DNA from: an uncultured Bacteroidota bacterium
GTDB lineage: Bacteria; Bacteroidota; Bacteroidia; Flavobacteriales; Flavobacteriaceae
DNA: 64,000 bases
Reading direction: 5' to 3'
Assembly: GCA_902598525.1 (NCBI GenBank)
Contig: CACKBZ010000002.1
Coordinates: 124,001 to 188,000, forward strand
In this document: piece by piece, positions 1 to 64,000 of the stretch
Layout of the letters: every line of letters starts with the position of its first letter
Position numbering within the stretch: the first letter of the stretch is position 1
Position numbers and translations under genes: made by a program
The notes under the pieces: generated by a model
Seen by the model: the letters and a program-made list of their open reading frames with translations, nothing else
What the model was told of the DNA's origin: nothing
Database searches by the model: none

Positions 1-1220
1 GCTTCGCTCCTTGTGAGCACCAATGAGTCTTTTGAAAAAACTTTTGCTGCGGCATTAACTCCTGACATCAATCCTTGTGCTGCAGCTTCTTCATAACCTG
101 TTGTTCCGTTAATTTGTCCAGCAAAAAATAAATTCTCTATAATTTTTGTTTCAAGTGTTAAGGTTAACTGAGTTGGGGGGAAGTAATCATACTCAATTGC
201 ATAACCTGGTCTGAAAAATTTTACATTTTCAAAACCTGGTATTTTTTTAATTGCTGAATATTGAACATCCTCAGGCATTGATGTAGAAAAACCGTTTACA
301 TATACCTCAACAGTATTAAGACCCTCAGGCTCAACAAAAATTTGATGACGATCTTTATCTGAAAACCTATGAATTTTATCTTCGATTGATGGACAGTATC
401 TTGGACCTGTGCTGTTAATTTTTCCGTTAAACATTGGCGATCTATCAAAAGAATCTGCCATAATATCGTGGACATCTGAATTTGTATAGGTTATATAACA
501 ACTCGTTTGATCTTCAAGAGGTTTAATCTCCTCAAGAAAACTAAATTTTGACGGCATTTCATCCCCTGGCTGTTCCTCCATTACGGAATAATCTAGAGAT
601 CGTCCATCTACTCTGGGTGGGGTACCTGTTTTCATCCTTCCTGAAACAAAACCATATGACTCAAGGTCAGATGTTATTCCTGAAGAAGACTTCTCTCCAA
701 CCCTTCCGCCTCCAAAGTTTTTTTCTCCAACATGGATTAATCCATTTAAAAAAGTACCGTTGGTTAAAATAACCGTTTTAGAAAAAATATTATTACCAAG
801 ACCTGTTTTAACCCCCTTAATTTTATTGTTTTCAACTATCAACCCAACTACCATGTCCTGATAAAAATCTAAATTAGGAGTCCTCTCTAGCATCTCCCTC
901 CATTTTAATGCAAATTGAGCTCTATCAGACTGAACTCTTGGGCTCCACATAGCTGGACCTTTGGATTTATTAAGCATCTTGAATTGAATCGCAGTTAAAT
1001 CAGAAACAACCCCACTATATCCTCCAAGTGCGTCAATTTCTCTCACAATCTGACCTTTGGCAATACCCCCCATAGCAGGATTACATGACATTTGGCCAAT
1101 GGTTTGAAGGTTCATTGTTACAAGAAGTGTCTTTGCTCCAAGATTTGCTGATGCGGCTGCAGCCTCTGCTCCCGCATGGCCACCCCCTACAACTATAACA
1201 TCATATTTAGATTCAAACAT
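1..1220 (-). CDS. mnmG: tRNA uridine-5-carboxymethylaminomethyl modification enzyme MnmG/GidA (partial, runs off the left edge)
   Basis: Minus-strand reading frame begins ATG at 1218-1220 and reads MFESKYDVIVVGGGHAGAEAAAASANLG..., the FAD-binding GxGxxG N-terminus typical of MnmG. Open to position 1, so it is absent from the ORF track. Confidence 0.93.
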   Translation of the reverse strand, partial: MFESKYDVIVVGGGHAGAEAAAASANLGAKTLLVTMNLQTIGQMSCNPAMGGIAKGQIVREIDALGGYSGVVSDLTAIQFKMLNKSKGPAMWSPRVQSDRAQFALKWREMLERTPNLDFYQDMVVGLIVENNKIKGVKTGLGNNIFSKTVILTNGTFLNGLIHVGEKNFGGGRVGEKSSSGITSDLESYGFVSGRMKTGTPPRVDGRSLDYSVMEEQPGDEMPSKFSFLEEIKPLEDQTSCYITYTNSDVHDIMADSFDRSPMFNGKINSTGPRYCPSIEDKIHRFSDKDRHQIFVEPEGLNTVEVYVNGFSTSMPEDVQYSAIKKIPGFENVKFFRPGYAIEYDYFPPTQLTLTLETKIIENLFFAGQINGTTGYEEAAAQGLMSGVNAAAKVFSKDSLVLTRSE

Positions 1221-1223
1221 AAT

Positions 1224-1646
1224 TTATGTTTCACGTGAAACAGCAAAGATAAACTCTTCTTCTTTTTTTCTCATTATTGCCTTCTCCTCAAGCGTATTAT
1301 CTTTATAACCCATGCAATGTAACAAACCATGGGAAAGAAGTCTAAAAGACTCATTTTCAATGCTTTGCATGTTTTCAGAGGCATTTTTGATCATCATTTC
1401 ACTTGAAATAAAAACCTCTGCAATTATTGTTTTTGATTCAGAGTAATCAAACGTAATTATATCGGTATCGGTGTCATGATTTAAAAAATCTTTATTTAGA
1501 GAGGACATCTTCTCTGAATCGACAAAATTATACTCAAGTCTGTCAATTTTAAAGCCCTCTTCTGTTGCAAAATCAATTAGCTTTTGTGATACACGCTTAG
1601 TGTCAAAAAGCTTATTTTTTGCTCCATTTATTTTAATATCATGCAT
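1224..1646 (-). CDS. ybeY: Endoribonuclease / rRNA maturation factor YbeY
   Basis: HGLLHCMGYKD zinc-binding H-x3-H motif, short protein; likely start at MHDIKING rather than the upstream Met of the ORF track. Confidence 0.9.
   Translation of the reverse strand: MHDIKINGAKNKLFDTKRVSQKLIDFATEEGFKIDRLEYNFVDSEKMSSLNKDFLNHDTDTDIITFDYSESKTIIAEVFISSEMMIKNASENMQSIENESFRLLSHGLLHCMGYKDNTLEEKAIMRKKEEEFIFAVSRET
1227..1242. promoter_or_regulatory. parS centromere site (ParB/Spo0J binding)
   Basis: TGTTTCACGTGAAACA is an exact 16-bp palindrome matching the canonical parS consensus TGTTNCACGTGAAACA. Confidence 0.9.
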
Positions 1647-1716
1647 AATTTGACAAATATAAATCAATTATAGGGTATAATTTCTAAAACGTTGAATATG
1701 GTGTTATATTTGAACT

Positions 1717-3165
1717 ATGAGAGAAAGAGCAAGGTTTGCGCCAAGTCCAACCGGCCCCTTACATATTGGAGGAGTAAGAACGGCTCTTTTTAATTATTTG
1801 ATAGCCAAAAAAAGCAAAGGCAAATTCATTTTAAGAATTGAAGACACTGACAGCAAGAGAACTGTCGATGGTGCTGAGAAACATATAATTGATTCTCTTG
1901 AATGGCTGGGCCTTCAGGTTGACGAAGGTCCTATTAGACAGAGTAACAGATCACAGCTTTATAAAAAACATGTAGACAAATTGTTAAAGCAAGGATATGC
2001 TTACTACGCATTTGACTCGCAAGAAGATCTAAATAGCGCTAGAGAGGCTGGGGGAATAGATTTTAAATACAATGTAAAAACAAGAATGAAGCTCAGTAAC
2101 TCTTTTACAGTGTCTGAAGAAGAAAGAAAAAAAAGAGTAGAAGAGGGTAGGTATGTGGTAAGGCTGGCTATTCCAGAAAATAAAAAAATATCTGCTTACG
2201 ATGAGATACGCGGAGAATTAAATTTTGATTCCAATGAACTAGAAGATAAAGTTATTCTTAAGTCTGATGGAATGCCAACCTATCATTTAGCAAATGTTGT
2301 TGACGATAATAATATGAAAATAACATCAGTGGTTAGAGGTGAAGAATGGCTCTCATCGCTTCCTGTTCATTATCTACTTTATGAGTTTTTTGGATGGAAG
2401 CCTCCTAAATTTTATCACCTCCCTTTAATTTTAAAAACTAGTGGAGCGGGGAAGCTTTCAAAAAGAGATGCAGACGAACAGGGGCACCCTATTTTTGCTG
2501 TTAAATGGGAAGACTCTGATGGATTTAAAGAACACGGTTTCATTCCTGAGGGTCTTAATAATTACCTGGCACTTCTGGGCTGGAGCAACAAAGAAGAAAA
2601 GGAGAAGTACACAATGGAAGAGCTGGTTAAGTCTTTTAATTATGAGGAAATAAACAAATCAGGAGCTCGTTTTGATTTTAAAAAAGCGCTATGGATTAAT
2701 CACCTGCACTTAAAAGATCTTGAATCTAAAAGAATATTAGATCTCTCTGAACAAACAAAAAAATTGTTGGTTGAAAGATATAGCGAGCCAGAAGCTATAG
2801 AGATTATTGAGTTAGTTAAAGAGAGATTAAACACCACCAAAGACATTGACAAAGAGCTTTCTGTTTTTATTAAGCAGCCTAAGGAAATTGATGTGTCAGC
2901 AATTGAAAAAATTAACAGAGAGGTAATCTTTAGTGTTTTAAATTTTTGTAAATTAAATAACGAGTTTATTAACAGTTCTTCGGAACTTAAAAATGAGCTT
3001 ATGAAGTTTGGAGCAGAAAACGATATTTCTTTTGGAAATATTATGAAAACGCTAAGACTTTCCTTGGTTGGGAGTCTTTCTGGACCTGATTTATTTAAGA
3101 TTATAGATTTTATTGGACCAGAGGAAACACTTCAAAGAATTGAAAACTTAATTAACAAAATTTAA
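1717..3165 (+). CDS. gltX: Glutamyl-tRNA synthetase
   Basis: RFAPSPTGPLHIGGVRTALFN class I signature and KLSKRD (KMSKS-like) motif. Confidence 0.96.
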   Translation: MRERARFAPSPTGPLHIGGVRTALFNYLIAKKSKGKFILRIEDTDSKRTVDGAEKHIIDSLEWLGLQVDEGPIRQSNRSQLYKKHVDKLLKQGYAYYAFDSQEDLNSAREAGGIDFKYNVKTRMKLSNSFTVSEEERKKRVEEGRYVVRLAIPENKKISAYDEIRGELNFDSNELEDKVILKSDGMPTYHLANVVDDNNMKITSVVRGEEWLSSLPVHYLLYEFFGWKPPKFYHLPLILKTSGAGKLSKRDADEQGHPIFAVKWEDSDGFKEHGFIPEGLNNYLALLGWSNKEEKEKYTMEELVKSFNYEEINKSGARFDFKKALWINHLHLKDLESKRILDLSEQTKKLLVERYSEPEAIEIIELVKERLNTTKDIDKELSVFIKQPKEIDVSAIEKINREVIFSVLNFCKLNNEFINSSSELKNELMKFGAENDISFGNIMKTLRLSLVGSLSGPDLFKIIDFIGPEETLQRIENLINKI

Positions 3166-3167
3166 CT

Positions 3168-4178
3168 ATGAGCATATTTACAACACCCTTGATAATATTA
3201 TTTCTTTTTTTCGTCCTTATCTCAACCGTCTTTATTGTAAGGCAACAATCGGCGGCAATCGTTGAGAGATTTGGTAAATTTCAATCTGTTAGAAAACCTG
3301 GAATTCAGGTTAAAATTCCTTTGGTTGATAGAATCGCTGGAAGACTAAGCTTGAAGGTTTTACAGCTTGATGTGGTTGTTGAAACGAAAACTAGTGATGA
3401 CGTGTTTGTTAAGCTTAAAGTTTCTGTTCAATATAGGGTGGTAGAATCAAAAGTTTTTGATGCCTTTTATAAACTAGACTTTCCACAAGACCAAATCACA
3501 TCATATGTGTTTGATTTAATTCGTTCACAGGTTCCAAAAATGAAGCTTGATGATGTTTTTTCAAAACAAGACGACATAGCTGTTGCTGTGAAACAATCAT
3601 TAGGAGACGCTATGGAAGAATATGGATACTTTATTGTTAAAGCACTTGTTACAGATATCGAACCGGACGCTGAGGTTAAAAGAGCAATGAACAGAATTAA
3701 TGCAGCTGATAGAGAAAAAACAGCTGCTCAATATGAAGGAGATGCTGCAAGAATTTTGATTGTAGAAAAGGCAAAAGCTGAAGCTGAAAGCAAAAGACTT
3801 CAGGGGCAAGGTATTGCAGACCAGAGAAGGGAAATAGCTAAAGGTATTGAGGACTCAGTTGGAACTTTAGGGTCGGTTGGGATAAACTCGCAAGAAGCTT
3901 CAGCATTAATAGTTGTTACACAACACTATGATACACTACAGTCAATTGGTGGGGAAACTAACTCTAATTTAATCCTTCTTCCTAATTCACCTCAAGCTGG
4001 AAGCACAATGCTAAATGATATGGTTGCTGCTTTTACAGCTAGTAGCAAAATTGGGGAGGCAATGCAAAAAGAAAACATAAAGTCTGCTAAGAATGATATG
4101 GGGGAAGTTAAGCAAGAACCCCCTCAGTTTGATGATCCTCCTGTAGACAATTTTGAAGGTGAGGATGAGCTAGTTTAA
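3168..4178 (+). CDS. SPFH/Band 7 (stomatin-like) membrane-anchored protein
   Basis: N-terminal TM followed by QQSAAIVERFGKF...PGIQVKIPLVDRI and an AAQYEGDAARILIVEKAKAEAESKRLQGQG coiled coil. Confidence 0.9.
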   Translation: MSIFTTPLIILFLFFVLISTVFIVRQQSAAIVERFGKFQSVRKPGIQVKIPLVDRIAGRLSLKVLQLDVVVETKTSDDVFVKLKVSVQYRVVESKVFDAFYKLDFPQDQITSYVFDLIRSQVPKMKLDDVFSKQDDIAVAVKQSLGDAMEEYGYFIVKALVTDIEPDAEVKRAMNRINAADREKTAAQYEGDAARILIVEKAKAEAESKRLQGQGIADQRREIAKGIEDSVGTLGSVGINSQEASALIVVTQHYDTLQSIGGETNSNLILLPNSPQAGSTMLNDMVAAFTASSKIGEAMQKENIKSAKNDMGEVKQEPPQFDDPPVDNFEGEDELV

Positions 4179-5831
4179 CTATTTCTTCCATCCATCTCTT
4201 AACCCTACTGTTTTGTTAAACTCTAGGGTTTTTTTATTGTTAGTTCTAACGAAATATCCTAATCTTTGAAACTGGAAGTGGTCTCCGTCTTTTGCACTAG
4301 CAAGATAAGGCTCTACTTTTGCGCTTTTTATTTCTAAGGAGTTTTCGTTAACCTCGCTTAAAAGATCTTGAGATTTTCCTGGCTCAGCAACCTTAAAAAG
4401 TCTATCGTAAATATTTATAGTTGCTTCCACAGCCGTTTCTGCAGAAACCCAATGAATGGTAGCCTTTACCTTTCTATTGCTCTCTTCTGTATTTGTTCCG
4501 CTTTTACTTTTTTCATCATACTCACACTCAACTTCCGTAATTTGACCTTTTTCGTTTTTGATGATGTTTTTTGCTTTAATTATATATGCATTTTTAAGCC
4601 TTACTTCCTCTCCAAGTGAAAGCCTAAAGAAACCTTCTTCTGGATTTTCTTGAAAATCTTCTCTTTCGATGTAAATGTTCTTTGAAAACAAAACCTCTCT
4701 TTTTCCTTGACCTGGCTTTTGGGGGTTTATATCAAAGTTTACGTTCTCCTCTTTATTTTCCTTGTAGTTTATAATTGAGATTTTTAAAGGGTCTAAAACA
4801 GCCATAGCTCTTGGCGCCTCCTCATTCAAGTGTGTCCTTACACAAAACTCTAATAAAGAAACGTCAATTACGTTTTCTCTTTTTGAAATTCCAACTGTTA
4901 AAGCAAATGATTTTAAAGATTCTGGGGTGTAGCCTCTGTTTCTTAAGCCAGAAATTGTTGGCATTCTTGGGTCATCCCAACCATCAACAACCCCCTCTTC
5001 TACAAGTTTTGCAAGGTTCCGTTTGCTTGTTATGGTATAAGACAGGTTAAGCCTTGAAAACTCTCTTTGTTTTGGTCTAATCCCCTCTAAAGGACTAATG
5101 GAGTCTAAAAACCAATCGTAGAGCTCGCGGTGTGGCTCAAATTCAAGAGTACATAATGAGTGTGATACCTGTTCTATGTAATCTGACTCTCCGTGTGTCC
5201 AATCATACATAGGGTATATCTTCCATCTGTCTCCTGTTCTATGGTGGTTTGAATCCATTACTCTATAAATAACCGGATCTCTCATTAACATGTTTGGTGA
5301 AGACATGTTAATTTTTGCTCTTAATACATGATCTCCTTGTTTGTGTTCTCCATTGTACATTTCTTTAAAGACCTTAAGACTTTCTTCTTTGTCCCTATCC
5401 CTATAGGGGCTTGCTTTTCCTTCTTTTGTTGGGGTCCCTTTTTGGTTTGCTATATCCTTAGATGATTGCGAGTCAATGTAAGCAAGATCTTTTTCTATAA
5501 GCACAAGCGCCCAATTATAAAGCTGTTCAAAATAATCAGAAGCATAGCACTCTTTATTCCACTTATACCCAAGCCAAAGAATATCATTTTTGATAGCATC
5601 AACATACTCTTTTGCCTCTTTTTCTGGGTTTGTATCATCAAACCTGAGGTTTACCGGGGCTCCGTATTTTTCTCCAAGATTAAAGTTTAAACAAATTGCT
5701 TTAAGATGGCCGATGTGAAGATAACCGTTTGGCTCTGGAGGAAACCTAAACCTTAGGTCGTCTTTTTTAAACCCCCTAGAAATATCTCCGTCTATAATTT
5801 GCTCTATAAAGTTTGGGCCTTTTTTCTTCAC
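4179..5831 (-). CDS. glnS: Glutaminyl-tRNA synthetase
   Basis: RFPPEPNGYLHIGHLKAICLNF signature, GlnRS-type C-terminal anticodon-binding region. Confidence 0.95.
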   Translation of the reverse strand: MKKKGPNFIEQIIDGDISRGFKKDDLRFRFPPEPNGYLHIGHLKAICLNFNLGEKYGAPVNLRFDDTNPEKEAKEYVDAIKNDILWLGYKWNKECYASDYFEQLYNWALVLIEKDLAYIDSQSSKDIANQKGTPTKEGKASPYRDRDKEESLKVFKEMYNGEHKQGDHVLRAKINMSSPNMLMRDPVIYRVMDSNHHRTGDRWKIYPMYDWTHGESDYIEQVSHSLCTLEFEPHRELYDWFLDSISPLEGIRPKQREFSRLNLSYTITSKRNLAKLVEEGVVDGWDDPRMPTISGLRNRGYTPESLKSFALTVGISKRENVIDVSLLEFCVRTHLNEEAPRAMAVLDPLKISIINYKENKEENVNFDINPQKPGQGKREVLFSKNIYIEREDFQENPEEGFFRLSLGEEVRLKNAYIIKAKNIIKNEKGQITEVECEYDEKSKSGTNTEESNRKVKATIHWVSAETAVEATINIYDRLFKVAEPGKSQDLLSEVNENSLEIKSAKVEPYLASAKDGDHFQFQRLGYFVRTNNKKTLEFNKTVGLRDGWKK

Positions 5832-5894
5832 TTTTTCAAAGATATTGAAAAGGTTGATAGATTGTTTGCTTGGTTTTATATCTTTGGAAATATT

Positions 5895-6245
5895 TTGTCA
5901 AAAATATCTGTAAATAACGCTTGGTTTTATTCTTACCACGGTTGTCTTAGTGAAGAAACGATTGTTGGCGGGGAGTACTTGGTTAATGCCTCAGTAGAGC
6001 TTGACACTTCGAAAGCAGAATCAAATGATAGTCTTGAAAACACAGTTGACTATGTTGGTGTTTACAACGCGATAAAGAAAGAAATGGACACTCCCTCCAA
6101 ATTATTAGAGGTTGTTATGGAAAGGATTATTTCTTCTATAAATAAGCTCGACAAAAACATTGTCTCTGTTGATGTGAGTATTAAAAAAGTCAACCCTCCT
6201 ATTGGTGGCTGTGTAGATTCTGTAGAATTAAGAAAAAAAGTTTAA
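5895..6245 (+). CDS. folB: Dihydroneopterin aldolase (predicted TTG start)
   Basis: SVNNAWFYSYHGCLSEE...GGEYLVNASVEL...NPPIGGCVDSVELRKKV. The N-terminal 32 residues of the ORF track are antisense to the glnS 5' end and non-homologous looking; an in-frame TTG at 5895 gives the expected length. Confidence 0.85.
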   Translation: MSKISVNNAWFYSYHGCLSEETIVGGEYLVNASVELDTSKAESNDSLENTVDYVGVYNAIKKEMDTPSKLLEVVMERIISSINKLDKNIVSVDVSIKKVNPPIGGCVDSVELRKKV

Positions 6246-6271
6246 TCTTTTTTCTATTTTTGCAGACTAAT

Positions 6272-6342
6272 GGCATTGTGGCCGAGTGGCTAGGCGGAGC
6301 TCTGCAAAAGCTTTTACAGCGGTTCGAATCCGCTCGATGCCT
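6272..6342 (+). tRNA. tRNA-Cys (anticodon GCA)
   Basis: GGCATTG/CGATGCC acceptor pairing, loop CTGCAAA on a GAGCT/AGCTT stem, GGTTCGAATCC T-loop. Confidence 0.93.
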
Positions 6343-8492
6343 CAAGTTAGTATTTGGAAGTCTAGTCTTCTTTTTACTTGATCGGCTTTTATCAACATTA
6401 CTCTTGTTTTGTCGCCAAGCTGATATTTCTTTCCTGTTTTCTCTCCTACAAACTGGTGATTTTTTTCATCATGAACATAGAAGTCGCCTGGTAGGTCTTT
6501 TGCTTTAACCAACCCCTCACATTTGTTCTCTACAACCTCAACAAACACCCCCCTTGCTGTTACTCCAGAAATAACTGATTCAAAAATTTTTCCTTCTTTA
6601 TCAAGCATATATTTAATCTGCATTAGTTTTACAGAGTCCCTCTCTGCTTTGGTGGCGAGTATTTCCATGTGGGTTGAATGATTACAAAGTGTTTCCAGTT
6701 CATCCGTGCTTATTTTATCATTTTTCAATTCTGCCTCTATGAGTCTATGAACCAGAACATCTGGATATCTTCTAATTGGCGAAGTGAAGTGTGTGTAGTT
6801 GTCGAACGCTAGACCATAATGGCCTATATTTTTTGTTGTGTACTCTGCCTTGCTCATGCTTCTTATCATTAGTGTGTCTATAAGGTTTTGTTCATTTTTT
6901 CCAAATGTGTTTTCTAAAAGTGTGTTTAGGGAATCATTCAGACTGTTCTTATTTAGTTCAAGATTATATCCCAGCCTTTTCACAACCGTTTGCAGGTTTT
7001 TTAGCTTTTCTTCATCTGGTTGATCGTGTACCCTATAAACAAACCTTTCTTTTCCTTTTTTCATTTTTTCTGCCACCCTCTTGTTTGCAAGAAGCATAAA
7101 CTCCTCTATTAATTTGTTTGCGCTTTTTGCTGTTTTAAATACTACTTCTTTGGGGTTGTTTTTTTCGTCTAGCTTAAATTTTATTTCCGACTTATCAAAA
7201 ATAATTGCTCCGTTATTTATTCTTTTTTTTCTTATTGTTTTTGCGACCTGGTTTAGTGTTGTTATCGCATCCACCAAGTTGTTTGTTACTTTTTTTTCTT
7301 TATTTAAAATTGTTTTTTCTTTTGGAATTATTCTCTCTTCGTTTTCAATAATGTGCTGAGCTTCTTCATAGGAAAGCCTGTAGTTAGATTCTGTTATTGT
7401 TTTACCAAACCACTCTTCTAATACCTGTCCATTTTTTTTCATTACAAAAACCGCTGAGAAAGTTAATTTTTCTTCATTTGGCCTAAGCGAGCAAAGGTTG
7501 TTTGAGAGTGTTTCTGGTAACATAGGAATAACTCTGTCAACCAAATAAACAGATGTAGCTCTTTTTTGTGCTTCTTCATCTATTATGCTTCCCGGGGCAA
7601 CATAATGCGAAACGTCTGCTATATGAACCCCTATCTCAAACCTGTCCTTGTCTATTTTTTTAAAAGATATTGCGTCATCATAGTCCTTTGCGTCAACTGG
7701 GTCTATGGTAAAGGTCATTTCCTTTCTCATATCTCTTCTTTTCTTTTCTTCTTCTTTTGATATTTTTTTATCTATTTTTTTTGCCTCTTTCTCTACTTCT
7801 TCTTCAAACTCTGGCGACAATCCATACTCATATAAAATAGAATAAGCATCTAATGAGTCGCTGTCAAACCCAAATGTTTTAACTATTTTTCCTTCTGGTG
7901 AGTTGTTTGATTTTTCCCATTTTTTTATTTCTACCGCTACTGTTTCTCCTGTTTTATAGTTTTTCATTTCCTCTTTTTCAATAAAAAAATCTGTATACAT
8001 TCTTGAATTTCTTGTGTTTACAAAGCCATAGTCTTTGTTTTTTTCAAATACTCCTACAAAAACCGTCTTGTTTCTTTTTAAAACATTTATAACTTTTCCT
8101 TCGTATCTGTTCTTATATTTCTTTTCTCCTACCAAAACTTCCACCTTATCTCCATGTAGCCCTTTGTTAAGGTGCCTGTTTTCTACCATTACATCATCAT
8201 CTAACTCTTCACAAATAACGTACCCTCTTCCTGTGCTTGTTATCTCTAAAACTCCTTCCGCAACTTCACCCAGAACCGCAGGTGCAACGAACTTTCCTCT
8301 CCCTACTTTAATTATTTTTTCTTTTTTTAAGAGGATGTTTAAAATTTTTATAATGTCATTTCTTCCTTTTGTATCATTAACTCCTAAAGAAAAGGCAATT
8401 TGTTTATAATTGAATTCTTTTAAATTAGGGGACGAAATAAGTGAAGATATTTTTCTTTCTAATCCTTTTAATTCTTTCTTCTTTTTACTCAT
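6342..8492 (-). CDS. rnr: Ribonuclease R (RNB family exoribonuclease)
   Basis: FTIDPVDAKDYDDAISF, HIADVSHYVAPGS, HYGLAFDNYTHFTSPIRRYPDVLVHRL and a C-terminal S1 domain. Confidence 0.95.
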   Translation of the reverse strand: MSKKKKELKGLERKISSLISSPNLKEFNYKQIAFSLGVNDTKGRNDIIKILNILLKKEKIIKVGRGKFVAPAVLGEVAEGVLEITSTGRGYVICEELDDDVMVENRHLNKGLHGDKVEVLVGEKKYKNRYEGKVINVLKRNKTVFVGVFEKNKDYGFVNTRNSRMYTDFFIEKEEMKNYKTGETVAVEIKKWEKSNNSPEGKIVKTFGFDSDSLDAYSILYEYGLSPEFEEEVEKEAKKIDKKISKEEEKKRRDMRKEMTFTIDPVDAKDYDDAISFKKIDKDRFEIGVHIADVSHYVAPGSIIDEEAQKRATSVYLVDRVIPMLPETLSNNLCSLRPNEEKLTFSAVFVMKKNGQVLEEWFGKTITESNYRLSYEEAQHIIENEERIIPKEKTILNKEKKVTNNLVDAITTLNQVAKTIRKKRINNGAIIFDKSEIKFKLDEKNNPKEVVFKTAKSANKLIEEFMLLANKRVAEKMKKGKERFVYRVHDQPDEEKLKNLQTVVKRLGYNLELNKNSLNDSLNTLLENTFGKNEQNLIDTLMIRSMSKAEYTTKNIGHYGLAFDNYTHFTSPIRRYPDVLVHRLIEAELKNDKISTDELETLCNHSTHMEILATKAERDSVKLMQIKYMLDKEGKIFESVISGVTARGVFVEVVENKCEGLVKAKDLPGDFYVHDEKNHQFVGEKTGKKYQLGDKTRVMLIKADQVKRRLDFQILT

Positions 8493-8906
8493 TATAAATT
8501 TTATTCAAATATACTTTTATTAAATCCTCTATTTTTTTATTATCAATAAACATTTAAACATAATTATTATAGATTTATTTAAAAATTTAATTATATATAT
8601 ATGGTGTGTTAAGTTCTTAATAAATGTTTGAGAGAAAAAAGCAATGAACAGAAATATAACAAAGTGAACAATTAATTAACAATCTAAACTATTGATAAAC
8701 ACAAATTAAAGTGAAAAATAAACAGACGTTAACATCTCAAACTAAAAACATATAGTTGAAAAAAAAATAAAAAAGAAACATTGAAGAATAGTTAAAAAAA
8801 AAATAAAAAAGTAAATAAATAAAAAAGAAAAATAGTTATCAAGAATAAGAAAGCAACTATTAACAACATATAAAAAAATAATAAAGGAATTATTAATTTA
8901 ATAAAT
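8493..8906. other. 414-bp very AT-rich intergenic region between divergent genes, with a long purine-rich (A/G) stretch on the + strand
   Basis: Direct reading; includes two copies of ATAGTT(G/A)AAAAAAAA(A)TAAAAAAG-like sequence near 8752 and 8798. Confidence 0.7.
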
Positions 8907-9341
8907 ATGAAAATTGCTATTGGGAACGATCACGCAGGGGTACAGGTTAAAGAAAAAATAAAAGATCATCTAACAAAAAAAGGTCACATTGTTATCAACA
9001 AAGGGTATGATGGAAAAGAAAGAGTAGACTATCCAGATTATATTCATCCAGTATCAAAAGAAGTAAAGGACGGAAAAGCAGACATAGGAGTTATAGTTTG
9101 TGGAAGCGGAAATGGAGCAGCAATGACAGCAAACAAACACAGGGGGATAAGAGCAGCAATATGTTGGAATGAAGAAATAGCGGCTCTATCTAAACAACAC
9201 AACAACGCAAACATAATAAGCATACCCTCAAGGTTTTTAGAGCATGACAAGATATTAAGCATAGTAGACGTTTTTATTAAAGAGGAGTTTGAAGGAGGAA
9301 GACACGAGAGAAGAATAAAAAAAATAGACGAAAATGATTGA
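8907..9341 (+). CDS. rpiB: Ribose-5-phosphate isomerase B
   Basis: MKIAIGNDHAGVQVKEKI, GIVCGSGNGAAMTANKHRGIRAA, NNANIISIPSRFL motifs of the RpiB/LacAB family. Confidence 0.95.
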   Translation: MKIAIGNDHAGVQVKEKIKDHLTKKGHIVINKGYDGKERVDYPDYIHPVSKEVKDGKADIGVIVCGSGNGAAMTANKHRGIRAAICWNEEIAALSKQHNNANIISIPSRFLEHDKILSIVDVFIKEEFEGGRHERRIKKIDEND

Positions 9342-9783
9342 GTGGAAAGAAAAAAAATTCCAAGAACTTACCACAAAAGAACTATATGAAATATCAAGAG
9401 TAAGATCAGAGGTTTTTGTAGTTGAACAAGAAATATTATACAACGACTTTGACAGAAAAGACTACAAAGCTATCCACCTAAGCGGGTTTATAGAAGAAGA
9501 GTTGGTTGCTTATGCAAGAATTTTTGATAAAGGAGATTACTATAAAAACCATCCAGGGTTTGGAAGGGTGGCAGTAATTGAAAAAGAAAGAGGAAAGGGT
9601 TATGGAAAAGAACTTGTGAAGAAGTGTATAGGGGTTTGTGAAAAAAACTTTGAGAAACAAGAGATAAAAATATCAGCTCAAGCTTACTTAGAGAAACTTT
9701 ATATAGAGTTAGGTTTTGAAAGAAGAGGAGAAGGATACATGGAAGACGGAATTCCTCATTATGCAATGTTCATTACGCCATAA
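9334..9783 (+). CDS. GNAT family N-acetyltransferase (ElaA-like)
   Basis: VRSEVFVVEQE...GRVAVIEKERGKGYGKELVKKCI acetyl-CoA binding motif; starts within the rpiB 3' end. Confidence 0.85.
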   Translation: MIEWKEKKFQELTTKELYEISRVRSEVFVVEQEILYNDFDRKDYKAIHLSGFIEEELVAYARIFDKGDYYKNHPGFGRVAVIEKERGKGYGKELVKKCIGVCEKNFEKQEIKISAQAYLEKLYIELGFERRGEGYMEDGIPHYAMFITP

Positions 9784-9784
9784 T

Positions 9785-10096
9785 TTAAAAAAGAGAACAA
9801 ACATCTTTATTTAGGGAGTCAAAGTCAACAAAAGAAGAATGGTTGAATATAATCATATACCAACCAAAGCCGTTATTTATAAAAAGATCTTTGTTTTTTC
9901 TTATAATTTCTCGAAGCTGTCTTTTTATTTTGTTTCTGTCAACTGCACGAGGAAAAGATTTTTTAGGAACAGAAACAACATAAAACAACTCATCTGTTTT
10001 CTGCTTCAAAAAAACACAGCGCAAAAACTCAGAGGAACACCACTGTCCATTTTCAAAAAGGAAATCAATTTTTTTATTACCCTTTAAAGGCTTCAT
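9785..10096 (-). CDS. rnpA: Ribonuclease P protein component
   Basis: VSVPKKSFPRAVDRNKIKRQLREIIR matches the RnpA RNA-binding signature; start MKPLKGNKKIDFLFENG. Confidence 0.92.
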   Translation of the reverse strand: MKPLKGNKKIDFLFENGQWCSSEFLRCVFLKQKTDELFYVVSVPKKSFPRAVDRNKIKRQLREIIRKNKDLFINNGFGWYMIIFNHSSFVDFDSLNKDVCSLF

Positions 10097-10097
10097 T

Positions 10098-10946
10098 TTA
10101 AATAAAATCTTTAAGTGTAGAAGACCTGTCAAACCTAACACCCTTTTCAGTTTTCTTTAAAAAAACCACCTCATTTAAAGGGTCATGTTGAAGAAAGATT
10201 AATGAACTGTTTTCTACTAAGTCGTTTAAAACTCTTGTTTTTTCCTCCATTGTAATAAGAGGCCTTACGTCATACCCCATAAGGTAGGGTATAGGAATGT
10301 GGCCAGCAGTGGGCACAAGATCTGAAGCAAACAGAATCGTTTTTCCCTTATATTGAATTTTAGGAAGGGCCATTTTTTCAGTATGGCCATCTACCAACAA
10401 AACATCAAAACCAAGATCAGAACAAAAACCTTCTTTACTGTGATCATAAAGAATAAGCTGACCCGACTCTTTTATGGGTATAAGATTTTCCTTTAAAAAG
10501 GAGGCTTTTTCCCTAGGGTTAGGACTAATATTAGCCCATTCCCAATGGCTCTTAGAACACCAAAAATTAGCGTTTTTAAAAACAGGAATAATTTTATCAC
10601 CCACTCTCATGGTCGCACCACCACAATGGTCAAAATGAAGGTGAGTGAGAAAAACATCAGTAATATCATCAACACTAAAACCACAGGAAGACAAAGAGCT
10701 TTCAAGCGACATGTTGCCAGACCGAGAGTAATGAGAAAAAAACTTTTCACTTTGTTTGTTTCCAAGACCAGTGTCAATCAAGATAAGTTTATTACCATCC
10801 TCAATTAAAAGACAGCGAGCGCTCATCTCTATTCTGTTGTGAGAATCAGCAGGGTTGGTCTTTTCCCAAAGAACTTTGGGAACAACACCAAACATTGCCC
10901 CGCCATCAAGTTTAAAATTTCCGGTCTCTATCGAGTGAAGTTTCAT
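10098..10946 (-). CDS. MBL-fold metallo-hydrolase
   Basis: FLTHLHFDHCGG (HxHxDH), DGHTEKM, FASDLVPTAGH metal-ligand motifs. Confidence 0.9.
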   Translation of the reverse strand: MKLHSIETGNFKLDGGAMFGVVPKVLWEKTNPADSHNRIEMSARCLLIEDGNKLILIDTGLGNKQSEKFFSHYSRSGNMSLESSLSSCGFSVDDITDVFLTHLHFDHCGGATMRVGDKIIPVFKNANFWCSKSHWEWANISPNPREKASFLKENLIPIKESGQLILYDHSKEGFCSDLGFDVLLVDGHTEKMALPKIQYKGKTILFASDLVPTAGHIPIPYLMGYDVRPLITMEEKTRVLNDLVENSSLIFLQHDPLNEVVFLKKTEKGVRFDRSSTLKDFI

Positions 10947-12763
10947 TAGTCGTTAATTTTTAAAACAGCCATAAAAGCTTGTTGGGGAATTTCTACACTT
11001 CCAACCATTCTCATTTTTTTCTTTCCCTTTTTTTGTTTCTCAAGAAGCTTTCTTTTTCTTGTTACATCACCCCCATAAAGCTTTGCTGTTACATCTTTTC
11101 TGTAGGCTTTTATTGTTTCTCTCGAAATAATTTTAGCACCTATAGCTGCCTGAACAGGTATATCAAACTGTTGTCTTGGTATTAACTCTTTTAGTTTTTC
11201 ACACATTTTTCTTCCTACTCTTTGAGCGTTATCTGCATGAATTAAAGAAGAAAGAGCGTCAACAGACTTTCCGTTTAATAAGATATCAAGGCGTACAAGT
11301 TTTGAAGCAACAAATACAGAAGGAGAGTAGTCAAAAGACGCATATCCTTTAGAAACAGATTTTAAACGATCATAAAAGTCAAAAACAATTTCTGCTAAAG
11401 GAAGCTTAAAGCTTAACTCTACTCTTTCAGGAGTTAGGTATCTTTGGTTTTTTATTTCCCCTCTTTTTTCAATACAAAGAGTTAAAACATTACCAACAAA
11501 CTCTGATTTTGTAATAATGGTTGCGTCAATATAAGGCTCTTCAACTCGATCAAGACGAGAAGGGTCCGGAAGATCAGAGGGGTTATTAACAAGTATAGGG
11601 ACGGTGGGGTCTTTTTTAATATATGCGTTGTAAGAAACGTTAGGCACCGTAGTTATAACAGACATATTAAACTCCCTCTGAAGCCTTTCTTGAATAATTT
11701 CTAAATGAAGCATACCTAAAAAACCACACCTAAAACCAAAACCAAGAGCAGCAGAACTTTCGGGCATAAAAACAAGCGAAGCATCATTAAGCTGAAGCTT
11801 TTCCATACTAGACCTTAAGTCTTCATAATCATCAGTATCAACAGGGTAAATTCCCGCAAAAACCATGGGTTTTACCTCTTCAAATCCCTCAATGGCTTTT
11901 ACGCCACTTTCCTCAGCAAGTGTTATTGTGTCGCCAACCTTAACGTCCTTTGCTTCTTTTATTCCAGTAATAAGATAACCAACATCACCGGTTAACACGT
12001 CTTGTTTTGGGACTTGACTTAATTTAAGAGTTCCAACCTCTTCAGCACCATAGGTTTTTCCTGTTGACATAAACTTCACCCTATTTCCTTTTGAAATTTT
12101 TCCGTTTACAACTTTAAAGTATGTTTCAATTCCTCTATATGGATTAAAAACAGAGTCAAAAATAAGTGCTTGTAGGGGGGCGTCTAAAGCACCCTGAGGA
12201 GAAGGAATTCTTTCTACAATTGCATTTAGTATACCCTCAATACCTTCGCCAGTTTTTGCAGAAGCAAGTACAACCTCTTCGGGCTTACAACCAATAAGTG
12301 ATACAATTTCATCAACAACAACCTCTGTGTTAGCCGAGGGAAGGTCAATCTTGTTAACAACAGGAATTATCTCCAAATCATTATCAACAGCAAGGTACAG
12401 GTTTGAAATAGTTTGTGCTTGAATGCTTTGGGCAGCATCAACCACTAATAAAGCTCCTTCACAAGCAGCGATTGCCCTGGAAACCTCATATGAAAAGTCA
12501 ACATGACCAGGAGTGTCAATAAGATTTAACACATAACTTTCACCACCACTTTTGTAGTCCATTTGAACAGCGTGAGATTTTATAGTTATCCCTCTTTCTC
12601 TTTCAATTTCCATGTCATCAAGAAGCTGGTCCTGTTTTTCTCTATCAGTAACAGAACCGGTAAAATCTAAAAGACGATCGGCGAGAGTGCTTTTACCATG
12701 ATCAATATGGGCAATAATACAGAAGTTTCTTATGTTTTTTGACAATGTCTGTGTTTTCGACAA
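10946..12763 (-). CDS. lepA: Translation elongation factor 4
   Basis: [34 protein letters not shown], and LepA C-terminal [23 protein letters not shown]. Confidence 0.97.
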
Positions 12764-12830
12764 AGATACTACTTTGTATAATCTTTAATTACCAGAGCTA
12801 AATAAATTGAAGAATTGTTAATTTTGCCAC

Positions 12831-13823
12831 ATGATTAAAATAGGAAACATAGAACTTCCTAAATTTCCTCTTCTGCTTGCACCAATGGAAGATGTGAGCG
12901 ACCCGCCTTTTAGGGCGCTATGCAAAGAGCAGGGGGCAGATGTTGTATACACAGAGTTTATATCAAGCGAGGGGCTTATAAGAAACGCGGCAAAGAGTAC
13001 AAAGAAATTAGACATATATACAAAAGAAAGGCCTGTCGGAATTCAAATCTTTGGATCAAACCTTGAATCAATGCTAGGGGCTGTAGACATAGTTGAAAAA
13101 ACAAACCCAGATATTATTGATATTAATTATGGATGCCCTGTTAAAAAAGTAGTTTGTAAGGGTGCAGGGGCAGGAATTTTAAAAGATATTCCTTTAATGG
13201 TTAGCCTTACAAAAGAAATTGTAAAAAGAACAAGCTTACCAGTTACTGTAAAAACGCGACTTGGATGGGATGAAAAATCCATTAAAATAGTAGAAGTAGC
13301 AGAGAGGCTTCAAGATGTGGGCATAAAAGCAATTTCTATTCATGGAAGAACAAGAGCACAAATGTATAAAGGCGACGCTGATTGGACCCAAATAGCTGCA
13401 ATAAAAAATAATCCAAGAATGCACATACCGGTATTTGGTAATGGAGATGTAAATTCGCCTGAGAAGGCTAAAGAAATGAGAGACGAATACGGACTTGATG
13501 GGGCAATGATAGGAAGAGCATCAATAGGAAACCCATGGTTTTTTGATCAAGTAAAGCACTATTTAAATACTGGTCAAAAAAAAGAAGAGCCAGGAACACC
13601 AGAAAAAGCAAAAATGGCAAAAAGACATTTAGAGATGGCCATAAAGTGGAAGGGAGAAGTTTTAGGTGTTTTGGAAACCAGAAGACATTACGGCAATTAT
13701 TTTAAGGGGGTACCAAACTTTAAAGAAACAAAGAGCAGGATATTAAATGAGAAAGACCCAACAAAAATACTTCAAGAGTTAGATCAAGTAATTAACAATT
13801 TTGCGCAAAAAGAATTGGTTTAG
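12831..13823 (+). CDS. dusB: tRNA-dihydrouridine synthase
   Basis: APMEDVSDPPFRALC, DINYGCPVKKV, GDANSP-like GNGDVNS, GAMIGRASIGNPW. Confidence 0.93.
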   Translation: MIKIGNIELPKFPLLLAPMEDVSDPPFRALCKEQGADVVYTEFISSEGLIRNAAKSTKKLDIYTKERPVGIQIFGSNLESMLGAVDIVEKTNPDIIDINYGCPVKKVVCKGAGAGILKDIPLMVSLTKEIVKRTSLPVTVKTRLGWDEKSIKIVEVAERLQDVGIKAISIHGRTRAQMYKGDADWTQIAAIKNNPRMHIPVFGNGDVNSPEKAKEMRDEYGLDGAMIGRASIGNPWFFDQVKHYLNTGQKKEEPGTPEKAKMAKRHLEMAIKWKGEVLGVLETRRHYGNYFKGVPNFKETKSRILNEKDPTKILQELDQVINNFAQKELV

Positions 13824-15013
13824 TCGTCCTTTAAACCAATTGTTGACCAAATTGACGTCAACAAACCAAGCACAATAATCGTAGTAAAAACTATTAAAAT
13901 GTTTGATAGAGTTAGAGAAATAGGATAAGGTAAAGAGGTGCCTGGAACTAAAACTAGAGAAAACGAATTTTGTAATGTAATTATAAACCACGCTAAAATA
14001 ATACCAACTGCCCCACCAATAAAAGTAGTTACAACACCCAGCAGAAAAAAGACTTTATTTATATCATTTTTTTCTCCACCCAAAGACTTTAATATTTTTA
14101 AATCTCTTCTCTTTTCAACAATCATTATAGTTAAAGAGCCAACCAAATTAAACATAGCAATTAAAGAGACGAGAGAAAAAATAAGATAGACAGCAAAATT
14201 TTCTGTATTTAGCATTTTATATAATGCAGGATTTAAATCCTGTTTTGTTAAAACTTTTACATCGTCACCAAGTTCTCTAGAAACATAGTCCTTTAGACTT
14301 AAGTCTATAGATGACTTTCCCGAAAATACTTCAACTGAAGTATACTCTCCGTCCCCAGCACCAGTTAAATTGGCAAGAGAGGCCAATGAGGTAAAAGCAT
14401 ATTTTTTTTCTATATCAGAGCTAATTTGATATATCCCCTCTATATCAAACTGTTTAGAAGAAAAAGGAGAAAACCCAAAGAGAGTATTCGGGTTTTTGTT
14501 AGCTGTTGTTGTTAGAAGCGAAAACTCTTCACTCAAAACAACTTCTAACGAAGAGGCTAAGGCCGCACCAATATATAATGCATTCTCTTTAGATGGAGAA
14601 AAAACTCCAACAAGAGAAATAGAGTCTAAGGTTGAACCAAGATGATAATCTGGCAGCACACCTTTTAGTATTGCAGCACCAGAATTTATTTCATTGGAAA
14701 ACACAACCTTTTCTTCTATGATTTTTGAAACACCAATAACCCCATCAAGCCCTTTAAGCTTCTGTATTTCCTCATCATTAATAAAAACATATTTGCCTTC
14801 TTTTGGCACTAGCTTATAATCTGGATCAAACGAGCTAGTGTAAAACAAACCAAAATCTTTTAGGCCCTCAAAAGCACTTAGCACAACAAGCAAAACGCAT
14901 GCTGCTGCAACAATCATTAAGAAAGCAAAACTGTTAATCCTATTTACTATTGTTTTCGAATCTTTTGAAAAAAAATAACGGATTGCAATTTTATATATAT
15001 AGGGTTTAAACAT
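13820..15013 (-). CDS. FtsX/LolC-E-family ABC transporter permease
   Basis: N-terminal TM, large periplasmic domain, three C-terminal TMs with IMIVEKRRDLKILKSLGG motif; start MFKPYIYKIAIRYF adjoining rbfA. Confidence 0.88.
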   Translation of the reverse strand: MFKPYIYKIAIRYFFSKDSKTIVNRINSFAFLMIVAAACVLLVVLSAFEGLKDFGLFYTSSFDPDYKLVPKEGKYVFINDEEIQKLKGLDGVIGVSKIIEEKVVFSNEINSGAAILKGVLPDYHLGSTLDSISLVGVFSPSKENALYIGAALASSLEVVLSEEFSLLTTTANKNPNTLFGFSPFSSKQFDIEGIYQISSDIEKKYAFTSLASLANLTGAGDGEYTSVEVFSGKSSIDLSLKDYVSRELGDDVKVLTKQDLNPALYKMLNTENFAVYLIFSLVSLIAMFNLVGSLTIMIVEKRRDLKILKSLGGEKNDINKVFFLLGVVTTFIGGAVGIILAWFIITLQNSFSLVLVPGTSLPYPISLTLSNILIVFTTIIVLGLLTSIWSTIGLKDD

Positions 15014-15014
15014 T

Positions 15015-15374
15015 TTATAAAATAGAATTATCAGGATTATTAATGGAGTCTTCGACTGAATCAATATAGTCAAGAGAGTCGTCAAGAAAGAACGCAAGCT
15101 CAGGAACTTTTCTTAAGTGTTTTTTTAAAACCTTTGCAAGATCATGTTTAATTCGTGGGGCATTTTTTTGGATTGACTTTAGCTGATCAATTGCGTTATC
15201 ACCTGGAAAAATACTTAAATAGACTTTACACAAAGAAAGATCAGGCGAAACACGAGCTTGAGTAACAGAAATAATAAGATTTTTAATGCCACCTTTTCTA
15301 AGATCTAAACTAATTAGCTCCGCAACTTCTTTTTGAATCAATGAAGAAATCTTCTTTTGTCTTTGGGATTCCAT
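15015..15374 (-). CDS. rbfA: 30S ribosome-binding factor A
   Basis: RQKKISSLIQKEVAELI...VSPDLSLCKVYLSIFP...LRKVPELAFFLDDSLDY. Confidence 0.93.
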   Translation of the reverse strand: MESQRQKKISSLIQKEVAELISLDLRKGGIKNLIISVTQARVSPDLSLCKVYLSIFPGDNAIDQLKSIQKNAPRIKHDLAKVLKKHLRKVPELAFFLDDSLDYIDSVEDSINNPDNSIL

Positions 15375-15462
15375 ATTTCAAAAGTACTAGAAATAAAAAA
15401 CAATATTTCAATTTTATTTTTTTAAAAAAACATTGTGAAATTGTATATTTGCCCTCTTAATC

Positions 15463-15536
15463 GGTCCTATAGCTCAGTTGGTTAGAGTAGATGACTCATA
15501 ATCATTTGGTCCCTGGTTCGAGTCCAGGTGGGACCA
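15463..15536 (+). tRNA. tRNA-Met (anticodon CAT)
   Basis: GGTCCTA/TGGGACC acceptor stem, loop CTCATAA on GATGA/TCATT, GGTTCGAGTCC T-loop; TATATTTG -7-like box upstream. CAT could also be tRNA-Ile2, not distinguishable by eye. Confidence 0.88.
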
Positions 15537-15544
15537 CCCTTAAA
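15525..15544 (+). repeat. Direct repeat copy 1 (CAGGTGGGACCACCCTTAAA), tRNA-Met 3' end, attL-like
   Basis: Exact 20-bp match to 16178-16197. Confidence 0.9.
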
Positions 15545-15647
15545 CCCTCTAAGTCCTTGACTATGAGGGTTTTTGTTTTTTTGATTTTTTTGTCCGATTC
15601 TTTTTCCGAACCTAAATCCAAACCAAATTAATTATTTTTGAAAGTTG

Positions 15648-16046
15648 ATGAACAGAAAATATTTTTATTATATAGTTTTTGGAGTTACATTTTTAACATT
15701 CGGATTGGTTCAAGATTACATCAGACCAAATTATGAAGGAGGAAATGACCTTATAATTTATTTTCTTGGAGTAATTCCCAACCTCCTTCCAGGTATTGGT
15801 CTTCCAAGTATGTTTTATGTAACCATTCCAGAGATTTTTAAACCTAATACATTTATTTACAGAAATAGATTAAGGTGGTCAATAATCATTTCTATGATTG
15901 GTCTAATTGGAAATGAATTCATAACAATTTATACTCCGGGAAGAGGAGTTTTTGATTGGAATGATATTGTATGGACAATTATTGGGGGAATAGTTTTTTA
16001 TTTTCTACATATAACAATTCAAAACAATGGTTCTAAAAGAACCTGA
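15648..16046 (+). CDS. Small integral membrane protein of unknown function inside the repeat-flanked segment
   Basis: About four hydrophobic segments, C-terminal VFDWNDIVWTIIGGIVFYFLHIT; ATG at 15648. Confidence 0.65.
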   Translation: MNRKYFYYIVFGVTFLTFGLVQDYIRPNYEGGNDLIIYFLGVIPNLLPGIGLPSMFYVTIPEIFKPNTFIYRNRLRWSIIISMIGLIGNEFITIYTPGRGVFDWNDIVWTIIGGIVFYFLHITIQNNGSKRT

Positions 16047-16082
16047 ACCGGGGTTGTAGTCAAACCATCTTGATTTTTGAGA

Positions 16083-16123
16083 AGGTTCGTAATACGAACC
16101 TAAAAGGTTCGGGCTCCGAACCT
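16083..16123. repeat. Twin hairpins sharing the stem AGGTTCG/CGAACCT
   Basis: AGGTTCG-TAATA-CGAACCT (16083-16101) then AAA then AGGTTCG-GGCTC-CGAACCT (16105-16123). Confidence 0.9.
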
Positions 16124-16177
16124 CTTAAATCCAAAAAAGTCAGTATTTACGAAGGGAGTGTAACCTTCCTGTGAGGA

Positions 16178-16197
16178 CAGGTGGGACCACCCTTAAA
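16178..16197 (+). repeat. Direct repeat copy 2 of the tRNA-Met 3' end, attR-like
   Basis: CAGGTGGGACCACCCTTAAA identical to 15525-15544; upstream sequence is not tRNA-like. Confidence 0.9.
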
Positions 16198-16222
16198 ACC
16201 CCTCTTCTTGAGGGGGTTTTTT
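16195..16222 (+). terminator. Rho-independent terminator
   Basis: AAAACCCCTC-TTCT-TGAGGGGGTTTTTT. Confidence 0.8.
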
Positions 16223-16233
16223 GTATCATGTCA

Positions 16234-16617
16234 TTAATTTATACCCCCAACATAAGTCTTTATTCTTGGACTCATAGCTTGAAGTTTTTCTTTAAATGAA
16301 TCGTTAATATCACCAAGAACAGTTAGACTTTCTACTTTAAACAGCTCTCTAAATTTAATATTTATAGGAGAGCCAAGAACCTTATTGCCAAGTTCTTCCC
16401 ATACATCAGAATTTTCAAACCTTTCAATAAGAGTAGCGGTATTATCCGCTTCATTTAAATACCACTCAAACCTAATTATACCATCATCATTCAAACTATA
16501 TATTACTGGGCATTGTTCATTAATAATGTATTCTTTGATGATTTCAATTTCTTCCGTAAAAGATACATCTATCACTACAGTTACATTTTTATTGGGTTTA
16601 TGTAAGCTTCTTTTCAT
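16234..16617 (-). CDS. Conserved hypothetical, antibiotic biosynthesis monooxygenase-like (dimeric alpha/beta barrel) domain
   Basis: FEWYLNEADNTATLIERFENSDVWEELGNKV resembles the ABM/YgiN fold pattern; weak call. Confidence 0.5.
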   Translation of the reverse strand: MKRSLHKPNKNVTVVIDVSFTEEIEIIKEYIINEQCPVIYSLNDDGIIRFEWYLNEADNTATLIERFENSDVWEELGNKVLGSPINIKFRELFKVESLTVLGDINDSFKEKLQAMSPRIKTYVGGIN

Positions 16618-16745
16618 ATTTACAATTTAATAAAACTTAAGGCGTATACCTAAATAAGGAATAATAAATCATCATGTTTTTATTTTGAGGGCTATATATT
16701 AAACAAATCATTATAAATGATTATTTTTAAATAAATCCAAACATT

Positions 16746-17057
16746 ATGAAACAAATTTTATTAGCATTTGCAGTTATATTAGGTTTAACTCTCTATAGCT
16801 GTGGAGGATATTCTGTAGACGACATTAAGGCTGAAACACAAGTTTCAATTGTCGACTCAATATCAGAAAACTTTGACATTAGCCCAAACAACATTGAGGT
16901 GACTTCTTATACACTAATTCAGGAAACAAATAGCGTATATACAGGCGTTATGGAAACTGAGTATGATGGGTACACTCAGACTTGGGATATTAAAGTTACT
17001 TGGGACCACAATTCAGATGAATATATATATGTATGGGAGCTTCTTAGTGAAAATTAA
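16746..17057 (+). CDS. Small lipoprotein of unknown function
   Basis: MKQILLAFAVILGLTLYSCGG lipobox-like N-terminus. Confidence 0.6.
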   Translation: MKQILLAFAVILGLTLYSCGGYSVDDIKAETQVSIVDSISENFDISPNNIEVTSYTLIQETNSVYTGVMETEYDGYTQTWDIKVTWDHNSDEYIYVWELLSEN

Positions 17058-17065
17058 TTTATCTT

Positions 17066-17311
17066 TTATTTTTTACCTAAAAGCTCATTAGTTTTGCTTG
17101 TATTATCAGCAATATCTCTAAAAATTGATAATAACTCAGTGAAAAACATATTGAAAAACCCTAATAGAAGAAGGGCTCCAGTTACAATGAGTCCCCCAAT
17201 ATAATTTGTTGAAATCCATGCAAATAGGTTTAAAAGAGCACCAGCAAAAAGTATTATATAACTTATTTTACCTAAGGTTATAATTGTATCGGTAGCTTTA
17301 TATTTTGACAT
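17066..17311 (-). CDS. Small two-TM membrane protein, unknown function
   Basis: 81 aa with two hydrophobic segments. Confidence 0.5.
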   Translation of the reverse strand: MSKYKATDTIITLGKISYIILFAGALLNLFAWISTNYIGGLIVTGALLLLGFFNMFFTELLSIFRDIADNTSKTNELLGKK

Positions 17312-17431
17312 AATTTTTTGTTTACTTTAAATTACAACAGGAGTATTATTGAAAAAATTTTTTTTTTCAACAACTATTCTTATTCTGTTTGCAATCGAGT
17401 TTAGTTGAGCAATAAATATTAACTTGTATAA

Positions 17432-18580
17432 ATGAATCCTAAAGACCCAATAGATATTGATGGGGCAGAGATCTCTTGGTTTGCTCCACTGTGTGATGGA
17501 GATGATGATTTTTTAGGAAACAGAAACCCAAATTATAAAAGCACTTGGGAGAACACTTCTAAAATTGTAAAAACTGCTGACGAACTTGGATTTAGAAACG
17601 TTTTATGTCCATCTTCATACCAAGTTGGTCAAGACACACTGTCGTTTGTTGCAGGAATGACTTCAATTACAAAACAGATTAATTTTTTGGCTGCTATTCG
17701 CTGTGGAGAGCTTCATCCACCAATGCTTGCAAGAAGTATTTCGACATTAGACCATATGCTCAAGGGGAGATTAACTATTAATATAATATCATCGGACCTT
17801 CCGGGAAACGAGCTAGACTCTTCTGAAAGATATGCTCGCTCTCGAGAAGTAATTGAAATTTTAAAACAAGCATGGAATCAAGATAGAATTGAGTTCAATG
17901 GAAAATATTATAAATTAAGTCTGCCTTCAGACCCGGTTAAGCCCTATCAACAAAATGGAGGTCCTCTTCTCTATTTTGGTGGATATTCACCGGCAGGTGT
18001 TGACTTATGTGCAGAGCATTGCGATGTTTATTTGATGTGGCCAGAAACAGAAGATAAATTACAAGGTCTTATGAACACCATGACACTTAAAGCTTCCGAG
18101 TATGGACGTACTGTTCAGTTTGGATTAAGAGTACATGTGATTGTCAGAGAAACTGAGAAGGAAGCAAGAGAGTATGCTAACAATCTTTTGTCAAAACTAG
18201 ACCTAGATCACGGACTAAACATTAAAAACAGAGCTCAGGACTCTAAATCTTATGGAGTAGCTCGTCAATCACAGATGAGAATCGAATCAGATAATGAATA
18301 CTATGTTGAGCCACACCTATGGACCGGAATTGGGTTAGCTCGTTCAGGTTGTGGGGCAGCACTTGTTGGAAACCCAGATCAAATCTTAAATAAACTGAAG
18401 CGCTATATGAAAATGGGAATAAGGTCATTCATATTATCAGGATATCCTCATCAACAAGAATGTGAGCTTTTTGCTAAATATGTGTTACCACAGTTAAAAA
18501 CAATTTCACTACCGAATGTTTTTAATAGAAGAATTAATGAAACCCCAGACACCCCTCTGGGCAAAGGAGAGAGAAAGTAG
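17432..18580 (+). CDS. LLM-class flavin-dependent monooxygenase, alkanesulfonate monooxygenase (SsuD)-like
   Basis: GRLTINIISSDLPGNELDSSERYARSREVIEILKQAW, FGGYSPAG motifs of the SsuD/LLM family. Confidence 0.85.
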   Translation: MNPKDPIDIDGAEISWFAPLCDGDDDFLGNRNPNYKSTWENTSKIVKTADELGFRNVLCPSSYQVGQDTLSFVAGMTSITKQINFLAAIRCGELHPPMLARSISTLDHMLKGRLTINIISSDLPGNELDSSERYARSREVIEILKQAWNQDRIEFNGKYYKLSLPSDPVKPYQQNGGPLLYFGGYSPAGVDLCAEHCDVYLMWPETEDKLQGLMNTMTLKASEYGRTVQFGLRVHVIVRETEKEAREYANNLLSKLDLDHGLNIKNRAQDSKSYGVARQSQMRIESDNEYYVEPHLWTGIGLARSGCGAALVGNPDQILNKLKRYMKMGIRSFILSGYPHQQECELFAKYVLPQLKTISLPNVFNRRINETPDTPLGKGERK

Positions 18581-18583
18581 ATT

Positions 18584-20125
18584 ATGATCGATTTTATAAT
18601 TGTCTTGTTTTATTTTTCTTTAATTATGACCGTCGCCCTTAAAGGTAAAGTTAAAGCAGACAGCTCAGCAGAGGAATATTTTTTAAGTTCAAGAAACCTC
18701 CCCTGGTACTCAATTGCTTTATCAACTATTGCGACAAATATTCAGGGATATCAGTTCCTGGGGATGATGGGGTCAGCTTATTTATTTGGTCTTGCTCAAG
18801 CAAATCTTGAAATTAATGCAGTTCAAGGTATTTTAATAGGAGCATTCATTTTTGTGCCTCTTTTTTTAAGGGAAAAGATTACAACAATAACTCAATTTAT
18901 ATCAAAGAGGCTTGGCCAGCGAGTTGCTCTTTTTTACTCATTAGCAAATATTTCACTTTTTGCAACTGTAACAATTGGAGCTGCCCTTTTTTGGGGAGCC
19001 TATGCTGCAGACTTAGTTTTTGGGGAGCAACTATCATTTTTACATTCAAACAGAATTATTAGAATAGCAATACTTATCATAATACTTGGAGTATTTTCTG
19101 CTATATATACATATTTAGGTGGTTTAAGCGCTGTTGTTAAAACAGATATAATCCAATTCTCTGTACTAATTCTAGGAGGAGCAGTCGTTTGTTTTACAGC
19201 AGTAAATCAGATGGGAGGCTGGGATCAACTGTATATCCAAACACCTGAAAAAATGCATCTACACTTACCTGCAGATCATCCAACACTTCCATGGACCCAT
19301 CTTTTTGGTTTGTTTTTACTTAACATAAATTATTGGTGCGCAAATCAAACTGTAATGCAAAGAGCATTAGCCGCAAAGAGCGTAAGGCATGCACAAACAG
19401 GCTTAATAGCAGGTGGTTTAATTAAATATATAATGGCGGTGATAATTATTATTCCGGGAATAGCTCTGTATGGAATTCTTGGCGATAATCTAATCGAACC
19501 CGATATGGCATTTCCCTATATTGTCAACACCTATTTGCCGGTCGGTGTGAAAGGGATAATTCTATGTGGCTTGTTTGCTTCACTTATGAGTACAGTAGAC
19601 TCTACATTTAACTCGTTGGCTACTCTATGGTCAACTGATATTTATTCAAAGTATATCAATAAACAAGCAGGGGATAAAGAAAAAATAAAAGCAGGTCAAA
19701 AAGCTATTATATTTAGCCTTGGCACTGCTCTTACAATGGCATTTGTTCTATTATATCTAAAGTTTGATGATCCGAATTCAGCCTTTACTCACACGTTAAA
19801 TAACTTAAGGTATTATATAAATTGTGGTATTGTAGTTTTAATCTGTAGTGCAGTTATTTTATTAAAACCAAACCGAAATATCGTACTCTTCGCATTCATT
19901 GTATCACTTCCTTTCAACATTACGCTGCAGCTTTTTGTACCAGAGATGAATTACTTTGTAAGAGCCTTTTGGGTAATTATAATTGGATTATTTATCACAG
20001 TTATTGGCAGCAAGGGTAAGCTAAACTCATTAATTGCATTATTTAAACCCGCAGATAAGTATAGTAGAAACTGGGGATGGGTACTTTTAATTTCACTAGT
20101 CTTTTTACATATAGTTTTTCATTGA
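18584..20125 (+). CDS. Sodium:solute symporter (SSS/SLC5 family)
   Basis: Multiple TMs; SSAEEYFLSSRNLPWYSIALSTIATNIQGYQFLG and GLFASLMSTVDSTFNSLATL SLC5 motifs. Confidence 0.92.
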   Translation: MIDFIIVLFYFSLIMTVALKGKVKADSSAEEYFLSSRNLPWYSIALSTIATNIQGYQFLGMMGSAYLFGLAQANLEINAVQGILIGAFIFVPLFLREKITTITQFISKRLGQRVALFYSLANISLFATVTIGAALFWGAYAADLVFGEQLSFLHSNRIIRIAILIIILGVFSAIYTYLGGLSAVVKTDIIQFSVLILGGAVVCFTAVNQMGGWDQLYIQTPEKMHLHLPADHPTLPWTHLFGLFLLNINYWCANQTVMQRALAAKSVRHAQTGLIAGGLIKYIMAVIIIIPGIALYGILGDNLIEPDMAFPYIVNTYLPVGVKGIILCGLFASLMSTVDSTFNSLATLWSTDIYSKYINKQAGDKEKIKAGQKAIIFSLGTALTMAFVLLYLKFDDPNSAFTHTLNNLRYYINCGIVVLICSAVILLKPNRNIVLFAFIVSLPFNITLQLFVPEMNYFVRAFWVIIIGLFITVIGSKGKLNSLIALFKPADKYSRNWGWVLLISLVFLHIVFH

Positions 20126-20141
20126 AAACTTATGATTTTGT

Positions 20142-21956
20142 CTAGCTTATGGTCTTTTTATCAGTTTTAATTGTTATTGAGGAAGGGTGAAGGATAACTT
20201 CTGAAAGACCAATTGTTTTCGGGAGTTCATATGCATAAAAATATTCTAATGTATCTAGCTTGCTTTCAAAAAAATCTGTTTCATGAGATTTATCACCCGT
20301 TATTATAGAACGCTTGCTTGCAACACCAATTTCTAACCATGACCATCCAACAAGAACAAGGCTTAAGAATTCCATGAACACAGAAGCATCAGCCAAAAAA
20401 CGCTCATAGTCTCCCTTGGTTGCAAATGGTATAAGATGAAATAGAATTTTTTGAGTCTCTTTTAATTTGTTATCTAAGCACAATCCCCACTCCCTAAGTT
20501 CATTGTATTCTTTTGCCTCATTAATTGTACTTGATATTTCTTCCATTAAAAGTCTTGCACCTTCACCATTATTTAAGATCATTTTTCTACCAAGCAAGTC
20601 TTGCGATTGAATCCCTGTTGTTCCCTCATATATTGAGCAAATCCTTATGTCTCGATAATATTGCTGAAGAATGAAATCGGAACAAAAACCATATCCACCC
20701 AAAACCTGAAGACCATTATTGATAGAGTAGATACCTGCTTCTGATGGATACGTTTTAACTACAGGAATTATCATTTCAAGTAATGTGTGATACTTATGCC
20801 TATCTTGTTCATCTGGACTATTATGTTGAAGATCAAAATATTTTGCAGCTTTAAAGATTAAGTTCATAGACCCCTCAACCATAGCTTTTTGTAGCATTAG
20901 CATTCTTCTAACATCAGGGTGTTCAATTATTAAACTTTGCTTTTCATTTAAATCTTTTTTTCCATCTGAAGATAGCTTTCGGCCTTGAGGGCGTTCCTTT
21001 GCATATTCCAAAGAAGCGTAATATGCCCCGGAAGCGATAGCGGAAGCGGTTCTTCCAACTGCAATTCTTGCTCCATTCATCATTAAAAACATATAATGAA
21101 GGCCTTTATTTTCATCTCCAACAAGATATCCATGACAATTATCCTCATCTCCAAAACCAAGATGGGTAGTACAATATCCCTTCTGTCCCATTTTCTCAAA
21201 ATCAGCCACGGTAGTTACATCATTTGGTAGTAGATTTCCTGTCTCATCTAGTCTCATTTTAGGTACTACAAAGAGAGAAATCCCTTTTGTTCCAGCTGGA
21301 GCACCTTCAATCCTGGCTAATAATAAGTGAACTATATTTTCAGCATATTGATGATCCCCACCAGAGATAAAAATTTTTTGACCACTAATTTTATAGTACC
21401 CCTCATTTGTCGGAGTAGCCTTTGTTATAATGTCTGATAATGAACTGCCGGCTTGAGGTTCAGTTAAACACATAGTTCCACCCCATTCCCCCGAAAGCAT
21501 TTTAGGAGTATATTTTTCTTTTAGCTCTTTACTCGCAAATTCAATTATTAGCTCTGCAGCACCTGTTGTAAGACCCGAGTATCCTGGCAAATGATTATTT
21601 GCAGCATCTAAAATATAATTAGCAGCTGTATGAACAAGAAGTGGCAGTTGAAGCCCACCGTCATCATAATCGAATGGCGCAGCAATAAGACCCATTGCAC
21701 CCCCATCCTTCATCATCCTTTCAACTTGTTGATGAACATTAATTGAGCCATCTTTGTAATGAGCAGGACTTTCATCCATCTCTTTGAAATATGGAAACAG
21801 CTCTCTATCGGCAAACTGTTTGACAGAGTCAATAAACATATCTACTGATTCAATGTTGTGATCTTCAAACCTTTCACTTGTAAGTATTTTATCAAGCTCC
21901 TGAACATTATTCATGAAGTATTTAATCGTTGATATGTCTACATATTTAGAAGCCAT
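20142..21956 (-). CDS. Acyl-CoA dehydrogenase (long, with C-terminal extension)
   Basis: MCLTEPQAGSSLSDIITKA, QVLGGYGFCSDFILQQYYRDIRICSIYEGTTGIQSQDLLGRK. Confidence 0.93.
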   Translation of the reverse strand: MASKYVDISTIKYFMNNVQELDKILTSERFEDHNIESVDMFIDSVKQFADRELFPYFKEMDESPAHYKDGSINVHQQVERMMKDGGAMGLIAAPFDYDDGGLQLPLLVHTAANYILDAANNHLPGYSGLTTGAAELIIEFASKELKEKYTPKMLSGEWGGTMCLTEPQAGSSLSDIITKATPTNEGYYKISGQKIFISGGDHQYAENIVHLLLARIEGAPAGTKGISLFVVPKMRLDETGNLLPNDVTTVADFEKMGQKGYCTTHLGFGDEDNCHGYLVGDENKGLHYMFLMMNGARIAVGRTASAIASGAYYASLEYAKERPQGRKLSSDGKKDLNEKQSLIIEHPDVRRMLMLQKAMVEGSMNLIFKAAKYFDLQHNSPDEQDRHKYHTLLEMIIPVVKTYPSEAGIYSINNGLQVLGGYGFCSDFILQQYYRDIRICSIYEGTTGIQSQDLLGRKMILNNGEGARLLMEEISSTINEAKEYNELREWGLCLDNKLKETQKILFHLIPFATKGDYERFLADASVFMEFLSLVLVGWSWLEIGVASKRSIITGDKSHETDFFESKLDTLEYFYAYELPKTIGLSEVILHPSSITIKTDKKTIS

Positions 21957-21986
21957 TGAATTTCAATTAATGCGCAAATATATTTT

Positions 21987-22658
21987 TTAATTGTTAAAGT
22001 CTTTTTTTAATTCTTCATAGAATCCGGCAAAAGCGACACTGTATCTTGGAATTAACCAAATCCACCAAATAAATAAAGTGAATATTCCAAGAAACGCATA
22101 AAACATAAATCTTAATGAAAATACAAACAGTTGTAGTTTTTTGCCTTTCATTAATTTTTCACTTTTTTTAAATGTTTCTAAAATTCCAATGTTAGGATTT
22201 TCAGCCAGTATGTAATATACCTGCGAGTACATTAGTGCCAGTACTACCCCAGGAATAATTAATAAAATAAAACCAACCATAATGACTACAGTAAGTATAA
22301 GTGTTACCACCAAAGGTTTTATCGTATTAAAGCTGTTAAATGTTGTTGTAAAGTTTATTCCCTTTCCATTATATATATCTAGACAGAATTGCGAAATTCC
22401 AACCTGAATAGAAGAAGATAAATAAAAAACAAAAAGTGTTATTAAAGTCGAAATCAAAACATTCTCTGAAGTAAAAGCAACTGGTTCTCCAATATCTACT
22501 TTGAAGAAAAGTGGGTTCCCTGTGGCTACCTCATATACACTGCTTGGAGCTGAAGCAAGAAAAGATGCAATAATTAAGCAAAATAATACTTGTAAATAAG
22601 ACGTAAAACCATCTAAGACGGGTCTGGTGTTTTTTATAATACTAGTGTTATTTAGCAT
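21987..22658 (-). CDS. Multi-pass membrane protein, unknown function
   Basis: Several hydrophobic segments; VGFILLIIPGVVLALMYSQVYYILAE pattern common in uncharacterised membrane proteins. Confidence 0.65.
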   Translation of the reverse strand: MLNNTSIIKNTRPVLDGFTSYLQVLFCLIIASFLASAPSSVYEVATGNPLFFKVDIGEPVAFTSENVLISTLITLFVFYLSSSIQVGISQFCLDIYNGKGINFTTTFNSFNTIKPLVVTLILTVVIMVGFILLIIPGVVLALMYSQVYYILAENPNIGILETFKKSEKLMKGKKLQLFVFSLRFMFYAFLGIFTLFIWWIWLIPRYSVAFAGFYEELKKDFNN

Positions 22659-22789
22659 AATTAATTTTTACTTGTTTAATTTATTTCAAATTTAATATTT
22701 TTTAGATATAAGTCTTGCCTATAGGCACTAAGAAATTATTATTAACAGCGAAAAGAACCTAGAAGTAGTTATAAAAATTTATAAATTAG

Positions 22790-24985
<2,196 letters not shown>

Positions 24986-25017
24986 ATTTTTATATTTATC
25001 CCTCAAATATTATAATT

Positions 25018-27039
25018 ATGAAAAGTAAACTTTCTCATTTATTACTAGTAAGTTTTTTGTTTGTAATAACAAGCGCCAAATCTCAAGAGTATTATGTTAA
25101 GTCAAATCTTGAAAACCTAGAGATTGAAGTGGGCGAAGTATTTGAGCCTTCTACTTATGCGGTTGATCAAGACGGGAAACCTGTTTCCTGTCCTCAAATT
25201 GTCTATTACAACAAGAACGGAGCTCTTAATAGTGATGATGGTATCAGTGTCAGTAGACGAAGAGGAACTATTAAAGGTGAAGAGCCAGGAAATCATAAAG
25301 TAATTGCTCTATGCTTAGGTCTTGTAGATGGTTGGCTTGGAAGAGATTTTGACGTTAAGGTAAGTTATGCTAAAGCAAAAGATCTTTCAGTTAAACTAGA
25401 TTCTGATCAAGTTTTCGTTGGAAGCTATGTTCAGCCTTCATATGAAATAACAGATAACTTTGGATTTACCAGATACAATGCAAATATAAAAATCAAACCA
25501 AGTAATGATAACATTCAAGTAGATGCTCTAAATAATATTAAAGCTGTTAAATCTGGAAAAGTAACCTTAACATTTAGCCTTGATGCTGTAGAGACGTCAA
25601 TTGATTTAAAAATCGTTAAAAACCCTATAAAGAATCTTGTCCTTTCTTCAAACATGAATACTGCAAGGACAGGAGATGTAATTACTTTTAGAACTATGGC
25701 TTATGATGATAAAAATCAACTTATCTCTGACTTGCCAATTTTATACTCATATTCAGGAGAGTCATTTGATAAGAGTAATACTGCGGCTGCTATGATTAGA
25801 GACGACGGAAAGTTTGTTGCAGAAACAGCAGGTAATTATTTAATTACAGCTACAGCAGGTCAAAGATCAACCTCAATACCAGTAGTAATATATGATAGAG
25901 GAATACAAAGAGAAGTAATTAATGTTGGAACCGGCCTTGTTCAGGAGAGACATACATCGGATTTCTGGGTCTTTGAAGGTGTTGATAAAAGAGATTATGC
26001 TGTCTCAGGAACTTGGGGCGCAGATGGAACAACTTATTTTTGGGATGTCACTGATCCAGCCCAAATTCGTAAAATTGATAGTATTCAAGTTGACGCAAGA
26101 ACTGTGAATGATGTCAAAGTTTCTGAGGATGGAAGAATTTCAGTTATAAGTAGAGAAGGAGCTTCAAGTAGAAGGAATGGGATTGTTATAATTGACACAA
26201 CTAATCCTTATGATGTTAATATTATCTCAGAATATACTACTAATCTTACCGGGGGAGTACATAATGTGTTCATCTATCAAGATCATGTTTTTGCACTTAG
26301 TAATGGTGAGAGATTTTATGTAATTAATATCGAAGATCCAAAAAACCCATATGAAGTTGGGATGTTTGAGATAGGTGAAAAAGGTCAAGCAATTCATGAC
26401 GTTTGGATTGAAGATGGTATTGCTTATTCTTCTAATTGGAAACACGGTGTTTATATTATTGATGTAGGAAATGGGGTTGCAGGAGGGTCTCCTAGTAATC
26501 CTGTTGTTATGTCAAATTATAGTTATGAGTCAGGAGCACATCATGCAACATTCCCTTTTAAAAGTAAGTCTACTGGTAAATTTTATACAATACTTGGAGA
26601 TGAAATTTTTCCACAAGGTATAGATCTTTATAGTACAAACGAAACTGCAGGATTTCTGCATTTTGTTGATTTCTCTGATATAGATAATCCTGAAGAAGTT
26701 GCTAGATATGAACTACCAGGGCATGGGTCACACAATTACTGGATTGAAGATGATGTATTGTATGTTGCAATGTATTCTGGTGGTGTAAGAATTGTTGATA
26801 TTAGTGGTGAGCTTATGGGAGACTTATTTCGACAAGGTAGAGAAATAGGCCACATTAATACAGGAAATCCTAATGGTTTTATACCAAATGCTACTATGAC
26901 ATGGGGAGCTCAGTTATATAAGGGACATGTTTTTTATTCTGATCATAATGGAGGAATTGGTTCATCTAAAGTTTTACCGATTAAACCTGATAATTCACGA
27001 ATTAATGAGTATTTAGATAGACCTAGATTAATTGATTAG
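25018..27039 (+). CDS. Secreted Ig-like plus LVIVD-type beta-propeller protein
   Basis: Signal peptide; Ig-like N-terminal domains; repeated VWIEDGIAYSSNWKHGVYIIDVGN / WIEDDVLYVAMYSGGVRIVDISG LVIVD-like repeats. Confidence 0.8.
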   Translation: MKSKLSHLLLVSFLFVITSAKSQEYYVKSNLENLEIEVGEVFEPSTYAVDQDGKPVSCPQIVYYNKNGALNSDDGISVSRRRGTIKGEEPGNHKVIALCLGLVDGWLGRDFDVKVSYAKAKDLSVKLDSDQVFVGSYVQPSYEITDNFGFTRYNANIKIKPSNDNIQVDALNNIKAVKSGKVTLTFSLDAVETSIDLKIVKNPIKNLVLSSNMNTARTGDVITFRTMAYDDKNQLISDLPILYSYSGESFDKSNTAAAMIRDDGKFVAETAGNYLITATAGQRSTSIPVVIYDRGIQREVINVGTGLVQERHTSDFWVFEGVDKRDYAVSGTWGADGTTYFWDVTDPAQIRKIDSIQVDARTVNDVKVSEDGRISVISREGASSRRNGIVIIDTTNPYDVNIISEYTTNLTGGVHNVFIYQDHVFALSNGERFYVINIEDPKNPYEVGMFEIGEKGQAIHDVWIEDGIAYSSNWKHGVYIIDVGNGVAGGSPSNPVVMSNYSYESGAHHATFPFKSKSTGKFYTILGDEIFPQGIDLYSTNETAGFLHFVDFSDIDNPEEVARYELPGHGSHNYWIEDDVLYVAMYSGGVRIVDISGELMGDLFRQGREIGHINTGNPNGFIPNATMTWGAQLYKGHVFYSDHNGGIGSSKVLPIKPDNSRINEYLDRPRLID

Positions 27040-27041
27040 AG

Positions 27042-28088
27042 ATGTATAGAGTTTTATTAGCATTTTTGTTTTTTAATTTCTGCTACTCTCAAAACTATTA
27101 TATATATGTTGCGGCTGAATCAGATGACACAGTTTCAGTATTAAAATTTGATGGTGAAACAATTGAAGAAACAGATAGGATTACTGTTGGAATTATGCCA
27201 ACAGAAAATGAAGGACCACATGGGATTACAATTGACCCTTCTGGTAAGTATTGGTATTTAACACTAGCTCACGGGAGCCCATACGGGTCTTTAGTAAAAT
27301 ATTCAACTCAAAATAATGAACCTTTATCCAAAGTTGAATTAGGATTGTTTCCAGCTACAATGGAAATATCTCCTAAAACAGGTCTTATATATGCTGTCAA
27401 TTTTAATCTCCACGGATTGATGAGAACAAGCACTGTTTCAGTCGTTGATCCAGAGTATATGGTTGAAATTACTAAAATAAAAACAGGGATAATGCCCCAT
27501 GGATCTAGAATCTCTGTAGACGGAAAAAGTCATTATTCTGTTGCTATGATGTCTGGCGAGCTGTTTGAGATCGATGCGCTTGAACTCTCCGTTAACAGGA
27601 TTTTAAGCTTAGATAATAATAGTAAATATAGGAATGCTTTGCACCACTCAAAGATTAAACCAACTTGGGTTTCACCTCATCCAAACGGAAAAACATTATA
27701 TATCGCAGGTAATGGTTCAAATCAGATCTTTGTTGTTGATCTAGAATCCTTTTCTATTACTGATACATTAAGCACAGGTGAAGGACCATACAACCTAGCT
27801 ATATCTCCAAATGGAAAGTTTTTATTAGCTACACTCAAATCAGAAGGTGCAGTTTCAATTTGGTCTTTAAAGAATAATAAATTTTTAAAAAAAATCAAAA
27901 ATACTACTAGTGTTTCACATGGTGTTGTTGTCTCTCCTGATAATAAATATGCATTTATTTCACTTGAGGGAGTTGGTGGTGAGCCTGGAAAAGTAGATGT
28001 TATAAATCTTGAAACACTATCACTTCAAGGGTCTGTTAATGTTGGAAAACAGGCAGGTGGCATTGCTTTTTGGAAAATAGAGCAATAG
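27042..28088 (+). CDS. Secreted YncE/YVTN-type beta-propeller protein
   Basis: Signal peptide; repeats such as SPHPNGKTLYIAGNGSNQIFVVDLESFSITDTLSTGEGPYNLAISPNGKFL. Confidence 0.85.
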   Translation: MYRVLLAFLFFNFCYSQNYYIYVAAESDDTVSVLKFDGETIEETDRITVGIMPTENEGPHGITIDPSGKYWYLTLAHGSPYGSLVKYSTQNNEPLSKVELGLFPATMEISPKTGLIYAVNFNLHGLMRTSTVSVVDPEYMVEITKIKTGIMPHGSRISVDGKSHYSVAMMSGELFEIDALELSVNRILSLDNNSKYRNALHHSKIKPTWVSPHPNGKTLYIAGNGSNQIFVVDLESFSITDTLSTGEGPYNLAISPNGKFLLATLKSEGAVSIWSLKNNKFLKKIKNTTSVSHGVVVSPDNKYAFISLEGVGGEPGKVDVINLETLSLQGSVNVGKQAGGIAFWKIEQ

Positions 28089-28094
28089 CGCTTA

Positions 28095-29312
28095 ATGCAG
28101 ATGATTAATTCTTCACAAATAAGAGACTTTTTTCCCTCTATTGACAGGGTCGATGCTAAAAACAACAAGATAATATACCTAGATGGTCCTGGCGGCACAC
28201 AGGTACCAATACAAGTAATTGAAGCCATTTCCCAATACTACATTAGATCAAATGCAAATACTCATGGAGAGTTTATTACCAGTAAAGAAACGGATGGCAT
28301 AATGGATGAGCTAAGGTATAAAATGTCGGAGTTTTTAGGCTCAGATAATCCTAGTACAATATCAATCGGCCAAAATATGACCTCATTAAACTATAGCTTG
28401 GCAAGAGCATTATCTAAGAAATTTAATTCAGGTGACGAAGTAGTTATAACTGAACTGGACCATGAAGCAAATAGAGGTCCATGGATGGTTCTTGAAAAAG
28501 CCGGGGTCAAACTAGTTGAAATAAAACTCTTACAAAATGGCGGCCTTGATTATGAAGATTTTAAAAGTAAAATCAATGAGAAAACAGTAATGGTCTGTAT
28601 GGGGATGTCGTCAAATGCACTTGGTACATTAAATGACTTTCATTCTGTCAGGTCATTTCTCCCGAATAATTGTTTATTTCTTTTAGATGCTGTCCATTAT
28701 GCCCCACATTTTGCAATTAACGTAAGTGAACTTGGTTGTGATTTTCTTCTATGTTCTGCTTACAAGTTTTATGGACCACACGTAGGTTTTTTATATTCAA
28801 GACCGGGACTTTTAGAAAGTCTTGACACTGACCGCTTAGTTGTACAAGATCAATCTGCACCTTTCATAATAGAAACAGGAACACTGAATCATGCTGCTTG
28901 TGCAGGGGTGTCTGCTGCAATTGAATTTATTGCTAGTCTAGGAGAGGGAGATTCGCTCAGAAGTAAGCTAGTTGATGCATATTCAAAAATAAGTGTCCAC
29001 GAGTTTGCTCTCGCTAAATACTTATACGACTCTTTATGTGCCCTAGATAAAGTTAATGTTATAGGGCAAGATTTTTCAAATACTAAAAGAACGCCTACTG
29101 TATCTTTTGTACATTCTGATTATACTCCGAATGAGATATGTAAAAAACTTGCTTCAAGTAATATTTGTGCTTGGGATGGTCACTTTTATGCTCTTAAAGC
29201 TATTCAGCAACTTGGACTTGAAAAAAAGGGCGGTGTAACTAGACTTGGAATTTCTGTATATAACACCAAAGAAGAAGTTGAAAGAGTAGTCTCAGTTATT
29301 TCAAATCTTTAA
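28095..29312 (+). CDS. Class V PLP-dependent aminotransferase, cysteine desulfurase-like (VC1184-type)
   Basis: YLDGPGGTQVPIQVIEAI, SNANTHGEFITS, LLDAVHYAPHF, LLCSAYKFYGPHVGFLYSR (PLP Lys). Confidence 0.88.
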   Translation: MQMINSSQIRDFFPSIDRVDAKNNKIIYLDGPGGTQVPIQVIEAISQYYIRSNANTHGEFITSKETDGIMDELRYKMSEFLGSDNPSTISIGQNMTSLNYSLARALSKKFNSGDEVVITELDHEANRGPWMVLEKAGVKLVEIKLLQNGGLDYEDFKSKINEKTVMVCMGMSSNALGTLNDFHSVRSFLPNNCLFLLDAVHYAPHFAINVSELGCDFLLCSAYKFYGPHVGFLYSRPGLLESLDTDRLVVQDQSAPFIIETGTLNHAACAGVSAAIEFIASLGEGDSLRSKLVDAYSKISVHEFALAKYLYDSLCALDKVNVIGQDFSNTKRTPTVSFVHSDYTPNEICKKLASSNICAWDGHFYALKAIQQLGLEKKGGVTRLGISVYNTKEEVERVVSVISNL

Positions 29313-30245
29313 TCTTTTTCTCATCCAATTATCAAATATTGTATATACATCTTTGTTTACATAATTTAAGTCCTGTATATTTAAATATTTTATTTCCTTT
29401 GACTCATTTATGCTTTTTAAAATTGAATTAACTTGAATTTTATTAAGCTTTCTCATCTCTTTTATTTCTTTTACTTCTTCTGCCTTATTTATTATAATAG
29501 CCTTATTGTTTCTTATTAATAAATGCCAACAAAGACTATAAGGCATATATTGTTTGTAATTTCGGAACTTATACATAATTTGTTTTTTCAGCATATTCGG
29601 ATTCTCTCTATAAAAATTTGCTATTGATGATTTAATTTGAGGTCTTGCGGTATGATATGATTTAAAATATTGTTTTTTGAAACCAATAATATTTGCTGAC
29701 ATTGATTGAGAAGCATTAAAGCTAGGTCTATATCCAAGAAGGTTTTTCAATTTCATTGATAAAATTTTTATTGGATTTTTATTGTAGCTATTAGCCCATC
29801 GACCAATTAAAACAGCCTTATCATCTTCAAACCAATCCTGCTCTTTAATCTTATTTGTTAAAAAAATGTCATCATTAAAATAAACAAACCTATCCGAAAG
29901 ACCCTCTATTCTATATAGTAATGCGTCAATTGACCTTGGATTGAATGTTGGTAAATATTCTCCATGACCCCTAAAAATTTCTTTATGGTCGACAATTTTT
30001 ACCTTATTTTTTCTCAAAAGATCCTCAATCCCATTAAATTTTGGTGTTTGGCTATCTGAGACAATGAAAATTTTTCTTACAAACGAGGCATAGTAAATTA
30101 TAGATTTTACACAATATTCTATTTCATTTGCTTCTAGATACTGTTTTTTATAGCTTCCGAAACTAGATAAATATTTCTGAATTTTTCTTTTATACTTTTT
30201 ATCAGATCCGTCAACCCATGTAATAACAACGTCTATGCCTTTCAT
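29301..30245 (-). CDS. Stealth-family phosphosugar transferase (capsular polysaccharide phosphotransferase-like)
   Basis: IDVVITWVDGSD (CR1), NEIEYCVKSIIYYASFVRKIFIVSDSQTPKF and RFVYFNDDIFL (CR2) motifs. Confidence 0.88.
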   Translation of the reverse strand: MKGIDVVITWVDGSDKKYKRKIQKYLSSFGSYKKQYLEANEIEYCVKSIIYYASFVRKIFIVSDSQTPKFNGIEDLLRKNKVKIVDHKEIFRGHGEYLPTFNPRSIDALLYRIEGLSDRFVYFNDDIFLTNKIKEQDWFEDDKAVLIGRWANSYNKNPIKILSMKLKNLLGYRPSFNASQSMSANIIGFKKQYFKSYHTARPQIKSSIANFYRENPNMLKKQIMYKFRNYKQYMPYSLCWHLLIRNNKAIIINKAEEVKEIKEMRKLNKIQVNSILKSINESKEIKYLNIQDLNYVNKDVYTIFDNWMRKRLKI

Positions 30246-30440
30246 TTACACAAAATAAAAAAGTTTAATAATGTTAACTTCGAGTGCCTCCGAAATTTTT
30301 AATGCAACGTCAAGCCCGGGAATAAACTTGTTTTTCTCGATTGAAATAATTGTTTGCCGGCTTACCCCAATTTCCGAGGCTAACGCCTCCTGGGTTAAAC
30401 CCTTCCCTTTTCTGTAGTCTTTTACCCTATTAACTAGCAT
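30246..30440 (-). CDS. Single-domain XRE-family HTH regulator
   Basis: RVKDYRKGKGLTQEALASEIGVSRQTIISIEKNKFIPGLDVALKIS; stop codon abuts the Stealth ATG. Confidence 0.92.
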   Translation of the reverse strand: MLVNRVKDYRKGKGLTQEALASEIGVSRQTIISIEKNKFIPGLDVALKISEALEVNIIKLFYFV

Positions 30441-30557
30441 TTGTAAAATAAACTTTACAAATATATTAAAATTAAGTAATGTAGACTTTACATATTATGT
30501 TATTTTTCTTATATGTAAAATTTACTTTACATTATAAAAGTAATGTTTACTTTACAT
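30441..30557. promoter_or_regulatory. Array of four related palindromic putative operators
   Basis: TTGTAAAATAAACTTTACAA (30441-30460), ATGTAGACTTTACAT (30479-30493), ATGTAAAATTTACTTTACAT (30513-30532), ATGTTTACTTTACAT (30543-30557). Confidence 0.8.
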
Positions 30558-30654
30558 TTATAAGTAAAATATTAAATGTTAAAGAATAATTAAACCCACT
30601 ATGTTTGTTTTTTGCCAAAATTCATTTTTCTAGTTTTACGAAAATTTAAAATAA

Positions 30655-31263
30655 ATGAAAAATTCAATCGTTTTAATAGCATTTTTGGGATTGCTATCAT
30701 GCAATATAAATCCTAATAACAACGAGCAAGAAGTTTCAGGTGTTAGTATTTCTGATAACACCTATAATATTGAAACCAGTCAGAGCCAAATTATTTGGAC
30801 TGGTAGAGAGCTGTCAACTAGTTCACATTATGGATCATTGAACTTTGTATCAGGTACTTTCGAGGTTCTAGACGGCGTAATTGTAGGTGGTGAGTTTATT
30901 GTAGATATGACATCTATCAACAATCAGGATATGGAAGGCGGAAGTAAAGAAAGATTAGAAGGTCATTTGAAATCAGATGATTTTTTCTCTGTCGATACAC
31001 ATCCTACTGCTACTTTATCAATCAATAGTTCTGAATTGATTTCAGAGGGAAAATGGAGTATCTCTGCAGATCTTTCAATTAAGGGTTACACTCATCCTGT
31101 CAATTTTGAAATGATTAGTTCTGAACAGGGATGGTCTGCAAATCTTGTATTTGATAGATCAAAGTATGACGTGAGATTTAGATCAGGAACTTTCTTCGAA
31201 AATCTTGGAGATAAACTAATATATGATGATATAGAATTATCCATAAACTTAACAACTTTATAA
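30655..31263 (+). CDS. YceI-family lipoprotein
   Basis: YNIETSQSQIIWTGRELSTSSHYGSLNFVSGTFEV...ADLSIKGYTHPVNFEM; lipobox LLSCN. Confidence 0.92.
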   Translation: MKNSIVLIAFLGLLSCNINPNNNEQEVSGVSISDNTYNIETSQSQIIWTGRELSTSSHYGSLNFVSGTFEVLDGVIVGGEFIVDMTSINNQDMEGGSKERLEGHLKSDDFFSVDTHPTATLSINSSELISEGKWSISADLSIKGYTHPVNFEMISSEQGWSANLVFDRSKYDVRFRSGTFFENLGDKLIYDDIELSINLTTL

Positions 31264-31265
31264 TT

Positions 31266-31349
31266 ATGACTTACGATAGACCTCAGTGTGGATGTGGAAA
31301 CACAAGTGATCCAAACGGTTATTGTGATGGTTCTCACAATAGAAAATAA
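31266..31349 (+). CDS. 27-aa CDGSH-type iron-sulfur microprotein
   Basis: ATG..TAA translates to MTYDRPQCGCGNTSDPNGYCDGSHNRK; C-x-C...CDGSH ligand set. Not in the ORF track (under 60 aa). TAA overlaps the next ATG (TAATG). Confidence 0.8.
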   Translation: MTYDRPQCGCGNTSDPNGYCDGSHNRK

Positions 31350-31894
31350 TGAGTAAGATTCTAGCTTTTGGAGCATCATCTGCTAAAGACTCTATGAATA
31401 AAAAACTTGCCTCTTTTGTAGCTAATAAAATAGCTCCTCGAGAGGCAATTTTAATTGATCTGAATGATTATGAAATGCCAATTTACAGTGATGATAGGAA
31501 AAGAGATTCTGGTATTCCGAAAAAAGCCTATGATTTTAAAAATTTGATAAAGACCTCTGAGGGAATAATTATATCATTTGCAGAACACAATGGATCATAC
31601 ACTGCAGCATTTAAAAATATCTATGATTGGATATCTGTAATTGAAAAAGTAGTGTGGAATAATAAACCTATGCTACTTCTATCAACATCTCCAGGTGCGA
31701 GAGGAGGTAAATCAGTATTAAATTCAGCCTTAGCGAGATTTTCTCAGGAAAGTGAATGGGATATACCCAGTTTTCGATTACCGAATTTTAACGAAAATTT
31801 TTCTGAAGAACTTGGCATAGTCGACAACAAACTAAATGTTGATTTAAATGAACAGATTAAACTCTTTGTTAGTCAAGTTAATGAACACCAGTAA
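31349..31894 (+). CDS. NAD(P)H-dependent FMN reductase-like flavoprotein
   Basis: ILAFGASSAKDSMNKKLASFVA, PIYSDDRKRDSGIPKKAYDFKNLIKTSEGIIISFAEHNGSYTAAFKNIYDWIS, LLSTSPGARGG. Confidence 0.9.
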   Translation: MSKILAFGASSAKDSMNKKLASFVANKIAPREAILIDLNDYEMPIYSDDRKRDSGIPKKAYDFKNLIKTSEGIIISFAEHNGSYTAAFKNIYDWISVIEKVVWNNKPMLLLSTSPGARGGKSVLNSALARFSQESEWDIPSFRLPNFNENFSEELGIVDNKLNVDLNEQIKLFVSQVNEHQ

Positions 31895-32486
31895 CGATTA
31901 AAGTACCACCCCAATCTTTACTTTCTCCGTGGCGCCAAGATTCGACCTTGCTTAATCCAGCATTTTTAAAAAAATTTTTCCATTCAATTTCTGAATACAA
32001 CTTCATAATTGAAATACCACATTCTTTCTGCCAAGAATGAGAGGTTTTGTTTTCCATATAAAAATCTATTCCCATTATTAATCTACCTCCAATTTTTATC
32101 CAATTATTATTAATATGTTTAATAAGGTTGCCTGGGTTTTCAAAATAATAAAAGACTTCCATAGAATGAATTATGTCAGCTTTTTCATTTGGCATCCACG
32201 TTAATAAATCCTCACAATAGTATTTATTTTTGACATCAAGTCTTTTTGCTTTGTCAATCATATTTTTTGAGCCGTCGACACCGATTGCTTTTGAACATTT
32301 TGGATCTTCAGTAACTTTCCTAATAACCCATCCATTTCCACATCCTGCATCTATAAAAGAATACTTTGACAATTTGCTAGATGCAAAATTGATCATATTC
32401 ATTACTGATTGATAATGATGCCTTTCCATTCCTTCATCCTTTCCATTCTGGGCCCATTCACTAAAAACATCAATTGGAGTATTCAT
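31878..32486 (-). CDS. Class I SAM-dependent methyltransferase
   Basis: SFIDAGCGNGWVIRKV...IGVDGSKNMIDKAK...DIIHSMEVFYYFENP. Confidence 0.88.
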   Translation of the reverse strand: MNTPIDVFSEWAQNGKDEGMERHHYQSVMNMINFASSKLSKYSFIDAGCGNGWVIRKVTEDPKCSKAIGVDGSKNMIDKAKRLDVKNKYYCEDLLTWMPNEKADIIHSMEVFYYFENPGNLIKHINNNWIKIGGRLIMGIDFYMENKTSHSWQKECGISIMKLYSEIEWKNFFKNAGLSKVESWRHGESKDWGGTLIVTGVH

Positions 32487-32971
32487 TAATCTATCTTAAG
32501 TAATTTATGTGATATACCAGACTCACATATATTTACGACGTATAAGTTTGAGTTATTCAAATCATCAATTTGAGAATAGACATTTTCACCTATTAACCCA
32601 TTTACGAAATCAGGAATTGTATTACTGTGTCCAACAATTAAAACAACTTCAATCTTGTTTGACATAATGAAATTTTTATAGTCAATATCAGAGGGTGAAT
32701 AAATAATTGGTATTATATCGCTAGATTCTTGAATAGGCTTTACAGTTTCTAGGGTTCTTTTGTAGTTAGTAGAATATATTTTTGAAATGTTCTTTTCAGA
32801 AAAATATTCTTGCCATTTTATAGCTCTCAACATACCATATTCATTTAGTTTTGGATCTTTATCAGATTTATCTGTTCTCACTTTCTCCGCATGTCTTATG
32901 AGATAAAATGTGGAGCACTGTTCTGAAGGTATATAAGAAAGTGTAAGAAATAGGGTTAAAATTATTTTCAC
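32486..32971 (-). CDS. Histidine phosphatase family protein
   Basis: FYLIRHAEK catalytic RH motif and VVLIVGHSNT. Confidence 0.88.
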   Translation of the reverse strand: MKIILTLFLTLSYIPSEQCSTFYLIRHAEKVRTDKSDKDPKLNEYGMLRAIKWQEYFSEKNISKIYSTNYKRTLETVKPIQESSDIIPIIYSPSDIDYKNFIMSNKIEVVLIVGHSNTIPDFVNGLIGENVYSQIDDLNNSNLYVVNICESGISHKLLKID

Positions 32972-32975
32972 AGAT

Positions 32976-33680
32976 TCAAAGAGTTAGCTTTCTTCTACTA
33001 ATTGAATAGACCATATATGCTATAATTAATATAAAGATTTCCCAAAGAAAAATATAGTAGGGCCAATCGCCTATCACTAAAGGATTATCAACCTGAGGTG
33101 GCTCATTTACATACATATAATTGGAACCAATTAAAAAGTTTATTGGCATAATTATTGCCATTAAAATGTTCAAATTAATCCATAGTCTAAACCACGATAA
33201 TCTTGGCAGTTTTAAATCTAAATGTAGGAACATAAATATTGGCATTACTATTATTAAGCTATGTGATACATAATAGTTTAGGTAATAACGTATAGTTCCA
33301 TCAAAATAGTTCATTTGAGGAGTTAAAATAGCCATAAAACCTCCAATAATCCCTGTATAAAATACAAATTGAAATAATTTTTGTTTATTCTTTATGAATG
33401 GTAAGAAACAGCAAATAAGCGAAGATATTCCACATAATTGTAGCGGAAGATTATACTCGATACTCCATACGTCATTTGCTATATATCCAATATTTTCAGC
33501 AATAAAATCAATAATTAAAAGAATACCCATAATATAGGTAACCATTCTTTTTTGACTTTTATTTAAAAATCTTGCTAAAATTAATGGAGTGGAAATAAAG
33601 ACAATAGAGAACAAAGTCCATGCAATCCATTCTTGACTCATAAAAGGTACTACATAAATCTCAATTAGAGTTTCTTCCAT
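32976..33680 (-). CDS. YwaF/TIGR02206-like membrane protein
   Basis: Multi-TM; LPLQLCGISSLICCFLPF...GGFMAILTPQ...HSLIIVMPIFMFLH pattern. Confidence 0.75.
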   Translation of the reverse strand: MEETLIEIYVVPFMSQEWIAWTLFSIVFISTPLILARFLNKSQKRMVTYIMGILLIIDFIAENIGYIANDVWSIEYNLPLQLCGISSLICCFLPFIKNKQKLFQFVFYTGIIGGFMAILTPQMNYFDGTIRYYLNYYVSHSLIIVMPIFMFLHLDLKLPRLSWFRLWINLNILMAIIMPINFLIGSNYMYVNEPPQVDNPLVIGDWPYYIFLWEIFILIIAYMVYSISRRKLTL

Positions 33681-33711
33681 TTACTAGGGTTTATTCAAAT
33701 GTAAAAAAATA

Positions 33712-34686
33712 TTAGCTAAGCTTGTAATAAAAAGAATCTCTTAGAATTTTTAAGCTTTTGGGAATTGCAGTATTTGCATCTTCGTTTCCTTCAAATTCCA
33801 ATGATATGTACCCCCTGTAATTATTTTCTCTCATTAATTTACCTATCGCAGGATAATCAATATCTATTTCGTCAAAAGCAGGCCATTTTGCTCCTCCAAA
33901 ATAGGTTTTCGCTTGAATTAGACACGTATGTGGTGCTAAATCTTTTATTTGCTCTTCTCTATTTTCAAAAAAATTACCTGTGTCTAATGTAACACTTAAC
34001 CAAGGAGAGTTTATTGCATTGACAATTCTCAAAACTCCTTTTGATGTTAGACCTAATCCCCAATGATTTTCAAGACCCAAAACTACTCCATTCTTTTCAG
34101 CAGTAGGGATACACTCTGCAATAGAATCAATAACCCACTTAAAGCCATCCTCTTCTGTATAACCATCTATAACTGGTTCAACACCTTTATTATCCATTAA
34201 TACATCAAATTCAGATTTATTTCCACGTGCTTTAGTTGTTCCCCACCTTCCAGTATTTATTCTTATTGTGGGAATTCCAAGAGAGTGAGCTATTTCGATC
34301 TGATGTTTTGTCAACTCAATGTTTTGTTGTCTTTTTGATTTATCTGGACTAACAAAACTTTGATGAGTGGATAGGCCCATTATATCTAAACCTGCATCAA
34401 AAGCTCTTTTTTTAATTTTTTGTAAATAACTATTTTTTTCTGATTCCATTTGGATCAATAAAAGTTCTACTCCATCAAAACCAAATTCAGCAGTTTTTTC
34501 AATACAGTATTCAATAGGTGTTTCACTTCCATTAAATTGCCAAAAGGAATAAGTTGATGTTGCTACAGGATTTTGCTTTGTCTTAATAAATTTTTTGTTT
34601 GGTATTCTATTAATTTTTGAATGACCTAAAAAAGGTGTTCCAATTGCAGCCGCAGTAATGGTTTTAATTAATGATCTTCTTTTCAT
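33712..34686 (-). CDS. Sugar phosphate isomerase/epimerase (TIM barrel) with Tat-like signal
   Basis: MKRRSLIKTITAAAIG signal; FGFDGVELLLIQME, LGLENHWG, LTLDTGNFFE-like motifs. Confidence 0.87.
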   Translation of the reverse strand: MKRRSLIKTITAAAIGTPFLGHSKINRIPNKKFIKTKQNPVATSTYSFWQFNGSETPIEYCIEKTAEFGFDGVELLLIQMESEKNSYLQKIKKRAFDAGLDIMGLSTHQSFVSPDKSKRQQNIELTKHQIEIAHSLGIPTIRINTGRWGTTKARGNKSEFDVLMDNKGVEPVIDGYTEEDGFKWVIDSIAECIPTAEKNGVVLGLENHWGLGLTSKGVLRIVNAINSPWLSVTLDTGNFFENREEQIKDLAPHTCLIQAKTYFGGAKWPAFDEIDIDYPAIGKLMRENNYRGYISLEFEGNEDANTAIPKSLKILRDSFYYKLS

Positions 34687-34760
34687 GACTAGTTATTATG
34701 TACAAGTAATTAATTTTTTATCTAAATTTAGATAAATCAAATTAACTTAAAACAATCAAT

Positions 34761-35510
34761 ATGAGAAAACTATTTTTATTATTAGCCCTTTTTGCAGTTG
34801 GCAATTTAACTGCTCAAGGAAATGGAGATTATGTAAATATGACTTTTGTCAAGACAACACCAGGAGAGGACTACGGTACTATTATCAATGAGAAGTGGAA
34901 AGAATTAGCTCAAATGAGAGCCGATGAAGGAACAATTACTGGATGGGATGTTTGGTGGAGGCCTGGAACAGTTGAAGAAGATCAATGGAATATGGTTATA
35001 GTAACTGTTGCCAAAAGTCCAGACAGTTTAAATGCTAACGCCGGTGTTATGAAAATTAGACCGGATTATAGCGAAATGGACGTTGAGATTTTTCAAGAAA
35101 AAAATCAGAGAGCTAGAACAATTTTATATGATCATGTCTATGTAAATAAAGGCTTAAACTTTGCCGGTAATCAAGGAGAAACACCTGAAGTTCCTCAAGT
35201 TGCTGTTCTAAATTTCATGAAAACAGATATAGCAGATGGTTATGAATATGAAAAAGCGGAGAATAGTCTGAATTCAGGAAGTCTTGGAGACAGATTAGGA
35301 TGGGGCCTTTTAAAAAGACTTGACGAATTAGGTGATAATGTCTATAATAATTACATGACAGTTGATTTTTACGATTCATGGCAGACTATGATGAAAACAA
35401 GAGAGCAAACTGTAAAAATGCCAAAGCAAATGCAGTCAGTTGTCAACATGAGAGCACATTTAAATAGTGTTGCTCTGTGGAGAGCTGTATCAGTTAGACC
35501 AAATCAATAA
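34761..35510 (+). CDS. Secreted protein with two alpha/beta-barrel-like repeats, unknown function
   Basis: Signal peptide MRKLFLLLALFAVGNLTAQG; two halves with VNMTFVKT... and VAVLNFMKT... starts. Confidence 0.6.
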   Translation: MRKLFLLLALFAVGNLTAQGNGDYVNMTFVKTTPGEDYGTIINEKWKELAQMRADEGTITGWDVWWRPGTVEEDQWNMVIVTVAKSPDSLNANAGVMKIRPDYSEMDVEIFQEKNQRARTILYDHVYVNKGLNFAGNQGETPEVPQVAVLNFMKTDIADGYEYEKAENSLNSGSLGDRLGWGLLKRLDELGDNVYNNYMTVDFYDSWQTMMKTREQTVKMPKQMQSVVNMRAHLNSVALWRAVSVRPNQ

Positions 35511-35530
35511 AACTTTAACAAATTTTAATA

Positions 35531-35557
35531 AAAACCCCTCTTTTGAGGGGTTTTTTT
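35531..35557 (+). terminator. Rho-independent terminator
   Basis: AAAACCCCTCTTTTGAGGGGTTTTTTT. Confidence 0.85.
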
Positions 35558-35570
35558 ATTTTTGCTACTT

Positions 35571-36722
35571 ATGAAAAGAATATTATTATTAGCTGTATGT
35601 TCTTCACTTTTATCATGTAATTCAAATCCAATTGAATTAGTTCTTAAATCAGATCCATATTTGAAGGAGATTATTAAGGATAAAGAGGATTATGAGATAC
35701 AGGTTATGTTAACAAAAGTCAATCATAATAATACGAAGATTGATTTTCAAAATTATCAATATCAGCATGATGAAAATCAATATTTTTATCCAGCAAGTAC
35801 AATCAAGCTGCCAATTGTTGTTTTGACATTAAAGAAAATTAATGAATTAAGATCTAAAGGATCTGATATAACACTAAAGTCTAAGATAATTCTAAATAAT
35901 GTAGACAACTATTCTAACTTTAAACTTCAAGACAGCATTACTTCTTTTCAAAATCTTATCGCAGATATTTTCCTTGTTAGTGATAACTCAGCGTCTAATA
36001 TATTAATTGATTTTATTGGATATAATTATTTCAATGATGAAATGCAGAATGCAGGATTTGATAGAACATATTTAAATCATAAGTTTAATCCTGACCCTTA
36101 TGTTAATTCCACGTGGCAAATATCAGATCTTGATAATAATATTATTTCTTCCATAAATGATAATCAAAAAATCATTAAAGCTGATGATAAGATTAATGGA
36201 CTAGACAAGGGTGAAAGGAGATATTTTAATGGAGAAATATTAGATGAATCATTGAACTTTTCTGAAAAAAACAGATTTTCAATAACTGACATGCACAATC
36301 TAATTAAATACGTTTTTTATCCTGAGATTTTTGATAAGGCTAATACTTTTAATTTAAATGTTGAGGATTATGATTTTATAAGATATTGGATGAGTAGGTT
36401 TACTTATGAGGATATAGGTGAGAAGTTTATCGGAGATGAAAAATTTTTTGAAACCTATAATAAATTTTTTATTCATGGAGATGAGCAAAGTGTATCAAAC
36501 GAACAAATTAGGGTCTATAATAAAATTGGCCAAGCCTATGGAACTTCAATAGACAATGGCTTAATAAAAAATTATCAGAATAATGTTGAATTTATTCTTA
36601 CATCTACTATTTATACAAATAAAAACAAGGTAATAAATGACAATTTGTATGAGTACGATGATATTGCTGAACCCTTTCTTGCAAAATTATCTAGAGCTAT
36701 ATACAAAGAACTTGAAGACTAA
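35571..36722 (+). CDS. Class A beta-lactamase-fold serine hydrolase (lipoprotein)
   Basis: SxxK motif in YPASTIKLPIVVL, SDN motif in VSDNSASNILID, KTG-equivalent KIG in YNKIGQAYG; lipobox LLSCN. ATG at 35571. Confidence 0.82.
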   Translation: MKRILLLAVCSSLLSCNSNPIELVLKSDPYLKEIIKDKEDYEIQVMLTKVNHNNTKIDFQNYQYQHDENQYFYPASTIKLPIVVLTLKKINELRSKGSDITLKSKIILNNVDNYSNFKLQDSITSFQNLIADIFLVSDNSASNILIDFIGYNYFNDEMQNAGFDRTYLNHKFNPDPYVNSTWQISDLDNNIISSINDNQKIIKADDKINGLDKGERRYFNGEILDESLNFSEKNRFSITDMHNLIKYVFYPEIFDKANTFNLNVEDYDFIRYWMSRFTYEDIGEKFIGDEKFFETYNKFFIHGDEQSVSNEQIRVYNKIGQAYGTSIDNGLIKNYQNNVEFILTSTIYTNKNKVINDNLYEYDDIAEPFLAKLSRAIYKELED

Positions 36723-37669
36723 CCCTTAATTAATCCTAAGTCAATAAGTCTTTCGTGTAAGAATTCTCCTGCTGTAATATCTTCATATCCTTTTGGATTA
36801 TCAGTGTCTATACATGAATCCAGGCAATTTAATGACATTTCTTGCCTTGGATGTAAGAAGAAGGGTATTGAATATCTAGAGCTATTCCAAAGATCTCTTG
36901 GGGGATTAACCACCCTGTGAATTGTAGACTTTAATTTATTGTTAGTATGTCTTGAAAGCATATCACCAATGTTAACTATAATTTCATCTTCTCCTGCTAC
37001 AGCATCAATCCATTCTCCAGAATTATTTAACACCTGCAACCCTTTTCCTTGAGCACCCATAAGGAGTGTTATTAGATTTATATCCCCATGAGCTGCTGCT
37101 CTTTCAGCATTTTTAGGTTCTTCAGTAATTGGAGGATAATGAATTGCTCTTAGGATTGAATTTCCATTGAATATGTGTTTGTCAAAGTATGTCTCTTCTA
37201 GGTTAAGATAGCAAGCAATAGCTCTAAGAATATGCTTTCCGGTCTCTTCTAACAGCTCATAAGTTTTTTGCCCTGTAGCATTAAAATTTTTTAGCTCACT
37301 AACAATAACGTTATCAGGGTACTCCTCTTTTAATTTTGGCTCGTCTTTGACATATTGACCAAAGTGCCAAAACTCTTTAAGATCTCCTATATTTTTGCCT
37401 TTAGCACTTTCTTTTCCAAATGGAGTAAATCCTCTTTGACTAGCAAGACCCTTAATAATATAGTTTGATTTCACTTCATCAGACAGATTAAAGAAGCTTT
37501 TAACTTCAGTGTATAATTCATCTTTAGTTTTATCATCTAAAAGATGACCTTTAATTGCAATAAAGCCTATTTCACTGAATCCCTTGCCAATCTGCTCAAT
37601 AAACTCATTCTTAGTCTTTGAATCACCAGATAAAAAATCATTTAAGTTTAAATGAGGAATATTATTCAT
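36719..37669 (-). CDS. Isopenicillin N synthase-like 2-oxoglutarate/Fe(II) dioxygenase
   Basis: AAHGDINLITLLMGAQGKGLQV, VNIGDMLSRHTNNKLKSTIHRVVNP, RYSIPFFLHP. Confidence 0.92.
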   Translation of the reverse strand: MNNIPHLNLNDFLSGDSKTKNEFIEQIGKGFSEIGFIAIKGHLLDDKTKDELYTEVKSFFNLSDEVKSNYIIKGLASQRGFTPFGKESAKGKNIGDLKEFWHFGQYVKDEPKLKEEYPDNVIVSELKNFNATGQKTYELLEETGKHILRAIACYLNLEETYFDKHIFNGNSILRAIHYPPITEEPKNAERAAAHGDINLITLLMGAQGKGLQVLNNSGEWIDAVAGEDEIIVNIGDMLSRHTNNKLKSTIHRVVNPPRDLWNSSRYSIPFFLHPRQEMSLNCLDSCIDTDNPKGYEDITAGEFLHERLIDLGLIKG

Positions 37670-37673
37670 TACT

Positions 37674-38252
37674 CTATTTATTTATCATTTTGGAAATATA
37701 CTTACCTATTATGTCAAACTCAAGATTAACCTTGGTCCCAACATTAATTTGTTTAAAGTTAGTATTATTATAAGTATAAGGTATTATTGCAACTGAAAAA
37801 GAATTTTCGGTAGAATCAACAACTGTTAGACTAACCCCATTTATAGTTATAGAACCTTTCTCAACAGTCATATTATTTTTTGAGTGTCGGAACATATATT
37901 TCCAACTTCCATTCGTTTCACTGACCTCAGTACAAACTGCTACCTCATCAACATGTCCCTGAACTATATGTCCATCAAATCTTGAATTAACTGACATTGA
38001 TCTCTCTATGTTAACATTATCGCCTGGAATAATCTCACCAAAATTTGACCTTTCAATACTCTCAGAAATTACATTTACTGTATATACATCATTATCTATA
38101 TCAACAACTGTTAAACAGACACCGTTGTGACATAAGCTTTGATCAATCTTAAGTTCATGAGTAATTCCTGACTTAAGGGAAATATCTAAATTCCCTTTGT
38201 TCTTTTCTACCTTAACTACGGTAGCCATACATTCAATTATCCCAGTGAACAT
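37674..38252 (-). CDS. ribE: Riboflavin synthase alpha subunit
   Basis: MFTGIIE N-terminus, internal lumazine-binding duplication, GHIVQGHVD. Confidence 0.95.
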   Translation of the reverse strand: MFTGIIECMATVVKVEKNKGNLDISLKSGITHELKIDQSLCHNGVCLTVVDIDNDVYTVNVISESIERSNFGEIIPGDNVNIERSMSVNSRFDGHIVQGHVDEVAVCTEVSETNGSWKYMFRHSKNNMTVEKGSITINGVSLTVVDSTENSFSVAIIPYTYNNTNFKQINVGTKVNLEFDIIGKYISKMINK

Positions 38253-38297
38253 TATTATCTTTGTTTTCCTTATGTAAAATTAGCAATTAATTAAAGA

Positions 38298-39302
38298 GTG
38301 ATAAAATCAAGGAAAATAAATGTAGGGATAACTATTGGTGATCCAAATGGTATTGGGATTGAAATAATCTTAAAATCACTATCTAATTTTATCCTATTTC
38401 AAGAATGTAATTTTATAATCTATGCTTCAACGGGTTTAATTGAAAAACAAAAACAACATTTTCAAATTGAAACTCCTCCTTTAAAAAAGATTAATACTGA
38501 AGAAGATGCGCAGGATAATCAGATAAACATAAAAGAGGTATTCTTTAATTCTCAATTTAATTTTGGAGAATCCAATAAAGAATTATCAGCTCTTGGAACC
38601 CTGTCTCTTAAGAAAGCTGTAGAAGATATAAAAGAACATAAGATTGATATTCTGGTGACTGCACCTATAAATAAGCAGTTATCTTATTCTACGACATTTA
38701 AATATTCTGGCCATACCGACTTCTTAAAGGATTATTTTAATGCTGACCCTCTAATGTTAATGATATCAGGAGAACTTAGGATCGCATTATTAACAGACCA
38801 TATACCATTAAAAAATGTATTAGACTTTATAAATAAGGATATTGTTGAGAAAAAAATTAAAGTACTAGAAAAATGTCTAGTAAATGATTTTAAAATAAAT
38901 AAACCAAAAATTGCAGTGTTGGCAATTAATCCTCATGCCGGTGATAATGGTTTAATAGGAAATGAAGACGAGTTAATTATTAAACCAGTAATTAATAGTT
39001 TTAATGGAAATACAAGTACTGTTTATGGGCCATTTTCAGCAGATACATTTTTTACTAATGAAAATTATAAAAAATATGATGCTACTATTGCCGCATATCA
39101 CGATCAAGGGCTAATACCATTTAAAACTATTTCTTTTGGTAAAGGAGTAAACTTTAGTGCTGGATTATCATTTATAAGAACTTCACCGGATCACGGGACA
39201 GGCTTTGATATTGCGGGAAAAGGTATAGCTGATCATACCTCATTTACAAACGCAATAAAGTTAGGTATTGAGTTGTTTAAATCAAGAAATAACTTAGTTT
39301 GA
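38298..39302 (+). CDS. pdxA: 4-hydroxythreonine-4-phosphate dehydrogenase
   Basis: ITIGDPNGIGIEI, SGHTDFL, NPHAGDNGLIGNED, YHDQGLIPFK, RTSPDHGTGFDIAGKG. Confidence 0.96.
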   Translation: MIKSRKINVGITIGDPNGIGIEIILKSLSNFILFQECNFIIYASTGLIEKQKQHFQIETPPLKKINTEEDAQDNQINIKEVFFNSQFNFGESNKELSALGTLSLKKAVEDIKEHKIDILVTAPINKQLSYSTTFKYSGHTDFLKDYFNADPLMLMISGELRIALLTDHIPLKNVLDFINKDIVEKKIKVLEKCLVNDFKINKPKIAVLAINPHAGDNGLIGNEDELIIKPVINSFNGNTSTVYGPFSADTFFTNENYKKYDATIAAYHDQGLIPFKTISFGKGVNFSAGLSFIRTSPDHGTGFDIAGKGIADHTSFTNAIKLGIELFKSRNNLV

Positions 39303-39346
39303 CATTAAATAGATAAATTTTTATAAATTTGCCGCTCAATAGTTAA

Positions 39347-39868
39347 GTGATGAAATCGCTTTCACCATATTTAGTTAAATTTTCAGGACTAAAAGAAGGC
39401 ATCCATTTGTTTGACTTTGAAATAGGGAATAAGTTCTTTAAAAATTTTGATTATTATGATTTTGCTGATGCAAATATCAAAACCATTCTAGAGTTAGAAA
39501 AAAAACAAACTTTACTAAACTTAAAATTTAAATTTTATGGAAATGTTGAGGTTCAATGTGATCTTTCAATGGAAATGTTCTCATTGGGGTTAGAAACTGG
39601 ATATAATGTTGTTATTAAGTTTAAGGATGATACAATATCATCGGATGATAAGGTTATCTTTTTACCAACCGGGTCAAATAGTATTGATGTATCACATATT
39701 ATATATGAGAGTATTATCCTTGCTATTCCGCAGAAAAAAGTTCACCCAGGGATAGAAAATGGATCTTTAAAATCTGAAATAATTCAAAAACTTGAAGAGT
39801 TAAAACCTAAAAGAAACTTTAAAGAAAAAACTGACCCCAGATGGGACAAACTAAAAGATTTATTATAA
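39347..39868 (+). CDS. DUF177 (YceD-like) protein
   Basis: Position immediately upstream of rpmF; HIIYESIILAIPQKKVHPG and C-terminal DPRWDKLKDLL. Confidence 0.88.
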   Translation: MMKSLSPYLVKFSGLKEGIHLFDFEIGNKFFKNFDYYDFADANIKTILELEKKQTLLNLKFKFYGNVEVQCDLSMEMFSLGLETGYNVVIKFKDDTISSDDKVIFLPTGSNSIDVSHIIYESIILAIPQKKVHPGIENGSLKSEIIQKLEELKPKRNFKEKTDPRWDKLKDLL

Positions 39869-40060
39869 ATGGCACATCCAAAACGTAAAATATCTAAGAC
39901 TAGAAGAGATAAGCGAAGAACACATATTAAAGCTGCAAGCCAGCAAATCTCAATATGTAATGCTACTGGTGAGTCCCACTTGTACCATAGAGCACATTGG
40001 TTTGAAGGAAAACTATACTACAGAGGAAAAGTTTTAGTTGATTCATTAGCATCAGAATAA
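39869..40060 (+). CDS. rpmF: 50S ribosomal protein L32
   Basis: [19 protein letters not shown]. Confidence 0.97.
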
Positions 40061-40111
40061 TTCTTACCTTGAATAACAACTTGAATTGTTAAAAATATAG
40101 TTGGTGTTAGT

Positions 40112-41119
40112 ATGACGTCTAACAATAAAAAACATATAAAGGCCTCTATAACTGCAGTTGGAGGTTATTTGCCAGAGGACTCTATTTCAAATAAAGATTT
40201 AGAAGCGATGGTTGATACCAATGATGAATGGATCAGAGCGCGAACTGGGATTAAAAAAAGGAGAGTTTTAAAAGAAAAAGGGAAAGGAACTTCATATTTA
40301 GCAGTCAACGCAGCTAATAATCTCATAGCTAGAAAAAAAATAGACCCTACAACAATTGATTTAGTGATTGTTGCAACAATCACACCTGATTTTCATTGTG
40401 CTTCTACAGCTCCTTCAGTTGCTTCTGCAATAAATGCAATAAATGCATACGCATATGATATAAGCGCTGCATGTTCAGGATTTCTTTTTGGAATGTCTTC
40501 AGCATCTTCGTTCATTGAATCAGGTAGATATAAGAAAATTCTTTTAATTGGTGCAGATATGATGTCATCTATCGTAGATTATACAGATAGATCAACTAGT
40601 ATATTGTTTGGTGATGGAGCAGGTGCTGTTCTAGTTGAACCAAGTACAAATGGATATGGTTGGGAAGATGAATATCTGAGATCTGATGGAATTGGTGCAG
40701 AGTGGCTTAAAGTAAAATCTGGAGGATCTCTTTTTCCAGTATCATCAGAAACTTTAAATAATAAATGGCATTTTATAACTCAAGATGGAAAAACTGTATT
40801 TAAGTATGCTGTATCTGAAATGGCAAACGCCACAGAGCAGATTATGATTAGAAATAAACTAAAATCTGATGATATAAAATATCTTCTTCCTCATCAAGCA
40901 AACAAAAGAATTATTGATGCTACCGCAGAAAAGATTAATTTAGACAAAAAAAAGGTCCTTATGAATATTGAACAATATGGAAACACCACTGCTGCTACCA
41001 TACCTTTATTAATGTATGATTATGAGGATAACTTTAAAGAAGGAGATAAATTAATAATTGCTGCATTTGGCGCTGGTCTTACTTGGGGAGCCGCATATTT
41101 AACTTGGGCATATAATTAA
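40112..41119 (+). CDS. fabH: Beta-ketoacyl-ACP synthase III
   Basis: DTNDEWIRARTGIKKRR, AYDISAACSGFLFGMSSA (active Cys), LLPHQANKRI, NTTAATIPLLM. Confidence 0.95.
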   Translation: MTSNNKKHIKASITAVGGYLPEDSISNKDLEAMVDTNDEWIRARTGIKKRRVLKEKGKGTSYLAVNAANNLIARKKIDPTTIDLVIVATITPDFHCASTAPSVASAINAINAYAYDISAACSGFLFGMSSASSFIESGRYKKILLIGADMMSSIVDYTDRSTSILFGDGAGAVLVEPSTNGYGWEDEYLRSDGIGAEWLKVKSGGSLFPVSSETLNNKWHFITQDGKTVFKYAVSEMANATEQIMIRNKLKSDDIKYLLPHQANKRIIDATAEKINLDKKKVLMNIEQYGNTTAATIPLLMYDYEDNFKEGDKLIIAAFGAGLTWGAAYLTWAYN

Positions 41120-41129
41120 ATTATACTAT

Positions 41130-41612
41130 ATGGATATAAAAGAAATACAAAATCTAATAAAATTCGTTCAAAAGTCTGGAGTAGAAGAAGTAAAAATTGA
41201 GAGAGAGAATTTTAAAATAACTATAAGAACAAAACCTGATTCAAAACAAAATATTATAGTTGAGGATATACCTGCTTCTTTTTCCCCTCAACCTACTAAA
41301 ACTATTACAGAAGCTTCTTCAGTACCTAATATTGAAGAAAATTCAGAGATTCATGTTGAAGAAAACGATAAAAATATAATTATTAAATCACCGATTATTG
41401 GAACGTTTTATAGAAAACCATCACCAGATAAGCCTGCATTTGTTGAGGTTGGACAAACAATAGGAGAAGGTGATGTGCTTTGTGTTATTGAAGCAATGAA
41501 ATTGTTTAATGAGATTGAATCTGAGGTATCTGGAAAAATTATAAAGATTCTTGCAGACGATCAAAGCCCTGTTGAGTTTGACCAACCTCTATTTGTCATC
41601 GATCCATCATAA
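41130..41612 (+). CDS. accB: Biotin carboxyl carrier protein of acetyl-CoA carboxylase
   Basis: [17 protein letters not shown] biotinylation motif. Confidence 0.95.
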
Positions 41613-41613
41613 A

Positions 41614-42948
41614 ATGTTTAAAAAAATATTAATTGCTAATAGAGGAGAAATTGCTATGCGTGTTATTAGGACATGTAAAGAAATGGGTATTAACACTGTA
41701 GCTGTCTATTCTAAAGCCGATGAAGAGAGCTTACATGTTCGGTTTGCCGATGAAGCAGTTTGTATTGGACCTGCTGCTAGCAACGAGTCATATTTAAAAC
41801 CTGCAAATATAATTGCAGCTGCAGAAATAACAAATGCGGATGCAATTCACCCAGGATATGGTTTCTTATCGGAGAATAGCAATTTTTCAAAAATTTGTGA
41901 AGAGCATAAAATAAAATTTATAGGTGCTTCTCCCAGGATGATAGAGGCAATGGGAGATAAATCAACAGCTAAGAAAACAATGCAAAAAGCGGGAGTACCA
42001 GTTATCCCAGGGTCGGATGGTATAGTTCCAACTCTTGAGGATGCCCAAAATATTGCTCTTGAGATAGGTTATCCCGTAATGTTAAAAGCAACTGCAGGAG
42101 GAGGAGGAAAAGGTATGAGGATGGCAAATAGTCCAAATGATTTAATAAAAGCCTGGGAAGTTGCTAGACAAGAATCGAAATCAGCTTTTGACAATGATGC
42201 AATGTATTTAGAAAAATTTATAGAAGACCCAAGACATATTGAAATTCAGATTATGGCTGATTCAAACGGGAAAGCCTGTCATCTTTCAGAAAGAGACTGT
42301 TCAATTCAAAGAAGACATCAGAAACTAATTGAGGAGACACCTTCCCCTTTTATGACTAAACCATTGAGAAAAGCAATGGGTGAAGCAGCTGTAAAAGCAG
42401 CTGAATATATAAAATATGAAGGTGCTGGAACTGTTGAGTTCCTTGTTGATAAGCACAAGAACTTTTATTTCATGGAGATGAATACTAGAATTCAAGTAGA
42501 ACATCCAATTACTGAACAAGTTATTGATTATGACCTAATAAGAGAACAAATAAAAGTTGCAGCTGGGGAATCTATTTCTGGTAAAAATTATTTTCCAAAG
42601 CTATGTTCAATAGAATGTAGAATTAACGCAGAAGACTCTGAAAATGATTTTATGCCTAATCCAGGAAAGATCCTTACCCTGCATTTTCCTGGTGGACATG
42701 GAGTGAGAATTGACACCCATGTATACAGTGGCTATGTAATACCCCCTCACTATGATTCAATGATTGCTAAACTTATAACCACCGCACAAACAAGAGAAGA
42801 AGCCATTAATAAAATGAAAAGAGCCCTTGATGAATTTGTTATTGAAGGAGTTAAGACTACTATTCCATTTCATAAAAAAATGATGGAGCATCCAGACTTT
42901 ATTTCAGGAAACTATACTATAAGATTTATGGAATCAGCTAAAGTCTAG
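41614..42948 (+). CDS. accC: Acetyl-CoA carboxylase biotin carboxylase subunit
   Basis: [52 protein letters not shown]. Confidence 0.96.
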
Positions 42949-43940
42949 CATCTTACTAATCCCATTTCAATTAATTTTTCTGCAATTTGAATAGTATTTG
43001 TAGCAGCACCTTTTCTCAAATTGTCGGCAACAATCCATAGATTTAATCCATTCTCTATACTAAAATCTCTCCTTATTCTACCAACAAAAACCTCATCTTT
43101 ATTTGCAGCGTTGAGAGGCATTGGATACAAGTTGTCCTGAGGCTCATCTTCAACTATTAATCCAGGAGTACTTCTTAAAATACTATATACTTCTTTAAGT
43201 TCAAATTTATCTTTAAATTCAATATTAACTGTCTCACCGTGACAAATCTCTATTGGAACTCTGACTGCTGTTGATGTAATTTGAATACTATAATCATTTA
43301 AGATTTTTCTAGTCTCATTAATTAGTTTATTCTCCTCTTTAGTGTAACCATCTTTTTCAAAAACATCACAATGAGGTAAAAGATTCTGATCAATTGAATA
43401 TGGATAAACCTTTTCACAGCTTAAATTGTTTCTTTCACTATTTAATTGATCTATTGCAGTTTTACCTGTACCAGATACTGATTGATAAGTAGAAATAACA
43501 AGACGTTTAATCTTAAACTTTTCATGAAGAGGAGCAAGCACAACAAGCATTTGCATTGTAGAGCAATTAGGATTAGCGATTATATAGTCATCATTTGTAA
43601 GAACTTCAGAATTTACTTCACTAACAACCAATTTTTTTGATGAATCCATTCTCCATGCTGAGGAATTATCAATAACTCTTGTTCCTACTTCAGCAAATTT
43701 GGGTGCCCATTCTAAGGATGTTGAACCACCTGCAGAAAATAGTGCTATATCAGGTTTCATTTCTACAGCATCATTAATTGAAACAATATCATATTCTTTA
43801 TTCTTAAATATAATTTTTTTCCCAACTGAATTCTGAGATGCTACAGGGATTAAATTAGTTAATGGGAAGTTCCTACTCTCAAGAAGGTAAAGCATAACTT
43901 TTCCTACAACCCCGGTTGATCCTATTACTGCTATTTTCAT
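42945..43940 (-). CDS. asd: Aspartate-semialdehyde dehydrogenase
   Basis: [25 protein letters not shown] (active Cys), [11 protein letters not shown]. Confidence 0.94.
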
Positions 43941-44524
43941 TTTTTTTTATTTTTTTTCATTTTTTTAAAAAAAACGGACCTACTTAAAGGTTCATATTTA
44001 TCTTTCTCTCCAATTACTACAATATCCTTTTTTTTATTTTTTCTGTAACTATAGTTCGCAACATTTCCAGACTTTTTACATACTGCATGAACTTTAGTGA
44101 CATACTCAGAGATTGCCATAAGGTTTGGCATTGGTCCAAATGGGTTACCAAGGTAGTCCATATCTAATCCTGCAACAATTACTCTAATACCGTTATTAGC
44201 TATACTATTACATACATTAATTATTTCGCTATCAAAGAACTGAGCTTCATCAATAGCTACTACATCACAATTTTTCAAATAATTTAAAATGTCTGAAGAT
44301 GACTTCACTTCAATTGACTTAAGTTTATTTTCATCATGTGATTCAATATAGTTCTTACTTCTTGAGTCAATAATAGGTTTAAAAATTTTAACTTTTTGAT
44401 TAGCGATTTTAGCTCTTCTAACCCTTCTTATCAACTCTTCGGTTTTACCAGAAAACATTGATCCACATATTACCTCAATCCAACCAAATTGTTCATTATT
44501 GTATGCTGGGTTTTCTAAAAACAT
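43937..44524 (-). CDS. tdk: Thymidine kinase
   Basis: WIEVICGSMFSGKTEELIRRVRRA P-loop, VVAIDEAQFFD; start MFLENPAYNN at 44524 rather than the longer ORF. Confidence 0.93.
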   Translation of the reverse strand: MFLENPAYNNEQFGWIEVICGSMFSGKTEELIRRVRRAKIANQKVKIFKPIIDSRSKNYIESHDENKLKSIEVKSSSDILNYLKNCDVVAIDEAQFFDSEIINVCNSIANNGIRVIVAGLDMDYLGNPFGPMPNLMAISEYVTKVHAVCKKSGNVANYSYRKNKKKDIVVIGEKDKYEPLSRSVFFKKMKKNKKK

Positions 44525-44591
44525 TTTGTAATTTAAATTGAAAAATTTATCAAATTTATCAAAAAGTAATTCATTTTTATAATTTAAAGAA

Positions 44592-44909
44592 GTGTTTAAA
44601 AAGATAGAAAATAAAATAAAAGAGATTGCTACAAAAATCAATAAATCAAAGGTATTAGATTGGGAGGAGACTTATAACGATGCTAAAGAAATATTCGAAT
44701 TAGCTGTTATATATAAATACCTATCTAAAAGTAAACGAAATTCTGATTGGGTATTTTATTCAAAGAAACTGAAAGAGACATTAAGGCAACTTGATTTATC
44801 ATCAGAAAAAAATGACGAACTGACTAACAATGAAAGTGAAATAATTCCATTAATTGATTCTATAAAAGATTTAGTGACTGAAATACCAGAGAGTGGCGAT
44901 GATAAATGA
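44592..44909 (+). CDS. Hypothetical protein (GTG start)
   Basis: 105-aa charged protein overlapping the rsmI start. Confidence 0.6.
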   Translation: MFKKIENKIKEIATKINKSKVLDWEETYNDAKEIFELAVIYKYLSKSKRNSDWVFYSKKLKETLRQLDLSSEKNDELTNNESEIIPLIDSIKDLVTEIPESGDDK

Positions 44910-45579
44910 TCCTCAATTATATATTGTACCAACACCTATTGGTAACATGGAAGATATTACTTTAAGAGCAATAGAGACACTCAAAAATTCAGATATAATA
45001 TTGGCAGAAGATACAAGGCATGCAAAAAAACTATTAAACCACTATAATATTTCAACTAAAGCCAATAGTTACCATATTAATAATGAACATAATAAAGTCA
45101 ACAAATATATCCAAATGATAATTAGTGGTAATAAGGTCTCCTTAATTACAGATGCTGGAACACCATGTATATCTGACCCTGGTTTTTTGTTAATTCGAGA
45201 AGCAATTAAAAATAAAATATTAATCACCTGTTTACCTGGTCCCACAGCATTTATTCCTGCATTAGTTATGAGTGGATTACCTTGTGATAGTTTTGTTTTT
45301 GAAGGATTCTTGCCTAGAAAAAAAGGTAGAAAGTCAAAACTATCTGAAATTTCACAAAATACTAAAACAACTATTTTATATGAGTCACCCTTTAGAATAA
45401 TTAAAACACTTAATGATCTAAAAGATGTAATTGGTTTGGATAGAAAAATTGCTGTTGTTAGAGAAATATCTAAAATATATGAGGAAGTATTTAGAGGAAC
45501 ACTGGAAGAAGCAATTCAAGAATTTACTAATAGAGTAATCAAAGGAGAATTTGTAATCTGTATTGATAAAGTTGAATGA
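44899..45579 (+). CDS. rsmI: 16S rRNA 2'-O-ribose C1402 methyltransferase
   Basis: LYIVPTPIGNMEDITLRAIETLK, AEDTRHAKKLL, DAGTPCISDPG, CLPGPTAFIPAL. Confidence 0.95.
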   Translation: MINDPQLYIVPTPIGNMEDITLRAIETLKNSDIILAEDTRHAKKLLNHYNISTKANSYHINNEHNKVNKYIQMIISGNKVSLITDAGTPCISDPGFLLIREAIKNKILITCLPGPTAFIPALVMSGLPCDSFVFEGFLPRKKGRKSKLSEISQNTKTTILYESPFRIIKTLNDLKDVIGLDRKIAVVREISKIYEEVFRGTLEEAIQEFTNRVIKGEFVICIDKVE

Positions 45580-47243
45580 AAAATTGGACTAAAAGTGATC
45601 AACCTTCAATTAGAAAAGTTAATTCTCTTCAAGCGGACTTAAAAATTCCTAACTTTATTTGCTCTTTATTAATTCAGCGTGATATTAATTCCTTAGATAA
45701 AGCTAAAAACTTTTTTAGACCTAAACTAGATTCTCTTCATGATCCATATTTAATGAAGGATATGGAGAAAGCCGTTGATAGAGTTAATAAAGGAAAAAAA
45801 GAAAAAATATTGATTATAGGAGATTATGATGTTGATGGTACGACCTCAACATCTATGTTGTATGCCTATTTTAAAAAAAGGGAATTTGACGTACTTTATT
45901 ATATTCCTGATCGATATAAAGAAGGTTATGGAGTATCTTTAGAGTCGATTGATTATGCTGATGAGAATAGTGTTAAATTAATTATTACTGTAGATTGTGG
46001 AATTAAGGCAGTTAATGAAGTTAAATATGCAAATTCAAAAGGAATTGACGTAATTGTTTGCGATCATCATTTACCTGACGTTGATCTTCCCAAAGCCCAC
46101 TCTGTACTAAATCCCAAACAACTAGACTGCCCATATCCATTTAAAGATCTTTGTGGTTGTGGTATTGCTTATAAATTAATTACAGCTCACAATATAAAAT
46201 CAGCTAATAAATTAAATATTCGAAGTCTTCTAGATTTTGTTGCATTAGCTACTATTTCTGATATGATGCCGTTAATTGATGAAAACAGAGTCATGGTATT
46301 TCATGGATTAAATGAAATAAACAATAATCCCAGGCTAGGACTGAGAAATTTTTTGAAGTCAATTAATAAAGTAGATGAATCAAAAATATCATTTAACATA
46401 GGACCAAGAATTAATGCTGCAGGAAGAATGAAAAATGGAAAAATAATCGTTGACCTTCTTACGGAGGAAGACGCAAATAAGGCTAATTCATTATCAAACG
46501 AAGTAGAATATTTAAATTTAAAAAGAAGATCTATAGAAAAAAAAGTATATGAAAACGTTATCAAAAAAATTGATAATACAAAGTACTCTAATATTATATA
46601 TGGTCAGAACTTTAGCACAGGTGTATTAGGAATTGTTGCCTCACGATTAATTGAAAAATCATATAAACCTACTATCATAATTACTGACTTTGATGAAAAT
46701 TTACTTACAGGATCTGTCAGATCTGTTTCAGGTTTTGATGTCTATGGCGCATTGATTAAGTGTGAGAAATTCCTTTATCAATTTGGTGGTCACAAATTTG
46801 CAGCTGGTATAAAAATTGAAAAATCTAAATTAAATGCATTTATTGAACATTTTGAAAAAACTGTTCAAGAATCAGTAGATGGAATTATGTTTGAGAGAAA
46901 TTATAAGTATGATATTGAGGTTCCTTTCTCAGAGCTAACTGTAAAAAATGTAAAATTAATTTCCAGAATGTCTCCTTTTGGTCTTGAAAATAGAAGACCA
47001 GTATTTAGAGCAGATAATTGTACCATAATTGATGATTTAAAATTTGTTGGTAAAGAATCACAAGTTATAAAATCTTATATACTGGATTCATTTAATACAA
47101 AACTTCCATTTATTTCCTTCAGCAAAAAAGATGAATTTATTAATTTAAAATCATCAATTAATATTTTGTTTACAGTAAGTATTAATTCATATTCAGAAAC
47201 TGATCAGGTAGAAATTATTATAAAAGAAATTAGTTCAAATTAA
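45576..47243 (+). CDS. recJ: Single-stranded-DNA-specific exonuclease RecJ
   Basis: LIIGDYDVDGTTSTSML, VCDHHLPD, GIAYKL, FGGHKFAAG. Confidence 0.95.
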   Translation: MKNWTKSDQPSIRKVNSLQADLKIPNFICSLLIQRDINSLDKAKNFFRPKLDSLHDPYLMKDMEKAVDRVNKGKKEKILIIGDYDVDGTTSTSMLYAYFKKREFDVLYYIPDRYKEGYGVSLESIDYADENSVKLIITVDCGIKAVNEVKYANSKGIDVIVCDHHLPDVDLPKAHSVLNPKQLDCPYPFKDLCGCGIAYKLITAHNIKSANKLNIRSLLDFVALATISDMMPLIDENRVMVFHGLNEINNNPRLGLRNFLKSINKVDESKISFNIGPRINAAGRMKNGKIIVDLLTEEDANKANSLSNEVEYLNLKRRSIEKKVYENVIKKIDNTKYSNIIYGQNFSTGVLGIVASRLIEKSYKPTIIITDFDENLLTGSVRSVSGFDVYGALIKCEKFLYQFGGHKFAAGIKIEKSKLNAFIEHFEKTVQESVDGIMFERNYKYDIEVPFSELTVKNVKLISRMSPFGLENRRPVFRADNCTIIDDLKFVGKESQVIKSYILDSFNTKLPFISFSKKDEFINLKSSINILFTVSINSYSETDQVEIIIKEISSN

Positions 47244-47270
47244 AAAACCCTGCCTTGGCAGGGTTTTTTT
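47242..47270. terminator. Rho-independent, likely bidirectional terminator between convergent recJ and TonB receptor
   Basis: AAAAAACCCTGCCTTGGCAGGGTTTTTTT. Confidence 0.88.
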
Positions 47271-47288
47271 GTAGTTAGAGTTATTTAT

Positions 47289-49823
47289 TTAGAATCTGAT
47301 ATTCAAACCTAAATTCCATGTTGTACCTTTTCCAAAGTAAACTTGATTTTCTACATTAACTCCATTCCATGCTCTACCTCCATCATTATGGAAGTTTGTC
47401 TGAGATTGTGAAATATATTCCTCATCCAGTAGATTGTTAACATTCAACCTTGCGGTTGTATCATATCCGAATAATGTTGTTCTATATGTAGCTCCAAGAT
47501 CCACTGTACCCCAAGATGGAAGTTTAATTGAACCACGGTTGTTAGCTGAATTAAATTCACTATCAAGTGGACCAAATCTTCCATGTAAATTGTCAAAACT
47601 CATTACGTCTAGATCCATTGAAAGTTTTGATGATAGTTTATAGTCAGCACCAATATATAAAACAGATTGAGCTGCGTCACCAATTTTTACACCATCAAGA
47701 TATAACGTACCTGTTGTACCTGCAGGTTGATTATTGTCTATGAAGTATGCATCACCATCAAAATTCTTTGAATATTTCCAGTCTCCAATTGAAGCCATAC
47801 CTCTTATTCTAAGTCTATTTGATGGATACCAAGTCATTTCTGCCTCAATTCCTTGATGAGTTTGCTCAACACCATCATAAATAATTCTTACCCCCTGGTC
47901 ATCAATTGAAGTACTTCTTCTTAATGTTCTATCTCCCCAAACCGTATGATATGCGTTAATATTAGCCTTAAAGTTTGAAGAAATATATCCATACCCAAGT
48001 TCGAATGATGTAAATGATTCATTAGTTATATCATCAGCCTCTTCAAAGTCATAGTCAGCATTTGGGAATACACCATCGAATGATGGAGGTCTCATTATTT
48101 GTCCTACGTTGAAAAAGATATTAGAATTTCTATTCATTCTGTAGTTAGCACCTCCTTTAATATATCCACCGTCAACAGTAATCTTTCTACTTTTTGTTGA
48201 AGGAGCAGCAGTATAAAACCCTTCCCATTGATATGTTTGACTTGAAGAACCAAATTGAACTACAGCGGAGAAGTTCTCACTTCCTGTATATTCAACTAAA
48301 CCGTTAAAACCAGTCCAGTCAACGTGACCTATGTAGTATCTTTGAGATCCGTTAGGGTTATCCATTCCTAAATTTTTGAAAGGACTTGCTTCATATGTGT
48401 CAACTATAACTGTTCCAATTCGATCTCCATTTCCTGAGAAATTAAATCCATTAATTGTCGATATATAACCGTCTAGTCCAAATAATGTTTCTGGCCCTCT
48501 TCTATGATACGCCTTATATGATCTTAAGTCAACTCCAACTTCATATCTAAAGTTATCAGTATCAATTTTTAGTTTGGAAATACCACCATACCAATTGTGT
48601 GAGTTAGTAGAAAATCTTCTAATAGTTGTATCAGCTCCCCATTTACTTGGAAGACCATCAACAGTATTATGATATCCTAGTCTCATTCCAGCAAATGGAC
48701 CGCTTTCAGGGATGTAACCACCCTTTTGATTTTTTAGAACAGCTACACTCCAGTCAATTGTAGTATCTGGATTTCTCCATTCGCCGTGATCAGCTAAATA
48801 ATCAGCAAATGATTCTCTGAAAGCTGTTACACCATAGGAACCTCTTCCTCGAAGACCTGTTCCACCACCTCTTCCGGCTGAACCATAAAGAGATGTAGCT
48901 AGTGTTACATTACTCGAAATATCCCAATCCCAGTTAAATGTAGCCAATGGTTTGTTGTAATAATTTCTAAGAACTGAAAATTCTTCTCCTTGATAATCAC
49001 CATATAGTTGATTAAATTTTCTGTAATCATCACCTTGAATTGGACCATAATCTAGATAGTCTTGAAGCTGTGTACCATAATATGCTTGATGATGCCATTG
49101 TCCAGCACCAATAAGAGAAAAGTTGAATTCATGATCACCACCTCTTGGAGTATATCCAACTGAGAAAGCATATGTTGTCCCCTCACCTTTCATACCATTT
49201 CTCCATCCATCCCCACGCCAGAAACCAAGAAGAAAACTTGATGACCATCCAAGATCATTAACTCCAGTATTATGGAATGCAGTAAATTTATGATAGCCGT
49301 TGTCACCGGCTGCCATTTTGATTCCTGTTCCAGGATCAACCTCGGCTGCTCGAGTGTTAACGGAGACAGTTCCTCCAGCGGAAGGAACAGCAAGAGAAGT
49401 TGAACCTAACCCTCTTTGGATTTGAACACTAGAAGTAAGGTCGATTAATCCCATCCAGTTAGACCAATAAATTCGACCATTTTCCATGTCATTTACCGGT
49501 TGGCCATTAATCACGTATGCTGTATTTGTAAACCCAAAACCTCTAACGTACATTTGACCATCACCGTATCCTCCATTATCTTGATTTGTATAAACACCAG
49601 GTGTTCTTTTTAATGTTTCAACAAACTCTAGATTTCCAGCTTTTAGATCAATTTCAGATCCTGAAACTGAGCTAAATGCAATTGGAGTAACTCTTTCTCT
49701 AGCTACGTCTACAACTTTTGAAGTTACTGTGACCTCCGTAAGCGCTATGGAGTCTAATGCAGCATCTTGTGCAAATGTAGTAGCCGTAATTAGTGAAAAT
49801 AATAGTAAGCTTAATTTTTTCAT
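47289..49823 (-). CDS. TonB-dependent outer-membrane receptor
   Basis: Signal peptide, plug domain GGYGDGQMYVRGFGFTNTAYVINGQPVNDMENG, C-terminal NLGLNIRF. Confidence 0.93.
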   Translation of the reverse strand: MKKLSLLLFSLITATTFAQDAALDSIALTEVTVTSKVVDVARERVTPIAFSSVSGSEIDLKAGNLEFVETLKRTPGVYTNQDNGGYGDGQMYVRGFGFTNTAYVINGQPVNDMENGRIYWSNWMGLIDLTSSVQIQRGLGSTSLAVPSAGGTVSVNTRAAEVDPGTGIKMAAGDNGYHKFTAFHNTGVNDLGWSSSFLLGFWRGDGWRNGMKGEGTTYAFSVGYTPRGGDHEFNFSLIGAGQWHHQAYYGTQLQDYLDYGPIQGDDYRKFNQLYGDYQGEEFSVLRNYYNKPLATFNWDWDISSNVTLATSLYGSAGRGGGTGLRGRGSYGVTAFRESFADYLADHGEWRNPDTTIDWSVAVLKNQKGGYIPESGPFAGMRLGYHNTVDGLPSKWGADTTIRRFSTNSHNWYGGISKLKIDTDNFRYEVGVDLRSYKAYHRRGPETLFGLDGYISTINGFNFSGNGDRIGTVIVDTYEASPFKNLGMDNPNGSQRYYIGHVDWTGFNGLVEYTGSENFSAVVQFGSSSQTYQWEGFYTAAPSTKSRKITVDGGYIKGGANYRMNRNSNIFFNVGQIMRPPSFDGVFPNADYDFEEADDITNESFTSFELGYGYISSNFKANINAYHTVWGDRTLRRSTSIDDQGVRIIYDGVEQTHQGIEAEMTWYPSNRLRIRGMASIGDWKYSKNFDGDAYFIDNNQPAGTTGTLYLDGVKIGDAAQSVLYIGADYKLSSKLSMDLDVMSFDNLHGRFGPLDSEFNSANNRGSIKLPSWGTVDLGATYRTTLFGYDTTARLNVNNLLDEEYISQSQTNFHNDGGRAWNGVNVENQVYFGKGTTWNLGLNIRF

Positions 49824-49920
49824 TATTATTATTATTGATTATATCTCAAAAATATGATTATTAATTGTTTAAATAAATAAGTAAATATTAACAGATTATT
49901 AAATTTCTAATGGTTTAAAT

Positions 49921-51480
49921 CTATTTTCTATTATTAAGCCTTTTTGCGATATCTTTTGTTGATGTATCTAAATGGTCTTCTTTTCCCTCTAAAATACCTC
50001 TAGCTATTGATTTTCCTAACTCAACGCCCCACTGGTCAAAGCTGTAAATATTTAAAATTGAGCCAATTGCAAAAATTTTACTTTCATACATTGCAATTAA
50101 AGAACCAAGGTTATGAGGAGTTAGCTTGTTGATAAGTATTGAATTTGAAGGTTTATTTCCTTCTATATTTTTATGAATATCATTACCGGATTTGTTACTT
50201 CCAACTAATAATGCATTTATTTGAGCTAAAAAATTTGCGTTTAAAATTTTATGTTGTTCATGGTTATCATTTAAGGGTTCTACAAAAGCTATAAAGTCTG
50301 CTGGGATTAGTTTTGTTCCCTGGTGCATAAGCTGAAAAAAGGCATGTTGAGCATTAGTTCCTGTGGATCCCCAAATTATTGATCCTGTTTCATAATTTAT
50401 CTTATTACCATCTCTATCAATACTTTTACCATTACTTTCCATACTAGCTTGCTGAAGATAATCTGGAAGCTTACTTAAGAATTGATTGTATGGAATAACT
50501 GCTTCAGTTTCACATTTAAAAAAATTATTATACCAAATACTAATTAATGCAAGAATAACTGGAATATTCTTTTTAAATGGTGACTCTCTGAAATGTTCAT
50601 CCATATCTCTGGCCCCACTTAAGAATTTTTCAAAATTTTTGTAACCAATACAAATTGAAATAATTAAACCTACTGAACCCCACAAAGAAAATCTTCCACC
50701 AACCCACTCGGGTATAGATAAAATATTCTTAGAGTAAATACCAAAATCTTTTGGACCTTCTATATTATTTGAGATTGCTATAAAATGATTTGGAATTGCC
50801 TCTTCGCATATATTTTCTATAAACCAACTCTTTATTTTTTTAGCATTTTCAAGTGTTTCAATTGTATTGAATGTTTTAGAAACTATAATAAAAATAGTGG
50901 ATTCAGGATTGATACGCTTAAGTAGATCATCTATATAGTCAGCATCAATATTTGAAATAAAATATGGTTTAATTCCAAGATTATACTGACTTAAAGCTTC
51001 AGTAACCATTTCAGGTCCAAGATGTGATCCACCAATCCCTATATTAACAATATTTTCAATTTTTTTACCTGAATAACCAAGTCTTTTTCCATTGTTAATT
51101 TCGTTAGATAAAATCTCAATTTTTTTTAAGTTGTTTTGTACTTCCTCATTGATTTTAGTTGCTTTATTTGACCTTAATGCTGTATGAAGAACTGCTCTTT
51201 TTTCAGTTTCATTAATCTCTTCCCCATTAAAATATTTATTTATATTTTTTTTTAGATCTGTCTCATTACACAAATCAATGAGATAGTTAAGAGCTTTTTC
51301 ACTAATTCTATTTTTTGAAAAATCAACATAAAAGTCATTTAAACTAATAGAAAACCTTTCAACTCTATTTGGTTCATTTTTTAAATAGTCCAAGATTTTT
51401 AAACCATTTTCTTGTTCATAGATCTTTTCAAGACTTTTCCACGATTTTTGAGTTGTTGGATTATTTTTTGATAAAGCCAT
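49921..51480 (-). CDS. pgi: Glucose-6-phosphate isomerase
   Basis: VNIGIGGSHLGPEMV, EWVGGRFSLWGSVG, SFDQWGVELGK. Confidence 0.96.
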   Translation of the reverse strand: MALSKNNPTTQKSWKSLEKIYEQENGLKILDYLKNEPNRVERFSISLNDFYVDFSKNRISEKALNYLIDLCNETDLKKNINKYFNGEEINETEKRAVLHTALRSNKATKINEEVQNNLKKIEILSNEINNGKRLGYSGKKIENIVNIGIGGSHLGPEMVTEALSQYNLGIKPYFISNIDADYIDDLLKRINPESTIFIIVSKTFNTIETLENAKKIKSWFIENICEEAIPNHFIAISNNIEGPKDFGIYSKNILSIPEWVGGRFSLWGSVGLIISICIGYKNFEKFLSGARDMDEHFRESPFKKNIPVILALISIWYNNFFKCETEAVIPYNQFLSKLPDYLQQASMESNGKSIDRDGNKINYETGSIIWGSTGTNAQHAFFQLMHQGTKLIPADFIAFVEPLNDNHEQHKILNANFLAQINALLVGSNKSGNDIHKNIEGNKPSNSILINKLTPHNLGSLIAMYESKIFAIGSILNIYSFDQWGVELGKSIARGILEGKEDHLDTSTKDIAKRLNNRK

Positions 51481-52700
51481 TACATAGAAGTTTTATTCAG
51501 TATTACAATAGAATCAAGTTTAGATTTTATTGCTACTATATCGCTAAAGTACTTCTTTTTCAGCGATTCATTTATTGGTTTAGCCTCTGGGAGTTTTTGC
51601 TTAAATGGATCAACTTCTAGTCCATTTTTCCAAAACCTGTAACAAACATGAGGGCCAGAAGTATATCCAGTCATCCCAACAAAACCTATTACATCTCCTT
51701 GTTCGACGAACTGACCAATCTTTACATTTGCTTTCTGCATATGAAGGTATTGTGTTGTATAAGTATTGTTATGTTTAACTTTAACATATCTTCCATTAGC
51801 TCGAGTATAACTTACCTCTGTGACTGTTCCATTTGCGGTTGATAGTATAGGTGTTCCAACTGGTGCAGCAAAGTCAGTTCCTTTATGGGGTCTTATTCGA
51901 TTACCATATAAAGCGATTCTTCTCCTAAGATTGTATCTTGACGAAATTCTTCCAAATTTTATAGGAGATTGAAGAAAAGCTCTCCTTAAATTTTTAGCAT
52001 CCTGGTCTAAATACTCAATAATTCCCTTTATTGAATCAGTTTCATACTCAAAGGCATATCTTTCTATTCCTTTATGAACGAAATATGCTGCTTTTACCTT
52101 TGTTATTGCTACTGGAATAGTATCATCTATAAATGCCTGAGTATAAATGACTTTAAACTTATCTCCCTTAGCAAGTCTGAAAAAGTCAATTGTCCAGGCA
52201 TAGATGTCAGACAAATAGTATGTTAATAGTGGATCTTTATTTTGTTCCTCAAGTGTTAAATATAGCGAGTTGTCAATACTACCAGCAGCTGTTAAATCTC
52301 TATAGCTTCTAGGTTTTATTAGTGTTTTACCGTAAACACTGTCCCTTAACTGAATAAATGAGTATCCCTCGATAGTTGGGTGATAAACAAACGCTTTGAG
52401 TTCTCTAATTGAATCATTAGTAAAAATCAAAGTATAGGGCTTACCTAATTGTAGTTTTGTAAAGCTAACATCATTTTTTGTTTTCTCTAATGCCCTATAT
52501 ATTTCAGGATAATCAATCCCTTGATCCTCAAGAATATCTCCAAATGTGTCACCTCTTTTTACTTTTTTTTCTTCAAAAATATACTTACTTTGATCGTATC
52601 CAAATTTATACTTTATTGGATCTTCTTTAACCTGGTTGTTTTTCTCTAAGCTGCAAGAGAATAAAAAGCTAATAATTAATAATGTAAATATTCTTTTCAT
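51480..52700 (-). CDS. M23-family peptidase (LytM domain, LysM-like N-terminus)
   Basis: HKGTDFAAPVGTPILSTANGTVTEVSY and GHVCYRFWKNGLEVDP; lipobox LFSCS. Confidence 0.92.
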   Translation of the reverse strand: MKRIFTLLIISFLFSCSLEKNNQVKEDPIKYKFGYDQSKYIFEEKKVKRGDTFGDILEDQGIDYPEIYRALEKTKNDVSFTKLQLGKPYTLIFTNDSIRELKAFVYHPTIEGYSFIQLRDSVYGKTLIKPRSYRDLTAAGSIDNSLYLTLEEQNKDPLLTYYLSDIYAWTIDFFRLAKGDKFKVIYTQAFIDDTIPVAITKVKAAYFVHKGIERYAFEYETDSIKGIIEYLDQDAKNLRRAFLQSPIKFGRISSRYNLRRRIALYGNRIRPHKGTDFAAPVGTPILSTANGTVTEVSYTRANGRYVKVKHNNTYTTQYLHMQKANVKIGQFVEQGDVIGFVGMTGYTSGPHVCYRFWKNGLEVDPFKQKLPEAKPINESLKKKYFSDIVAIKSKLDSIVILNKTSM

Positions 52701-53494
52701 CAGTTTTCAACGATAATTTGTAAGGGGTTAGCAACTCCAGAAAATTTTTCTAAATCTGCTTTTATTGAACCAACAAGAAGGTCAGCCTGAACTCTTATAG
52801 GAATTCTATTTTTATCATTTGTTAACCAGATAGTAATACTTCCTTCACCTTTAAAAATTCTACTCCTATTTGTTGTTGGCATAAATTTTAAGCATTCAAT
52901 TTTACCAAATTTTGATTTAATAACTTCTCTACCTTGGTATTTAAGTGGAAGTTCTCTATTTTTTGAATCGTAGAACATATTTATTTTAAATTCTTCTCCA
53001 ATTTGAGTTTCTTCCTCTGAAAAATTTTTCCTCAAATAATAAAGTGCAGAAATTAAGTCTTGAACATTATTCTTAGTCTCAAATACTTCAGTTGTCTGTT
53101 TTTTAATATTATTTACGATTGCTTTATTATTATTTTGATCAAATTCTACTTCTAAGTTTTTTGTGTACCCTCCTTCATAAATATTTCTTTTAAAAAGGAC
53201 AGGCTGAACTTTATCCTCTTTAAAGTAACTACTATAATAATCTTCAACCTTAAAAAAAAGTCTCGCCAAACCAATTGTTTTACCATATCCTGACGCCAAA
53301 ATTACGTTACTATTATTGATTGTCTCTTCAGATAGTTTTAATGATGCATAACTTGCATTAAATATTCCATAATTCACTATATACTCGAGGCTTTCACCAG
53401 CTTTAAATGGTTTAAAATTGTCTGTCTGTAATTGACTAAATGCAAAATTTGTTGAAATTAATAGTACCTGAAGATATAGGTTAATAATTTTCAT
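52700..53494 (-). CDS. DUF3108-type secreted protein
   Basis: FKAGESLEYIVNYGIFNASYASLKL, FYDSKNRELPLKYQGREVIKSKFGKIECLKFMP; start MKIINLYLQ. Confidence 0.82.
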   Translation of the reverse strand: MKIINLYLQVLLISTNFAFSQLQTDNFKPFKAGESLEYIVNYGIFNASYASLKLSEETINNSNVILASGYGKTIGLARLFFKVEDYYSSYFKEDKVQPVLFKRNIYEGGYTKNLEVEFDQNNNKAIVNNIKKQTTEVFETKNNVQDLISALYYLRKNFSEEETQIGEEFKINMFYDSKNRELPLKYQGREVIKSKFGKIECLKFMPTTNRSRIFKGEGSITIWLTNDKNRIPIRVQADLLVGSIKADLEKFSGVANPLQIIVEN

Positions 53495-53510
53495 CTTTAA
53501 TGCTACAAAA

Positions 53511-55250
53511 TTAGTCAAAATAATTTTGTAATTGATCATAAATCAATTTACCTCTTGATTTACCCAGGTAGTCTATTAATTCGTTCTCCTCAGCATTCCT
53601 TAATCTTTTAAATGATTTATACTTTTTTAAAAGTTTATCTTTTAAAACTGGACCAACACCTTTGATTGTATCTATTCCAGACTTTAATGCATTCTTACTT
53701 CTTCTATTTCTGTGAAATTTAATAGCAAATCTATGCGCCTCATTTCTTAACTGTTGAATTAGTTTTAAAGTCTCAGATTTTTTATCAATATATAGCGGAA
53801 GTTTATCATTTGGCTTATAAATTTCTTCAAGCTTTTTTGCAATACCAATTATCGCAATATCATTTTCTAACCCTAATTTTTTGATACTTTTTAGCCCAGA
53901 TGAAAGTTGCCCTTTGCCACCGTCAACTATAATTAAGTTTGGTAAAGGTTCTTTCTCTTCCGAAAGTCTTTTAAGTCTTCTATATATCACCTGTTCCATT
54001 GAGGCAAAATCATCAGGCCCATGAATATTTTGAATTTTAAATTGTCTATAGTCTTTTTTAGATGGCTTACCATTTTTAAAAACAACACATGATGCAACAG
54101 GATTAGTTCCACCAAGGTTTGAATTGTCAAAACACTCTATGTGAGCAGGGTTTTTATCTAACTGCAAATCCTTTTTTGCCTGTTGCAAAATTCGATTTAT
54201 ATGAGCCTCAGGATCAACAATTCTTGTCTGCTTTAATTTATCTATTCTGTAGAATTTTGCATTTCTTTCGGAAAGATCTACCAATCTCTTTTTATCCCCA
54301 CTTTTTGGTACAGTAAGTTTAATTGATTTTGGAAGATTAATTTCAAAAGGAACAATTACTTCTTTACTCTCAGAAGAAAACCTTTGTTTAAGATCAATAA
54401 TCGCTAATCTTAGTATTTCAGCATCAGTCTCCTCTAGCTTTTTTTTAACCTCTAAAGTAAATGATCTGATTACTGCACCATAAGAAATTTGAAGGAAATT
54501 TATATAGGCATATAACTCATCAGAAACCAAAGCAAAAACATCAACATTACTAATTTTAGAATTTACAATTGTTGATTTAGCTTGATAATTTTTTAATATA
54601 TCAATCTTCTCTTTAATATCTTGTGCTTTCTCATATTCTAAATTTTTAGATAAACTATTCATTTTAAGTTTCAGATCAAAAATAGACTTCTTAAAATTAC
54701 CTTTGATTAAATATCTGATAGATTTAATATTATCTGAAAACTTAATTTTTATCGTTTCTTCGGTTTCTTTTTTTATGAGATGATTTAATTCATGATTTAA
54801 AAAAGGGTAGATATCCTTAATTAGTTTAATCAGAAACCTAGCACTATATACATTTGTGAAAGGACCATAGTACTCTCCTCTTCTATTTTCAATTTTTCGA
54901 GTATAAAATATGTTTGGGATAGGCTCTTTTACAATACACACCCATGGATATGATTTATCGTCTTTCAAAAGAATATTATATTTAGGTTGATACTTTTTTA
55001 TCAAATTATTCTCTAACAATAATGCATCCATTTCACTATCAACAACTATTTTTTCAATTTTCCATATATTACTTACGAGCATTCTTGTTTTTTTACTTTC
55101 GTGATTCTTAGTAAAGTAAGATGAGACCCTTTTTTTTAGGTTTTTTGCTTTACCTATATAGATGATTTTATTATCAATATCAAAAAATTGATAAACTCCA
55201 GGCTCATTAGGAAATGATTTAGCGAGTATGTGTAGTTTACTGTCTTTCAC
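53511..55250 (-). CDS. uvrC: Excinuclease ABC subunit C
   Basis: EPGVYQFFDIDNKIIYIGKAKNLKKRVSSYF GIY-YIG, IECFDNSNLGGTNPVASCVVF, LIIVDGGKGQLSSG. Confidence 0.96.
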   Translation of the reverse strand: MKDSKLHILAKSFPNEPGVYQFFDIDNKIIYIGKAKNLKKRVSSYFTKNHESKKTRMLVSNIWKIEKIVVDSEMDALLLENNLIKKYQPKYNILLKDDKSYPWVCIVKEPIPNIFYTRKIENRRGEYYGPFTNVYSARFLIKLIKDIYPFLNHELNHLIKKETEETIKIKFSDNIKSIRYLIKGNFKKSIFDLKLKMNSLSKNLEYEKAQDIKEKIDILKNYQAKSTIVNSKISNVDVFALVSDELYAYINFLQISYGAVIRSFTLEVKKKLEETDAEILRLAIIDLKQRFSSESKEVIVPFEINLPKSIKLTVPKSGDKKRLVDLSERNAKFYRIDKLKQTRIVDPEAHINRILQQAKKDLQLDKNPAHIECFDNSNLGGTNPVASCVVFKNGKPSKKDYRQFKIQNIHGPDDFASMEQVIYRRLKRLSEEKEPLPNLIIVDGGKGQLSSGLKSIKKLGLENDIAIIGIAKKLEEIYKPNDKLPLYIDKKSETLKLIQQLRNEAHRFAIKFHRNRRSKNALKSGIDTIKGVGPVLKDKLLKKYKSFKRLRNAEENELIDYLGKSRGKLIYDQLQNYFD

Positions 55251-55290
55251 TAGAACAAAATTAAACCTATTTTAGATTAAAATATGTAAA

Positions 55291-55860
55291 GTGATATTTA
55301 ACAATAAAATTTATTTAAGGACAAAATACTTACATGAAAGACTTTCTATGGAAAAAAAAGAAGTTAACCGTTTAAGTTATAGTGTAACTAATAAATTACA
55401 AAGATTAAAAATATGGGATAAAACTTATTACCATATTTATAATTCCATTGAAAAAAACAATGAATTAAGTACATATTTCTTGATAAACTTTTTATTTGCT
55501 GAACAGAAACAAATAATTATTCCTAAAATTCAAAATAATAGACTTATTCATTTTAACATTGATCATAGCACAAATTTTGAGTTAAATAATTTTGGAATAA
55601 AAGAACCTATTGATGGAACTCAAATAGATATTGAAAAAATAGAAATAATATTTGTTCCTTTAATTATTTTTGATTTGTCAGGTCATAGAGTGGGATATGG
55701 AAAAGGTTATTATGACAGATTTCTTAAATCATTAAATTCAGATACATTAAAAATAGGACTATCACTGTTTGAACCAGTTGAAGAAATACTTGACATAAAC
55801 AATTATGACATTAGCATGAATATTTGCGTAACACCAAATTCAATTTATAATTTTAAATAA
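55291..55860 (+). CDS. 5-formyltetrahydrofolate cyclo-ligase
   Basis: FVPLIIFDLSGHRVGYGKGYYDRFL signature. Confidence 0.92.
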   Translation: MIFNNKIYLRTKYLHERLSMEKKEVNRLSYSVTNKLQRLKIWDKTYYHIYNSIEKNNELSTYFLINFLFAEQKQIIIPKIQNNRLIHFNIDHSTNFELNNFGIKEPIDGTQIDIEKIEIIFVPLIIFDLSGHRVGYGKGYYDRFLKSLNSDTLKIGLSLFEPVEEILDINNYDISMNICVTPNSIYNFK

Positions 55861-55865
55861 AATTT

Positions 55866-56504
55866 TTAGACTTTATTATTAAATAATAATAGTATAAGAA
55901 CTCCAGTGCTTATATATGAATCTGCAAGATTGAAAACATATTCAAAAAATGTATACTCTTGACCTCCAATATAAGGAATCCATTCAGGCCATATCCATGT
56001 TGCTAATGGAAACTGAATCATATCAACAACACTTCCATAAAAAAGTGGTGCATATCCAAGCTCAGGGAATAAAGTCGCAACTTGTCCAATGCTCGAAGAA
56101 AAAATAACACCATAAAATACTGAGTCAATTAGATTACCAATTGCTCCAGCTAATATCAAACATAAACAAAACACCAATAGTTGAGAATTTTTCTTTCTAA
56201 TTATATTCCTCAGCCATAAACTAATACCTATGCAAGCAAAAATTCTAAATAATGTTAGGATTAGCTTTGCAGAATTATCATCAAGAAATGGCAATAATGT
56301 ATTTAATCTTGCCCCCATTGCCATACCTTTATTTTCGATAAATAAGAGTTTAAAAAACCCCAAATCAATTATTGGAGACTCACCGAAAATAGTCAATGGA
56401 TAGTTTAATTTTATATAAAACTTAACTAATTGATCCAAGAATATTAAAGCTAAAATTAGAATTAATGACTTTTTAGCATCAATATTTTTAACGAAAGGAA
56501 TCAA
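55866..56504 (-). CDS. lspA: Lipoprotein signal peptidase
   Basis: DQLVKFYIKLNYPL, LAGAIGNLIDSVFYG, VFNLADSYISTGV. Confidence 0.94.
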   Translation of the reverse strand: MIPFVKNIDAKKSLILILALIFLDQLVKFYIKLNYPLTIFGESPIIDLGFFKLLFIENKGMAMGARLNTLLPFLDDNSAKLILTLFRIFACIGISLWLRNIIRKKNSQLLVFCLCLILAGAIGNLIDSVFYGVIFSSSIGQVATLFPELGYAPLFYGSVVDMIQFPLATWIWPEWIPYIGGQEYTFFEYVFNLADSYISTGVLILLLFNNKV

Positions 56505-56515
56505 GTTTTCAATTT

Positions 56516-56899
56516 TTAGTTTTGAATATTTTTGGCTTCAATACTTAGAGTAGCATGAGGAACTATTTTAAGTCTTTTTTTATTGATAAGCTTTCCAGTG
56601 ACCCTACATACACCATAAGTTTTATTTTCTATTCTAACTAATGCATTTTTTAAATCTCTAATAAATTTCTCTTGCCTTAGGGCTAGTTGAGTATTTGCCT
56701 CCTTTGACATTGTTTCCGAACCTTCCTCAAATGACTTAAAAGTAGGCGAAGTATCATCTGTACCATTATTACTATCATTCATATAAGCACTCTTTAGTAG
56801 GTCTAAGTCATTTTTTGCTTTTTCAATCTTTTCATTAATAATTTTTCTGAAACTTTCTAATTCTTTATCCGAATATCTGTTTTTTGAACTTTTACTCAT
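56516..56899 (-). CDS. TraR/DksA-family regulator
   Basis: ALVRIENKTYGVCRVTGKLINKKRLKIVPHATLSIEAK. Confidence 0.9.
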   Translation of the reverse strand: MSKSSKNRYSDKELESFRKIINEKIEKAKNDLDLLKSAYMNDSNNGTDDTSPTFKSFEEGSETMSKEANTQLALRQEKFIRDLKNALVRIENKTYGVCRVTGKLINKKRLKIVPHATLSIEAKNIQN

Positions 56900-56900
56900 T

Positions 56901-59900
56901 TTAAATTTTGTTTATAGTTATTACAGTATTAATATCATCAAACTCTAAAGTTTCTCCTTCATCTTCAAAATTCTCGCTAAAATATAATTTATTTGCCAAT
57001 GTTTCACCTTTGATATAATCTAAATTTAACTTAATTGCATTTTCTAGTTTCTGAGATTTTTTAATGTTAATCTCAATTTTATCTGTTACGTCAAGACCTT
57101 TACTTTTTCTTAAATTTTGAATCCTGTTTACAAGCTCTCTTGCAATACCTTCATTTATTAGACTATCATTTAGTTTTAGATCTAAAGCAATAGTTATTCC
57201 ATTGCCACTTGCAACAGATAAGCCCTCTATATCTTTATAGTTAATTTCGACATCATCAAGGTAAATAATTACATCAGTATCATCAATTTTAAAAGTTGAC
57301 TCTCCTTTATTCTCGAAAGCTTCAATTTCATCCTGAGAAAAATCTCTTATTCTTGAGGCAACACTATTAATTATTGCCCCATATTTTGGACCAAGAACCT
57401 TGAAATTGGGTTTAAGTTCTTTTATAAGTAATGAATCTTTATTGTCAAGGAATTCAATAGATTTTACATTTATTTCTGAAATTATTTGAGCCTTTGCATT
57501 CTCTATATCTTGTTTTTCATATTTATCCTTAACTGGTATTATAATTTTATTTAGTGGCTGTCTAACTTTAAGCTTTTCTTTTTTTCTAATTGAAAGAGCA
57601 AGTGAGCAAATACTTCTTATTTGATTTATCTTTTTTTCCAGTTTACTATCAATTAATTTGCCTTCTGACACAGGAAATTTAGATAGATGAATTGACTCAT
57701 ACTCTTCCTTTTCAGAAACAGTGTTTAAACACTGATAAATAAACTCAGCATAGAAAGGTGCTATAGGAGAAATAAGCTTACCTACTGTGCATAAACATTC
57801 ATAAAGGGTCTGATAGGCTGATATTTTATCGTTATTATATTCTCCTTTCCAAAACCTTCTTCTGGATAACCTAACATACCAGTTACTCAGTTTTTCTTGT
57901 ACGAAATCATTAATTTCTCTTGCAGCAGGAGTAAGCTCGTAATTTTCATAATAATTATCAACTTTTTTCACTAAAGAGTTTAGTTCAGATATTATCCACT
58001 GATCTAGCTCTGATCTAGCTTCAATTTTTATAATATTTTCTTCAAATGAAAAATTATCAATATTTGCATAGAGACTAAAAAAACTGTAAACATTATGTAA
58101 AGTTCCAAAAAACTTTCTTTTAATCTCAGCCACTCCTTCCTCATCAAACTTTAAATTATCCCATGGATTTGAGTTTGAAATCATATACCATCTCACTGCA
58201 TCAGCTCCATAATTATTAATCATTTTAAATGGATCAACTGCATTTCCTAATCTTTTGGACATTTTTTGTCCATTTTTATCCAGAACTAAACCGTTCGAGA
58301 CTACATTTTTGTATGAAATTGAGTCAAATATTAAGGTTGATATAGCATGAAGAGTATAGAACCAACCTCTGGTTTGGTCTACCCCTTCAGCTATAAAATC
58401 AGCTGGGAAACTGATTTTATTGTCAATTAAATCTTTATTCTCAAAGGGATAATGTAATTGAGCGTAAGGCATAGAGCCTGAATCAAACCAAACATCAATA
58501 ATATCTTTTTCCCTCCTCATAGGCTTCCCCTTGCTGGATGTTAAAATTATTTCATCAACAATATCTTTATGTAAATCAATATTTAAATAATTCTCCTTTG
58601 ACATATCACCAATTATAAAATCGGAATATGGATTTGATGACATTAAACCTTTTTTAATTGAAACTTCAATTTCATTTATAAGTTCTTCTGAGGAACCAAT
58701 TACTTTTGTTTCTTTTCCATCTTCATCACTCCAAATTGGTAATGGTATTCCCCAGAATCTTGATCTAGAGAGATTCCAATCGTTAGCAGATTTTAACCAG
58801 TTTCCAAATCTACCTTCACCTGTTGATTTTGGTTTCCAATTTATTTCTTTATTTAATTCAAACATTCTGTTTGATAGGCTACACATTTTTATAAACCAAG
58901 ACTCCATAGGATAATATAAAACTGGTTTATCAGTTCTCCAGCAATGGGGATATGAATGAGAATATTTCTCAACTTTGAAAGCTAAATTTAATTCTTTAAG
59001 TCTAATTGCTATCTCAACATCCACTGATTTTTCAGGAACAGAATTAGAATCATAATAATCATTTTTTACATATTTACCGCTTACTAATCCAATGCCTTCT
59101 ATGAACTTTCCTTTTAAGTCAACAATTGGAACTTTATTGCCATTTTTATCAAAAACTTGTAATGGTGGTACTTCAGGATTAGCATTTTTTGCAGCTTTGT
59201 AATCATCAGCTCCAAATGTTGGTGCAGTATGAACAATTCCTGTTCCATCCTCAGTAGTTACAAAGTCACCACTAATGATGCGAAATGCATTTTCTGGATT
59301 ATCCAACGGAAGAGGAGACTCATCCCAAATTCTTTCATAATTTATATTCTCTAGATCCTCTCCTAACAATTCGTGAAATTTTAAAAATGGAATTTTTGAT
59401 TGATTTTTATCAAACGAGTTTAATTCCGTTTCTGACTTTACCTCGAAGAAATTTTTAGAAAATATTTTATCAATCAGTTTAGTGGCTAATACTACTGTTA
59501 TCTTATCTTTTGTATACTGATTATATGTCTTTATGAAACTATAATTAATTTTTTTCCCTATAGTTAGCGCCGTATTTGATGGAAGAGTCCAAGGTGTTGT
59601 TGTCCATGCAAGAAAATAAAAAGGATATAAATTAATTAACTCATTTGAAAGGCCCTCTTTCTTACATTTAAATTGTGCAACAATGGAGGTATCGCTGATT
59701 TCTTTGTATGCGCCAGGTTGATTTAGTTCGTGTGAGCTAAGCCCTGATCCTGCTGCAGGAGAATATGGCTGAACTGTATAGCCTTTATAAATTAAATTCT
59801 TGCTATATATCTCCTTAATAATCCACCAAACGGATTCCATGTATTTTGAGTGGAATGTTACATAAGGATCAGACATATCAATCCAATAACCCATCTCTTT

Positions 59901-60302
59901 TGTTAGTGATTCCCAATCAGAAGTATACTTCATAACCGCCCTCTTGCATGCATTGTTATATTCTGAAATTGTTATCTTTTCACCAATATCATCCTTAGAA
60001 ATTCCAAGCTCTTTTTCAACCCCTAATTCAACAGGAAGTCCATGCGTATCCCATCCAGCTTTTCTCTTTACATTATATCCTTTTAGTGTTTTATATCTGC
60101 AAAAAGCGTCTTTTATTGTTCTTGCCATTACATGATGAATCCCAGGCATTCCATTTGCAGATGGTGGGCCTTCAAAAAACACAAAACTCTTCTTCTTTTC
60201 TCTTTTAGAGGATTTAGAAAATATATTGTTTTTGACCCAAAAAACTTCAATGTCTTTTGCAATTGAACTTAGTGAGAAGTTTTTTAATTCTTTAAATCCC
60301 AT
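56901..60302 (-). CDS. ileS: Isoleucyl-tRNA synthetase
   Basis: FFEGPPSANGMPGIHHVMART, KRKAGWDTHGLPVE, KMSKRLGN. Confidence 0.97.
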   Translation of the reverse strand: MGFKELKNFSLSSIAKDIEVFWVKNNIFSKSSKREKKKSFVFFEGPPSANGMPGIHHVMARTIKDAFCRYKTLKGYNVKRKAGWDTHGLPVELGVEKELGISKDDIGEKITISEYNNACKRAVMKYTSDWESLTKEMGYWIDMSDPYVTFHSKYMESVWWIIKEIYSKNLIYKGYTVQPYSPAAGSGLSSHELNQPGAYKEISDTSIVAQFKCKKEGLSNELINLYPFYFLAWTTTPWTLPSNTALTIGKKINYSFIKTYNQYTKDKITVVLATKLIDKIFSKNFFEVKSETELNSFDKNQSKIPFLKFHELLGEDLENINYERIWDESPLPLDNPENAFRIISGDFVTTEDGTGIVHTAPTFGADDYKAAKNANPEVPPLQVFDKNGNKVPIVDLKGKFIEGIGLVSGKYVKNDYYDSNSVPEKSVDVEIAIRLKELNLAFKVEKYSHSYPHCWRTDKPVLYYPMESWFIKMCSLSNRMFELNKEINWKPKSTGEGRFGNWLKSANDWNLSRSRFWGIPLPIWSDEDGKETKVIGSSEELINEIEVSIKKGLMSSNPYSDFIIGDMSKENYLNIDLHKDIVDEIILTSSKGKPMRREKDIIDVWFDSGSMPYAQLHYPFENKDLIDNKISFPADFIAEGVDQTRGWFYTLHAISTLIFDSISYKNVVSNGLVLDKNGQKMSKRLGNAVDPFKMINNYGADAVRWYMISNSNPWDNLKFDEEGVAEIKRKFFGTLHNVYSFFSLYANIDNFSFEENIIKIEARSELDQWIISELNSLVKKVDNYYENYELTPAAREINDFVQEKLSNWYVRLSRRRFWKGEYNNDKISAYQTLYECLCTVGKLISPIAPFYAEFIYQCLNTVSEKEEYESIHLSKFPVSEGKLIDSKLEKKINQIRSICSLALSIRKKEKLKVRQPLNKIIIPVKDKYEKQDIENAKAQIISEINVKSIEFLDNKDSLLIKELKPNFKVLGPKYGAIINSVASRIRDFSQDEIEAFENKGESTFKIDDTDVIIYLDDVEINYKDIEGLSVASGNGITIALDLKLNDSLINEGIARELVNRIQNLRKSKGLDVTDKIEINIKKSQKLENAIKLNLDYIKGETLANKLYFSENFEDEGETLEFDDINTVITINKI

Positions 60303-60363
60303 TAATCCTATAATTAAGGGTGAAATTAATGATTTTAGATCAAAACAAAGTTAATTCGGTGCT

Positions 60364-62868
60364 TTATAATTTAAGATTTAATCCTGCCTGGATTGATCTG
60401 CCAGGAGCTGAAATTCCTGAGGCAAATGTTCTGTAATGATTATCAAAAATATTTGATATTCCTAATCTCAATGTAGAATTTGATGATATTTTTTTACTTC
60501 CATAAATTGAAAAATCAGACCATTTGGGCATTCCAATAAAGGTCTTTATTCCATTATTATCATAAATAAAGGGTGTTTCATCAAGCCCATCTTCTCCACC
60601 AAAACTATATTCATTTGGATTTTTTGAATCACTAAACTTATAAATAGCTCTAACTGTAAGATCTTTTTCTTTATAGTTTAGTGATACTGAACCAAACATT
60701 GGTGAAATTGATGGAAGTGGACCATATGTTTCATTATTATCTCCTTTTGTATAAGTTAGGTTGTAATCAATTTTAAAATTTCTATTGAGATTATTGAAAC
60801 CATCTAATGAAAACCCATGAATAAACCTATTGCCTAAATTTTTATTGGCGATTGTAATTACTTCTTCATCATTGTAGATTATTGTGCTTAGATCCGAAGT
60901 TGTTTTATCAGAGAAAACAGTGTATTCTGCTCTTCCTATGTGCCTAGAAATAATTGTGCTAAATCCTCTTATTGATATATAATTGTTATTATCAAGAGAT
61001 TTATAATCAATTCCTAGGTCAAGATTGTAAGCATACTCTGGCTTTAAAAATGTATTTGGTACAACCAATAAGCCGTTATTTTCTCTAATTTTTCCAATGT
61101 CATCAATATTAGGATTTCTAAATCCACTTGATAAAACTGTATTAATTTGAATCTTTTTGCTTGGCCTTAACTTCATTGATACTGTAGTTGTTAGTGCTTT
61201 TGAATTTAAATCAACTTTTGACAATTGAGGATTCACAGAAACTATATCATTCCAACTTGCTTTTAATCTTGTAAATGTTAACCTAGTTCCAATATTAAAA
61301 GTGAAAAATTCACTCAAATTCCATGACCAGTTTAAATATGATGCAAAGCTTGTATATGAACTTCCATCACTAGGGTACCTTGTAGGTATTGCAAATTTTT
61401 GGCTCACTCCAATAATCTCATTTCCATCTATATCTAGGACTCTATCATATGCTTTGGAATAATTATAATTATATGTTGTTTCTATTCCATATGAAACTGT
61501 ATGTCCATTATTAAATGATGTATCAAAATCACCATTTAAACTAAAAACCTTTAAATCCTCAATTTGGTGAGATCTATTCAATGAGTTAAATTTTCTTTTG
61601 ATTCTACTTTCATTAATTTTTTGGAATCCAAAAGTTATAACTCCTTTATCCATAAATTTTTTATTGGGAAAAACTCTTAAACTTGGAGAAATTAACAATC
61701 GTTTTTGAGGACCATAATACCACTCACTATATTTTAATGAATTATCTTTTGGAATACTTAATTGATCAAATCGATCAATATCACTAGACTCAGAGAATTG
61801 AATATTTAAATTCAGGAGACTAGAATCTCCAAGATTAACTAAAAACTTTTGAAATAAATCAACCTGACTATATCCAGTGTTCCTCTGAATATTATTATCA
61901 CTATTTATAGATGGGTCAGAATAGTAGCTATATCTTGAATTTTTTGAATAAATTGGATTTAAGCCCCAGTCAGAGAAGCCATGATTTCTGTTTTTACCCA
62001 TTTTAATATCACCGTATTTTGATATTGAAATTGAAGTTATACTACCCCAGTTATCTGAGCTAAGCGAAGTGTTAAAATTGTTGGATACGCTGTTATTAGC
62101 TGAATTAAAGTTTGTTGTAAAGCTAGAAGAGATTTTTTCAGAATTTTTTAGAACAGGGTTCTTAGTATAGTAATGTATAACACCACCCATTGCATCTGAT
62201 CCATAACCAACTGAAGATGATCCAAATATAATCTCTGCTCTTTCGATATTATTTGGGTCAATGGTAATCGAATTCTGTAGATGGCCAGACCTATATATTG
62301 CATTATTCATTCTAACACCGTCAACAACAATTAAAACTCTATTAGCTTCAAAACCTCTTATGACAGGACTTCCACCTCCACCTTGACTTTTTTGAATTCT
62401 AACCCCAGGACTTAATTCTAGCATTTCTGCACCAGAGGAAGGTGATGAAATAAATAAATCTTCAGATTTAATCACTGAGACTTTTTCTGCGATTTGGTTT
62501 GCATTTGACGCAGATCTTGCAACAGATAAAATTACTTCATCGAGATTCTGATCCTCAGGATACAACAAAATAGTACTACCATTTTCTATATCCTTTACTA
62601 AGATTTCTAATAAAGAATAACCAAGTATTTGGAAATATAATTTTGTTTCAGTAGAAAATAAATCAAGATTTGCATTTCCATTTATATCACTTAATGTCGA
62701 TTTGTCTCTACTCTCGTTAAACACAGCAACATCTGACAGGATTTCATTGGTTTCACTGTCTCTTATAGTTATTTGCTGACTATAAGTAAAACTTAAAGAC
62801 AAAAAAACTATGAGACATATCTTAAAAGTCAACTTAATATTATTTAAAAATTTCACTAAAAACATCAA
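60364..62868 (-). CDS. TonB-dependent receptor with N-terminal carboxypeptidase-regulatory-like domain
   Basis: DSETNEILSDVAVFNES domain, plug LSPGVRIQKSQGGGGSPVIRGFEANRVLIVVDGVRMNNAIYRSGHLQN. Confidence 0.93.
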   Translation of the reverse strand: MMFLVKFLNNIKLTFKICLIVFLSLSFTYSQQITIRDSETNEILSDVAVFNESRDKSTLSDINGNANLDLFSTETKLYFQILGYSLLEILVKDIENGSTILLYPEDQNLDEVILSVARSASNANQIAEKVSVIKSEDLFISSPSSGAEMLELSPGVRIQKSQGGGGSPVIRGFEANRVLIVVDGVRMNNAIYRSGHLQNSITIDPNNIERAEIIFGSSSVGYGSDAMGGVIHYYTKNPVLKNSEKISSSFTTNFNSANNSVSNNFNTSLSSDNWGSITSISISKYGDIKMGKNRNHGFSDWGLNPIYSKNSRYSYYSDPSINSDNNIQRNTGYSQVDLFQKFLVNLGDSSLLNLNIQFSESSDIDRFDQLSIPKDNSLKYSEWYYGPQKRLLISPSLRVFPNKKFMDKGVITFGFQKINESRIKRKFNSLNRSHQIEDLKVFSLNGDFDTSFNNGHTVSYGIETTYNYNYSKAYDRVLDIDGNEIIGVSQKFAIPTRYPSDGSSYTSFASYLNWSWNLSEFFTFNIGTRLTFTRLKASWNDIVSVNPQLSKVDLNSKALTTTVSMKLRPSKKIQINTVLSSGFRNPNIDDIGKIRENNGLLVVPNTFLKPEYAYNLDLGIDYKSLDNNNYISIRGFSTIISRHIGRAEYTVFSDKTTSDLSTIIYNDEEVITIANKNLGNRFIHGFSLDGFNNLNRNFKIDYNLTYTKGDNNETYGPLPSISPMFGSVSLNYKEKDLTVRAIYKFSDSKNPNEYSFGGEDGLDETPFIYDNNGIKTFIGMPKWSDFSIYGSKKISSNSTLRLGISNIFDNHYRTFASGISAPGRSIQAGLNLKL

Positions 62869-63549
62869 TTGACTTCGGGGTTTTAAACATCTGTAAATGT
62901 AAAGAATAATACTCGATTAAATAATTAAGTAATCTAGATCTGGACTTATTATTCATTTTTATATTTTTTAAATCCTCAAATTTCATGCCTAACATTTCCT
63001 TAAATATTTTAAAATCCTTGGTATCAATATATTTTGATAATGGTTTTTCATATGAGCTTGACCCTGATTCAAGATTAAAATAATTATCTGTTTCCTGACG
63101 AATATTAGGATAAAATCCTATATATCTTGTTAATTCAATGAGGAACTTAATGTGGAAATTATTACATGAATCTTGATCATCAAACCAGATTCTAAAAAAT
63201 TAAATAAGTTTTGATTTTGTTCACTTTCCTCTCTAAAGACACTTGCAAGAATTTCTGATAAAAAAATTATAATTGTACTTTTTTCTATACTTGAGTGTAA
63301 GCTCTTGTATAGTATTAATGGCTTTATTTCTTTAACATAACTAAGCCTATTTGATTTGCTAGGAGAAAAGTTTATGTTTATTAAGTTAAGAGGAAAGAAG
63401 TGAGCTTTACTAAACTTTGACTTTTTTGTTCCATAAACTCCTTTTACAATGAAGCTTTTTAATCCAATTTCCTCAAGATAACAAGATAAGATAATGCTTG
63501 TTTCACCATTCTTTATTGATTTTATAACAAAGCCTTTTGAGTTGGACAT
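62840..63549 (-). pseudogene. recO: DNA repair protein RecO, frameshifted
   Basis: N-terminal frame (63549 to about 63187) reads MSNSKGFVIKSIKNGETSIILSCYLEE...NLFNFLES; a second frame continues FDDQDSCNNFHIKFLIELTRYIGFYPNIRQETDNYFNLES...YYSLHLQMFKTPKSIDVFSEIFK* to 62840. Confidence 0.85.
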
Positions 63550-63550
63550 T

Positions 63551-64000
63551 CTAAACTACACCTTGAGCAAGCATAGCATCAGCTACTTTTACAAATCCAG
63601 CAATATTTGCCCCTTTTACGTAATTTATATCATCTTTATATGAACCATAATTAACACAAGAAGAGTGAATATCAGACATTATTTCTTTAAGTTTCCCATC
63701 TACAACATCTCTCGTCCAAGTATATCTTAAAGAGTTTTGAGCCATCTCTAGTCCTGAAACTGCAACACCACCTGCATTTGAGGCTTTACCTGGAGCAAAT
63801 AATACTTTATTTTTTAAAAATAATTCAATTGCTTCTGGTGTACATGGCATATTTGCCCCTTCACCAACAGTAGTACAGCCGTTATCAACAAGGGATTTAG
63901 CATCATGCTTATTTAACTCATTTTGAGTGGCACATGGTATTGCAACATCACATTTAATATTCCATGGAGATTTTTTTGAATGAAATTCTGCTCTACTATA
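63551..64000 (-). CDS. gdhA: NADP-type glutamate dehydrogenase (C-terminal part; runs off the right edge)
   Basis: YSRAEFHSKKSPWNIKCDVAIPCATQNELN...GEGANMPCTPEAIELFLKNKVLFAPGKASNAGGVAVSGLEM... Confidence 0.93.
   Translation of the reverse strand, partial: YSRAEFHSKKSPWNIKCDVAIPCATQNELNKHDAKSLVDNGCTTVGEGANMPCTPEAIELFLKNKVLFAPGKASNAGGVAVSGLEMAQNSLRYTWTRDVVDGKLKEIMSDIHSSCVNYGSYKDDINYVKGANIAGFVKVADAMLAQGVV

Follow-up and report, generated by a model that had tools for sequence, protein, structure and literature searches.

A conserved YceI, mini-CDGSH and FMN_red gene module, apparently undescribed, in a genus of Flavobacteriaceae

The window, i.e. the whole stretch of 64,000 nucleotides that was analysed, contains a module of three genes that encode a YceI-family lipoprotein, a CDGSH-like microprotein of 27 residues (mini-CDGSH) and a flavoprotein of the FMN_red family. 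The module is real, conserved and operon-like, and it is apparently undescribed, as the original prediction had supposed: no description of CDGSH together with YceI was found in the open-licence literature, nor any description of the microdomain with respect to phages, Flavobacteria or small proteins. The unit that is conserved more widely is the pair of YceI and mini-CDGSH, not the full trio.

The locus and its conservation in the genus

The features of the locus are as follows (window coordinates).

30246-30440, minus strand: divergent XRE/HTH_3 regulator, 64 aa (PF01381, E=8e-16)
30441-30557, plus strand: TGTAAA/TTTACA operator-like repeats between the XRE gene and yceI, six hexamers in the window
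30655-31263, plus strand: YceI-family lipocalin with a lipoprotein-like signal, 202 aa (PF04264, E=2e-25)
31266-31349, plus strand: mini-CDGSH microprotein MTYDRPQCGCGNTSDPNGYCDGSHNRK, 27 aa, conserved within the genus
31287-31337, plus strand: putative metal-ligand motif C8-x-C10-x9-C20-x3-H24, from the alignment of 64 homologues
31349-31894, plus strand: FMN_red-family flavoprotein, YieF/ChrR-like NAD(P)H-dependent reductase, 181 aa (PF03358, E=1.5e-27)
31878-32486, minus strand: convergent SAM methyltransferase, outside the operon and marking its end (PF13489, E=3.5e-14)

The three genes are co-directional and separated by 2 nt (yceI/microprotein) and -1 nt (microprotein/FMN_red), and the open reading frames are exactly as the original prediction had described them. 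At the second junction, TAATG or an equivalent stop/start overlap is present in nearly all of 19 genomes of the genus. The serial order XRE (minus strand), YceI, mini-CDGSH, FMN_red, methyltransferase (minus strand) is found in 19/19 trio loci. The operator-like repeats, another element of that prediction, are also real: between the regulator and yceI, TTTACA/TGTAAA was observed 126 times over the 19 genomes as compared to an expected 9.9. The target of the array may be the XRE-Stealth pair instead of yceI. We note that the XRE gene abuts a gene of the Stealth family (PF11380) with zero gap (29301-30440, minus strand).

A mini-CDGSH match was detected in 20 of the 25 genomes of the window's genus, YceI and FMN_red in 19, and the full trio with the same gene order likewise in 19/25. 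The six genomes without YceI and FMN_red have a completeness of 54-84%, and the genes lie side by side; for both reasons joint loss was not argued from them. The claim that the trio is conserved holds within the genus, but outside it all three genes together occur in just one near lineage (L090, L101).

The proteins themselves are moderately variable. YceI orthologues from 18 further genomes of the genus are 58-77% identical to the window protein, the CDGSH-linked FMN_red copies are 52-77% identical to that of the window, and conservation among the microprotein copies of the genus is 59-91% over 27 aa. Among the 16 microprotein copies of equal length the pooled pN/pS is 0.24, and pN is below pS in 118 of the 120 pairs. 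In other words, the microprotein ORF is a protein under purifying selection; a chance ORF is ruled out by conservation, by pN/pS and by the fusions described below. The lower size limit of Prodigal-type gene callers is usually about 90 nt, which would explain a missing annotation of the microprotein. A second mini-CDGSH protein, of 38 aa and ending in CDGTHWSCR, is encoded away from the trio in three genomes of the genus (L029, L030, L139).

The three proteins

Both partners of the microprotein are members of known families, and here the original prediction stands. The window YceI scores 90.3 bits against the PF04264 cut-off of 23.7, and its N-terminus, MKNSIVLIAFLGLLSC, is lipoprotein-like; by inspection the lipobox is LLSC (LASC in relatives), which is in accordance with export. 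The nearest solved structures are TT1927b (1wub), PA0423 (7bwl) and E. coli YceI (1y0g). YceI as such is near-universal, occurring in 119/121 genomes of a sample with one genome per Flavobacteriaceae genus. Binding of isoprenoid quinone has been reported for relatives of the window protein, not for the protein itself (PMC9113575). By its sequence, the third protein is assigned to the family of NAD(P)H-dependent FMN reductases (96.4 bits vs. the PF03358 cut-off of 24), and its nearest solved structures are the FMN reductase 3u7r, YieF (3svl) and the chromate reductase 4h6p.

The microprotein had been called a minimal CDGSH Fe-S protein. This description is correct as far as the CDGSH-like ligand set is concerned, but the canonical [2Fe-2S] motif is absent and Fe-S binding is what we infer from the ligands. 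Three Cys, one His and a CDG(S/T/A)H ending are present, also in homologues from the protein search, and C8, C10, G11, G18, C20, D21, G22 and H24 are invariant in 64 homologues, although the search pattern itself required these positions. In the published CDGSH consensus, Cys2 and Cys3 are separated by eight residues, and a proline stands two positions ahead of Cys3 (PMC3174974). The pattern of the microprotein is C-x-C-x9-C-x3-H with the CDGSH end, i.e. the Cys2-Cys3 interval is one residue longer than the canonical x8 and the conserved proline is shifted.

Profile and structure searches gave a similar picture. No family of Pfam, NCBIfam or PHROGs recognises the microprotein, and the window copy has no PF09360 match at E<=1, let alone at the Pfam gathering score; sub-threshold PF09360 matches were obtained for 44/64 homologues (best E=7e-4). 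Alignment to the solved CDGSH chains 3tbm/3tbn is weak (E=0.03) and needs a one-residue insertion. The 27 residues leave none for the N-strand, the lid-proline strand or the beta-sandwich dimer. An AF2 model of a 30-aa homologue is of moderate quality (pLDDT 73) with no strand of three or more residues, and found no PDB match with Foldseek. Canonical CDGSH membership is thus ruled out by the spacing and the family cut-offs. No canonical zf-CDGSH protein above threshold was found in the 25 genomes of the genus.

Distribution, fusions and phage forms

GTDB species genomes were scanned with a DNA pattern for the mini-CDGSH, for which at most ~0.03 chance matches are expected in 257 Gb; at least 119 stretches matched. 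Among the matches listed, YceI lies directly upstream (same strand, at most 60 nt) of 57 of the 88 free single-copy Bacteroidota minis, and FMN_red lies directly downstream of 15/88, ten of these with and five without YceI upstream. The carriers of the YceI-mini pair include Polaribacter irgensii 23-P, P. glomeratus and Ca. Arcticimaribacter forsetii. The mini-CDGSH occurs in 5/121 genomes of the one-per-genus Flavobacteriaceae sample and in 1/396 of a phylum-wide sample, the single genome being that of the window itself; it is therefore a patchy, mainly marine trait of small genomes.

Relatives without the mini-CDGSH are informative as to the neighbourhood of YceI. In the Flavobacteriaceae such YceI genes are mostly arranged as MarR - (nitroreductase) - YceI - trpE, and one relative (L270) has YceI-FMN_red-pirin without a CDGSH gene. 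From these MarR-nitroreductase-YceI and YceI-FMN_red-pirin loci it follows that a flavin-dependent NAD(P)H reductase is a recurrent neighbour of YceI, and the mini-CDGSH gene seems to have been added to a YceI/flavin-reductase setting. A pirin/quercetinase-like gene and a divergent HxlR gene are found at several mini-CDGSH loci. Two simple views of the trio were rejected. As a curiosity of one genus it is rejected for YceI-CDGSH and kept in part for FMN_red; as an invariable unit it is rejected by L270 and by the fact that most Flavobacteriaceae YceI-CDGSH loci have no FMN_red.

The association with YceI extends to gene fusion. Ten intact in-frame fusions were found in which the mini-CDGSH is N-terminal to YceI, ahead of the signal sequence (G050, G043, G046, G201, G112, G111, G121, G090, G715 and record L115); one of them comes from the same family as the window, the others from different families of its order. 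An eleventh fusion (G056) has a stop codon in its reading frame. In L022/L047 a CDGSH-YceI fusion has a stop between Cys2 and Cys3, and a downstream start would give YceI alone. On the YceI tree, which comes from a quick search and has some long branches, the fused state needs two changes, both forced by well-supported branches; by these sequences the fusion arose in two independent events. One fusion (L265) is sister to a locus (L194) with the same order unfused, i.e. HxlR (minus strand), mini-CDGSH, YceI. Where longer flanks are available, the fused gene is accompanied by a divergent HxlR regulator and, downstream, by a pirin gene; L265 has HxlR and no pirin within the available flank.

The microdomain is also found apart from YceI. 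At least 120 viral contigs of IMG/VR (L295-L414) carry it, 88 of the matches listed being short free ORFs and 32 longer. The viral forms are mostly free ORFs of 22-50 aa, and the motif is also found as a tag at the N- or C-terminus of longer phage proteins; in L318 a C-terminal copy is attached to a protein that matches head maturation protease families. Among cellular proteins, a C-terminal tag is present on PSP1/RicT-family proteins of Flavobacteriales (L196, L207, L106), with further records of this type in L058, L060-L063, L068 and L069. The B. subtilis member of the PSP1/RicT family belongs to an Fe-S complex. In an Opitutae MAG (L186:4292-4939) ribosomal S16 has an acidic extension with the motif, and free copies are found in Paenibacillus and Brevibacillus. 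Opitutae/Verrucomicrobiota encode proteins of 54-63 aa with two tandem copies (L104, L116, L140, L141, L143, L156, L160, L171, L184, L188, L199); an AF2 model of an Opitutae tandem protein has a pLDDT of 56. The sequences suggest that the mini-CDGSH is a general module that Flavobacteria may have recruited to YceI, and as it occurs without YceI or FMN_red, its basic role would be wider than the transfer of electrons to YceI.

Possible roles and relation to known systems

Our preferred reading of the whole, which is tentative and may well be wrong, is a path from flavin through the mini-CDGSH to quinone within a YceI-centred redox-stress operon. With NAD(P)H as the donor, FMN_red would supply reduced flavin or would itself reduce quinones. 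The microprotein would be a miniature CDGSH-type Cys3-His protein, putatively metal-binding (the cluster being probably Fe-S) and predicted on the cytosolic side; electrons would flow to it from the reduced flavin and on to an acceptor at the inner membrane, presumably menaquinone, or else an electrophile. On the periplasmic side YceI would act as a protective carrier of an isoprenoid quinone or a lipid, and the module would fill the role that cytochrome b561 (LcoA) has beside Proteobacterial YceI lipocalins. The observations behind this reading are the gene order, the conservation, the selection, the YceI fusions and the recurrence beside FMN_red, together with the HxlR/MarR regulators at the same type of locus in relatives.

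Published work gives the steps some chemical plausibility. Reduction of O2 or ubiquinone has been observed with mitoNEET in the presence of flavin reductase, FMN and NADH (PMC9490426), and this literature agrees with the original prediction that a flavin reductase and a CDGSH protein are a sensible pair. YceI lipocalins bind ubiquinone-8 and protect, with the cytochrome b561 LcoA, against lipid peroxidation; LcoA has been proposed to re-reduce the lipocalin-bound quinone, and LcoA and YceI are fused in alphaproteobacteria (PMC9113575). No cytochrome b561 (PF01292) was found in the 25 incomplete genomes of the genus, in which the controls were matched, and so no linked gene of the BcnA-LcoA kind was found there. 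Our confidence is low because YceI is exported and its partners are predicted to be cytosolic, so that the membrane would stand in the way and direct transfer to YceI-bound quinone is not straightforward, and because the motif is atypical: it has no Cys3-adjacent proline, beta-strands or lid-proline, and a chain of 27 aa is too short for the known dimer fold. L270, which retains YceI-FMN_red-pirin without CDGSH, is a further counter-point.

Three other explanations have to be weighed against the flavin-to-quinone path. Instead of carrying electrons, the mini-CDGSH could control its partner as a redox or metal switch with Fe-S, iron or NO as ligand. In the fusions the motif would be part of the n-region of the YceI signal, on the cytosolic side, and could there gate export or stay behind after cleavage as a membrane-anchored sensor; in the operons the microprotein could modulate the reductase or a regulator. 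The position just ahead of the export signal in all fusions found fits this, as do the HxlR, MarR and XRE regulators that adjoin these loci and the reversible binding of NO by mitoNEET clusters (PMC9490426), and attachment to the unrelated PSP1/RicT, S16 and phage protease suits a switch or a label. Free forms are, however, commoner than fusions and a switch gives the FMN_red link no clear role; we regard it as unlikely. Those same attachments, to ribosomal, PSP1 and virion-type proteins, would also suit a structural zinc knuckle, i.e. a small protein- or nucleic-acid-binding tag in which Cys3-His holds Zn and has no redox role. The spacing and the proline do depart from the [2Fe-2S] motif and the protein is shorter than the known CDGSH fold requires, but it agrees with the CDGSH motif in its C-x-C start, in the T that follows CG and in its CDG(S/T)H end, the sub-threshold PF09360 matches of 44/64 members point the same way, and in Bacteroidota the proteins encoded beside it are redox proteins. 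A zinc knuckle is also improbable.

It could also be that the genes do not act on each other at all, and that YceI, the microprotein, FMN_red and pirin are merely co-expressed under electrophile or oxidative stress. The partners indeed differ by lineage (FMN_red, nitroreductase, pirin, DoxX, TrpE) and most YceI-CDGSH loci are without FMN_red. Nevertheless, the repeated adjacency and the two independent fusions to YceI exceed usual co-regulation, and we consider such a bundle rather improbable.

The flavin-to-quinone path can be placed in a broader proposal, which we regard as doubtful. This would be an uncatalogued family of Cys3-His microproteins of 22-30 aa, shorter than what gene callers usually report, in marine Bacteroidota, Paenibacillaceae, Opitutae and many marine phages, serving as a free or attached metal/redox module that, together with YceI and FMN_red, forms a flavin-to-quinone path replacing cytochrome b561. 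If true, YceI lipocalins, which are common in bacteria and whose function is unsettled, would gain a new kind of redox partner, and a single gene cluster would unite the flavin reductase, CDGSH and quinone that have been combined in vitro for mitoNEET. The microdomain may rank among the smallest candidate Fe-S proteins, and since it is absent from Pfam, NCBIfam and PHROGs and occurs in many phage contigs, a whole class of redox/metal microproteins may be unannotated. The idea is testable since cultured Polaribacter strains carry the YceI-mini pair.

As compared to known systems, the microprotein shares with the CDGSH domains (CISD types 1-7, PF09360; mitoNEET, Miner1/2) the C-x-C...C-D-G-S-H order and the T/S after Cys2, and the tandem Opitutae copies recall CISD type 6. 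It differs from them in its 27 aa, in the x9 spacing, in having no proline before Cys3 and no N-strand/lid-proline segment; it is below every family cut-off and fits none of the seven types of 2011 (PMC3174974). The window FMN_red belongs to the same Pfam family (PF03358) as the YieF/ChrR/YhdA-type FMN-dependent NAD(P)H quinone/azo reductases, which include its nearest solved structures by sequence, but its gene shares an operon with YceI and mini-CDGSH. In the BcnA/YceI-LcoA system a YceI lipocalin likewise adjoins, or is fused to, a redox partner on its N-terminal side, and re-reduction of lipocalin-bound quinone has likewise been proposed (PMC9113575); here the partner is a mini-CDGSH with a flavin reductase, and cytochrome b561 was not found in the genus. 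Finally, the trio suggests the same three functions as the mitoNEET/flavin reductase system, i.e. flavin reductase, CDGSH and quinone (PMC9490426); mitoNEET differs in being a membrane-anchored dimer that has the canonical motif, and the in vitro work on it used E. coli Fre.

Follow-up and report, generated by a model that had tools for sequence, protein, structure and literature searches.

Does the short reading frame between a yceI gene and a flavin reductase gene in this flavobacterial DNA encode a selected protein, and is that protein an iron-sulfur protein of the CDGSH type, as the first-pass annotation had claimed? The frame lies at positions 31266–31349 (+) of the window, i.e. the whole stretch of 64,000 nucleotides that was analysed, and runs from ATG to TAA. 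Its 27-residue product is MTYDRPQCGCGNTSDPNGYCDGSHNRK, and position 31266 is the earliest start codon downstream of the preceding in-frame stop. The ATG follows, after a gap of 2 nt, the yceI gene (30655–31263, +; PF04264, 2.1e-25), whose product is a lipocalin-like YceI family protein with a lipoprotein-type signal (LLSC) and has TT1927b and YceI as relatives in the PDB. The TAA (31347–31349) shares 1 nt with the ATG of a gene for a flavodoxin-like NADPH-dependent FMN reductase family protein (FMN/quinone reductase; 31349–31894, +; PF03358, 1.5e-27), the PDB relatives of which are 3u7r, YieF (3svl), the ChrR/YieF chromate reductases and the YhdA azoreductase. Retranslation and the gene ends reproduced the coordinates, the sequence and the spacing to both neighbours that had been reported earlier.

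A gene for an XRE-type (HTH_3) regulator (30246–30440, −; PF01381, 7.8e-16) is located divergently upstream of the operon; at locus L001, an HxlR gene lies between the XRE-type regulator and yceI. Also upstream, the 3' ends of a Stealth-type gene (PF11380; 29301–30245, −) and a class-V aminotransferase gene (PF00266; 28095–29312, +) share 12 nt. On the other side, the reductase gene shares a 17-nt 3'-end overlap (31878–31894) with a convergent methyltransferase gene (31878–32486, −). A mobile origin of the microprotein gene was rejected, since there was no plasmid match and the phage matches were at chance level.

Judging from its pattern of conservation, the frame is almost certainly a real, translated gene. 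For a synteny test within the genus, 25 genomes were searched with the downstream reductase only, without use of the motif. An intact ORF of 26–28 residues is present between yceI and the reductase gene in all 19 genomes that have the reductase, spaced by 1–2 nt from one neighbour and by −4 to +2 nt from the other, and C-x-C-x9-CDGSH is found in 19/19 of these orthologues. The dN/dS (Nei-Gojobori) of the microprotein in this set is 0.147; yceI has a value of 0.177 and the reductase one of 0.162. Variable columns number 8, 8 and 21 of 25 at codon positions 1, 2 and 3, respectively, and the excess of silent change is gone when the same alignment is read in the other two frames. A chance ORF is thus ruled out by the synteny in 19/19 genomes and by the dN/dS. 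Loss of the frame in relatives, which the first-pass annotation had named as the observation that would speak against the gene, did not turn up: the frame is kept at all 19 loci of the genus. Among the matches listed, 15/15 stand-alone copies from Firmicutes (Paenibacillaceae and relatives) have a Shine-Dalgarno-like site no more than 22 nt away from the ATG, compared with a background of 5.8% for all ATGs in the same loci; these 15 copies are related and therefore not independent for this count.

The gene noted earlier does not stand alone: it belongs to a widespread family whose genomic context recurs. Scanning 85,462 species genomes with the pattern C-x-C-G-x-[ST]-x4-G-x-C-D-G-[ST]-H gave at least 119 loci. 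In smaller scans of 100 and of 400 genomes, 0 matches were obtained with a reversed pattern as control. Matches of the loosest pattern that lie out of frame in other genes (L014, L016, L017, L019, L028, L031 and L036) were left out. Together with the loci from the smaller scans, the family comprises at least 148 in-frame members and at least 124 distinct proteins. Stand-alone members of 24–35 residues occur in marine Flavobacteriales (including Polaribacter glomeratus), Spirosoma, Paenibacillus and Brevibacillus, and those of marine Flavobacteriales mostly come immediately after yceI among the matches listed. Members from Opitutae contain two motifs in 54–63 residues. In four further proteins (L009, L030, L066 and L080) the microprotein is fused N-terminally, preceding the YceI signal peptide, and the YceI part of L080 has no alternative start codon. 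These fusions would place the n-region, a predicted metal-binding segment, in the cytoplasm. RicT/PSP1-like proteins of Flavobacteriales, recognised by sequence inspection and not by Pfam, carry CxCGxTxxPxGxCDGSH as a C-terminal tail after a basic linker (L057, 3667–3717, +; L147, about 7069–7119, +). Locus L137 encodes ribosomal protein bS16 (PF00886) with a long acidic Pro-Ala-Glu extension and an x9 CDGSH motif near its end. Genome G022 possesses a second, divergent member of 38 residues, MNNSNLDSNANIYVNVECSCGQTSNPYGICDGTHWSCR, about 10 kb from its yceI-linked copy (L038, contig C1, 135703–135753; L090). At L087 (3099–3439) two differing family members lie about 165 nt apart, of which the first alone directly follows yceI.

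Among the matches listed there are 92 distinct motifs, in which C1, C3, G4, G11, C13, D14, G15 and H17 are invariant, with either T or S at position 6. Most of these positions were preset by the search pattern, and the core is confirmed by the motif-free genus set. Of the positions outside the pattern, position 8 is N or D in 92/92 motifs, and positions 5, 9 and 12 are restricted as well.

The distribution of the family bears on whether the peptide itself matters. The 1-nt stop/start overlap and the gap of 1–2 nt to yceI would also suit a leader or coupling ORF, the translation of which affects expression of the downstream reductase while the peptide is irrelevant. This is hard to credit, since the amino acids are conserved, as the dN/dS indicates, and the peptide also exists on its own, as a tandem and in fusions, frequently without a gene close behind it. 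Conservation at the peptide level outside the operon and the stand-alone copies largely rule out a leader peptide only.

The family appears to be undescribed within Pfam, NCBIfam, the PDB and the open-access literature. The microprotein matched nothing in Pfam and NCBIfam, and a sequence search of the PDB gave weak CDGSH matches only (3tbn/3tbm). No open-access publication was found that joins CDGSH with YceI, with Polaribacter, or with the pair of small proteins and Ribo-seq. Some members of about 30 residues may bear a database label such as 'CDGSH domain protein'. As a result of its short length, the family is overlooked by profile libraries and probably by gene callers.

The putative metal-ligand motif C8-G-C10-x9-C20-D-G-S-H24 (31287–31337, +; 17 codons) leaves 7 residues on its N-terminal and 3 on its C-terminal side. 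Canonical CDGSH domains follow the consensus Phi-C-X-C-X2-(S/T)-X3-P-Phi-C-D-G-(S/T/A)-H and possess a lid-proline and a beta-sandwich (PMC3174974; a similar consensus is given in PMC5859297). With this family (CISD/NEET, PF09360, types 1–7 of Lin et al. 2011) the microprotein shares the 3Cys-1His ligands C-x-C...C-D-G-[STA]-H as well as both halves of the motif, C-x-C-(G)-x-[ST] and CDG[ST]H, with T at the [ST] position in 19/19 of the genus set. In HHalign the micro-family matches canonical CDGSH motifs of the same order with a probability of 96.9% (E 1.4e-10) and a single one-residue gap. Compared with the canonical C-N-C-K-K-T-S-N-P-P-Y-C-D-G-T-H of L196, the motif C-G-C-G-N-T-S-D-P-N-G-Y-C-D-G-S-H found here has one residue inserted and Gly in place of the lid-Pro. 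Hence the spacing is x9 where x8 is canonical, and the proline position deviates, just as had been remarked at the outset. Further differences are Lys, Gln or Arg instead of a hydrophobic residue before Cys1, a length of 24–35 residues in contrast to about 60 or more, and the lack of strands or a sandwich corresponding to the beta-sandwich dimerisation module. AlphaFold (AF2) predicted no strand of 3 or more residues either in a 30-residue member or in the tandem form, at low confidence (mean pLDDT of 68 and 57, respectively), and Foldseek with these low-confidence models found no meaningful match in the PDB. PF09360 does not match the 27-residue protein, and the Opitutae tandem form, which parallels CDGSH types 5/6, reaches an E-value of 0.0094, short of the cut-off.

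Considering the profile match on the one hand and the missing x8 spacing, lid-proline and beta-sandwich on the other, the motif is CDGSH-derived or of shared origin, and we use the name CDGSH-like; from the sequence comparison, derivation from CDGSH is very probable. The original CDGSH-type reading therefore holds for the relation of the motifs and does not extend to those three features. What had been proposed as an unannotated conserved microprotein with a CDGSH-type motif is borne out by conservation at the same position, purifying selection, the fusions, the Shine-Dalgarno sites in Firmicutes and a profile match that is specific for the canonical motifs of CDGSH proteins.

Canonical CDGSH proteins themselves are present in 20/59 genomes of the order (about one third), and none was found above the cut-off in the source genome, the assembly of which is incomplete. 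When 117 other Bacteroidota genomes were searched with the profile of the family, no further microproteins came up, and the weaker matches were canonical CDGSH proteins at 17/18 loci. In a gammaproteobacterial protein of 80 residues (L054), which is a confident member of zf-CDGSH (PF09360, 1.1e-16), one motif has the x9 spacing and another the canonical x8.

Which metal the loop would hold is a separate matter. That the microprotein binds a [2Fe-2S] cluster is somewhat more probable than not. Four ligands also fit zinc, and the beta-sandwich that would shield a cluster is absent. Moreover, the motif is found as a tail on bS16 and RicT-like proteins (L137, L057 and L147), in the manner of SEC-C. 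Consequently, the CDGSH-derived 3Cys-1His loop could be a knuckle for structural zinc or mononuclear iron without [2Fe-2S], acting as a docking or chaperone-like peptide for a partner. We consider this unlikely, because both halves, CDG[ST]H and C-x-C-G-x-[ST], are retained as in CDGSH [2Fe-2S] proteins and the neighbours are redox enzymes. The likeness to SEC-C (PF02810) consists in a short C-x-C-G...C metal knuckle that is often placed at protein ends. The SEC-C ligands, however, end in CC/CH without CDGSH, the microprotein does not show the profile C-P-C-G-S-G-K-x5-C-[CH], and HHalign of the micro-family with PF02810 gave a probability of 3.7% over 6 columns. A zinc knuckle of the SEC-C/SecA type is ruled out by this profile comparison.

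Returning to a [2Fe-2S] protein, the neighbourhood offers hints to its function. Among the matches listed, YceI is encoded directly upstream of 77/148 members and an FMN reductase directly downstream of 24/148, with HxlR and MarR regulators, pirin and DoxX as recurring neighbours; many of the context loci are closely related, so that these counts overstate independence. The linkage to YceI is seen in several genera and, in addition, by fusion. This context points to redox or electrophile-stress defence. In larger Flavobacteriaceae, 40 loci of a homologous reductase were compared, and at 29/40 pirin lies within 3 kb downstream of it. At 3/40 (L261, L266 and L292), in a reductase-MarR-pirin operon, the reductase is directly followed, ahead of pirin, by a CDGSH protein of full size with the type 7 architecture (a ferredoxin-like part plus CDGSH); at a fourth (L287) the ferredoxin-like half alone takes this place. 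With the micro-form here and the full-size form elsewhere, a CDGSH protein of either kind recurs in one redox operon. A related association is known from CDGSH type 5, which is fused to the FMN-binding domain of glutamate synthase (PMC3174974).

A strong partnership with the FMN reductase throughout the family was not upheld, since the micro-ORF is present at 1/28 loci of distant reductase homologues. Neither YceI nor the reductase was found near the copies of Paenibacillaceae and Opitutae. The partnership is thus lineage-specific or covers part of the function only, and for the microprotein at this locus it is proposed tentatively.

Regulator genes of the HxlR/MarR type flank the microprotein gene, and NEET clusters are known to be labile (PMC6006223). 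The peptide might therefore be a sensor of Fe-S status or of redox/NO, or a donor of a labile cluster, which tunes a stress operon or its regulator instead of carrying electrons. This appears distinctly improbable, as the fusions among the matches listed are to YceI, RicT-like proteins and bS16, and none is to a regulator.

We slightly favour a minimal CDGSH-derived microprotein with one [2Fe-2S] cluster per motif, acting as a reductase-fed electron carrier in a redox or electrophile-stress operon. The cluster would be held by Cys8, Cys10, Cys20 and His24, and the microprotein would probably form a homodimer or be docked onto a partner. The Opitutae two-motif protein may be the covalent counterpart of this homodimer; by analogy with NEET dimers, it suggests two motifs working together. 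Electrons would pass from NAD(P)H via the FMN reductase (FMNH2) to the [2Fe-2S] microprotein and from there to quinone, oxygen or an electrophile, while YceI might deal with a lipophilic substrate across the membrane. We infer metal identity, dimer, electron route and stress role, the electron route and the role of YceI being drawn from the operon context and from two precedents. MitoNEET is reduced in vitro by flavin reductase with FMN and NADH (FMNH2) and donates to O2 or ubiquinone (PMC9490426); a flavin reductase gene likewise adjoins the CDGSH-like gene here. MitoNEET, however, is a membrane-anchored dimer of the NEET fold, whereas in bacteria the pairing is a prediction from the order of the genes only. 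The YceI-type lipocalin BcnA and the cytochrome b561 LcoA protect the envelope from lipid peroxidation (PMC9113575) and are likewise a gene pair of a YceI-family lipocalin and a redox partner in envelope/oxidative stress. Here, in contrast, the partners would be a cytoplasmic flavoprotein and a CDGSH-like peptide instead of cytochrome b561. The YceI step is the weakest of the scheme: YceI is an exported protein and the microprotein carries no signal for export, and the micro-ORF is missing beside most homologues of the reductase.

We give even chances to a new class of natural [2Fe-2S] proteins of 24–35 residues without the NEET beta-sandwich, distributed over at least three phyla and used in redox-stress operons as free-standing electron carriers or as clip-on carriers on YceI, RicT-like proteins and bS16. 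If a cluster is bound, these proteins would be near the lower size limit of genetically encoded Fe-S proteins and among the smallest natural ones. They would then serve as naturally occurring models of minimal Fe-S peptides and of how the CDGSH domain arose, with the bare loop either predating or postdating the beta-sandwich. The family is directly testable, since it is present in cultured Polaribacter and Paenibacillus. A CDGSH-like peptide tied to YceI and a flavin/quinone reductase would also offer an assay route into YceI operons and into bacterial CDGSH electron transfer.
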